Virus record (IMG/VR): IMGVR_UViG_3300009183_000197
Span: 1-36,797 of that record
Length of the DNA stretch: 36,797 bases
DNA from: a virus
Direction: 5' to 3' (one strand)
Shown here piece by piece: positions 1 through 36,797 of this stretch. The notes beneath the pieces were generated by a model. It was not told the origin of the DNA, did no database searches, and worked only from the letters and a program-made list of their open reading frames with translations. Positions within the stretch are counted from its first letter, which is position 1, and the number at the start of each line of letters is the position of its first letter. The position numbers and the translations under genes were made by a program.

Positions 1-929
1 CTTGGGGTGGTGCGGCTGAATCCTTTGTGAGAGCCAAGTTAATTCTTGATTTAAACGGGGACTCTGGACCCATGCGTATTTTTAAGCAAAAGCAACTTGC
101 TGAATTTTGGTCAGATGCCCCAGATGCCTTTGACACGCTTCAGTCCATTGGGGACTACAAGCAAGGCGATGAGTGGGAACTTGAGGCTTTTATCAATCCA
201 GCCACAAAGAAAGTTAATTCTGACAAGGAAATAAAAGACCAGATTCCGACAAGATTTATGACGGTCGATGTGCAGAGAACTGGATTCTATTGTTTGATTC
301 GTTCTTGGGCAGAGGGTGGTACAAGCCGCCAGAGGCGTTGGAAGTTCCAGTCCACTTGGAATGATGTTGATGATTATGCCAAGTCAAATGGAGTTCACAA
401 GGCTCTCGTTTATGTTGACTGCGGAGACCAGTTTGATGATGTTATTCGTAACTGCGGAATCTTTGGATTCACTGCCCTTCGAGGCGACCAGCGTAGTGAG
501 TTTGCGTGGAAGGTTCAGACCGCTGGCGGCATGAGAACTATCAATAAGACATATGCACCTGCCCGCCTTGTTAATGCTGGAACTGGCGTGGTGCGTGTGC
601 ACCACTTCTCTAACTTGGCGTTGAAGGACCAACTCAGTCGTCTCAGAAAGACGGGTCGTCATACTTGCCCTTCAGATTGTGGTCAAGATTACATTGAACA
701 GATGGAATCCGAGGCCCGAGTTATGAACTCAAGCGGGAAGCCAGAGTGGAAGCGTATTGGCAACAGACATAATCACTTGTGGGACTGCGAAGTTATGCAA
801 CTCGTCCCAGCGGCGGCATTTGGCCTTCTAAGCGTTCCCAAGGAACTTGCAACAACAACAGAACAACTTACTCCAGATGAAAATAAGCAGGAGAAAATTG
901 ACGACACAATTGCAACGGATGGCAACTAA
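1..929 (+). CDS. Terminase large subunit, C-terminal part (partial at window start)
   Basis: The reading frame is already open at base 3, so the start lies before the window. About 308 residues are visible. They look like the nuclease half of the lambda gpA-type terminase, which cuts and packages concatemeric DNA at the portal. The acidic positions expected of an RNase H-like metal site are visible: the Asp of VDVQ (near base 267), the Asp of YVDCGDQ (near 417) and the Asp of HLWDCEV (near 783); the last motif is characteristic of the gpA family. The ATPase half is outside the window. The tail after residue ~290 is polar and probably disordered. The gene overlaps the next start by 11 bases. 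Position just upstream of gpW-like and portal genes matches the lambda order. Confidence in the family is high; exact catalytic residues are inferred. Confidence 0.88.
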   Translation, partial: WGGAAESFVRAKLILDLNGDSGPMRIFKQKQLAEFWSDAPDAFDTLQSIGDYKQGDEWELEAFINPATKKVNSDKEIKDQIPTRFMTVDVQRTGFYCLIRSWAEGGTSRQRRWKFQSTWNDVDDYAKSNGVHKALVYVDCGDQFDDVIRNCGIFGFTALRGDQRSEFAWKVQTAGGMRTINKTYAPARLVNAGTGVVRVHHFSNLALKDQLSRLRKTGRHTCPSDCGQDYIEQMESEARVMNSSGKPEWKRIGNRHNHLWDCEVMQLVPAAAFGLLSVPKELATTTEQLTPDENKQEKIDDTIATDGN

Positions 930-1158
930 GGTTTCCGCTTGCATTGCTCCGCAATGCATGCATGATGTTCTATGTGATGGTTCGGTGGTAATTGTGCATG
1001 GCAACGGCACAAGAGGTTTCTCAGCAGAAATGCTGAAGGGTGTTCTACTGATTCCCCGTATTTCCTCGATTGACTCCACCAACCATTGCTTTACTTTAGA
1101 TGGCCGAAGATACTTGAAGCAGAAATGCTCATACCCAGCGGTGGGTCATACAATCTGA
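919..1158 (+). CDS. Small hypothetical protein after the terminase
   Basis: A 79-residue protein starting MATKVSACIAP, whose ATG overlaps the terminase stop by 11 bases, which implies translational coupling. It contains five cysteines and two histidines without an obvious paired zinc-knuckle spacing, and a short predicted beta-rich stretch (SVVIVHGNG). An upstream in-frame ATG at 847 would lie inside the terminase gene and gives a Gln-rich start that looks like shadow coding, so 919 is preferred. The product is not recognised. Its place in the packaging module suggests a head or packaging accessory role, but this is inference only. Confidence 0.5.
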   Translation: MATKVSACIAPQCMHDVLCDGSVVIVHGNGTRGFSAEMLKGVLLIPRISSIDSTNHCFTLDGRRYLKQKCSYPAVGHTI

Positions 1159-1193
1159 ACGGCATCTATTCACTTTAAAAAAACAAACAACAA

Positions 1194-2105
1194 ATGGCTG
1201 GACGCTCATACAGAATAGAAAACGGAACGAAGACCCTTCTTCCGACCGAAAGGCAACTTGCCAGAATGGAAGAAATAAAACAAAGAACATTTGTTGATAT
1301 AAGGGGATATAATGAAAATTCTCTCTTTTCAGATAAGGCACAGCGTGAACATTTGCTTGACTGGGCGAAAGCACAAGACCCAGCATATTTGGCTAAGTTA
1401 ATAAGAGAAGGAAAAATAACCGAAGACTACATTAAAGCAATGTGGCTTAGAAACTATCTTGATAGAAAAAAGGGATTTATGCCAAATGACCTGTTAAACC
1501 CAGACAGCAGATGGAATCTAAAGTCTTTAGAAGACATTTTTCATGTTCAAGCCGTTGAGCATGGTGCTCTTTGGGATAAATTTGGAACATTTATTGGATA
1601 CACAACAGGAACTTCCAGCGAAGTTACACTTGGATTTGGAGAAGGCATGCTTACGGGCGGAACTATATTACACAATCATCCAACACAAAAAATGGATGCT
1701 CTTGGTGGTGGATTTAGCGTATACCAAGAAACAGATAAGAAGGGAAAATTTGCTGGAGATTTTATTACATTTAAAAACAGTGGTGCGGGCAGAATGATTG
1801 CCGCTGGCATTGAGGGCAGTTATGAGTTGACCGCACCAAGAAGCCCAACATATTCAATGAAAGACTTAAAAATCCTTCAATCTGAAGCAGAAGAAATAAG
1901 AAGAAAAACTTGGGATAAGTACAAAAGCGTCAGAGGTGCTTTTTCAACTGGTCTATACGCAAGGGCTAACGCAATTTCTCACTTTGAGGCTTTAAAAGAT
2001 TTTGCCAGAAGACATGGGTGTAGTTATACATTTAGACCCAATAAAGGGTATGAAGACCTTCTAGAACCTTCCGCATTGACAAAGCCATTAATTCGTAATA
2101 AATAA
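1194..2105 (+). CDS. Putative JAB/MPN-like metalloprotease-domain protein
   Basis: A 303-residue protein. Residues 155-163 read GGTILHNHP, followed by a serine near 175 and an aspartate at 189 in a GDFITF context, then GAGRMIAAGIEGSYEL. This is the layout of JAB/MPN-type zinc peptidase-like domains (His-x-His followed by a Ser and an Asp), as also seen in RadC-like proteins and in C-terminal domains of some phage head proteins. The Ser-to-Asp spacing here is longer than the classical motif, so activity is uncertain. The N-terminal ~110 residues are charged and helical and the C-terminal part is basic. The leader (31 bases before the ATG) has no G and is A-rich, with no Shine-Dalgarno sequence. 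Position between terminase and gpW-like gene suggests a virion or assembly role. Confidence 0.5.
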   Translation: MAGRSYRIENGTKTLLPTERQLARMEEIKQRTFVDIRGYNENSLFSDKAQREHLLDWAKAQDPAYLAKLIREGKITEDYIKAMWLRNYLDRKKGFMPNDLLNPDSRWNLKSLEDIFHVQAVEHGALWDKFGTFIGYTTGTSSEVTLGFGEGMLTGGTILHNHPTQKMDALGGGFSVYQETDKKGKFAGDFITFKNSGAGRMIAAGIEGSYELTAPRSPTYSMKDLKILQSEAEEIRRKTWDKYKSVRGAFSTGLYARANAISHFEALKDFARRHGCSYTFRPNKGYEDLLEPSALTKPLIRNK

Positions 2106-2109
2106 ACAC

Positions 2110-2274
2110 ATGACACAAAAAAGCAAAAAGCCAAACACTGGAATTAAAATTAAAATAATTGACGGAAAGCAGAATTATTCTCCTTTTGAATTGTCTTCCA
2201 AGAAAAAGCAGGAAATAAAAGACAAGGTTGATAATCTTTACAATAAGTTTGTAAAGAAAAACGACAAAAATTAA
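2110..2274 (+). CDS. Small basic hypothetical protein
   Basis: A 54-residue ORF starting MTQKSKKPNTGIK, four bases after the preceding stop. It is very lysine-rich with a short amphipathic helix near the C-terminus (QEIKDKVDNLYNKF). It has tight spacing on both sides and codon use like its neighbours, which supports it as a real gene. No family is recognised. Confidence 0.55.
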   Translation: MTQKSKKPNTGIKIKIIDGKQNYSPFELSSKKKQEIKDKVDNLYNKFVKKNDKN

Positions 2275-2300
2275 GATTTTGTTGACATTGGGCCACTAAT

Positions 2301-2555
2301 ATGGCCCAATCTGCAATCGGAATCTTTGTCGGTCTACCCCGTGCTACAATTGAACAATTGCGGGATAAGGCAGTTGCATTAATACTCGAAGGCAAAACCA
2401 TAATGTCTTACGGAGATGGCGTCACAAACGCCAGCAAGCAGTTTGCCCTTCCCCCTGCTGACATGCTAAATGAGGCAAAATATGCCCTTTTACTGCTAGA
2501 CGGGGGTCGAGTCAGAGGATTGAGAACCAATTACAACCGACAAGTTGATAGATGA
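2301..2555 (+). CDS. gpW-like head completion protein
   Basis: An 84-residue protein located directly before the portal gene, the place lambda W occupies. It has a helix followed by a short beta hairpin (LILEGKTIMSYGDG) and a second helix (PPADMLNEAKYALLLL), then a basic arginine-rich tail. This matches the size and helix-hairpin-helix build of gpW-family proteins, which fill the portal channel and make the platform for head-tail joining. The start codon lies exactly 13 bases after a TTGACA (2282-2287). The stop overlaps the portal start (ATGA). Family assignment rests on length, build and synteny. Confidence 0.58.
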   Translation: MAQSAIGIFVGLPRATIEQLRDKAVALILEGKTIMSYGDGVTNASKQFALPPADMLNEAKYALLLLDGGRVRGLRTNYNRQVDR

Positions 2556-4237
2556 GCAATACACCAAAACCAACAAGTTTATTTGACAGAGCCAGACTGG
2601 CTATCTCTAACGCACTACGCCCAAAGGCGTATATGGGTGCGTGGGAATCTGCCCGTCAGTCTGTTCACAGAACAAGAGTCGATGCTCCCGCACCGACCGA
2701 TTTCCGCTTAGAGTTAACTGACTCAGTCAGAAGGGAAATGGTTCGTCTTTCACGCTGGCTTGAGAAGAATAACGGACTTTTTCGTCAAATAATCTCAGAT
2801 ACCGCCATTTATACTATTGGTGACGGCATAATGATGCAAGCAAACGGCGGAGACTTTGATTGGCAATCGCTTGTGGAGGCAGAATGGGACCAAGAATCCG
2901 AAAGCCCAGAAGTGACGGGAAGGTTTTCACTGTTAGAATCGCTTTATATAATTTGTGAAGCCCTTGATAGAGATGGTGAAATTTTTATAATTAAGGCAAA
3001 AAGAAACGGAATTCCAAAATTTCAGTTGGTAGAAACGCATCGTGTTGAAACACCCTTCGACATGACATCGGACCCAAGCATCAATGACGGCATTAAGTAT
3101 AATAAGTTTGGTGTTCCAACGGTTTACTATGTAAAGCAGTCAGATGGAAACTTTACGCCAGTTCCAGCCTCGGCAATGATGCATGTCTATAATCCGACAC
3201 ATGCATCCGCATCAAGAGCCTACCCCCCTCATCAGCATGCTATTACCAATTTGCGTGATGAAATGGACCTGCTGTCCATGGAAAAGGTGGCGGCTAAAGA
3301 TAATGCAAGAATCAGCCGTATTCTGAAGACAAATGACCTTGGTCCAGATAATGGAGATATTGGTCTTGGCGTTCCAAATACAAGCGGAACACCAACTAAT
3401 ACGACTGAAATGAATCGCATCCTTGGTGGCGTTACGGCAGTCCTTCAGCCAAATGAAGAACTTATTTCGCACCAATCTGCTCGTCCAACTACTGCATTTA
3501 CGGGCTTTATTGAGCACCTTCGCAGAGACTCTTGCCTCGGCTCACTCCCGTTTGAGTTTTTGGCAGACCCAACAAAGGCTGGCGGAGCATCGGTCCGCCT
3601 TGTCGTAGCCAAGGCTGGAAGATATTTCTCGCACAGACAGAATATCATCATCAAGCGATTCCTCAATCCGTACTTCCAGTATTGGCTTGGAACTAAGATT
3701 AACCGTGGAGACCTGCCATCTGCCAGAAATTGGTGGAAGGTGGAATGGATGACTCCACGCTCCGTTACTGTTGACGCTGGTCGTGATGCCGTTTCGGACC
3801 GAGCCGACCTTGAAATGGGAAGAACTACCATTGAGGATGACTTTGCGGCTAGAGGTTATCAATACGAAAAGACGATGCGTAAGAGAGCCAAGAACTTCCT
3901 ATTCCTTGAGAAGTTAGCCAAGGATACTGGACTTAGTCGTGACGACCTCTTCAGATTCTCTCCACAAGGGGGAATGGAGGGTGCGGCTGGCAACAAGCCA
4001 GCACTTGATAAGGATGGCAACCCCCTTCCAGATGAAAGCGGAAAGAACCCCCTCATTGAGGAAGGTCTTGAGTATGAAGACATTAAGGATACGGTTGGCG
4101 AACTTGAGCCAGAAACCGAAGCCCCAGATGTTTCTAGCGGTGTCACTCCGATTGAACGGAATGAAAGACCAATAGAAGCCCTTCCAAAACAGAATCAAGG
4201 TCGCTCAAAGCCGATTGACAATTCTTACAACGGATAA
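2552..4237 (+). CDS. Portal protein (lambda gpB family)
   Basis: A 561-residue protein of the lambda-type portal family, which forms the dodecameric ring at the head vertex through which DNA enters and leaves. Recognisable pieces include the N-terminal SDTAIYTIGDGI segment, the EWD and EIFIIKA region, the HVYNPTHASASRAYPP stretch and the helical segment around EMDLLSMEKVAAKDNARI. The C-terminal ~80 residues are acidic, proline-rich and probably disordered. It starts in an ATGA overlap with the gpW-like gene. Length is usual for the family. Confidence 0.9.
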   Translation: MSNTPKPTSLFDRARLAISNALRPKAYMGAWESARQSVHRTRVDAPAPTDFRLELTDSVRREMVRLSRWLEKNNGLFRQIISDTAIYTIGDGIMMQANGGDFDWQSLVEAEWDQESESPEVTGRFSLLESLYIICEALDRDGEIFIIKAKRNGIPKFQLVETHRVETPFDMTSDPSINDGIKYNKFGVPTVYYVKQSDGNFTPVPASAMMHVYNPTHASASRAYPPHQHAITNLRDEMDLLSMEKVAAKDNARISRILKTNDLGPDNGDIGLGVPNTSGTPTNTTEMNRILGGVTAVLQPNEELISHQSARPTTAFTGFIEHLRRDSCLGSLPFEFLADPTKAGGASVRLVVAKAGRYFSHRQNIIIKRFLNPYFQYWLGTKINRGDLPSARNWWKVEWMTPRSVTVDAGRDAVSDRADLEMGRTTIEDDFAARGYQYEKTMRKRAKNFLFLEKLAKDTGLSRDDLFRFSPQGGMEGAAGNKPALDKDGNPLPDESGKNPLIEEGLEYEDIKDTVGELEPETEAPDVSSGVTPIERNERPIEALPKQNQGRSKPIDNSYNG

Positions 4238-4244
4238 CAAACTT

Positions 4245-5219
4245 ATGATTAGAAACGACTTATGTTACGCAATCACCGCTGGGCGTCCAATGCTCATCGA
4301 CCCACTAAAGGCACAAGCCTTTCTGGATAATGCAAATATAATCTTATCTAATCCAGACATTGCTTATCATATGTCTGCTTGGACTGATAAATATATAAAC
4401 AAGTCCGAGAAGAAGAGTCGCAGGTCTAGAGCGGCATCGCCTTGGGGCGATGACGAAGATGGCCCATCTAACAATGAGTTAGAGAACTTCTTTCACGAAC
4501 TCCTTGAGCCCAAGGTTGAAGATAACATTGGGTATATTGATGTCAAGGGCGTGATTGGCAAGGGCTTGACAAAGGTTGAGCGAATGCTTGGATGCACTGA
4601 CCTTTGCGACATTGCATGCACACTTGATGCTTGGGAAAAGCGTGAAGATGTCAAGGATGTTGTCTTTAGATTTGATTCTGGCGGCGGCTCAACTACTGGG
4701 CTTGAGGAACTTGCCAAGAAGATTAGAAACTACCCAAAGGCAACAACTGCTTATTGCGAAGGCGATTGCGGTTCCGCCGCATACTGGCTTGCTTCTCAAT
4801 GTGACCGCTTTATGGTTACTCCATCATCGAATATTGGTGCTGTTGGTATATACCTGACACTCAAGGACTTAAGCGATAAGTATGAAAAAGAAGGCGTTAA
4901 GATTACCGTTATTAAGTCTGGCGATTATAAGGCCGCTGGCGTTGAACATATGCCACTCACATCCCTTCAGTTCCAAAGGCTCCAAGACGAGGTTGTTGAA
5001 CTTCATAGACGCTTTATTAGAGATGTCAAGTTTGTCCGTGCTTTCGTGGACGAAGAAAACTTACAGGGCCAATGTTTCTACGGTGACGAAGCCGTTCGGA
5101 TTGGCATGGCTACCTCCCTTGTGGATGAATGGAAGCAAGCAAGGGATATAATTAAGGCCAATCGAGCAATGGCCGTCTCGCCTGTTACATCTAAATTAAT
5201 GGCAAGAAACGGCCTCTAA
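4245..5219 (+). CDS. S49-family prohead protease (gpC/SppA-like)
   Basis: A 324-residue serine peptidase of the SppA/lambda gpC family, expected to process scaffold or capsid components during prohead maturation. The Ser-Lys dyad is visible: the Ser of GDCGSAAYW (residue 177) and the Lys of SGDYKAAG (residue 229). The 52-residue separation equals that of the single-domain SppA of Bacillus subtilis. The ASQCDR and SSNIGAVGIY segments are also typical. The N-terminal ~85 residues are a charged extension. ATG 4245 was chosen over a TTG at 4215, which lies inside the portal gene and overlaps a TTGACA. No nested scaffold inside the gene was identified; a separate scaffold candidate follows. Confidence 0.87.
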   Translation: MIRNDLCYAITAGRPMLIDPLKAQAFLDNANIILSNPDIAYHMSAWTDKYINKSEKKSRRSRAASPWGDDEDGPSNNELENFFHELLEPKVEDNIGYIDVKGVIGKGLTKVERMLGCTDLCDIACTLDAWEKREDVKDVVFRFDSGGGSTTGLEELAKKIRNYPKATTAYCEGDCGSAAYWLASQCDRFMVTPSSNIGAVGIYLTLKDLSDKYEKEGVKITVIKSGDYKAAGVEHMPLTSLQFQRLQDEVVELHRRFIRDVKFVRAFVDEENLQGQCFYGDEAVRIGMATSLVDEWKQARDIIKANRAMAVSPVTSKLMARNGL

Positions 5220-5227
5220 TTAATACG

Positions 5228-5248
5228 CAACCGAACATTTTTCGGTTG
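5228..5248 (+). other. Hairpin between protease and scaffold genes
   Basis: An 8-bp perfect stem CAACCGAA/TTCGGTTG around a 5-base loop, just after the protease stop. No T-tract follows, so it is not an obvious intrinsic terminator. The 3' arm runs into TTGACA (5246-5251), which lies 30 bases before the scaffold ATG. It may be an RNA-processing or stability element. Confidence 0.5.
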
Positions 5249-5281
5249 ACAATAACTAAATAATAAGCACACTTATAAAAC

Positions 5282-6475
5282 ATGAGCAAATCCATTGAAA
5301 ACATCCTTAAGCAACTCCTTGAATCACAGGAATCTCAAGTTAAGGCTTTTGACGAAAAGTTCGCCACATTTGCTGGCGAAAACAACACATACACCGAGCG
5401 TATGAAGAAGATGGAAGAAAGCCTCACCGAGGCCATGAAGAAGGTTCTTGAAATGGACAACAACATCAAGGAATACCACAAGCACACTGGTGCGAAGGTT
5501 GAGGCCATGGAAGCACAGTATGCTAAGATGTTTGAAAAGACAGAGAACGAAGGCACTAAGGAAGACGAAAAGAAGCATGAAAAGTCTGAGCCAGAATCAA
5601 TCAAGAAGCAAGAAGAGGAAATGGAAGACGATGAAGAAAAGAAGAATAAGCAAGTCAAGAAGGACAAGAAAGAACACCTCAAGGAAGACGAAGATGAAAT
5701 GAAGGATGAGAAGAAGTTAATGGCTAAGGAAGACTGTGAAGACGAAGACGAAAAGAAGGCATCCAAGATGCCTTCCGACAAGAAGTTAATCGTTCAAGGT
5801 CCACCCGCAGACGCTCCCGTTGCAGAAGACGAAGCCGAAGCATCAAATGACCTTGGTGGTATCAACAAGAACCAGACCGTCCTTGCCAAGCCAAACCAAA
5901 AGCGTCACAAGGAAAACCCACTTGGAAAGCCAAAGAATGCCGAAGAAACACTCCCAGAAACACAAGCGTCCGCAGAGACGGTTGAAACCCTTGCTTCTTC
6001 TGAATCTCCTGCGTCAGTTTCTGCCGCAGTTGCTGAAGTTGCTGAAGACAGCATTGATGCCAAGATTGAAGCGATTGCTAAAAAGTTTGCTTCCTTAACC
6101 GCACTGAAGCCTGTTGCCCTCGAAGAAGAACTCAACTCCACGAAAGCCACTATGGCTGTCGAAGTCAAGGCAAAGGAAGAAGCGGTTTCCAAGTACAAGG
6201 CTCTTGAAGAAAAGTTTGAAATGCTGATGAGCAAGGTTAACACAATTGAGAAGTCTGCAAAGACCATTGAAGAAAAGGCCGCTCAAATCGTCTCCAATCA
6301 CGGAACAGAGGCGGTCGCCATTTCGGTTGACCAAGTCCCTGTTGCCGAAACGGATTTAGATATTTACAAGAAGTTTGAAGCCCTTGCTGGCGTCGAACAG
6401 CGTAAGTTCTATCTCGCTAACAAGCAGATTATCGAGCGTCACGCCTCTTCAGTCCTTCGCTCAAAGCGTTCTTAA
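5282..6475 (+). CDS. Scaffold-like coiled-coil protein
   Basis: A 397-residue, highly charged protein between the prohead protease and the capsid gene, the usual place of a scaffold. Residues 1-80 are predicted coiled coil, residues ~90-165 are Lys/Glu/Asp low complexity with KKDKKEH- and EDEDEM-like blocks, the middle is Ala/Glu/Ser-rich and probably disordered, and residues ~265-350 form a second coiled coil (AVEVKAKEEAVSKYKALEEK). The last ~35 residues (KKFEALAGVEQRKFYLANKQ) look folded and basic, as expected for a capsid-binding tail. No SD sequence is present; the leader is A/T-rich. Identification is from composition and position. Confidence 0.68.
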   Translation: MSKSIENILKQLLESQESQVKAFDEKFATFAGENNTYTERMKKMEESLTEAMKKVLEMDNNIKEYHKHTGAKVEAMEAQYAKMFEKTENEGTKEDEKKHEKSEPESIKKQEEEMEDDEEKKNKQVKKDKKEHLKEDEDEMKDEKKLMAKEDCEDEDEKKASKMPSDKKLIVQGPPADAPVAEDEAEASNDLGGINKNQTVLAKPNQKRHKENPLGKPKNAEETLPETQASAETVETLASSESPASVSAAVAEVAEDSIDAKIEAIAKKFASLTALKPVALEEELNSTKATMAVEVKAKEEAVSKYKALEEKFEMLMSKVNTIEKSAKTIEEKAAQIVSNHGTEAVAISVDQVPVAETDLDIYKKFEALAGVEQRKFYLANKQIIERHASSVLRSKRS

Positions 6476-6482
6476 TTACTGC

Positions 6483-6518
6483 TTGACAGGGGTGTGCAAA
6501 CCTGCACACTCTTGTCAA
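6483..6518 (+). other. Long RNA hairpin with TTGACA at its base
   Basis: The arms TTGACAGGGGTGTGCA (6483-6498) and TGCACACTCTTGTCAA (6503-6518) pair over 16 positions around the loop AACC. Two pairs are G-U (6489-6512 and 6491-6510); these pair only in the + strand RNA and would be A-C mismatches in the other, so selection appears to be on the rightward transcript. No T-tract follows, so it is not a typical terminator. It sits between the scaffold stop and the next gene. Confidence 0.75.
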
Positions 6519-6545
6519 TAACCCCAATAATAACCAAATACTAAC

Positions 6546-7529
6546 ATGGCAGGAAGAACATTCTATAAAGCGGCTGACGGCTCAATGACCCCAGCGGGCA
6601 AAGCCCGTGCTTATAACGCAGAACTCAGACGCAAGGCTAAGGCTGGAGGTCTTTACACTGGTGAGTCTAATTTCGGAACAGCAGGTAAGGATACTGGCGA
6701 AATCGCATATGGAGACGCTGACTCAGAAGTTCAGAATGGCGACATTATTGCCGTTAAGAACGAAGACGGCTCTGTTACCAGAACCAAGGTTACGGCAGAA
6801 AACAGAGATGAACTTTTAAATACCCGCAAGGGAACTATTAAGCCATCGGTTAAAGATTTCTCCGATTACGGTCCTTATCAAGAAGGTCAAAAACTTAAGG
6901 GTGGAACAAGTCGCAGATACGACAACGACAAGAAGCCAACCTCTGGTGGAGGCAGAGCGGGCGGTAGAGCAATTGTTATTCCTGCTTCGTTTAATGAACC
7001 CTCTAAGGGTGGTGCTAAGGGTGCAAGAACGGCCAATCGTAATAAGCAAAAAATCTTGCAAGGCAAGCCGCTTGTTAGCAAGAAGCAGAAGGCCAACGCA
7101 AAGCGTAGAGCAGACTCCAAGATTAAGACTGCAAGCACAAATAAGAAACTTAAGAAGTCCAGAGATAAGGCAAGAGCCGCAACTCGTGCCACAAACGCTC
7201 GTCTTCGTCAGCGAAAGGCTGATGGAATCAAGAAGAGAAGAGAAAAGCGAGAAACAAAGAAGTTTAACAAGGAACAGCGTAAGGACGCACAGAGGGCAAA
7301 AAATAAGGCTACGCCAAAGAAGGCTACGCCAAAGGCTCGCCGTAGCACAACTGACGCAACGGCCACAAAGGTCAAGAAGAAGGTCGAAAAGAAGGCTCCA
7401 AAGAACACGCCAAAGGGCAAACCAAAGAAGAGTTATGAGTCAGAGAGTGCAAGAATCTTCAGAGAGAGAAATGAATTTGAAAGTATGAGTCCAGAAGAAA
7501 GAGAGAAGTTCAGAAAAAATGGCGGTTAA
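6546..7529 (+). CDS. Very basic hypothetical head-region protein
   Basis: A 327-residue protein between scaffold and major capsid protein. Residues 1-110 look folded, with a small beta domain around NGDIIAVKNEDGSVTRTKV. From residue ~150 on it is almost all Lys, Arg, Ala, Thr and Gln, with repeats such as KKATPKKATPKAR and PKNTPKGKPKK, ending in an acidic-basic tail. The composition suggests nucleic-acid or capsid-interior binding. In lambda a decoration protein occupies this place, but nothing here resembles gpD. The leader (6519-6545) is G-free and resembles the leader of the gene at 34533. A terminator follows. Function unknown. Confidence 0.6.
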   Translation: MAGRTFYKAADGSMTPAGKARAYNAELRRKAKAGGLYTGESNFGTAGKDTGEIAYGDADSEVQNGDIIAVKNEDGSVTRTKVTAENRDELLNTRKGTIKPSVKDFSDYGPYQEGQKLKGGTSRRYDNDKKPTSGGGRAGGRAIVIPASFNEPSKGGAKGARTANRNKQKILQGKPLVSKKQKANAKRRADSKIKTASTNKKLKKSRDKARAATRATNARLRQRKADGIKKRREKRETKKFNKEQRKDAQRAKNKATPKKATPKARRSTTDATATKVKKKVEKKAPKNTPKGKPKKSYESESARIFRERNEFESMSPEEREKFRKNGG

Positions 7530-7552
7530 AATTCTCAAATAATGACAAAAAC

Positions 7553-7580
7553 AGAGCCCCCAAAAGGGGCTCTTTTGTTT
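7553..7580 (+). terminator. Rho-independent terminator before the capsid gene
   Basis: Stem AGAGCCCC/GGGGCTCT (7553-7560, 7566-7573) with loop CAAAA, followed by TTTGTTT. It separates the capsid transcription unit from the upstream head genes. Confidence 0.85.
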
Positions 7581-7587
7581 GGCACGG

Positions 7588-7617
7588 TTGACAGCCCCCA
7601 AAAAGGAACCTTAATAT
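7588..7617 (+). promoter_or_regulatory. Putative sigma70-type promoter of the capsid gene
   Basis: TTGACA at 7588-7593 is followed 18 bases later by TAATAT (7612-7617), or 17 bases later by TTAATA. Initiation would fall near 7624, giving a leader of about eight bases before the capsid ATG at 7632. It lies immediately after a terminator. The -10 box is A/T-rich and its exact position is uncertain. Confidence 0.6.
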
Positions 7618-7631
7618 ATAACTTATAAACA

Positions 7632-8558
7632 ATGTCCACATTTGGCTCTAACACTATTGGGGGTATTAACCTCAATCTTATTGCTCAAGACTCGCTCACA
7701 ACGCTTCTTGCAGAATTCCCCCTCATCTCCAAGTTCACTACGAACTTTGGTGGCGAAATCGCTACTCGTGGCGAAACCGTCACAACTCGTATCGCCTCCC
7801 GTGTGGAGTCGATTACTGACATTGGTGCAAACGGATATGCCGTTAGCGATGTCACCTCTGAAGCCCGTCAAATCACGCTGAATAAGCATAAGGGTTTCGT
7901 GATGGGTTTCTCGGATGGTGAAGTCGCAATGGGTGGTTATGAAGTTCTTCGCAGAACCTTCATCCGTCCTGCCGCTTGGGCCGTCTCTAAGGCCGTCCTT
8001 GACGACATCTTCGCCCTCATCACCGAAAGCAACTACCCAGAAGTCGTTCCTTATGGTTCCACCGTTTATAACGGAACCGTTGCCGCTTTTGATGCTGATG
8101 CCGTTGCCAACATCTCACAGGCTCTTACCGACAGATTCGTTCCTCAGAATGGCCGAATCCTTATCGTCAAGCCCTCGCTGTACACATCTCTGGCTAAGGA
8201 TAACGCCATCAGTGCACAGTATGCTTCGGGTACTAACGCTCCTCTTACTGAAAATCTTCTGCCTCGTATCCACGGGTTTGAAGTCAATCAGTATGCGGCC
8301 TTCCCATCTGGCACTGTCACTAACATGAAGGGCATTGCTTGCAACTCAGAGTCCATCATCATCGCCACTCGCCAGCCCGCCCTGCCCACCAACTGGTATG
8401 GCAATGTTGCCTCGGCCACAGACGAAAAGTCTGGCCTCACCGTCCAAGTCCGTGAATGGTATGACGGCGACCAAGGTAAGCAGAAACTCTCAATGAGCAT
8501 CCTCTACGGAGTTCAGAAGGGTTCTATCGGTACGCTCGGTAAGATTATCGCCTCTTAA
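7632..8558 (+). CDS. Major capsid protein (HK97 fold, P22-coat-like)
   Basis: A 308-residue protein at the major capsid position. The N-terminal helix (NLIAQDSLTTLLAEFPLISKF), the early GETVTTRI strand, the LNKHKGFVMGFSDGE segment, the central A-domain helix with DADAVANISQAL and RILIVKPSLYTSL, and the C-terminal REWYDGDQGKQKLSMSILYG stretch are the typical order for coat proteins of the P22/HK97-fold group. It has a regular, abundant-protein codon choice rich in C-ending codons compared with neighbours. There is no SD; the leader is A/T-rich. The gene is flanked by terminators at 7553-7580 and 8585-8606, forming a single-gene unit that can be expressed at high level. Confidence 0.9.
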   Translation: MSTFGSNTIGGINLNLIAQDSLTTLLAEFPLISKFTTNFGGEIATRGETVTTRIASRVESITDIGANGYAVSDVTSEARQITLNKHKGFVMGFSDGEVAMGGYEVLRRTFIRPAAWAVSKAVLDDIFALITESNYPEVVPYGSTVYNGTVAAFDADAVANISQALTDRFVPQNGRILIVKPSLYTSLAKDNAISAQYASGTNAPLTENLLPRIHGFEVNQYAAFPSGTVTNMKGIACNSESIIIATRQPALPTNWYGNVASATDEKSGLTVQVREWYDGDQGKQKLSMSILYGVQKGSIGTLGKIIAS

Positions 8559-8584
8559 TCTTCTTAAAGATAAGAAAAACAAGA

Positions 8585-8606
8585 CCCCCAGAAATGGGGG
8601 TTTTTT
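8585..8606 (+). terminator. Rho-independent terminator after the capsid gene
   Basis: Stem CCCCCA/TGGGGG with a GAAA tetraloop followed by TTTTTT. It is a strong intrinsic terminator 26 bases after the capsid stop, immediately before the TTGACA element at 8614-8619. Confidence 0.92.
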
Positions 8607-8634
8607 GTTTTAGTTGACAATTGTCCAGCATGAA

Positions 8635-8865
8635 ATGGCATTTCCAGATTATTCTATTGTTCATTATGAACGCCCAGACCCAGTAACGCCAGCAAATACA
8701 ATTGTTGAGCGTCCATTGATTTTTACAAGAGTGACAGAGGCTAGAACATTTTATAATTATTGCGTATCGCAAAATTGGCGTTGCTGGCTTTTTGAAAAGC
8801 CACAGCCCAACTTATTTCATAGAAACGACAGCATTACTGTTGTTCCATATGTGAATCAAGACTAA
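8635..8865 (+). CDS. Small protein with the MA[FY]PDYSIV module (copy 1)
   Basis: A 76-residue protein starting MAFPDYSIVHYERPDP. It consists almost only of a module shared with the proteins at 8888 and 9469: an initial beta strand ending in YSIV, a helix (TRVTEARTFYNYCVSQ) and a closing strand plus loop (RCWLFEKPQPNLFHRNDS). ATG 8635 was chosen because it aligns the paralogues; an upstream TTG at 8614 coincides with TTGACA. The start lies 15 bases after TTGACA and directly downstream of the capsid terminator. The domain is not recognised. Position after the capsid gene suggests a decoration or accessory virion protein, as inference. Confidence 0.7.
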   Translation: MAFPDYSIVHYERPDPVTPANTIVERPLIFTRVTEARTFYNYCVSQNWRCWLFEKPQPNLFHRNDSITVVPYVNQD

Positions 8866-8887
8866 TAGTTGACATATCTCAATATTC

Positions 8888-9097
8888 ATGGCTTACCCAG
8901 CATATTCCATTGTTGTCATCGAAACGACAGTAAACAATGTCACAACCGCAGAAACTGCTATTTTTCAAAAGAATGCAGACGCTGTAATTGTGTATGAAAA
9001 TGCAATTAAGATTGGTAAAAGAGCATTTTTATACGAACAGCCAATTCCGACAAAGTTTCGTAGAAAAGACAGTCAGCCGTTTAGCACTGGTAATTAA
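8888..9097 (+). CDS. Small protein with the MAYPxYSIV module (copy 2)
   Basis: A 69-residue paralogue of the preceding gene and of the N-terminus of the 659-residue protein at 9469. It shares MAYPAYSIVVIE, a central helix (AVIVYENAIKIGKRAF) and the ending LYEQPIPTKFRRKDS. The start codon is exactly 13 bases after TTGACA (8869-8874), which itself follows the stop of copy 1 directly. No SD sequence is visible. Function unknown; probably a small virion component. Confidence 0.72.
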   Translation: MAYPAYSIVVIETTVNNVTTAETAIFQKNADAVIVYENAIKIGKRAFLYEQPIPTKFRRKDSQPFSTGN

Positions 9098-9135
9098 CGC
9101 TTGACATACACAAATTTAACCCAACAATACACCAC

Positions 9136-9447
9136 ATGTCACTAAGATTCTCATTTTTAATCACAATTGATTCAAAGGGTACTCCTTCTGCAAAGATTTA
9201 CAAGAAGGAAAATGCACAAGATGGATTAAACGACTTTTCCAAGGCAAGGGAGCAGGGCAAGGAAGCGTACTGGTTCCATTCCCCAAAGGAGGACAAGCGT
9301 TGCAAGTCTGAAGTGGCAAGACAAGAACAGGCGGATGCCGTGACTGGGATTTCAAAAGAAGTCACTGAAGAGATTAAGGTTGTCGAGTCAACTGGAACGA
9401 CCAATAAGCAACCAAAGTTTGCTTCTGGCCTTACAGACTTAGATTAA
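9136..9447 (+). CDS. Small protein, divergent member of the same module family
   Basis: A 103-residue protein whose first ~60 residues resemble the module of its neighbours more loosely: an opening strand FSFLITIDSKG, a helix (GLNDFSKAREQGKEAYWF) and SPKEDKRCKS. The GKEAYWF segment aligns with GKRAFYF in the protein at 9469. The C-terminal ~45 residues are polar and likely disordered. TTGACA lies 29 bases before the ATG, with AACAAT 16 bases later as a possible -10, which would give a nearly leaderless mRNA. The product is not recognised. Confidence 0.62.
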   Translation: MSLRFSFLITIDSKGTPSAKIYKKENAQDGLNDFSKAREQGKEAYWFHSPKEDKRCKSEVARQEQADAVTGISKEVTEEIKVVESTGTTNKQPKFASGLTDLD

Positions 9448-9468
9448 AGTTGACAATAAGCCACGAAT

Positions 9469-11448
9469 GTGGCTTATCCAGATTATTCTATTGTCATCAT
9501 TTCCGTCACCGAGGGTGGCGTAACGACTGATTACGCTAAGTGCTTTTTCAACAACGCCCTTGCGGACAAGTATTACAAGCAAGCGGTTTCAGAAGGAAAA
9601 CGAGCATTCTACTTTGACCGACCAACCCCGTCAAGATTTGAAAGAAATGACACACAAAAGTTGGTTGTAAATTCTCAAAAGAACCTTGAACTTCAACCAG
9701 TAACAACTCCATCTGCTTCTGGAGACCAAGGAAGTACAATAACTGTAAAAGAAGCATTTTCTGTTGCTACAAGCATTATTGTTGAAAGCAACCTCAAGGT
9801 AATTGAAACTATTCAAACTGCAAGTTTTCAGGCTGGAGAAAAGGTTTATGAAATTCACGACAATCTTTTTACTAAGATTAGAAAGTTTATTGGATTTGAA
9901 TACAAGCCTTATAATACAATAGCGGCTGAATTAACTCATACAAACAAAAGAATTGTATTAAGACATAATGGCTCTGGCTTTTTTCTTGCACCAACAATTA
10001 CAAAACTGTGGCCCGACAAGGATGAATATGTTGACCAACAACCAGTTCCTTTTTTAATTGATATTGAAGGTGCTATGGTTGGAGATGGTTTAAAGACTGA
10101 GAGAAGAACATATAACGGTATGCAGTCTGACACTGGGGTTGTCTCTTATTTTTATCAATATTTGCCAGAAGATACTCTTCTTTTTGAAACTATTGATTTC
10201 AAGTTCCTTTCAGATGGAGCGGGATGGTACACAAGATTAGCAAATGGCGGCGGCGGTGGCGGTGGCGGCAATAGTTATTCTAATTGCGACCAAGAAGGTA
10301 CACTTTATCAAGAAGAAATTGGTAATGCCCTGAACAGCGGACTCACCAACGATGAGGGTGTATATATTCCATTTGTAAACGGAAATGCTACAACATTAAT
10401 TAAGGCTGATGGAAAGTGCGGAACAAGCCAAGAACCATCAGTTAAGTGGATGGAGGCTGGAGTTGCTATCACTGAAGACTTTTATTATGTTTACAAACAT
10501 GACGGAAATGGTGGTTATTCTAGGGAATTACAGCCAAATGTTGCTGACCCAGAAATTCCAACTCCAGAAGACGGACACGACCCAGAAAAGCAATGCCCTC
10601 CAGCGGGAGATATTGCTGGAGAAGAGAGAGAATACACTCAACAGGAAGTCATTGGCAACGATGAGCGTCTTGGTGAATACAGGTATAATCCAGTGGTTCA
10701 TATTAAGGTTATTATGAATGATGGTGAATGTGGAACATATGTGGAAAGTGAAAGAGACGAGTTTGTTGAGGCTGGAATATTTATCAAAACAAACTATCAA
10801 GAATCAACTGGAAAGACTTGGATAATGGTTACTGATGTAAATGGAGGATGGGGTGCTTATGAGGCTTTTGACACTACGGAAACCGATGGTAGCAATGTTC
10901 CAGACCCAGAACCGCCACCAGAAGAACCAACCGTAGTTGAACCACCTCCTCCTCCTCCAGAAGACCCTTGCACGGGTGGAAATCCAAACTCCCCAACAGG
11001 AACATATAGAAGAAAGCCCAATGGAGACTTCTGGGGCAAGTTCGCACTTGGTGGGCTCAAAAGAAAGGTTACAATTGGAGTTCCAGCGGGATACCAATCT
11101 TCTAATATTGCTGGGACTGGAACTGGAACAACTTGGACTTTCTGCACTGGACAGAGATGGATGGATAGACAAATTTCCAAGGGTTCATGTGAGGGCTGGT
11201 CAAACGAGCCAAACGCAAGTGAATCAACATGGCAACAGCCAGCAGGAGCGGATTGCCCATCTTTCCCCGCTGGGCCAGCCCTTATGGGTGGACAGGGTGG
11301 AGTTGCAAATTCAAACGAAGAAGTCATAAAGGTTTTTTACAAACTTGAGGCAAAGGTAAATGGTGTTCAAACTTTTTCTACCAAGCAGTTCTTCCCAAGG
11401 CATGACGGCCATGGCAATGTCGCTTGGGTTCCTTATAGCAACAACTAA
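9469..11448 (+). CDS. Large modular structural protein with MAYPDYSIV head domain
   Basis: A 659-residue protein starting at a GTG 13 bases after TTGACA (9450-9455); this start aligns it with copies 1 and 2. Residues 1-62 are the shared module (YSIV, GKRAFYF, PTPSRFERNDT). A helical part (~80-150) and a beta-rich part follow, then a Gly8 linker near residue 260. Two internal repeats come next, about 104 residues apart, each with DG[KE]CGT and an [ME]EAG[VI]xI segment (residues ~314 and ~418). A proline-rich linker (~485-500) leads to a final cysteine- and tryptophan-containing domain. The build suggests a capsid-anchored or tail-anchored decoration or adhesion protein. It ends just before a strong terminator. 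Function is inferred from architecture only. Confidence 0.7.
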   Translation: MAYPDYSIVIISVTEGGVTTDYAKCFFNNALADKYYKQAVSEGKRAFYFDRPTPSRFERNDTQKLVVNSQKNLELQPVTTPSASGDQGSTITVKEAFSVATSIIVESNLKVIETIQTASFQAGEKVYEIHDNLFTKIRKFIGFEYKPYNTIAAELTHTNKRIVLRHNGSGFFLAPTITKLWPDKDEYVDQQPVPFLIDIEGAMVGDGLKTERRTYNGMQSDTGVVSYFYQYLPEDTLLFETIDFKFLSDGAGWYTRLANGGGGGGGGNSYSNCDQEGTLYQEEIGNALNSGLTNDEGVYIPFVNGNATTLIKADGKCGTSQEPSVKWMEAGVAITEDFYYVYKHDGNGGYSRELQPNVADPEIPTPEDGHDPEKQCPPAGDIAGEEREYTQQEVIGNDERLGEYRYNPVVHIKVIMNDGECGTYVESERDEFVEAGIFIKTNYQESTGKTWIMVTDVNGGWGAYEAFDTTETDGSNVPDPEPPPEEPTVVEPPPPPPEDPCTGGNPNSPTGTYRRKPNGDFWGKFALGGLKRKVTIGVPAGYQSSNIAGTGTGTTWTFCTGQRWMDRQISKGSCEGWSNEPNASESTWQQPAGADCPSFPAGPALMGGQGGVANSNEEVIKVFYKLEAKVNGVQTFSTKQFFPRHDGHGNVAWVPYSNN

Positions 11449-11467
11449 GGGGTAGACACCAAACAAG

Positions 11468-11493
11468 GGGTGGCAGAAATGCCACCCTTTTTT
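11468..11493 (+). terminator. Rho-independent terminator abutting a start codon
   Basis: Stem GGGTGGCA/TGCCACCC with a GAAA tetraloop and a TTTTTT tract (11488-11493). The next gene's likely ATG (11494) follows the last T directly, so that gene must be read by transcripts passing the hairpin or by initiation inside it. Confidence 0.88.
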
Positions 11494-11814
11494 ATGTCTT
11501 TATGGGATGAAATATCTGCTGACGGTAGCCAGTTCTTAAGTGAATTTGGAAGGTCAATTACATTTAGAGGGATAAGCGTTGTTGCCCTTGTAGACACCAA
11601 TCCAATTGAACAGGCTCTGGAAAATGGAGGATTTGTGTATACCTCTGGATACCGTGTTCGCATGCTTGCTGTGGCTGGCTCTGTCTACGCAGTGACCCCT
11701 CCAAGGCACGGAGAATCTATGGCGGTATATGGACACCCATACACCATTAAACAGGTCACAGTGCGGCCTCCAAGCCCTTGGATTGATGTGTTCGTCATCG
11801 CCTCTAATCAGTAA
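11494..11814 (+). CDS. Putative head-tail connector (lambda FII-like position)
   Basis: A protein of about 106 residues starting MSLWDEISADGSQF. Its size and beta-rich C-terminal half (VRMLAVAGSVYAV, HPYTIKQVTVRPP, WIDVFVIAS) fit small head-closure or head-tail joining proteins such as lambda FII, and it stands at the head-to-tail transition. Alternative in-frame starts at GTG 11470 and ATG 11479 would put the initiation site inside the terminator hairpin. The stop overlaps the next start (TAATG). Family call is tentative. Confidence 0.5.
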   Translation: MSLWDEISADGSQFLSEFGRSITFRGISVVALVDTNPIEQALENGGFVYTSGYRVRMLAVAGSVYAVTPPRHGESMAVYGHPYTIKQVTVRPPSPWIDVFVIASNQ

Positions 11815-12650
11815 TGGCATCATCGACAGTTACAGTAGAAGCATTTTACCCAGTTCCCGTTGAGACAATAAGGGAATTTAGAAGACTTGGTCACATATTC
11901 TTAAGGGAACATTCCGTAAGCATGTGCCATGACCTTATTGGGGCATCATATCCACTAGCGGCTGGTTCATTTGATAAAGCAATTGGAAACCAGCAAAATG
12001 TAGCAAATGGTGCATTTAAATCAATCAGAGCCAGAACACTGGCTAACTGGTTGTTTGATAAGGACTACCAATCTGCCGAGCAATATAAATTTAACGGATT
12101 TAGTCCATATATAAATCAATTATATAATCAAAAAGAATGGCTTAGACTTGAGGCCGTGTTCAAGGGAGCACCTCACAACATTCAGCCAGACGGGAAGTCT
12201 CCAGTTGAAGTTGCCGACACGGCAACGCTTGAGATGCTTTATGATTGGAAAAAGCGTAGAGGGAGAGCCACCCAGAAGAAGCCAATTTATATTAGAAACT
12301 GGAAGTCAATAGACGCCGTAAAGAATAATAAATCAATATTCTCCAGAGTCGGAGTGATGGCTGGCGGATGGCTAAAGGCCGCAAAAATGCTTGGAAACAA
12401 GCCAAGGGCAAATACAAAAGGTTTTTATAATCAAATTTGGTTGCAAAAGGGGGGTCTTGGAAGTGCTATGATGACTGAAACTGAGGGAGAAATAACATAT
12501 ACATTCTACAATGAATATGCTAATATTGGCGGATACATGACCAAGCCCGCCGCCAAGGCGGCTATCAAGGCCAGACATGCATTATGCGATGCTGAGTTCC
12601 CGTTGCTCTGGGACCAAACGATGAAAAACACGGGCTATTCCCCCACTTGA
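11814..12650 (+). CDS. Putative tail completion / minor tail protein (gpZ position)
   Basis: A 278-residue protein translationally coupled to the connector gene. The N-terminal helix region (PVETIREFRRLGHIFLREHS), a central basic part (WKKRRGRATQKK) and a C-terminal segment with alternating Ala/Lys (KPAAKAAIKARHAL) are visible; no motif is decisive. Position between connector and tail-terminator candidates corresponds to lambda gpZ, which completes the tail end that joins the head. The stop TGA lies within a TTGACA (12647-12652). The role is inferred from gene order. Confidence 0.45.
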   Translation: MASSTVTVEAFYPVPVETIREFRRLGHIFLREHSVSMCHDLIGASYPLAAGSFDKAIGNQQNVANGAFKSIRARTLANWLFDKDYQSAEQYKFNGFSPYINQLYNQKEWLRLEAVFKGAPHNIQPDGKSPVEVADTATLEMLYDWKKRRGRATQKKPIYIRNWKSIDAVKNNKSIFSRVGVMAGGWLKAAKMLGNKPRANTKGFYNQIWLQKGGLGSAMMTETEGEITYTFYNEYANIGGYMTKPAAKAAIKARHALCDAEFPLLWDQTMKNTGYSPT

Positions 12651-12665
12651 CATAATTACAATAAT

Positions 12666-13094
12666 ATGAGCGTTAAAAGAGCAGTAGAATGGAACTTCAA
12701 GACAAGGCTGGCAGAAGAGTTTGCTGGTTGGCCGATTTCGGTTAATTTGTTTGAGGCATCCAGACAGGAGGAAAGGGTTCTGCCATGCGTAATACTAAGT
12801 GCCAATAGCGTAGCGTTGGCCGTAGACCACCCCGATAACATGGTTAACTTTGATGTAGACATGGATTTAGTTATATTAACCAATCTTGATGAAATAAATG
12901 TAAACCAGCATAGAGACATTGTTGACAAGTGCTTGAGAAAGATGAATGAGAAGATTACAAGAACAAAGTCTACAATTACATATCTTTACCTTTATTCAAC
13001 GACATACAGGGATACTTCTGAGGAAATAGCAGACAGAAAAACTGGGACGATTGTATCATACAGGGTAACTTGTAATTATAACCCATTTACTTAA
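12666..13094 (+). CDS. Putative tail terminator (gpU-like)
   Basis: A 142-residue alpha/beta protein starting MSVKRAVEWNFKTRL. The first helix, the strand LPCVILSANSV, the strand VDMDLVILTN, the helix HRDIVDKCLRKMNEKI and the last strands TYLYLYSTTYRD and GTIVSYRVTCNY give the alternation seen in tail-terminator proteins (lambda gpU group), which stop tail tube growth and bind the connector. The start is exactly 13 bases after TTGACA, whose TGA is the stop codon of the previous gene. Confidence 0.52.
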   Translation: MSVKRAVEWNFKTRLAEEFAGWPISVNLFEASRQEERVLPCVILSANSVALAVDHPDNMVNFDVDMDLVILTNLDEINVNQHRDIVDKCLRKMNEKITRTKSTITYLYLYSTTYRDTSEEIADRKTGTIVSYRVTCNYNPFT

Positions 13095-13117
13095 AGTTGA
13101 CAGCCAGCCATTCGCAT

Positions 13118-13240
13118 ATGGTCTTAGCACTTATTTCATTTCTTATTGGAGGCGTTGCTGGCTTTGTTGCTGGCGTCAGAAACGCAAAGTCGTCCAAGGT
13201 TGAAGCCTTAGATAAAGCCATCTCAAACTTCAAAAAGTAA
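13118..13240 (+). CDS. Small single-span membrane protein
   Basis: A 40-residue ORF (MVLALISFLIGGVAGFVAGV, then a basic and helical tail). It has one glycine-containing transmembrane segment followed by RNAKSSK, predicted N-out/C-in. TTGACA precedes the ATG by 15 bases, the same arrangement as at nearby genes, which supports it as real. Such a membrane peptide among tail genes is unexpected; the function is unknown. Confidence 0.6.
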   Translation: MVLALISFLIGGVAGFVAGVRNAKSSKVEALDKAISNFKK

Positions 13241-13251
13241 TATAAAATACC

Positions 13252-13662
13252 ATGTCTGACACATTTTCAACAAATCCTCCCCACATTGATGCAATTAACC
13301 CGAGCGTTGTTACGCACGGCACGATTCTCAAGTACGGTATTGAAGACATTGTTATTACTGGAATCCTTATTGATTCTTATTCTAGAAGCATTAAGTTTGC
13401 GTCAACGGAAGAAATTGTTGACCAAAACGGCATTGTTTCTGGAGTTCGTATGTCTGATGGTCGTGCCGACATCTCATTGAGCGGACGAATTAAGTCTACT
13501 ATTACCGTATTTCCAGTGTCAGTTGGCGATGTTCTTCAGTGCAACGGCGACAAGGCCGTGATTACAGATGTTTCCATGTCTGCTGGTTCAAAGGATTTCG
13601 TCAAGGTAGACATCAAAGCGACATCATACGAAGGTATCGCCGCTATCAAGCCGAATTCTTAA
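13252..13662 (+). CDS. Putative tail tube protein
   Basis: A 136-residue protein with almost continuous beta-strand propensity (TILKYGIEDIVITGILID, GRADISLSGRIKSTITVF, FVKVDIKATSYEG). It lies between the tail terminator and the assembly chaperone, the place of the major tail tube protein. It is small for a tube protein but within the range of single-domain tubes. No motif is diagnostic; the call depends on synteny and secondary structure. Confidence 0.42.
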   Translation: MSDTFSTNPPHIDAINPSVVTHGTILKYGIEDIVITGILIDSYSRSIKFASTEEIVDQNGIVSGVRMSDGRADISLSGRIKSTITVFPVSVGDVLQCNGDKAVITDVSMSAGSKDFVKVDIKATSYEGIAAIKPNS

Positions 13663-13685
13663 TTGAATAACGGCTAAAAAATGCC

Positions 13686-14303
13686 GTGGACAATAGATAC
13701 TTAACAGCGTTTCTTACTCCAAAGAAACACCGAGTTGCGGGTGTATGGCTTGACACATTTTGTTGTCGCCACATGCTCGTGCTTGAGGCTATAAAGTCTC
13801 CACTTCTTAGTGGAGGAGAAGGACTTCCAACTTTAGACGACTTGATTCGTGCTATAAGAATTTGCTCAACAAAGTCTTGGATGGAGGCCATTGAAGAGCC
13901 GTCATTCTATGAAAATGTAAAATTTAATTATCTCCATATAAGCATGGAGGCAATGCAGAAATCCTTTGAGGGTTTCAAACTTTACATGTCAGAGTCAATG
14001 TCAATACCCAAGGTCTGGGTTAAGCAGGATGGAGAAATTAAACAGAACAGTGAAAAGACTGGAGGCGGAATACCGCCCAGTCTTGCATTGACAGTTATGC
14101 TTATGACCAAGTTTAACTTCTCAGAGGAGGAGGCATGGAACATGCCGTATTGCAGGGCAGTATGGTATTCCATAGCCTTTGCCTCGCAAGAAGGCAGTGA
14201 CATTAAGATAATTACAACATCCGAAGAAGAGAACGCCGAAGAAGACAAGAAGCGTCTTGACGAAATTGAGAGTCTGGCAAGAAACACGGGGGGATTAAAG
14301 TAA
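13686..14303 (+). CDS. Putative tail assembly chaperone
   Basis: A 205-residue, mostly helical protein directly before the tape measure gene. It begins at GTG 13686; the next in-frame Met is about 30 residues later. The segment FSEEEAWNMPYCRAVWYSIAFASQ resembles the C-terminal helical region of tail chaperones that coat the tape measure during tube assembly. The end is acidic (SEEENAEEDKKRLDEIE). The stop overlaps the tape measure start (TAATG), and a run of six G followed by A sits five codons from the stop, which could allow slippage into the tape measure frame. Confidence 0.5.
   Translation: MDNRYLTAFLTPKKHRVAGVWLDTFCCRHMLVLEAIKSPLLSGGEGLPTLDDLIRAIRICSTKSWMEAIEEPSFYENVKFNYLHISMEAMQKSFEGFKLYMSESMSIPKVWVKQDGEIKQNSEKTGGGIPPSLALTVMLMTKFNFSEEEAWNMPYCRAVWYSIAFASQEGSDIKIITTSEEENAEEDKKRLDEIESLARNTGGLK
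14288..14294 (+). other. Possible -1 frameshift heptamer GGGGGGA
   Basis: G GGG GGA is in register with the chaperone frame and fits X XXY YYZ. A -1 slip here continues as Ile-Lys-Val-Met into the tape measure frame at 14303. Chaperone frameshifting is common in tailed phages, though usually it makes a longer chaperone rather than a fusion to the tape measure. Confidence 0.25.
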
Positions 14304-16558
14304 TGGCACGGGGCGGATGGACAGGATTTTTAAGTTTAAGAGACAATGGTGCGGCAACATCATTGGGAACTCTTGGCAGTTCATTTAAGTCGGTTACTGA
14401 CAACTTCAAGAAAGGATTCTATCAAAACTTTAACCTTTTTACTTTAATGAAAAAGGGTATTGATGCCGTAGTAAAATCGGCACAAGAGTTGATTAAAGAG
14501 TCTCGTGAAATTGTAACTACTTCAACAAAATTTAACATACCAATTGCTCAACTTGGAGAGTTGCGATATGTTGCACTTCAAAGCGGTCTTGGAATAAATG
14601 GGCTCACTGGTGCTATTGCTGGACTAAGGGACTCATTCTTGGAAGGCATTATAAATCCTGGGGGTGAAGCAACTTGGATGATGAAAAAACTTGGAATAGA
14701 GCAAGGACAATTAATAGACTTAAGCAAAAAAACTGGAGAAGGCTTTTGGAGGATTGTTGATGGGATTAGAGCCATGTCTAATGAAACAGACAGAGACATT
14801 GCATTAAAGGCCATATACAAGGGAGAGTGGCAAGCCGTAAGCGTTGTTGTCAAGAAGTCTGCTGAAGAAATTCAAAAGATGAAAGATGAGTCTCATCAGT
14901 ATAGCGATGAGGCCACCAAGAATAATGAAAATATTTCTAAGTCTTGGGACAGAATTGGTGAGCGTTTAAAAACAATGGGAAATGCCCTCACACCAATCAT
15001 GGGAATTCTTGCTGGAATTGTTGAGTTTATCACATCTACTGTACTTGTCGTTTTTCACTCATTGGGCTTTGTCCTTGAAAGAATCGGAACTGTTGGTAAA
15101 AGAGTGTTTGAGCAAATCGGTTCATCGGCAGTATGGATGGCTAGTACCGCAAAGAACGCCCTCAAAGTAATGACCCCCGGAAGTGGCTACACACTTGAAG
15201 ACATGGGGAAAGACCAAATGGTTCTCGACAAGGAAACAGCAGAGCGTGACGACAAGGCCGACGAAGAGTATAGAAAAAAGACAGACAAAAACACGGCTGA
15301 AAGTCTTCTTGCGATGGCAAGGGCCGCAGACGGTGTTCGTTCTGGCATGTCTACCATGTATGAAAACGGTAAGCAAATTGCAATAAATACTGGAGTAAAG
15401 AAGAACAGATTAGATACCGCTAATGACGATGAAATTGATGACGAAAAAGAAATAGTTGAACAAAAACAAAGAAGAGTTAAGTCTGAATTAGTAATTAAAA
15501 ATGCAATTGAAGAGAAAGAAAGACTTATTGCAGAAGGTGCTGGTGAGCGTCAAATAAGAAATGCTGAAAAAAGGGTTCAAGCGGCTTATTTTTTTCAAAG
15601 AAATGTAGATGATAAGTTGAGCGAACTTAATAAAGCACATGGAGATAGATTGTTATATTTAAAAGAATATTACCCAGCCGCAGTATTTGAAGACGGCAAG
15701 TACAAGGAAAAATCAGGAAAAACACCAGAAGCCCCAACACTTCAAACCCTTGAACAAACAGAAGTCGGCCTTGCACAGCAGAAAGTTCTCAGAGAACAGG
15801 CTGTCAAATCTTTTGTGTCAAATATTGATGCTTGGGACAAGTGGAAGTCTGGCGTAATAATTGCACAAATGGAATACCAGAATGCACAAGCAGACCTTCT
15901 TCAATTTATTGACAAGGGCGATGCAGAGAGCATTAAAAAGAAGAATGCACTCATAAATGCACAAACAAACGCTCAGATAGCGTTACAAAATAAGCAAAGG
16001 GAACTTGATAATCTTTACGAAAAAGGTTCAAATGAAGAGCGTCTTGCAAACATAAACAGAACAAATAAAGCAATTGAAGACCAACAGGGTCGAGACTTGT
16101 TTGGGATGAAGATGCGTGGAGTAAGTGCAATTGACCAACAAAATGTTGTATTTAGAAACGCTGTTAGCAAACTACAAAGAGAACAGAAAAAACTTGACGA
16201 CCTTGCAAAAGACCCAATGAGAGAAGCAGAGTATTTAAAAGGCACTGGCCCTGCGGCCATTGCCCTTAAGGCATCTATTCAAGATTTAGTAATGTCTTCT
16301 GCTAAGGAAATGGACAGCCTTATGGCTATGCAATTTAACTATGTGTCATCTGATGCGGCCAAGAAGGGCATGGGTGGCGGCATAGCCATGGTTAATAACC
16401 CAATCGACATAGCCAAAGAAAGCCGTGACTATCTTAGAAAAATTTACGAATCTATCAATGGTACTGGTTCCTTCAATGTTGTTCCAGAATATTCCAATGG
16501 GGTTAACGGATGGGCCATGCGTGAAGGACAAACTCAATTGCGTGGAGATAATCCATAA
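14303..16558 (+). CDS. Tail tape measure protein
   Basis: A 751-residue protein, the longest helical protein in the tail module. Helices and coiled coil dominate (residues ~1-235 and ~380-680), and a hydrophobic stretch at ~225-262 (LTPIMGILAGIVEFIT, VLVVFHSLGFV) is typical of tape measure proteins, which set tail length and pass into the host membrane on DNA entry. No lysozyme-like or peptidase domain is visible. At about 0.15 nm per residue the tail would be roughly 110 nm, a medium-length siphovirus-like tail. The start overlaps the chaperone stop. Confidence 0.85.
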   Translation: MARGGWTGFLSLRDNGAATSLGTLGSSFKSVTDNFKKGFYQNFNLFTLMKKGIDAVVKSAQELIKESREIVTTSTKFNIPIAQLGELRYVALQSGLGINGLTGAIAGLRDSFLEGIINPGGEATWMMKKLGIEQGQLIDLSKKTGEGFWRIVDGIRAMSNETDRDIALKAIYKGEWQAVSVVVKKSAEEIQKMKDESHQYSDEATKNNENISKSWDRIGERLKTMGNALTPIMGILAGIVEFITSTVLVVFHSLGFVLERIGTVGKRVFEQIGSSAVWMASTAKNALKVMTPGSGYTLEDMGKDQMVLDKETAERDDKADEEYRKKTDKNTAESLLAMARAADGVRSGMSTMYENGKQIAINTGVKKNRLDTANDDEIDDEKEIVEQKQRRVKSELVIKNAIEEKERLIAEGAGERQIRNAEKRVQAAYFFQRNVDDKLSELNKAHGDRLLYLKEYYPAAVFEDGKYKEKSGKTPEAPTLQTLEQTEVGLAQQKVLREQAVKSFVSNIDAWDKWKSGVIIAQMEYQNAQADLLQFIDKGDAESIKKKNALINAQTNAQIALQNKQRELDNLYEKGSNEERLANINRTNKAIEDQQGRDLFGMKMRGVSAIDQQNVVFRNAVSKLQREQKKLDDLAKDPMREAEYLKGTGPAAIALKASIQDLVMSSAKEMDSLMAMQFNYVSSDAAKKGMGGGIAMVNNPIDIAKESRDYLRKIYESINGTGSFNVVPEYSNGVNGWAMREGQTQLRGDNP

Positions 16559-16577
16559 GATTAATACATAAACAACA

Positions 16578-17468
16578 ATGACAGACCCAGTAACATCAAC
16601 ACACCCAGAGCCGTATGATTTTGGAAATACAAATCCAACTCCAACAACATCTACGCCTCCGACCACGCAAGTAATAAATAATCACACCCCGCAGATAAAC
16701 AAGGTCAAGGATACGAGGTCAATTGGCAGGCTGTCAAACCCAATATCTTACGGTTTTGAAAATGAGGTTAATGGATTAATTGAACAGCCAGATTACTCTT
16801 ACTCAAATAACGGTAGAAACCTCATAGAAGGAGTGGCTGTCTTTAAGTGGAGACACAACAATAACATGCAGGAAAAGAGGCCGCCAGTGGCCCGCCAAGA
16901 CAGGCATCCCAATAATCAATACCTTTGGTGCTGGGATGTTTCAACTGTCTTTGGAAGGAACGGGATAGCCACTACCACCGCTAAGTATGTTGGCATTGAC
17001 TCTGGTCAGAGCATGACAGACCCAGAGTGGAACCTTAGCGGTTCCACGGGCGAACAGAGCATAAGATTTCACCCAAAGTTTGACGGATGGGTTTCTCAAG
17101 CCGCTGGGGATAGAATGAAAATAAGACTTGACGAACAGGGATACTTTGTAAGTTTTGGACCAAACCATCCAGAAGTTCCAGCAGTTGAACAATTTGTAGC
17201 ACCAGCAGGAAGTTGTTCCGTTTCGTTCTACACAAATAATTCATCTAATTTTACAAAATATTCGTATTCTGGACTTGGACAGCAATTTAATACGCCTCCT
17301 TATTGCGACAAGTGGTCCCAACAGTTAAATGTTTCAAGGTATAACCTTTCTTGGTTGCTTGTAAGTTGTAATGTTACTGAATACGCAAAGATATATAAGG
17401 TTGAAATGCAATTTACGCTTTCTGTCCTTGGAAAGCCTCACAATCAATACATTTATCCCAAAGCATAA
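16578..17468 (+). CDS. Hypothetical tail tip protein
   Basis: A 296-residue protein following the tape measure. It has a proline- and threonine-rich N-terminus (PVTSTHPEPYDFGNTNPTPTT), then a beta-rich tryptophan-containing body (RHPNNQYLWCWDVSTVFG, RFHPKFDGWVSQAAGDRM). The leader (AATACATAAACAACA) lacks a Shine-Dalgarno sequence. Position points to a distal-tail or tail-tip protein, but no family is recognised. It is two bases from the next gene and probably co-translated. Confidence 0.5.
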   Translation: MTDPVTSTHPEPYDFGNTNPTPTTSTPPTTQVINNHTPQINKVKDTRSIGRLSNPISYGFENEVNGLIEQPDYSYSNNGRNLIEGVAVFKWRHNNNMQEKRPPVARQDRHPNNQYLWCWDVSTVFGRNGIATTTAKYVGIDSGQSMTDPEWNLSGSTGEQSIRFHPKFDGWVSQAAGDRMKIRLDEQGYFVSFGPNHPEVPAVEQFVAPAGSCSVSFYTNNSSNFTKYSYSGLGQQFNTPPYCDKWSQQLNVSRYNLSWLLVSCNVTEYAKIYKVEMQFTLSVLGKPHNQYIYPKA

Positions 17469-17470
17469 AT

Positions 17471-18064
17471 ATGCCAATCGGAGATTCTGGGTCATTTGTA
17501 CCATCAGATAGCAAAACCCCTAGTTATAAACCAGACCAATTCTTTACACCAAAATATGTAGAGAAGATACTTCGTGCCATTGAGTCATCCACGCCAAGGC
17601 GTGGAAACGGTTACGAGATTCACAACACTCCAAGGGGGTGGACTATTGGCTTACACAGTAAAGCCGTTGGCAAGAAATTAAGATTCTTTGTTATTACAAC
17701 ATTTAATGACAATGGAACAAATTACATAAATTGTTCGGTTGGAATGGTCAATAGAACCATACCAAAATTAAATGATGAGTATTTAGACAAGACTGGTACG
17801 CCACCAATGCTTGCCGTAAGCGGTCATGGCTATGTTGGGATAGTGGTTACATATGTTCCAAATCAAGTATTCCCAACAAACGCAACAATAGAGTTTAGAC
17901 AAAGCCTTGAAGTCAATGACACTGCCAGCACAAGTTTTTATCCATTGGCAATGATAGATGAGGTAAATAACTCCGTTACGGTGTCCCAATTGTCTGATAC
18001 AAATCTTGTAGTTAATAGAATGAAAATTGGAAGAGATTTGTATAGTTGGTCTTGGAGTAATTAA
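17471..18064 (+). CDS. Hypothetical tail tip protein
   Basis: A 197-residue beta-rich protein starting MPIGDSGSFVPSD, two bases after the previous stop. Strands such as RGWTIGLHSKAVGKKLRFFVI and GYVGIVVTYVPN and an ending DLYSWSWSN suggest a small beta-sandwich of the tail tip or a fibre attachment. Not recognised by family. Confidence 0.5.
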   Translation: MPIGDSGSFVPSDSKTPSYKPDQFFTPKYVEKILRAIESSTPRRGNGYEIHNTPRGWTIGLHSKAVGKKLRFFVITTFNDNGTNYINCSVGMVNRTIPKLNDEYLDKTGTPPMLAVSGHGYVGIVVTYVPNQVFPTNATIEFRQSLEVNDTASTSFYPLAMIDEVNNSVTVSQLSDTNLVVNRMKIGRDLYSWSWSN

Positions 18065-18068
18065 TAAA

Positions 18069-19592
18069 ATGTATTCAGAATACCCAACATGGAGCGTTGA
18101 AGACGCTCGGTCTGGCGTTTATCACACTGGCTCAATGGTGACATATTCGCCAGATAAGGTATTAAGGTATATTTACATTGCAACAGAAGATTACGCTGGT
18201 GGTACAAGTTCGCCAGACCTTGAAACTGGATGGACTTACCTTGATACAATTGTAGACGATTGGCAGGGCGGCAAGTTGTATAAGCAGGGAAATGTAGTAA
18301 GGTTCAATGGACTTCTTTATGTTGCAACAAGAAGGTACAGGGATGGAGGAAGTCCACCAAACGAGGAATTAGACCCAGATGGTATAAGAACATGGATGAT
18401 TTCTTATGAAGATGGAACAACGCCACAAACTCCATTTTTTTACAGAAAAACATTTGGGTATAAAACGCTTGATGAAGCGTATCCTTTTGGAAATCACTTA
18501 GAAGATATTTCATATGAAATAGTTCCAGTATGGGAAAATAACAATATTGACATTAGCCAAAACTACGACAGATTTCTGGCAGACAGAACGCTTTATTCAA
18601 CGGGTGGATGGAAAGGGGGATGGCAAAGACAAAAGGAACAAAGTCTTATAAATTCAGTGATGGAAGCACATCCGTATCACGATATATATCTATTTGGATA
18701 TGACCCTAAATTACATTGGCCGTATGACCAAACTAAGCCTTTTCAATGGTTTGAACACGCAAAACACAGGTCTGAAATACAAGACGGATTGTTTCCATTT
18801 CTTAATATTTATAACGAATTCCTTCTTCAATATGAAAAGAATGCCATAATTCCAAAAAGAAACATTCCATATTACAGAGGTTATTTATTTTCAAATCAAA
18901 TGACAGATTTTTCTGTAATGTTAAATGGTGTATCAATTGAATACTATCCAGAAACTGCCTCTGATTCACTTGAAATAATAAGCCCAGAGCAATTTAAAAA
19001 CTTCCATATAAATAATCCAAAAAACATTTTCAGTTCTCTTTTCCCTAATCGCACAATTGATAATATAACTCCACTTGCATGCCTCTGTCAAACGGCAGAA
19101 AGAACAATTAGCACAGAGGGCAGCACCTTGACAAATACCACTAAAGTGAATTTATATGTTTACCCTAAAAACATTTGTGTTTCTGATGTTGATATAACAT
19201 TTCACTTTATGAGAACACAGGTGGTTTGCAATATTACATCAACGCCAACAGATGATGGTAACGGTGGAGTTGTTGATGAAAATCTTCAAGACTGTTCCCC
19301 TCCTTCTATTGACTATATAAACAGGACATTTTCATACAACGATGAATCAAGGGATGCCAGTGCAGAAGAAACTGTTTTATTTAAAGGTCTTCCCGTAAAG
19401 TGGGTAGAAAATCCAGACTATGACCCAAATTGTGTTGACGATATGGACCCAAATACACCAATGTGCCCGTGGTATTATGTCACAATTATAGACAATTCTT
19501 ACCCAGATACAAGAATTGATTTTAGTTCTTATATGTCTGGGGCAAACGGGTATTCTACAAAAATTCAACTTATTGGGTACACAATAAACTGA
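18069..19592 (+). CDS. Tail protein with two CBM5/12-like N-terminal modules
   Basis: A 507-residue protein starting MYSEYPTWSVEDAR. Residues ~1-57 and ~60-115 are two similar modules of the form W-x(n)-G-x-Y-x(2)-G-x(2)-V-x-[YF]-x(n)-Y-x-A-T, a G-S-[SP]-P segment and a closing W (the second: QGGKLYKQGNVVRFNGLLYVAT). This is the layout of chitin-binding-like CBM5/12 carbohydrate modules often found on phage adhesion proteins. The rest is beta-rich with a cysteine pair (LACLCQT) and several Cys-Pro and Asp-Pro loops near the end. ATG 18069 fits the 4-base gap after the previous stop; an earlier ATG at 18027 lies inside that gene. Likely a tail-tip adhesin. Confidence 0.6.
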   Translation: MYSEYPTWSVEDARSGVYHTGSMVTYSPDKVLRYIYIATEDYAGGTSSPDLETGWTYLDTIVDDWQGGKLYKQGNVVRFNGLLYVATRRYRDGGSPPNEELDPDGIRTWMISYEDGTTPQTPFFYRKTFGYKTLDEAYPFGNHLEDISYEIVPVWENNNIDISQNYDRFLADRTLYSTGGWKGGWQRQKEQSLINSVMEAHPYHDIYLFGYDPKLHWPYDQTKPFQWFEHAKHRSEIQDGLFPFLNIYNEFLLQYEKNAIIPKRNIPYYRGYLFSNQMTDFSVMLNGVSIEYYPETASDSLEIISPEQFKNFHINNPKNIFSSLFPNRTIDNITPLACLCQTAERTISTEGSTLTNTTKVNLYVYPKNICVSDVDITFHFMRTQVVCNITSTPTDDGNGGVVDENLQDCSPPSIDYINRTFSYNDESRDASAEETVLFKGLPVKWVENPDYDPNCVDDMDPNTPMCPWYYVTIIDNSYPDTRIDFSSYMSGANGYSTKIQLIGYTIN

Positions 19593-19626
19593 TAAATTTA
19601 TCGTTTGTTGACATGAATCAATAATT

Positions 19627-21627
19627 ATGCCATCTGGACCACCACTAACACCACCATCAAGGGTTCCAAGTCTTGTTCTTTGGGTTAACTCATCGCTCAA
19701 CAGAATGATGGCTTCCTTTAATGCAGAAGCATCCGAAGCAAGCATTGTCTTGAAGCAGGGGGACTCAATTGGAGTTGAAGTCCACCTTCTAACAAGTTCA
19801 AGCAATGGAACAATTGAGGAGTATCAAATGCCAGTGGCGGGCGGACTCACTCTTGCTATTGGGAGGATTGACGCAACGCCAACATCTGGAGACTTTAAGT
19901 TATCTTATAATGCCGAACTGACATCGGTGCTCCCATATAACGCAACCGCTTCTCAATTGCAAACGGAACTTAACGCTCTACCATCAATAGCCGCTATTGG
20001 CGGCGTTGTTGTGGTTAAGAATGGGACGCTATTTAGAGTAATATGGAATACGCAATGCGTTGTTCCACACGATTTAACAGTCAATAGAAACACGCTATAT
20101 CCTACCTCTTCTATTGCAATTAGCAAAGTCACGGATGGCTCATCTTCTGCAAATCAAGTCTTGCAGTTGCATGTAAAACAGACGCCAGTAGCAAATATAA
20201 CTAACTTTGAAGACCAAGACCCGTCTGTTGTCTACTGCGACCAGTTAAAAGATGCCTCTTTTAATGGAGACATTAAAATATGGAGACTTGACACCCCGAT
20301 AAAGCCAAAAGGAGGGTCGTTTGTAATTTCATTTGTAGATGGTGGCAACAACTTCTCTACATCACCAATATCAGTAGAAGCATCCGCATACGAGGTCAAG
20401 TTGGCACTGGTTGCAAAACTTAACACATCTTGGGAGGTCACACAAAACTCAAAATACTCTTGGGATATTTCGGTCTCAAGGTATACTGTTTCAAATCTAT
20501 ACATCAACAGTAGTGCCGTAATATCGTTTTCTGCAAAGTATGGAAATCTTAATCTTAACACGATTCAAGTTGAAGAATTACTGTCTGGAAACCCATCATC
20601 AATTGCCATATTAGAGTTAGAACTTGATTCAAGTGGAAGTAAAAAGACCCTCTATCAAGGTTCATGCACAATAATAAATGACCTTATAGACTCAGATTTG
20701 TATACAACAGTTGCGTGGGGAGACCTTATCCCAGCCGATTCAGTTGTAAGATATGACACATCTCAGTCATTAACAACGCCTCAGAAACTTCAAGCAAGAA
20801 CAAATATTGGTGCTATTGATAATGCGTCAATAGCGGCACTTCAGACAAAAGACACAGACCTTGAAACAAGGCTTTCTGGCGTTGAAGCATTTTCACTTGA
20901 CTCAAATAAGTTAGCATCAATAAACGCAAACACAACACTTACTGGCACGAACCCTGTTGTTTCAAATTCACAGTTACTCACATCACTCGCTGGCGTACCG
21001 CCACTAATTCATTATCATGTAATTTCTGATGTTGCTGGGTTGAGAAATGAAATTGATGGCAAGAGCGACATTACGCACACCCATGAGTACGCTCAGATAA
21101 TTGGCCTTACAAATCAACTTTCGTTAAAAATAAACACAACAACAGCAATGTCGCTTTTTGCGACAATAAGTCATACGCATAATTCTTTCACAAATTTAAC
21201 AGTAGACAATCTTGTTGTATTTGGAAATATTACAACTCCATTATTATATTCTTCACAAATAAATAATTCTGGTTTGATTAATACCAGTCAAATAAATGTT
21301 GGAACTAATACAAGCAGTACAGTTTCTAATATTTATGGAACATTAAATGTTATTGCAAACGGGGCTCTTGAGGGAGCCGTGGTGTGCAGAAATCTTACGG
21401 CCTCAGACAAGGTTTCAGCAAATATAATTGCTTCAGACACATTTTACAGCCCCCTTAACAATCAAACATTTACTTTATTAGATGTTTTTCAGTATTATCA
21501 ACACGCACCTTTGACTGGAAGTCCACCCCCTCAAACATCTGGAGATTACATAGAGGTTAACATTGGTGGTGCAACTCAAGCGGCTGGCGGAAAGCGGTTT
21601 AGAATACCCTGCTATCAAATATACTAA
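19627..21627 (+). CDS. Tail fibre protein, first of two paralogues
   Basis: A 666-residue protein. Residues ~1-370 are clearly paralogous to the N-terminal ~365 residues of the next protein: QGD(S/G)xxVEVH, a GGVV segment, LYP, the T(D/E)GSSSxN(Q/E) segment, KYSWDIS and LYQGSCTIINDLIDSDLY. This region probably attaches the fibre to the tail. The C-terminal part has fibre features including ITHTHEYAQIIGL and TISHTHNSF, the His-x-His motifs that bind metal along some trimeric fibres. The start is exactly 13 bases after TTGACA (19608-19613). Confidence 0.72.
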   Translation: MPSGPPLTPPSRVPSLVLWVNSSLNRMMASFNAEASEASIVLKQGDSIGVEVHLLTSSSNGTIEEYQMPVAGGLTLAIGRIDATPTSGDFKLSYNAELTSVLPYNATASQLQTELNALPSIAAIGGVVVVKNGTLFRVIWNTQCVVPHDLTVNRNTLYPTSSIAISKVTDGSSSANQVLQLHVKQTPVANITNFEDQDPSVVYCDQLKDASFNGDIKIWRLDTPIKPKGGSFVISFVDGGNNFSTSPISVEASAYEVKLALVAKLNTSWEVTQNSKYSWDISVSRYTVSNLYINSSAVISFSAKYGNLNLNTIQVEELLSGNPSSIAILELELDSSGSKKTLYQGSCTIINDLIDSDLYTTVAWGDLIPADSVVRYDTSQSLTTPQKLQARTNIGAIDNASIAALQTKDTDLETRLSGVEAFSLDSNKLASINANTTLTGTNPVVSNSQLLTSLAGVPPLIHYHVISDVAGLRNEIDGKSDITHTHEYAQIIGLTNQLSLKINTTTAMSLFATISHTHNSFTNLTVDNLVVFGNITTPLLYSSQINNSGLINTSQINVGTNTSSTVSNIYGTLNVIANGALEGAVVCRNLTASDKVSANIIASDTFYSPLNNQTFTLLDVFQYYQHAPLTGSPPPQTSGDYIEVNIGGATQAAGGKRFRIPCYQIY

Positions 21628-21640
21628 ATAATACATTTAA

Positions 21641-24600
21641 ATGAGCAATAACAATTTAAGTTTTTGGATTAATGTGCCGAGCAATACGCTCATGTCTGGA
21701 TGGAGGACGACCGCACAGGCACAACAACCAGCGGTAATGCAAGGCGATGGTCTTTCTGTTGAGGTTCATATGATTGACAACTCAAACGGTCAATCAATTG
21801 AAATACCATTTCCTCAAGGATGTTCTTTAAAGTGTGCAGTCGGAAACATAGATAAGTATCCAACTGGAGGCTATTTTGTTTTCACTTATGGCTCTGACTC
21901 GGTAAGCATACCAGTTTCATCTTCAATTGCAACTGTTAATTCATTAATAAATGGTCTGCCGACAATCTCCGCCGCTGGCGGAGTTGTGTTATCATTTGTA
22001 AACGGAACAACATACAGGCTTATATTTAATACATTTGGCTCAAAACTTGAATCTTCAATTGATTCTACAAAACTTTACCCAAAGTCAATAGCATCAACAA
22101 GAACAATAATTGAAGGTTCGTCTAGTCTTAATGAGATACAGCACCTTAAAATCAGAACAGCCCCCGTGGCTTACGCTGATACATTCACGCTTAAGGCTAA
22201 TCCAACAGTAAGCATACAGGAGATTACATCTTCTATATTCAGAATTAAACTAAGTGAACAGGTGAGGCTTGGTAACTTTACGATTTCAAATGGCACTAAG
22301 ACAACAGCCGCAATAAGTTTAGATGCATCGGCTGATGATGTGAAAGCCAGTATGGCTCTTGCGGGGTTGTCTGTATCATCTAATGCGGTTGGAACGAGGA
22401 CATATACAGTCACAAAGCCAGATGACTACTCTTGGGACATATCCAGAATACAGGGAACATATGAAGCGTTAACAATAAACCCAATTGGAATAACTGGGTT
22501 TAGCACAATGACTGGAAGTTTGAATGTAAACAGTTATGAGATAGAAGATTTGCTGGGTGGAAACTCGAGCGTTTCTGCCGTGCTTGAAATTGAACTTACA
22601 AATGGTAGTAATGTTCAAACTTTATATCAAGGTTTAATCACAATATCAAACGACCTCATAGACGATGGAATCTATGAGCCAACCGTTCTTCCAACTGTAT
22701 TTGAGGATGCACCGCATAACGGAATTTTGTATGGAAGAATTGACGGAACATGGCAGGATGTAACTACTCAAGCCAATCTTACTGGCTATGCTCTTGAGTC
22801 TTGGGTTACTACTAACTTTTACCCATCCAGCAATCCAAGTTCATACATCCAAGAGGCAAGTGCTACTGGTGCTACTTATGGCCGTGAGAGCGGCCAATGG
22901 GTTTCAGTGCTTCCAATTACTGGTGGAACAATCACTGGAGACTTAAGTATAACTGACTCTTTTAATGCTGGAATTGATATTGTAAAAATATCATCTACTG
23001 GTATAACATTCCCAGACAACACAGTTCAGACCACAGCCGCAACAGGTAGCGGAACATGGGGCTCTATAACTGGAACTCTTGCAAATCAAACTGATTTGCA
23101 ACTTGAATTAGACGGGAAATTGTCAAATAATGGCGGAAATGTTAATTGGATTTCTTTTGGCACGGGTAATTATATTGACTCCACCACGGTGCAGATTTCA
23201 AGTGGCTCAGTTCTTAATGCGGAACAGGCAACATCTGCGTCCCTCCCAAATACAACCATACAAAATAATCGTTACCTGTCATTGGCTGACACTGGATTCA
23301 TAAAAGCACAAAAAGGTGACGGTAGCACTCTTTACGACTCTACGCTTAATTTAAAGGCAGATAATTTTGAGTATAAATATGAAAATGGAACAGATATTGG
23401 TTCCGTTTATAAACAATTCAAAGTTGGAGACATTCTTGAGAATCCATCACTGACATTAAATCAGTATTCATACATACAGGGTGATGCCATTTACGACCAG
23501 ATGACGGGAGATTTTATTGGATATGCAATTGCACAAGACTTTGGAACAAAGAATGAAATAAAAAGCGATTCAATTAGAATTTCAAATTCAATAGAACACC
23601 TTGGATATACTGGCACTGGAAACAATGAATACTATTCTTACATTGATAAAAATGTTATAAAGGTTGGAGTTACTCCAATTATAATTTATCCGTCCTCCAC
23701 CGTTTCAAACGAGTATTACTCTCAAATTTCTTGGAATGGAATAAAGTGCTATAGTAGATGGTTTTTTAATAGTTCATATCAAACGAACTACACCGAACTT
23801 ACTCCAACTGGCTTAAGATTTAGTGACGGAAGCATTCAGACAACAGCCGCAATTCCCCTTGCAAGTGCTAATAACTATGCACCCATAAATTCGCCAACAT
23901 TTACTGGAGACCCCAAAGCACCAACACCGCTTACTTCTGACAATGACACCTCGATAGCCACAACTGCTTTTGTTAAGGCACAGGGATACCTTACCTCTGC
24001 ACCCGTTACATCGGTTGCTGGTAGAACGGGCGTAGTCACCCTTGCGGTTGCTGACATTAGCGGGGCCGCTCCATTAGCGTCTCCATCTTTGACTGGAACA
24101 CCATTAGCCCCAACGGCAACTACTGGCGATTCAAGCACTCAAATAGCAACTACAGAATTTGTTCAAAACTCTGTTATTTCTGGTTCTGCTCATGCGGAGA
24201 CTTTACAAGCACTGGTTAGAAACAATACTGGAGCAACATTATTATCATTTACCGTTTTATATATCAACGGAGCCTTGGGAAATAAGGCAACTGTTGCTAA
24301 AGCACAGGCTAACGCAGAGTCAACATCTTCTGGGACATTTGCAGTCACTCAAGCAAGCATTAATAACAATGCCGATGGCATTGTTATTTCAGCGGGCGTT
24401 CTGTCAAATATAGATACATCTTCTTATGCAGACGGAGATAAACTCTATCTTTCACCGACAGTGGCTGGGGCAGTTACAACAACAAAACCATCTGCACCAA
24501 ATCATTTGGTTTATGTCGGCGTAGTAACACGCTCGCATCCAAACCAAGGAACCGTGTCTGTTCGCATTCAAAACGGGTATGAACTGGATGAACTGCACGA

Positions 24601-25582
24601 TGTAGCCATTGCGAGTAAAACAAACAATGATATTTTGGCTTACGAGTCATCTACGACACTTTGGAAAAATAAATCCTTTTCAACGCTTGGAATAGAAACT
24701 ACAAGTCATGCTTCATCGACATATCAAACTCAATCTGGAATGTCATTATATGCTCCGTTGGCCTCTCCAGCCATTACAGGGACACCGACCGCTCCGACTG
24801 CAACGGCTGGAACAAATACCACGCAACTGGCTACCACTCAGTTTGTTACGACTGCGGTTCCTGCCTTTTCAACCACGGCTCAAGCCGTTACGGGAAACGC
24901 AACGACAGCAATTTCTCCAAGCAATTATCGAGCCGCTGGACTAACAACCAACATTTGGTCACCAAGCGTCTCTACTATGAATACGGCACAGTTGGGAACT
25001 GGAGCAAATGCGGGTTCCACGACAACAATCCTTAATGGTCGTTTACTTGCACCAAGTGCTTCAACTGCTGGTTATGCCACCCGTGGTTTCAATATGTGTC
25101 AGCCATCAAACACAGTTAATTCTGGTTACAATTTTGCAACCGCCAGTGGTCATTCAATAAGAGTCATAACTGCTTCTTGGGCAAGCACTGTTATTGGAGT
25201 CAAAATGCGTTCTGTTTTTGGTAGAGTTAATAATGCCTTGGTCGCCCCAGCCCCGCTTACGACTCAATCATACGGTTGGGAGTGGGACTTTGCCACAAAG
25301 ACAATGAGCATTATTGCACACGATGGAACTACACTCACGACTACCCCTGTTGTCTGGATTCCGCTTGCTAATCGTTGTTATGACATTGCGTCAACATCAA
25401 GCGGAACTGGCACGATTTCACTTTATGTTGACGGAGTTCTTTTGGGAACAGGCACGGGGGGGCCAGTTTTAACAACCTTCAGCCAACTTTGGTGGCAGAC
25501 TGAGATTCAAAACGAAGTTACTGCATCAGGCCAAGTCGACTTTTATTTCCAAAACCCTAAAGTCTACACTACCAATGGTTAA
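21641..25582 (+). CDS. Long tail fibre / receptor-binding protein
   Basis: A 1313-residue fibre. The N-terminal ~365 residues match the preceding paralogue. The shaft carries ITFPDNTVQTTAATGSGTWG and LRFSDGSIQTTAA, then three repeats of the phage fibre type [SA]Px[FLI]TGxPxAPT...T(Q/S)[IL]ATT[AEQ]FV near residues 745, 805 and 1040. The last ~170 residues (SIRVITASW, YGWEWDFATKTMSII, TISLYVDGVLLG) look like a concanavalin/LamG-like sandwich that would bind sugar at the tip. It is the largest gene here, consistent with host recognition. The leader is G-free and A/T-rich. Confidence 0.8.
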   Translation: MSNNNLSFWINVPSNTLMSGWRTTAQAQQPAVMQGDGLSVEVHMIDNSNGQSIEIPFPQGCSLKCAVGNIDKYPTGGYFVFTYGSDSVSIPVSSSIATVNSLINGLPTISAAGGVVLSFVNGTTYRLIFNTFGSKLESSIDSTKLYPKSIASTRTIIEGSSSLNEIQHLKIRTAPVAYADTFTLKANPTVSIQEITSSIFRIKLSEQVRLGNFTISNGTKTTAAISLDASADDVKASMALAGLSVSSNAVGTRTYTVTKPDDYSWDISRIQGTYEALTINPIGITGFSTMTGSLNVNSYEIEDLLGGNSSVSAVLEIELTNGSNVQTLYQGLITISNDLIDDGIYEPTVLPTVFEDAPHNGILYGRIDGTWQDVTTQANLTGYALESWVTTNFYPSSNPSSYIQEASATGATYGRESGQWVSVLPITGGTITGDLSITDSFNAGIDIVKISSTGITFPDNTVQTTAATGSGTWGSITGTLANQTDLQLELDGKLSNNGGNVNWISFGTGNYIDSTTVQISSGSVLNAEQATSASLPNTTIQNNRYLSLADTGFIKAQKGDGSTLYDSTLNLKADNFEYKYENGTDIGSVYKQFKVGDILENPSLTLNQYSYIQGDAIYDQMTGDFIGYAIAQDFGTKNEIKSDSIRISNSIEHLGYTGTGNNEYYSYIDKNVIKVGVTPIIIYPSSTVSNEYYSQISWNGIKCYSRWFFNSSYQTNYTELTPTGLRFSDGSIQTTAAIPLASANNYAPINSPTFTGDPKAPTPLTSDNDTSIATTAFVKAQGYLTSAPVTSVAGRTGVVTLAVADISGAAPLASPSLTGTPLAPTATTGDSSTQIATTEFVQNSVISGSAHAETLQALVRNNTGATLLSFTVLYINGALGNKATVAKAQANAESTSSGTFAVTQASINNNADGIVISAGVLSNIDTSSYADGDKLYLSPTVAGAVTTTKPSAPNHLVYVGVVTRSHPNQGTVSVRIQNGYELDELHDVAIASKTNNDILAYESSTTLWKNKSFSTLGIETTSHASSTYQTQSGMSLYAPLASPAITGTPTAPTATAGTNTTQLATTQFVTTAVPAFSTTAQAVTGNATTAISPSNYRAAGLTTNIWSPSVSTMNTAQLGTGANAGSTTTILNGRLLAPSASTAGYATRGFNMCQPSNTVNSGYNFATASGHSIRVITASWASTVIGVKMRSVFGRVNNALVAPAPLTTQSYGWEWDFATKTMSIIAHDGTTLTTTPVVWIPLANRCYDIASTSSGTGTISLYVDGVLLGTGTGGPVLTTFSQLWWQTEIQNEVTASGQVDFYFQNPKVYTTNG

Positions 25583-25763
25583 ATATCGTATCACATCCTT
25601 ACTGCTTATTGGAGATGGTAATGCTTTGACAAGGGCTGTCTTCCCAAACTTTGATGGCGAAGCCGCTTGGTTCAACCATTCAGAGATTACCGTCATTTTC
25701 GACACCGAACAGACCCCTGTTGACCTCGGCCCGCTTGTGAAGGTTGAGGTTATAACAGATTAG
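25575..25763 (+). CDS. Small hypothetical protein after the fibre
   Basis: A 62-residue ORF whose ATG overlaps the fibre stop by eight bases. It is beta-rich (YRITSLLLIGDG, WFNHSEITVIFD, LVKVEVITD). It could be a small fibre accessory or chaperone, but this is inferred from position only. Confidence 0.5.
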   Translation: MVKYRITSLLLIGDGNALTRAVFPNFDGEAAWFNHSEITVIFDTEQTPVDLGPLVKVEVITD

Positions 25764-25804
25764 CAATTAAGATGACAAGACTCAAATAATATAGTTATCA
25801 ATTT

Positions 25805-26068
25805 ATGACAAATACCACCCCCCCCCTCGACCCATCTCTTCCCAAGTTTACTATCCCAAAAGGATGGAGTGCCCTTTATGAGCCACATACCAAAAAGGTT
25901 CATGTTTTAAGGGAATTTGAATTTGGCGGCATGGCGGCATCCCTCTTGACCCTTATTACAAAAGATACGCAAGCGGAACTGATGTCCGAGATTGATAAAC
26001 TTGGGCTAACTTGGACCCCGACAGTCATAGTTGCTCCTGTTGCAAGCACTGAACCAGCCAACGGTTAA
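25805..26068 (+). CDS. Small hypothetical protein
   Basis: An 87-residue protein with a proline-rich start (TTPPLDPSLPKFTIPKGW), a short strand pair and a helix (TKDTQAELMSEIDKLGL). The A/T-rich leader lacks an SD. It precedes the lysis cassette by four bases. Not recognised. Confidence 0.55.
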   Translation: MTNTTPPLDPSLPKFTIPKGWSALYEPHTKKVHVLREFEFGGMAASLLTLITKDTQAELMSEIDKLGLTWTPTVIVAPVASTEPANG

Positions 26069-26072
26069 TCGT

Positions 26073-26885
26073 ATGTGTATTGAGACGAGGTTTGCCTTTA
26101 TTGTTTCTGGCATGCTATTTATGGTTTCAGCCATGCTTGGCTGTAAAACCACCTCGTCTCCACTTCCAGAGCCAGCAATAACCCAAGGGCTGGCAGGAGC
26201 CGAGACCAAGTTAGACCAACTGACAGACAAGCGTATCAGCAGGGTAGCGGCGGCAGTCACGGTGGCAAGCGAGAAGGCCAACGGCCTTCCCGACAGCAAT
26301 GAGAAGACGGTTATTACGGGTGAACTTGGCGTAGCCAAGGCAATGGTTGGTGAGCCAACCCCAGAGGATTTTGCTTATGCGAAGAAAAGGGCATCCGAAT
26401 ACTCACAAGAAAATTACATTAAAGCGGTTGCAACCTCAGAAGCCTTACGAAAGGCCATTGACGGAGCCAACTCGAAATACGAACAAGAAAAAGCCAAGAA
26501 ACAGGCTGAGTATGAGTCTAAGATTGCGGAAAAGGAACTAGAAATAAAGGCCAGAAAACAAGAACTTGAACAACAGCGTATTCAGAGTAATAATGAGAAG
26601 ATACTGATGGCTGGCGGTGCGGCTATTGCTTTTGGCATCCTGCTTTCAGTTTTTGCACCTTTGTCTAAATTAAAGCAACTCGGTATTGCACTTATTGCCT
26701 TTGGCACTATAGCGGCGATGATTCCATTTATTGCGGATGAGCCTTGGTTCAAGTATGCAATTGGCGGTGCGGTTGGCGTTGTTGTTTTATCTGGAATTAT
26801 TTCGTTTATAATCTCAAATAAAAAAAACAAGGTGGACAATTGCACCAAAAGTGTAGATGACCCCTCCTCCTCCTCCCCCAACTGA
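26073..26885 (+). CDS. Lipoprotein with C-terminal membrane spans, candidate unimolecular spanin
   Basis: A 270-residue protein. Residues 2-20 form a signal peptide ending in the lipobox MLGC, so Cys21 would be lipidated and anchored in the outer membrane. Residues ~30-170 are charged, with a coiled coil rich in Lys/Glu/Gln (KAKKQAEYESKIAEKELEIK region). Two or three hydrophobic spans follow (~187-205, ~210-225, ~235-255), then a basic tail. A lipobox at one end and membrane spans at the other is the topology of unimolecular spanins, which fuse inner and outer membranes in the last step of lysis, and the next gene looks like a holin. It is longer and has more spans than phage T1 gp11, so the call is tentative. 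Confidence 0.52.
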   Translation: MCIETRFAFIVSGMLFMVSAMLGCKTTSSPLPEPAITQGLAGAETKLDQLTDKRISRVAAAVTVASEKANGLPDSNEKTVITGELGVAKAMVGEPTPEDFAYAKKRASEYSQENYIKAVATSEALRKAIDGANSKYEQEKAKKQAEYESKIAEKELEIKARKQELEQQRIQSNNEKILMAGGAAIAFGILLSVFAPLSKLKQLGIALIAFGTIAAMIPFIADEPWFKYAIGGAVGVVVLSGIISFIISNKKNKVDNCTKSVDDPSSSSPN

Positions 26886-27222
26886 CCCAGACTTCGCCCG
26901 AGCGGCTGAAGAGTTTAAGCGTGGCGGGTGGGTGGTGTCCTTGCTTGGCGGTGCTGGCATGCTGGCAAGAATGTTGCTTAATGACGAAAGTCACCCTGTT
27001 ATATACTATGCCCGAAAAGTGATTGCTGGTGCAATTGTTGGCGTTATTGTTTACTTTGCACTATACGGTACAGATATTAGCGGCCTTAACAAGTCAATAA
27101 TAATGTCTACGGCTGGGGCTGGAGCCCCAGAAATAATGGAAAACATCCGTAAGCGTTTTTCCAAAGGACTAACTAATGAAAAAGAAACAAAAAGAAGTAA
27201 AAAACAACGGAAGCGTAAGTGA
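26857..27222 (+). CDS. Putative holin
   Basis: A 121-residue protein overlapping the preceding gene by 29 bases. After a polyproline start there is a helix (DFARAAEEFKRGG), hydrophobic segments at ~25-41 (VVSLLGGAGMLARMLL) and ~55-71 (VIAGAIVGVIVYFALYG), and a short third one near 80-92, ending in a strongly basic tail (KETKRSKKQRKRK). Size, spans and basic tail fit small phage holins (LydA/HP1-like), which open the inner membrane at a set time. It lies in a cassette with a spanin candidate. Confidence 0.6.
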   Translation: MTPPPPPPTDPDFARAAEEFKRGGWVVSLLGGAGMLARMLLNDESHPVIYYARKVIAGAIVGVIVYFALYGTDISGLNKSIIMSTAGAGAPEIMENIRKRFSKGLTNEKETKRSKKQRKRK

Positions 27223-27535
27223 GACTATAATTGCTACGCAATCCGTTTTTCTTTTTGCATTTGGGCTTGCGGGGGTGATGGCTACTTCTTATGTGGTTGC
27301 TGGATTTAACGCATTAAGAGATGTGAACAGTGCAGTGGCTATCGTTACCGACTCTGGCATTACGACAGAAAATGGAACTGTAAGTGTTGAGGCAGTTCGG
27401 GGAATAATTAATAACTTTCAATTGGTCGGCATATCCGTATCTTCTTTTGGAGCCATTGTCTTTACGGCAACTTGCATAAGACTATACAATAGAAACAAAC
27501 TTAAATCCAAACCAACAAAGAAGAGAAGAAGTTGA
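27176..27535 (+). CDS. Two-span membrane protein, possible second holin or antiholin
   Basis: A 119-residue protein overlapping the holin candidate by 47 bases. It has a basic N-terminus (MKKKQKEVK), a first span at ~22-44 (SVFLFAFGLAGVMATSYVVAG), an extracytoplasmic loop of ~45 residues, a second span (LVGISVSSFGAIVFTATCI) and a basic C-terminus (KLKSKPTKKRRS), predicted with both ends inside. Holin/antiholin pairs are often encoded side by side, so this is a possible partner; no family is recognised. Its TGA stop lies within TTGACA at 27532-27537. Confidence 0.55.
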   Translation: MKKKQKEVKNNGSVSETIIATQSVFLFAFGLAGVMATSYVVAGFNALRDVNSAVAIVTDSGITTENGTVSVEAVRGIINNFQLVGISVSSFGAIVFTATCIRLYNRNKLKSKPTKKRRS

Positions 27536-27576
27536 CACCCTTCAAAGTTTGTTGGTTTTGTGTATTATCGACAAAT

Positions 27577-27625
27577 AGACCTGTGGTGGGTCTTTTACGC
27601 CTTGGACATCCAAGGCGGTTTTCTT
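27577..27625 (+). terminator. Double hairpin terminator ending the late region
   Basis: First a small stem AGACC/GGTCT (27577-27593) with TTTT, then a perfect 8-bp stem CGCCTTGG/CCAAGGCG (27598-27605 and 27610-27617, loop ACAT) followed by GTTTTCTTT. It lies between the late operon and the convergent minus-strand gene and can probably act from both sides. Confidence 0.75.
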
Positions 27626-27945
27626 TAAATCTGTCTTATGACAGTAAAGGCATCGCTGGTGGCGTTATAAGCCGCCCCAAGGCTGTTTGCGATAGAAGCC
27701 TTAGCCGTAGAGGCTAAAGCCTCCCTTAACTCATTCTTGGCCTGTTCGTGCTGTATAAACACAAACTCATGGGTGTCGCTTGACGGTTCGTTGGTTTCTG
27801 ACACCCTGTTAAGGACAATTGCAGTATCTTCAACCTTTTCTGCCCTGTAATGCAAGTTAGCCAGTTGCACCTTGGCGTTGTCCAATTCAACCATAGCGTT
27901 GCACACTTGGTCAAATGCCTTTCTAATGACTTCTTTGTTACTCAT
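27625..27945 (-). CDS. Hypothetical helical protein on the minus strand
   Basis: A 106-residue protein, the only convincing minus-strand gene. It starts MSNKEVIRKAFDQVCNAMVEL and is almost wholly helical (AKVQLANLHYRAEKVEDTAIV, EQAKNELREALASTAKASIAN), probably a helical bundle or coiled-coil dimer. No HTH is evident. TTGACA is exactly 13 bases before its ATG, and a second TTGACA lies 29 bases before it within a motif repeated on the opposite strand. Standing alone and divergent from the accessory operon, it may be a regulator or an early protein, but its function is unknown. Ends in a convergent terminator region. Confidence 0.68.
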   Translation of the reverse strand: MSNKEVIRKAFDQVCNAMVELDNAKVQLANLHYRAEKVEDTAIVLNRVSETNEPSSDTHEFVFIQHEQAKNELREALASTAKASIANSLGAAYNATSDAFTVIRQI

Positions 27946-28061
27946 ACCATTGGGTATGTGTCAATCGCTTGGGTTGTCAAGCGTATATTTTAACAATCGG
28001 TTTACTGTGTGCAAATAATGGTGCTTGACAACGCAAGGGGTTCAGTATACATTGCCCGTCT
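27946..28061. promoter_or_regulatory. Divergent regulatory region with mirrored 15-base motifs
   Basis: Between the minus-strand gene and the rightward gene at 28062. The motif GCTTGACAACGCAAG is at 28023-28037 on the + strand and GCTTGACAACCCAAG at 27968-27982 on the minus strand, pointing away from each other. Each holds a TTGACA (-35-like) and an internal CTTG-N6-CAAG inverted repeat, so a dimeric regulator could cover both -35 boxes. The TTGACA-to-ATG distances are similar (31 and 29 bases). On the right, TACATT 17 bases downstream may be a -10, predicting initiation just at the start codon. Confidence 0.65.
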
Positions 28062-28484
28062 ATGAATAACGAAAAACTTGATGCGTCAATAGCGGCATTG
28101 CTCAATCAGGATAAACCGTCTGTTCCGCCAACCGTTGAACCAAATGTGCAACCGAGTACGGTAGATTATCTTCGTAACAGGGATGCCCTTGTTCAACTCA
28201 AAGAGCGTGAGTCAAGCCTCCCAAGCAGTTACGGGGACAGCATGGGTTGGATTTTGTATTGCCTTTGGGCAATCCCGATTTCTGCCATAATGATGATTGG
28301 TGGTCCGATTGTTGGACCGTCAATTGCAATTTTTGTTATTCTTTACATTGTTAATGGTTGGCTTAAAGACGGAGAAAAACTTGTTAAAGAAGAAGAGGAG
28401 GCTCGCTTTGGTAAAAGAAAACGCAAAAAGGTATTTTACAGAATTAACGAAAAGGGCGAAACTGTGCCAGAGGATTCTCCTTGA
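28062..28484 (+). CDS. Two-span membrane protein
   Basis: A 140-residue protein that opens the rightward accessory operon. Residues 1-58 are polar with VPPTVEPNVQPS, then two hydrophobic spans at ~62-82 (GWILYCLWAIPISAIMMIGG) and ~84-99 (IVGPSIAIFVILYIV), then a charged cytoplasmic tail (KLVKEEEEARFGKRKRKK). The predicted mRNA has almost no leader. The stop TGA is within TTGACA at 28481-28486. No family is recognised; an early membrane protein could affect superinfection or host physiology (inference). Confidence 0.62.
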   Translation: MNNEKLDASIAALLNQDKPSVPPTVEPNVQPSTVDYLRNRDALVQLKERESSLPSSYGDSMGWILYCLWAIPISAIMMIGGPIVGPSIAIFVILYIVNGWLKDGEKLVKEEEEARFGKRKRKKVFYRINEKGETVPEDSP

Positions 28485-28526
28485 CATTCTTACAACCGCA
28501 TACCATACTGGTTGTGAAGGTTGACA
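28481..28526 (+). promoter_or_regulatory. Two TTGACA boxes around an inverted repeat
   Basis: TTGACA at 28481-28486 and at 28521-28526 flank the inverted repeat ACAACC/GGTTGT (28492-28497, 28510-28515, 12-base loop). The second box is 20 bases before the ATG at 28547, with TAATAT 16 bases downstream overlapping that ATG. The arrangement suggests a promoter with an operator or leader hairpin. Confidence 0.45.
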
Positions 28527-28546
28527 AACCCAAACACTTGCATAAT

Positions 28547-28741
28547 ATGAACAAAGAACAGCAGGACACAGAAAAGACACAAGCAATCAAGGAGGCCGCA
28601 AAGATACTTGGTCGTATTGGCGGTATGGCTGGCCGTGGAGATTGCAAGCGTAGACCCTCAGAGGTCTGTCGTGCGGCTGTCCTTAAGAGATGGGAAGCGT
28701 ATCGCAAGAACAAATCGCTTGCATCTCAAATAAAGTCTTAA
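28547..28741 (+). CDS. Small basic protein
   Basis: A 64-residue protein starting MNKEQQDTEKTQ. It has two helices, the second lysine/arginine-rich (CRAAVLKRWEAYRKNKSL), with GRIGGMAGRGDCKRRPS between. The pattern (glycine turn, basic stretch, WxxYR) resembles small DNA-binding or ribbon-like phage proteins but no motif is decisive. A TTG at 28481 could extend the frame but lies in the promoter-like element. Confidence 0.55.
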   Translation: MNKEQQDTEKTQAIKEAAKILGRIGGMAGRGDCKRRPSEVCRAAVLKRWEAYRKNKSLASQIKS

Positions 28742-28742
28742 T

Positions 28743-28961
28743 ATGGAAGAACTTACAGCCATATTTACGCTTGTTGCAAAGATTTTAATCTATTGTGGCG
28801 GAGTAATGTTTATTGCCTGTTTCACTATGGGTGCGTACACGCTTTATCAGGTTTTTTCTACAACTCTTTATACAATCAAAATCACAAAGATGTGGCATGA
28901 TTTTAATAAGATGAGTCCACAGGCAAAGGTAGAAGCCTTAAAGGACGAAAGATTTAAGTAA
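28743..28961 (+). CDS. Small membrane protein
   Basis: A 72-residue protein one base after the previous stop. One long or two short hydrophobic segments occupy residues ~5-42 (TLVAKILIYCGGVMFIACF, MGAYTLYQVFS), then a soluble charged tail (KMSPQAKVEALKDERFK). Not recognised. Confidence 0.55.
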   Translation: MEELTAIFTLVAKILIYCGGVMFIACFTMGAYTLYQVFSTTLYTIKITKMWHDFNKMSPQAKVEALKDERFK

Positions 28962-28966
28962 AATTT

Positions 28967-29380
28967 ATGATAAAGTCAAAAACTAGACAGTGGTTTAGTT
29001 TAGACGAAAGGCGACAAATGGTTAAGGATGCGTATCAATATCTCCTTGACCATAAAGAGTCTAGCCTTGTCTATGCCGCAGAAAAACACAAGGTAAGCGA
29101 ACCAGCACTTCGTGCTTATATGCGTTCCCGTGGACTAAAGAACCCAAACGGAAGAGACATGTCCATGAACACGGCAAGGCAAGACTGGATTATTAAAGGC
29201 TATGCAGAGGGTCTTGAATTAGACTTGACAGCAACAGAAATTTCGCTAAAGTATGCAGAACTAGCAAAGTGTAACATTAGTAGATACGACATACAGCACT
29301 ATGCAAGCAAATTTGACCTGCCTCCCCTTCGGGAGACAGACAATGGACCAAACCCAATAAAAAACTCCAAATATGGATAA
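28967..29380 (+). CDS. Helix-turn-helix DNA-binding protein
   Basis: A 137-residue protein with two HTH-like segments: residues ~24-48 (YAAEKHKVSEPALRAYMRSR), of the type found in transposase/Mor-like and sigma-4-like HTHs, and ~82-108 (TATEISLKYAELAKCNISRY, then DIQHYASKFDLPP). The layout suggests a small transcription regulator in the accessory operon. It overlaps the next gene by eight bases. Its targets may be TTGACA-type elements in this genome, but that is speculation. Confidence 0.55.
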   Translation: MIKSKTRQWFSLDERRQMVKDAYQYLLDHKESSLVYAAEKHKVSEPALRAYMRSRGLKNPNGRDMSMNTARQDWIIKGYAEGLELDLTATEISLKYAELAKCNISRYDIQHYASKFDLPPLRETDNGPNPIKNSKYG

Positions 29381-29612
29381 TCAAGAAACAACCATGAATA
29401 ACGATGCTTTCGTTACGGGGGGGGAGCATGGATGGATTGGTAAGCCAGTAGTTGCATATAACATTGTCTTCCAAGAAGAGGAAGAGTTGAAGAGATTCTA
29501 TGTCTTTATAAAACTTTGCAGAAAGAAGTACCCAAAGATTAGAACTATTGGTGAGCGTATTGACCGTTTCTTACAAGACGAAGTTCTTAACAAGACTGAA
29601 GATGCCGTATAA
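29373..29612 (+). CDS. Small hypothetical protein
   Basis: A 79-residue alpha/beta protein: a Gly-containing loop (GGEHGWIGKPVVAYNIVF), then a helix-rich half (EEEELKRFYVFIKLCRKKY, IGERIDRFLQDEV). The first ATG (29373) overlaps the previous gene; ATG 29394 is an alternative. A run of seven G (near 29417) lies early in the gene. Not recognised. Confidence 0.52.
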   Translation: MDNQETTMNNDAFVTGGEHGWIGKPVVAYNIVFQEEEELKRFYVFIKLCRKKYPKIRTIGERIDRFLQDEVLNKTEDAV

Positions 29613-29913
29613 TTATACTCCGAAGACAGACGGAGAAACGCTTCTTAGACATCAAATCGCAAGAGTCAAGGCTCGCATTTTAAAACTTGAAAAAGAAGGC
29701 AAGGAATACAAAAGCCCAATTGTATCAATTCCTTATGACCAAGCAATTGACCTCGTAAAGAGACATAAGGCTCGAAAGGCAGTTGTTGAAACTCTCAACA
29801 ATCTTGCTGGAGAACTGTCTTTTCAACTTGACGAAGAATATGTTTCTTACAATGTCACTGCTTTAAGAAACCTTGCCAACAAGATTTTAATAAAAATATC
29901 TGAAATCAAATGA
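29602..29913 (+). CDS. Small helical hypothetical protein
   Basis: A 103-residue protein starting MPYNYTPKTDGETLLRHQ, 11 bases inside the end of the previous gene and overlapping the next start (ATGA). Charged helices dominate (RVKARILKLEKEGKEY, DLVKRHKARKAVVETLNNL). The close coupling to the IbrA-like gene suggests a shared operon. No family is recognised. Confidence 0.55.
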   Translation: MPYNYTPKTDGETLLRHQIARVKARILKLEKEGKEYKSPIVSIPYDQAIDLVKRHKARKAVVETLNNLAGELSFQLDEEYVSYNVTALRNLANKILIKISEIK

Positions 29914-30998
29914 GTAGATACAAATCCCCAATGGGGGTAAATGTCCTTACCGCCGCAAAGGAAAGGATACACCATATTTATGACATACATGATACGCCAA
30001 TTGTATTATTTTCTGGAGGAAAGGACTCACAGGTTCTCGCTCACATTGCTTGGGATGTTGCACAAGAGCGGGGTCTCAATTTCATTAATTGCGTCTTTAG
30101 ACATGATGAATTTACTTTGGGTAATACGGTGGACTTTGTCCGTCATTATGCGTCTTTCCCTTGGGTGCGTATGCATCACCTTCTTATACCAGAACCCTCT
30201 CTCCGCTATGTCTTTGACAAACCCATTGAATATCGTCAATGGGACTTCAAGAACCGTGAGACGATGCGTCCAATCCCAGATTATTCCATTCGGCCAACGG
30301 AAGAGATTTGGAACCTTGAATGGTGGGCAGATGAAATTGAGCGTTATCAGTGCCAGTGGTTCACTGGCAAGGTAGCCCAAATGAATGGAATCCGTGCATC
30401 GGAGTCTCGATTCCGCTGGCGTGGTTCGGTCAATAAACTTGTAGAAAACTACATTAACAAGTCAAACGGGCTTAAGAGTGCTACACTCTGCAAGCCAATG
30501 TATGACTGGGAAGAGCGTGATGTACTTAAATATCTTTACGATAATAAACTTCCGTATAGCAAAGTATACGATTGGCAACTCTATGCCAAAATGGACTTAC
30601 GAACATCTCCTTTCCTGCATCCAGAAAAAATTAGACACCTCAAGAAACTTCGTCAAATTGACCCGCAGTTCTACGACCAACTGCTTAAGATTTTCCCAGA
30701 CCAAGCAACCCATGATAGATACTCCGAGTCCCGCAATGACGCTGGTGTTCAAGAAAAGTATGGCAAGGATTGGACTGGTATCCACAAGTATATAGTTGAA
30801 CATTACGAAGAGGGCAAGTCCAGAGACTTGGCCCTCCACAGGCTGACGCAAATTGGAAAATTGAGCGAGTCTGGAAGAAACAAGGAGATGAACAATTATC
30901 CGTTTGACTATGTTCTTAAATATTTCGTAAGAGGACAGATATGGAAACTCCTTCTTCCGTATCGAAAGAGCCAAAAGGAATGGACAAAACTTTTATGA
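29910..30998 (+). CDS. IbrA-like PAPS-reductase-fold PP-loop protein
   Basis: A 362-residue member of the phosphoadenosine phosphosulfate reductase superfamily. The ATP-binding PP-loop SGGKDS is at residues 35-40, followed by HDE near 65 and by KPMYDWEERDVLKYL at ~190-205, typical of the family's C-terminal half. It lacks the ECGLH cysteine of true PAPS reductases and the paired cysteines of APS reductases, so sulfonucleotide reduction is unlikely. Together with the ParB-like gene next to it, it matches the IbrA/IbrB pair known from Escherichia coli prophages, where the pair activates expression of other prophage genes. A nucleotide-activating or DNA-modifying role is also possible. Confidence 0.75.
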   Translation: MSRYKSPMGVNVLTAAKERIHHIYDIHDTPIVLFSGGKDSQVLAHIAWDVAQERGLNFINCVFRHDEFTLGNTVDFVRHYASFPWVRMHHLLIPEPSLRYVFDKPIEYRQWDFKNRETMRPIPDYSIRPTEEIWNLEWWADEIERYQCQWFTGKVAQMNGIRASESRFRWRGSVNKLVENYINKSNGLKSATLCKPMYDWEERDVLKYLYDNKLPYSKVYDWQLYAKMDLRTSPFLHPEKIRHLKKLRQIDPQFYDQLLKIFPDQATHDRYSESRNDAGVQEKYGKDWTGIHKYIVEHYEEGKSRDLALHRLTQIGKLSESGRNKEMNNYPFDYVLKYFVRGQIWKLLLPYRKSQKEWTKLL

Positions 30999-31714
30999 CC
31001 AACACACCACGCACACTCGAGCCTGTCGAGAATATCCAGTGGATTGATTGCGACAAACTCGTAGCCAATCACTATAACCCAAACAGGGTTATGAATGCAG
31101 AAATGAACCTCATCGAGCGTTCTATCCTTCTGACTGGATGGATTCAACCGATTCTAGTCAATAAGAACAATGTCATTATTGACGGCTTCCATCGCTGGAC
31201 GCTCAGTCGCCTTTCCCCAAGCCTTCGCTCAAAGTATCATGGCAGAGTTCCCTGTGCCATCCTTGACATAACGGATGTTGAGGCTATGATTATTACGGTT
31301 AGAATTAATAGAGCCAAGGGTACGCACCTCGCTTTCCGCATGAGTGAGTATGTTCGTGAACTTGTTGAAACACACAAAATTCCCATGGACAAACTGGCTA
31401 CCGACATTGGTGCTACATTTGACGAAATTCAACTTTTAATGAGGGCGGATATGTTTGAAGCCAAAGATGTCCAAAACTGGGCATACTCTGAGGCTTGGTT
31501 TCCAGCAGAATCTGGAAGAACCAGAATACCAACACTTTGGGACTTTGTTGACGGCAAGGAAGTAATTGAAAATAATAAGAAACAAAACGAAGACTCTCTT
31601 AAGTGGTATTCCGAAATGGAAGAGGCAACCGAGGGTGGCATCGGCCTTGAGAAGGTCGTTGAAAAGGTGAAAAAGAAAAAGAAGAAGGAAAAGACAGAAG
31701 AGGAATCTGCTTGA
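30995..31714 (+). CDS. IbrB-like ParB-domain protein
   Basis: A 239-residue protein with a ParB N-terminal-like domain: IQWIDCDKLVANHYNPN at the start, SILLTGWIQPILV, IIDGFHRWTLSR (a ParB-type DGxHR motif) and an MIITVRINRAKGTH segment. ParB-like domains of this kind bind or cut nucleic acid or use CTP. The C-terminus is a Lys/Glu tail. ATG 30995 is in an ATGA overlap with the IbrA-like stop; an earlier ATG at 30941 would add 18 residues. The adjacency and order copy the ibrA-ibrB arrangement. The stop TGA is in TTGACA at 31711-31716. Confidence 0.75.
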   Translation: MTNTPRTLEPVENIQWIDCDKLVANHYNPNRVMNAEMNLIERSILLTGWIQPILVNKNNVIIDGFHRWTLSRLSPSLRSKYHGRVPCAILDITDVEAMIITVRINRAKGTHLAFRMSEYVRELVETHKIPMDKLATDIGATFDEIQLLMRADMFEAKDVQNWAYSEAWFPAESGRTRIPTLWDFVDGKEVIENNKKQNEDSLKWYSEMEEATEGGIGLEKVVEKVKKKKKKEKTEEESA

Positions 31715-31736
31715 CAATTTTTACATATCTGCTATC

Positions 31737-31961
31737 ATGTCTTTAATGAAAAACTCGTCCTGTTCGGTCGATGCCGCCGCAGTGTTGCTGGCTTGCCGTC
31801 CAGAAGTAATCCAAATGGCTATGGAAAACCGAGACCTTGTTGATGTCCTTTACAAGAGGATTGTTTACCTTGAAAAGGAAATCGCAGAAAGAGACCAAAA
31901 GGTTATTGACCTTTGCGATGGACTTAAAACTATAATTTCTCAAAAATATCAATATGAATAA
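31737..31961 (+). CDS. Small helical protein
   Basis: A 74-residue protein, mostly helical with a coiled-coil segment (DVLYKRIVYLEKEIAERDQK). TTGACA is 20 bases before the first ATG; TATCAT 16 bases after it overlaps this ATG, and the second in-frame ATG (31746, MKNSSC) lies where initiation from such a promoter would occur. The start is therefore uncertain between 31737 and 31746. Confidence 0.52.
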   Translation: MSLMKNSSCSVDAAAVLLACRPEVIQMAMENRDLVDVLYKRIVYLEKEIAERDQKVIDLCDGLKTIISQKYQYE

Positions 31962-32355
31962 CCCCAAAATAGTTCAAAACAAAGAATCACCAAATCCATT
32001 TATTGGAGGCAAAGCCCGTCCCGTTACAGACGAGCAAAAACTCCGAGGTGGCTACCTCGGAATCCCATCGGCTCGACTTGAGTTTCTGCTTCGTGCTGGA
32101 ACTGATTACGAGTTTGACGCCAATGGCAAGCGAATTGAAATTGAGCCACCAAAGTTGGACTCAACAGTTGTAACTAATCGTGAAAATCACCACATGATTA
32201 AGCCAGACCCCCGTGGTATCTTTTACCTTAAGGTCACTATTAACGGAAAAACCATAGTCAAGCCCTTGGACAAGGACGCTGAAAAAGCAAGGGTTATTAG
32301 AGATAAGCACTTAAAGGCACTTAATTTTGTGCCAAGTAGACATTCATCCAGATAG
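31954..32355 (+). CDS. Hypothetical protein with AP2/integrase-like C-terminal segment
   Basis: A 133-residue protein overlapping the previous gene by eight bases. The C-terminal part FYLKVTINGKTIVKPLDKDA followed by a basic helix (EKARVIRDKHLKALNF) resembles the three-strand-plus-helix AP2-like DNA-binding fold found in integrases and HNH endonucleases, although no catalytic part is present. The N-terminal half is polar. The call is tentative. Confidence 0.5.
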   Translation: MNNPKIVQNKESPNPFIGGKARPVTDEQKLRGGYLGIPSARLEFLLRAGTDYEFDANGKRIEIEPPKLDSTVVTNRENHHMIKPDPRGIFYLKVTINGKTIVKPLDKDAEKARVIRDKHLKALNFVPSRHSSR

Positions 32356-32597
32356 TGGCCGACTTCCCTAAATATAATATAACTATGAATATCCAACCAG
32401 ATTCAGAGTGTGATTATTGCGGGGACAAATCGTGGGCCTTTGCCACAGTTAATATTTCAAAAAGAGTTGACCTGTATACTGGCTCTACTTGCAAAATGTG
32501 GAGAGCATCAAGCACTTGTTTAAAGTGCAAGATGCTGTCTTATTGGCATGTAGACCCAGACCTTCCTTATGAAGAAGTTATCCAAGATGAAGGATGA
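32355..32597 (+). CDS. Small cysteine-rich, probably zinc-binding protein
   Basis: An 80-residue protein from GTG 32355, which overlaps the previous TAG by one base; ATG 32385 (MNIQPDSECDYCG) is an alternative. Two CxxC knuckles are visible, CDYC near residue 18 and CLKC near 57, with an extra Cys between, giving a likely four-cysteine zinc ribbon. Function unknown. Confidence 0.55.
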   Translation: MADFPKYNITMNIQPDSECDYCGDKSWAFATVNISKRVDLYTGSTCKMWRASSTCLKCKMLSYWHVDPDLPYEEVIQDEG

Positions 32598-32865
32598 CGA
32601 ACTGCCCAAGGTCGTTTATACGAAACTTGGGTCATCAAGGCCAAAACTCCGAAAGTGCGGAACTTCAAAGACCCCATTTGGGACTTGGGATAAGGGTTGC
32701 ATCAAAGTAGACCCACGGCAAGAACCTAGCGAAATGATTGACACGCTTGTGCATGAAATACTGCATGAGGCCCAGCCAGAAATAACTGAAGATGGCATTG
32801 AGCGTATATCTAACCTTATATCAAAAACGCTTTGGCGTGAAGGTTACAGAAAAGTTGAAATTTGA
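32587..32865 (+). CDS. Small HExxH metalloprotease-like protein
   Basis: A 92-residue protein with DTLVHEILHEAQPEITEDG around residue 55-70: an HExxH zinc motif followed after five residues by Glu, in the middle of two helices, resembling the minimal zincin fold of small phage SprT/ImmA-like proteins. The start ATG 32587 lies in the end of the previous gene; an earlier ATG at 32569 is possible. A peptidase role is inferred; size is small for an active enzyme. Confidence 0.6.
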   Translation: MKDDELPKVVYTKLGSSRPKLRKCGTSKTPFGTWDKGCIKVDPRQEPSEMIDTLVHEILHEAQPEITEDGIERISNLISKTLWREGYRKVEI

Positions 32866-32871
32866 ACTACA

Positions 32872-33138
32872 ATGAATAAAGACAGAATTAAAGACCTCCT
32901 TAGCAATGCCGACCCAAAGGCGTTAAGACTGGAACCAGCAGAAACTTTTGACGAAGCCATTATTGGCCTTTCTAGTGAGGGATTAATAGTCTACTCTGAG
33001 TCGAAGATACTTGTTTCTCTCCAAGAGAATGACGGAATGGACTATGACGAAGCCCTTGAATTCTATGAATACAACACCGTCAGAGGCATTGCATATGCGG
33101 GAAAGAAAGCCCCCATCATCGTCACACAAGAGCCTTGA
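32872..33138 (+). CDS. Small acidic hypothetical protein
   Basis: An 88-residue protein starting MNKDRIKDLLSNAD. Two segments, FDEAIIGLSSEGLIVYSESK and YDEALEFYEYNTVRGIAYAG, form an alpha/beta pattern. It is a typical small phage protein whose family is not assigned. It overlaps the SWIM gene by 44 bases. Confidence 0.6.
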   Translation: MNKDRIKDLLSNADPKALRLEPAETFDEAIIGLSSEGLIVYSESKILVSLQENDGMDYDEALEFYEYNTVRGIAYAGKKAPIIVTQEP

Positions 33139-33361
33139 GGTAGAGTTTTACGATTGCACACACAGGTTTTTGGTGTGGAGCGAATCCCGTGAGGATGTGG
33201 TGCACCTCGTTGACCTCCTCGAAAACGATGGTCGATACGAGTGCTCCTGCGAGGACTGGGAATACAGACAGGCTGACTACTTCTTATGGATGAAGCCATA
33301 TCAATGCAAGCATATAAATGCCTGTAAGGCATTTATGACAGCCAATAACATCTCTTTATGA
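33095..33361 (+). CDS. SWIM zinc-finger protein
   Basis: An 88-residue protein whose body begins with LEVEFYDCTHRFLVW. Residues ~49-78 contain CSC, a 20-residue helical insert and CKH, i.e. the CxC-x(n)-CxH pattern of SWIM zinc fingers, which bind DNA or protein partners. The first ~12 residues overlap the previous gene; the exact start is uncertain but the zinc motif lies well inside. It ends in an ATGA overlap with the next small gene. Confidence 0.62.
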   Translation: MRERKPPSSSHKSLEVEFYDCTHRFLVWSESREDVVHLVDLLENDGRYECSCEDWEYRQADYFLWMKPYQCKHINACKAFMTANNISL

Positions 33362-33528
33362 ACATAGTAAACTTTACGACCATAATTGTCCCCTCGATAG
33401 CCACACTTGCTTATTTTGTAGCAGGGTGCGGCAACATTCTAATTAAAAACTACCCACTGGCTGGCATGTGGTTTTTTTACTCTGGGGCCAATATTTGTTT
33501 ACTATTAATGGTATGGCAAAAGAAATAG
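33358..33528 (+). CDS. Small two-span membrane protein
   Basis: A 56-residue ORF in an ATGA overlap with the SWIM gene. Hydrophobic segments at ~5-25 (FTTIIVPSIATLAYFVAGCG) and ~34-50 (LAGMWFFYSGANICLLLM) with a short polar loop between. Overlap on both sides supports translational coupling. Confidence 0.5.
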   Translation: MNIVNFTTIIVPSIATLAYFVAGCGNILIKNYPLAGMWFFYSGANICLLLMVWQKK

Positions 33529-33644
33529 ACCCAGATGAAGAAGATAATGATTCAGGATGGTCGTCTTCAGACGACTATGATGAAGATAGCCAAGAGTACT
33601 GGTTTGACGAGGATTATGATATTGATGATGATGTGCTTAGATAA
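33513..33644 (+). CDS. Small, very acidic protein
   Basis: A 43-residue ORF starting MAKEIDPDEEDNDSGW; more than a third is Asp or Glu, with several Tyr. It overlaps the membrane-protein gene by 16 bases. Its composition resembles DNA-mimic or disordered acidic phage proteins, but this is only a resemblance. Confidence 0.45.
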   Translation: MAKEIDPDEEDNDSGWSSSDDYDEDSQEYWFDEDYDIDDDVLR

Positions 33645-33837
33645 GGTCGCACATGCCTTACGGCAGTGCTTGTAAAGCGATTAAGAATCAATTATAAACA
33701 CCTTCTTTGTTTGTGTCAAGCATATTCGCAAGTGCATGCTTATTGATACTGAGACTCATTCTCAATAAGAATAAAATGAAACTTGGTGCTTGCTTTTTTT
33801 AAAAAAGTGTCCATACTGCATCTTATCAATCAAAAAC
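33645..33837. other. Noncoding structured intergenic region
   Basis: No plausible gene in 193 bases. It holds a hairpin at 33649-33669 (GCAC-TGCC/GGCA-GTGC with a one-base bulge and loop TTAC), a leftward consensus promoter (33691-33719), an 8-bp inverted repeat CTTATTGA/TCAATAAG (33739-33746, 33762-33769), and a T7A6 tract (33794-33806). It separates two rightward gene groups and may contain a small RNA or leader. Confidence 0.6.
33691..33719 (-). promoter_or_regulatory. Perfect consensus sigma70 promoter pointing left
   Basis: On the minus strand: TTGACA (33719-33714), 17-base spacer, TATAAT (33696-33691). Both hexamers and the spacing are ideal. Initiation would be near 33684, reading into the hairpin at 33669-33649 and then antisense to the acidic and SWIM genes. 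No minus-strand gene is seen downstream. Confidence 0.8.
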
Positions 33838-34182
33838 ATGACACACGACTTTGAAATCGACTCGTTTGAATACGAGGGCAACTTCTACTCCATTGAGGTC
33901 TCCGTTGAATACGAAGTAGACAACGATGGGATTGGGGCATACGAGTATTGGGGGGCTAAGTGCAATGATGCTGGTACTGACTATGCGTCCGCCACGGGAT
34001 GGTCAATTACGGCCTCCCTTTGCCACCCAGACGGCACAACGGAGGAGGTGGCTGACAATGTCCTCAGTCTGCGTCTTGAGGACGCCATTTCGGATGTAGT
34101 CTACAAGGAGATGGAGAATGTAGACATCTCGGACGGGAATGACGACTATGACGACCCTCGGGATGATTACTGCGGGGATTGA
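33838..34182 (+). CDS. Acidic hypothetical protein
   Basis: A 114-residue protein starting MTHDFEIDSFEYEGNF. An alpha/beta N-terminal part (YSIEVSVEYEVDNDGIG, WSITASLCHPDG) is followed by a helix and a strongly acidic tail (DISDGNDDYDDPRDDY). ATG 33838 is preferred over 33790, which would add a Lys/Cys-rich piece lying in the T-tract. Function unknown. Confidence 0.6.
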   Translation: MTHDFEIDSFEYEGNFYSIEVSVEYEVDNDGIGAYEYWGAKCNDAGTDYASATGWSITASLCHPDGTTEEVADNVLSLRLEDAISDVVYKEMENVDISDGNDDYDDPRDDYCGD

Positions 34183-34229
34183 ATATTTTCGCTTGACAGA
34201 CGCTAAAAAATGTGCATTCTGTATGTCCA

Positions 34230-34499
34230 ATGACGAATACCCCAGAAACCATCGAATCACTCAAGGCTGAAAACGCCAAACTTGAAGAAAAGTGCGTCCA
34301 CATGAGACGCAAGATTCAAACTCTAATTTTACGAGGAAGCAAACTTATTGATGGGTATCAAAAGAAGAAGGTTCCAGAACAGGTAGACATTGACAAGTGG
34401 TATTCTTCATTCCTTATGCTTCCAACATACACTTGGGAAGAAAGCCAAGAAGCCAACAAGTGGGTCGATGAATTTATGAAATCCGACCGATATATTTAA
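34230..34499 (+). CDS. Small coiled-coil protein
   Basis: An 89-residue protein starting MTNTPETIESLKAENAKLEE with a heptad-bearing first half and a helical tryptophan-containing second half. Two starts are possible: ATG 34230, 31 bases after TTGACA (34193-34198), or GTG 34212, exactly 13 bases after it as at several other genes. One of a series of small coiled-coil proteins at the end of the window. Confidence 0.58.
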   Translation: MTNTPETIESLKAENAKLEEKCVHMRRKIQTLILRGSKLIDGYQKKKVPEQVDIDKWYSSFLMLPTYTWEESQEANKWVDEFMKSDRYI

Positions 34500-34532
34500 T
34501 TTTAACCCCAAATAATAATAAACACAAATACC

Positions 34533-34739
34533 ATGGCCTCACCAACAAAGACCACATATATTAAGACCTCCACCATCCGCAAGTTCGCCAAGTCTCACGG
34601 CAAGCGAATTTCGGCAGAATTCGCCATGGCACTAGACCGCTATGTTGAACAGAAGGTTCTCCTTGCTTGCAAGGAGCACAACGGAGGCAAGAAGACCCTT
34701 GATGCCGCCGTTGCAGGTTACATTATCGGCAATTCTTAA
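34533..34739 (+). CDS. Small histone-fold-like protein
   Basis: A 68-residue protein: IRKFAKSHGKRISAEF, a long helix (AMALDRYVEQKVLLACKEH) and GGKKTLDAAVAGYII. The order helix, RIS, long helix, KKT, short helix recalls archaeal-type histones (helix, RVS, long helix, RKT, helix), though the central helix is about five residues shorter. The composition is basic. If the fold is right it would be a small DNA-binding or DNA-compacting protein. The G-free leader of more than 30 bases resembles that of the gene at 6546. Codon choice is more C-ending than in its neighbours, as in the capsid gene, suggesting high expression. Confidence 0.5.
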   Translation: MASPTKTTYIKTSTIRKFAKSHGKRISAEFAMALDRYVEQKVLLACKEHNGGKKTLDAAVAGYIIGNS

Positions 34740-34987
34740 TGTCAAGCAAAGCGGCTAAGAAAGAATTAAACAAGCCGCCAAGATGGACTTATTGTTTCCA
34801 AACAAAAAAGTACGAAATAAATGAAACCAGAAATGGAATTATTTACAAAAATACTCTTGACGAAAGCCAATGGCTGTGCATGATGAATGCATGCAATGAC
34901 TCCTTTGACAGGGAGCAATGGCTTATTAAAAACAACAAACAACCAAAACCAACAAAAAATGTTTCAAAAACTAAAAGACTTGTTTAA
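34739..34987 (+). CDS. Small basic hypothetical protein
   Basis: An 82-residue protein in a TAATG overlap with the histone-like gene. Strands around YCFQTKKYEINETRNGIIY, a helix near SQWLCMMNACNDSFDREQW and a lysine-rich tail (KQPKPTKNVSKTKRL). Coupled to the previous gene; not recognised. Confidence 0.52.
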   Translation: MSSKAAKKELNKPPRWTYCFQTKKYEINETRNGIIYKNTLDESQWLCMMNACNDSFDREQWLIKNNKQPKPTKNVSKTKRLV

Positions 34988-35255
34988 TTCTCCGTCCAAA
35001 AGCGACATGCGATTGGTTCATGCAAAGATGTGCGGCATCCTTGAAGAGCGTGAAAAGACCATCAAGGACAAAGATGGTGTCATTGCTGACATGCAGAAAA
35101 ACGGTGGATACGGATACCGTGCCCAGCACATTGAGTTTCTCAACAAAGAGGTTCTCCGCCTTGGAGACATGTGCCGTGAACTTTCTCGAAACAATGAGAA
35201 ATTGCATGCAGAAAACATGGAACTCTCACTTGTTCAAAAGAAGAAAAAGAAATAA
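34959..35255 (+). CDS. Small coiled-coil protein
   Basis: A 98-residue protein from ATG 34959 (MFQKLKDLFNS), overlapping the previous gene by 29 bases. The C-terminal half is coiled coil (EFLNKEVLRLGDMCREL, NNEKLHAENMELS) ending in six lysines out of the last residues. It belongs to the local series of heptad-repeat proteins. Confidence 0.55.
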   Translation: MFQKLKDLFNSPSKSDMRLVHAKMCGILEEREKTIKDKDGVIADMQKNGGYGYRAQHIEFLNKEVLRLGDMCRELSRNNEKLHAENMELSLVQKKKKK

Positions 35256-35256
35256 C

Positions 35257-35562
35257 ATGGAATACCCACTACCAAGAAAGTTTAGCATTTCTGGCGATTT
35301 TGTTACTACAAAGGCATCAGATGATGCAATCTCTGGCTTTTGGATTCGTGGTGATGAATACCAAGACCACCTCACGGTGGTCAAGGCTAATCACCAAGAG
35401 CAGGTTGCTCAATTGACCCAAGAGATAGTTGCTCTTCGTGTTGCTGGAGATAAACTTGCTTCTGCTACGGCAAAGTTTGTTTGCTCTAAGCACTACAAGA
35501 CCGAACTAACTGATTGGTCAAAGGCTCGTGGCCTTGACTCTGATGTGAGGGGCAAGCAGTGA
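35257..35562 (+). CDS. Small coiled-coil protein
   Basis: A 101-residue protein starting MEYPLPRKFSISGDFV, one base after the previous stop. The middle is coiled coil (VVKANHQEQVAQLTQEIVAL). The stop overlaps the next GTG start (GTGA). Function unknown. Confidence 0.52.
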   Translation: MEYPLPRKFSISGDFVTTKASDDAISGFWIRGDEYQDHLTVVKANHQEQVAQLTQEIVALRVAGDKLASATAKFVCSKHYKTELTDWSKARGLDSDVRGKQ

Positions 35563-35765
35563 GAGACGAACCCATTGAGGTTACTTTCATTGCTGAGTCC
35601 TTGCTACTTGAGCAAGTTGAAAAGCATAACAAGTTAAAGGCAGAGGTAATCAACTTTATCTCTATGATTAATGTTTATGCAACCTTTAAGGACGAACAAG
35701 CACGAATGGACTGCCAAGAGGCTCGTTTCCGCCTGTCTGAAATGTGCGAGGGATATAAGCAATGA
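35559..35765 (+). CDS. Small helical protein
   Basis: A 68-residue protein from GTG 35559, overlapping both neighbours by four bases (GTGA and ATGA). Helices such as ESLLLEQVEKHNKLKAEVIN and EQARMDCQEARFRLSEMC. The two four-base overlaps support it as a real coupled gene. Not recognised. Confidence 0.52.
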   Translation: MRDEPIEVTFIAESLLLEQVEKHNKLKAEVINFISMINVYATFKDEQARMDCQEARFRLSEMCEGYKQ

Positions 35766-36268
35766 TAGAAGTAAAGGTATACAACATCAATGTGGAAGAC
35801 ATTAACAAGTCTAACTCCAATACTCAAGGCACTTACCCAATGGTTGAGTATCAGTTTTACGGCTTTCTCATGGATGAGATTCAGTTGGTCAATGAGCAGA
35901 ACAAAACGCTTAAGCACGAACGCATCCACGATTTCAATCAGATTGGTGGACTTCAAGAGGAAAACGCCCGCCTCAAGGCAGAGAACGAGCGGCTGACGGA
36001 TTTCACAACCCGCACTATCATTCCAAATGGAATCCTGCAATCCGAGGTCAATCAACTAAAGATTGAACTTGCTGACGCACAGGAGTCTTATCACATTATT
36101 AACGAAATAATTGCAAGCGAGCGAAATGTTCACAGGACTAATACTGCGATGCTAAAAGACCAGATAGATGGACTATATATAGAAAACCGTCTTCTTGGAG
36201 AACGAGTGCTGGCTTATCAAAGACTTAAACAACTAAATGACATATCCAGACCATCCGATGAAGCGTAA
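35762..36268 (+). CDS. Coiled-coil protein
   Basis: A 168-residue protein. After a small N-terminal strand region (MIEVKVYNINVEDIN), residues ~40-160 are coiled coil with GLQEENARLKAENERLTDF and IENRLLGERVLAYQRL. It is the largest of the heptad series and is probably oligomeric. Role unknown; no catalytic motif. Confidence 0.57.
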   Translation: MIEVKVYNINVEDINKSNSNTQGTYPMVEYQFYGFLMDEIQLVNEQNKTLKHERIHDFNQIGGLQEENARLKAENERLTDFTTRTIIPNGILQSEVNQLKIELADAQESYHIINEIIASERNVHRTNTAMLKDQIDGLYIENRLLGERVLAYQRLKQLNDISRPSDEA

Positions 36269-36506
36269 GGCGATTGAAAACGCCAACAAGGTCATTGAGT
36301 TAAGAAACGAAAACACCATTCTCAAAGATGATTTAAAGAAACTTACCGAATGGTCTGATGGTGCAAAGCGTCTATTGGATAATTATGTTAAATTAATATT
36401 TGACAAGGACGACCGTTCTTACAAGATGGAGCAAGAGTTGAAATCTGCTAAGGCTGAAATTAACAGGCTCAAGTCAATAGAAGTAACTAATAGACCAAAT
36501 GGGTAA
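36237..36506 (+). CDS. Small coiled-coil protein
   Basis: An 89-residue protein with NANKVIELRNENTILKDDLK and YKMEQELKSAKAEINRLKS heptads. The first ATG (36237) overlaps the previous gene by 32 bases; ATG 36258 (MKRKAIEN) is equally possible. Overlaps the next start by eight bases. Confidence 0.53.
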   Translation: MTYPDHPMKRKAIENANKVIELRNENTILKDDLKKLTEWSDGAKRLLDNYVKLIFDKDDRSYKMEQELKSAKAEINRLKSIEVTNRPNG

Positions 36507-36797
36507 GTGTGGATACAAGCAAGGTGAAACATTGCTGGCCGTTCGCATCGCCCACAAGAAAGGCATTACGCTTCAAGAACTTAGCAGGGTTACGGGTAAA
36601 TCGGTTCATGCAATAAGGTCTTCTGGTCGTCTTGTTGGCATAAAACTTAAGTCAGAATTTAATAAAAAAGAATACCGAAGCCTTAAAGATAAACTTTATA
36701 ATATAGACACAGGTCAATATACTGCTGGCGAACTTGCTCAAATCCTTGACACTGGGAAGGGGACTGTATACTCTCTATGCACAAGATACGACCTTCC
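36499..36797 (+). CDS. Helix-turn-helix protein (partial at window end)
   Basis: An open frame of about 99 codons from ATG 36499 running past the window end. It starts MGKCGYKQGETLLAVR. Two HTH-like stretches are visible: GITLQELSRVTGKSVHAIRS near residue 25-45 and YTAGELAQILDTGKGTVYSL near 74-93. Probably a small DNA-binding regulator; its end is not visible. Confidence 0.55.
   Translation, partial: MGKCGYKQGETLLAVRIAHKKGITLQELSRVTGKSVHAIRSSGRLVGIKLKSEFNKKEYRSLKDKLYNIDTGQYTAGELAQILDTGKGTVYSLCTRYDL

Follow-up and report, generated by a model that had tools for sequence, protein, structure and literature searches.

A bipartite element, GTTGACA-N5-C[A/C]A-N4-Y-R, recurs upstream of genes in a group of uncultured phages and probably acts as a phage-specific promoter, mainly of late genes (those for virion and lysis functions), with position 19, a purine, as its start point. 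Positions are counted from the first T of TTGACA, CMA stands for C[A/C]A, and sites of the form (G)TTGACA-N5-C[A/C]A are termed L-type. Sequence statistics establish the element, its spacing, its distance classes and its pyrimidine-purine (YR) signature, as well as the preceding terminators and the above-chance hairpin pairing; from these, we infer promoter function and late timing. The element appears to be placed so that the 5′ end of the mRNA coincides with the start codon or precedes it by a few bases, an arrangement consistent with a host group in which Shine-Dalgarno (SD) sequences play a minor part. More tentatively, and short of what we would call probable, it may define a promoter class with its own geometry that is read by a phage-encoded or phage-modified polymerase, makes leaderless late mRNAs common, and doubles as one arm of a start-codon hairpin switch.

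The window, which is the whole stretch of DNA analyzed here, is a 36.8-kb phage contig that encodes terminase, portal, head, and tail proteins. Among cultured phages, its head and portal proteins are closest to those of Verrucomicrobia phage P8625 and Akkermansia phage Moulinsart (23 to 30% identity), and its host therefore probably belongs to the Verrucomicrobiota, a phylum that includes SD-scarce species (PMC10783764). A prophage search for the host across bacterial genomes gave no match. Since P8625 contains two TTGACA-N5-CMA copies and Moulinsart none, the element is not claimed for either of these nearest cultured relatives. Via the head protein, 21 related contigs were retrieved, giving 22 contigs and 459 crude open reading frame (ORF) starts when the window is included. 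The element statistics are based on 15 related phage contigs, with 11 contigs retrieved afterwards as a held-out set. The contigs are incomplete and akin to each other, so that the sites are not independent; gene starts were called by a simple rule, and the counted sites include some chance or coding matches.

TTGACA is the most enriched hexamer upstream of the 459 ORF starts of the 22 contigs (88 versus 8.0 expected; z of 28). SD-like motifs are unenriched upstream of starts in the same contigs (AGGAG, 3 versus 7.7 expected), in agreement with a preliminary description of this DNA, which had reported SD sequences to be absent. That description placed TTGACA 13 bases before the start codons at 2301, 8888, 9469 (GTG), 12666, 19627 and, on the minus strand, 27945, and 15 bases before those at 8635 and 13118. 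The hexamer is indeed present at every one of these positions, both 15-base gaps are correct, and TTGACA often contains, or closely follows, the preceding stop codon, as had been noted. This 13-base distance is strongly enriched (found at 6 of the 49 curated starts of the window versus 0.022 expected; binomial P of about 1e-13), and the window's 56 TTGACA copies include five of the form TTGACA-N13-ATG (1.0 expected) and two of the form TTGACA-N13-GTG. A distance of 13 is not general: among the relatives, the gap is 13 to 17 bases (mostly 13, 14, or 16) or at least 26.

The preliminary description did not include a second element, C[A/C]A, which lies exactly 5 bases past TTGACA (ACA in the variant at 12666). 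TTGACA-N5-CMA occurs 130 times in the 15 contigs, compared to 20.8 expected, ranking first among all hexamers, and this replicates in the 11 held-out contigs (55 versus 6.9 expected). The copies lie mostly on the coding strand, and a reversed-pattern control is rare. In the 34 short-gap sites first collected, the final A of C[A/C]A is invariant and the leading C is found in 29; some long-gap sites have no CMA. Nine matches close to where the portal gene ends (gap of 55) represent conserved coding sequence and were excluded from the profiles. Scanning viral contigs linked to the protein encoded at 2301 with a pattern that proved too strict gave no matches, and searches within a limited literature library found no description of the consensus GTTGACA-N5-C[A/C]A.

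Position 19 is a purine in 83 to 85% of the sites (82% of the held-out sites), and position 18 is a pyrimidine in about 70%. A YR step at 18/19 is present in 58% (held-out, 64%), compared to about 10 to 35% at neighboring positions, and is missing in 36 to 42% of the sites. From position 20 on, the G content of long leaders is 4.5%, down from 22.5% (P = 3e-14). Two classes of gap to the start codon are seen, 13 to 17 and at least 26, with few between; the held-out gaps are 13, 14, and 16, then none until 27. Together, the distance classes, the bias at 18/19, and the G drop point to position 19 as the likely transcription start (+1), its exact placement being read from base composition. Because the same protein families carry short or long gaps while their N terminus is unchanged, the +1 cannot be placed further downstream.

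With the +1 at the purine that follows the first T by 19 bases, GTTGACA would span −20 to −14 and C[A/C]A −8 to −6. A gap of 13 would put the +1 on the first base of the start codon, predicting a leaderless mRNA, whereas gaps of 14 to 16 would leave leaders of 1 to 3 nt and gaps of at least 26 would give G-poor leaders of at least 13 nt. Predicted leaders of intermediate length are rare, which is what one would expect if a start codon must either sit at the 5′ end or allow ribosome loading. The G-poor leader could instead reflect translation initiation, not transcription.

The sites assigned in the window are listed in Table 1. Orthologues of gene 2301 carry the element in 20 phage contigs. 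The site of the major head protein gene follows a terminator-like stretch, and the element is conserved at the head protein genes of the relatives. For the weak variant before ATG 5282, inspection of the orthologues indicates that in most of them position 13 is still an A and the predicted +1 falls on a YR step. Behind the second weak variant, a terminator-like hairpin (window 11470-11494) separates the element from the likely ATG 11494, and GTG 11470 is therefore probably not a start. The proteins of genes 8635, 8888, and 9469 begin alike (M/V-A-Y/F-P-x-Y-S-I-V), and similar repeated genes occur in the relatives.

Table 1. Predicted promoters, hairpins, and small RNA in the window
Position	Strand	Feature	Sequence	Predicted +1	Remarks
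2282..2301	+	L-type promoter, predicted leaderless	TTGACAttgggCCA	2301 (A of ATG)	From motif and distance
2287..2310	+	Start-codon hairpin, predicted in read-through RNA only			Arms 2287-2295 and 2302-2310; −14.3 kcal/mol
5246..5265	+	Weak L-type variant	TTGACAataacTAA		Before ATG 5282; by inspection
7588..7607	+	L-type promoter, major head protein gene	TTGACAgccccCAA	~7607	ATG 7632; predicted leader ~25 nt
8614..8633	+	L-type promoter	TTGACAattgtCCA	~8633	ATG 8635; terminator-like hairpin and T run just upstream
8869..8888	+	L-type promoter	TTGACAtatctCAA	8888 (A of ATG)
9450..9469	+	L-type promoter	TTGACAataagCCA	9469 (G of GTG)
9456..9477	+	Predicted start-codon hairpin	ATAAGCCAC-GAAT-GTGGCTTAT		−12.5 kcal/mol
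11453..11472	+	Weak L-type variant	TAGACAccaaaCAA		ATG 11494 probably the true start; by inspection
12647..12666	+	L-type variant	TTGACAtaattACA	12666	CCA or CAA for ACA in orthologues
13097..13116	+	L-type promoter	TTGACAgccagCCA	~13116	Small gene, ATG 13118
19608..19627	+	L-type promoter	TTGACAtgaatCAA	19627 (A of ATG)
27532..27551	+	L-type promoter	TTGACAcccttCAA	27551	No convincing ORF downstream
27551..27628	+	Putative conserved small RNA, ~78 nt			Terminator hairpin at end; −25.6 kcal/mol, z −3.4; aligned with four relatives
27945..27964	−	L-type promoter	TTGACAcatacCCA	27945 (A of ATG)
27945..27980	−	sigma70-like, GC-preceded TTGACA (27980-27975)		Same as L-type	16 bp upstream of L-type hexamer
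34193..34230	+	sigma70-like GC-TTGACA, not L-type			Likely start ATG 34230

Promoter function is supported by the surroundings of the sites, some of which adjoin intrinsic-terminator-like hairpins and one of which precedes a putative terminated noncoding RNA. Such a hairpin lies directly upstream of 23 of 100 sites, compared to 4 of 393 control starts and 19 of 3,000 random positions. At the putative small RNA, the predicted +1 is a Y-G step in five phages, and the terminator also serves the convergent gene 27625-27945; the window contains no match to an Rfam family. Of the 44 sites in the three longest contigs, 25 are located within the structural module and on the strand that encodes it, which fits late use. 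The preliminary description had left three options for TTGACA: a phage promoter element with very short leaders, a translation signal, or a regulator site. It is the first that the evidence favors.

The same hexamer also serves a second promoter type in these phages. Among GC-TTGACA sites without CMA, TATAAT-like hexamers (at least 4 of 6 matches) occur at a spacer of 16 in 29% and at a spacer of 17 in 24%, whereas behind TTGACA-N5-CMA sites 4-of-6 matches at these spacers stay at background (4 to 5%). GC-TTGACA at 28025-28062, at 34193-34230, and at 27980-27945 on the minus strand resembles ordinary sigma70 promoters with short leaders. For the second of these, the possible GTG start at 34212 proposed earlier probably gives way to ATG 34230. 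At gene 27945, the pair of TTGACA hexamers 16 bp apart recurs in the relatives G013 and G015. The L-type hexamer had been likened to a −35 box, and it does equal the −35 consensus and is used as such elsewhere in these phages. Nevertheless, the absence of a −10 at the usual spacing, already remarked upon, is confirmed for TTGACA-N5-CMA, whose sites thus fall outside the sigma70 type, defined by a TATAAT-like −10 at 15 to 19 bp after TTGACA. Initiation from a −35 box would also land inside genes whose N termini are conserved from the annotated start codon. That these sites are ordinary −35 boxes of host sigma70 promoters is thus highly improbable, and this assignment was rejected.

In part of the short-leader genes, N5-CMA may also act as the 5′ arm of a hairpin over the start codon. 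Across 62 short-gap sites, N5 pairs with the start-codon region beyond what N5 permutation yields (z of −5.5; 0/400). By subset, z is −4.6 in the 2301 family and −3.4 elsewhere, and it is weak (−2.0) in the held-out contigs alone; outside the 2301 family, hairpins of short-leader genes are mostly weak or none. As N5 lies upstream of the predicted +1, the hairpins would form in read-through RNA only. Read-through RNA from upstream would then be silent, and RNA from the gene's own promoter would be translatable. The T4 genes e, soc, 49, and I-TevI likewise have a hairpin over the translation start with a late promoter inside the 5′ arm; RNA made from upstream promoters has its start hidden, and the late promoters of gene e give RNA that lacks this arm (PMC3014915). 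The gene e geometry, with the start codon in a helix and the 5′ arm upstream of the gene's own start point, is found computationally in several genes here, chiefly of the 2301 family. T4 differs in its use of TATAAATA and SD-led translation (PMC3014915), whereas the phages studied here have another element, predicted leaderless mRNAs, and a regulation that we infer.

The hairpin pairing also bears on RNA processing as an alternative, in which a phage or host endonuclease would cut long late transcripts at Y-R after UUGACA-N5-CMA to yield leaderless mRNAs. Such cleavage predicts the same 5′ ends and spacing classes, and base pairing between N5 and the coding region implies selection on RNA that contains N5. 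However, 23% of the sites lie directly behind an intrinsic terminator, which few long transcripts should get past. One site precedes a short terminated RNA, and another precedes a minus-strand gene that also bears a sigma70-like box. We therefore regard processing as unlikely. We judge it just as unlikely that the element is the binding site of a phage transcription activator or repressor next to an otherwise unrecognized promoter. A conserved bipartite element would suit such a regulator, and these phages do conserve two-HTH and HTH proteins, but the YR start-point signature and the distance classes would be left unexplained, and no −10-like element is present at the usual spacing.

A role in translation initiation, in a host without SD usage, would agree with the lack of SD and with TTGACA as the strongest upstream signal. 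Yet the element lies anywhere from 13 to more than 40 bases before the start codon, and sites also occur directly behind terminators and, in a conserved case, before a noncoding terminated RNA. The suggested comparison of UUGACA with 16S rRNA gave no partner, as no 16S 3′ tail among 13 Verrucomicrobia-titled genomes contains the complement TGTCAA, and 16S pairing was rejected. In 12 Verrucomicrobia-titled genomes, the strict pattern is not enriched, with at most one copy in each, which led us to reject a general host signal as well. A translation signal is accordingly very unlikely.

For the phage-specific promoter that we favor, no RNA polymerase or sigma factor able to read the element was found in these possibly incomplete contigs. 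A search for PF00940 (T7-type RNA polymerase) matched 0 of 13 records from possibly incomplete contigs, its control likewise being without a match. Matches to sigma region 4-like HTH motifs fell mainly in terminase small subunits, the others being small regulators. A two-HTH family whose similarity to a D5-like regulator profile is weak is encoded in the window at 36499-36795 (cut at the contig end), with a further example at L154:19183-19933, and is present twice in G013 and G026.

Several known late promoters share traits with the element. Those read by phiEco32 gp36 and phage 7-11 gp47 also have a short phage-specific consensus 6 to 9 bp from the start point and serve late genes with the host core polymerase; they differ in sequence, being tAATGTAtA or GTAAtg-(16)-aCTA, and in that these phages encode recognizable sigma factors (PMC8948821), none of which was found here. 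The AR9 late promoters, AACA-(6N)-T[A/G], are likewise short and bipartite with a pyrimidine-purine start point, and some AR9 genes bear both an early and a late promoter, but sequence and spacing are different and AR9 encodes multisubunit RNA polymerases (PMC5312081). The T4-type late promoter TATAAATA, about 10 bp before the +1, is absent, and the position profiles are empty of it at −13 to −6. With sigma70 promoters, the element has TTGACA in common, although here the hexamer would lie at about −19 and C[A/C]A at −8 to −6, with no −10.

If the promoter reading is true, it would provide a readable map of late genes and transcript starts for a group of uncultured phages, and it would supply many naturally leaderless mRNAs from a bacterial phylum poor in SD sequences. 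The division of leader lengths into two classes, with a gap between them, would bear directly on the 5′ leader lengths that bacterial ribosomes accept, and the factor that reads the element, once found, could extend the known types of transcription specificity in phages.

Further features were noted in the window and the related contigs. An HTH protein adjoining the terminase genes (L157:3320-4057) has a strongly conserved central domain; its structure model (mean pLDDT of 56) gave no convincing match in the PDB or among viral models and, since the model is poor and the matches unconvincing, no role is claimed for it. One related phage contig carries a tRNA-Phe gene (L013:3666-3741). Lastly, PAPS-reductase-like and ParB-like genes lie adjacent to each other at 29910-31714 in the window and are conserved throughout the group.
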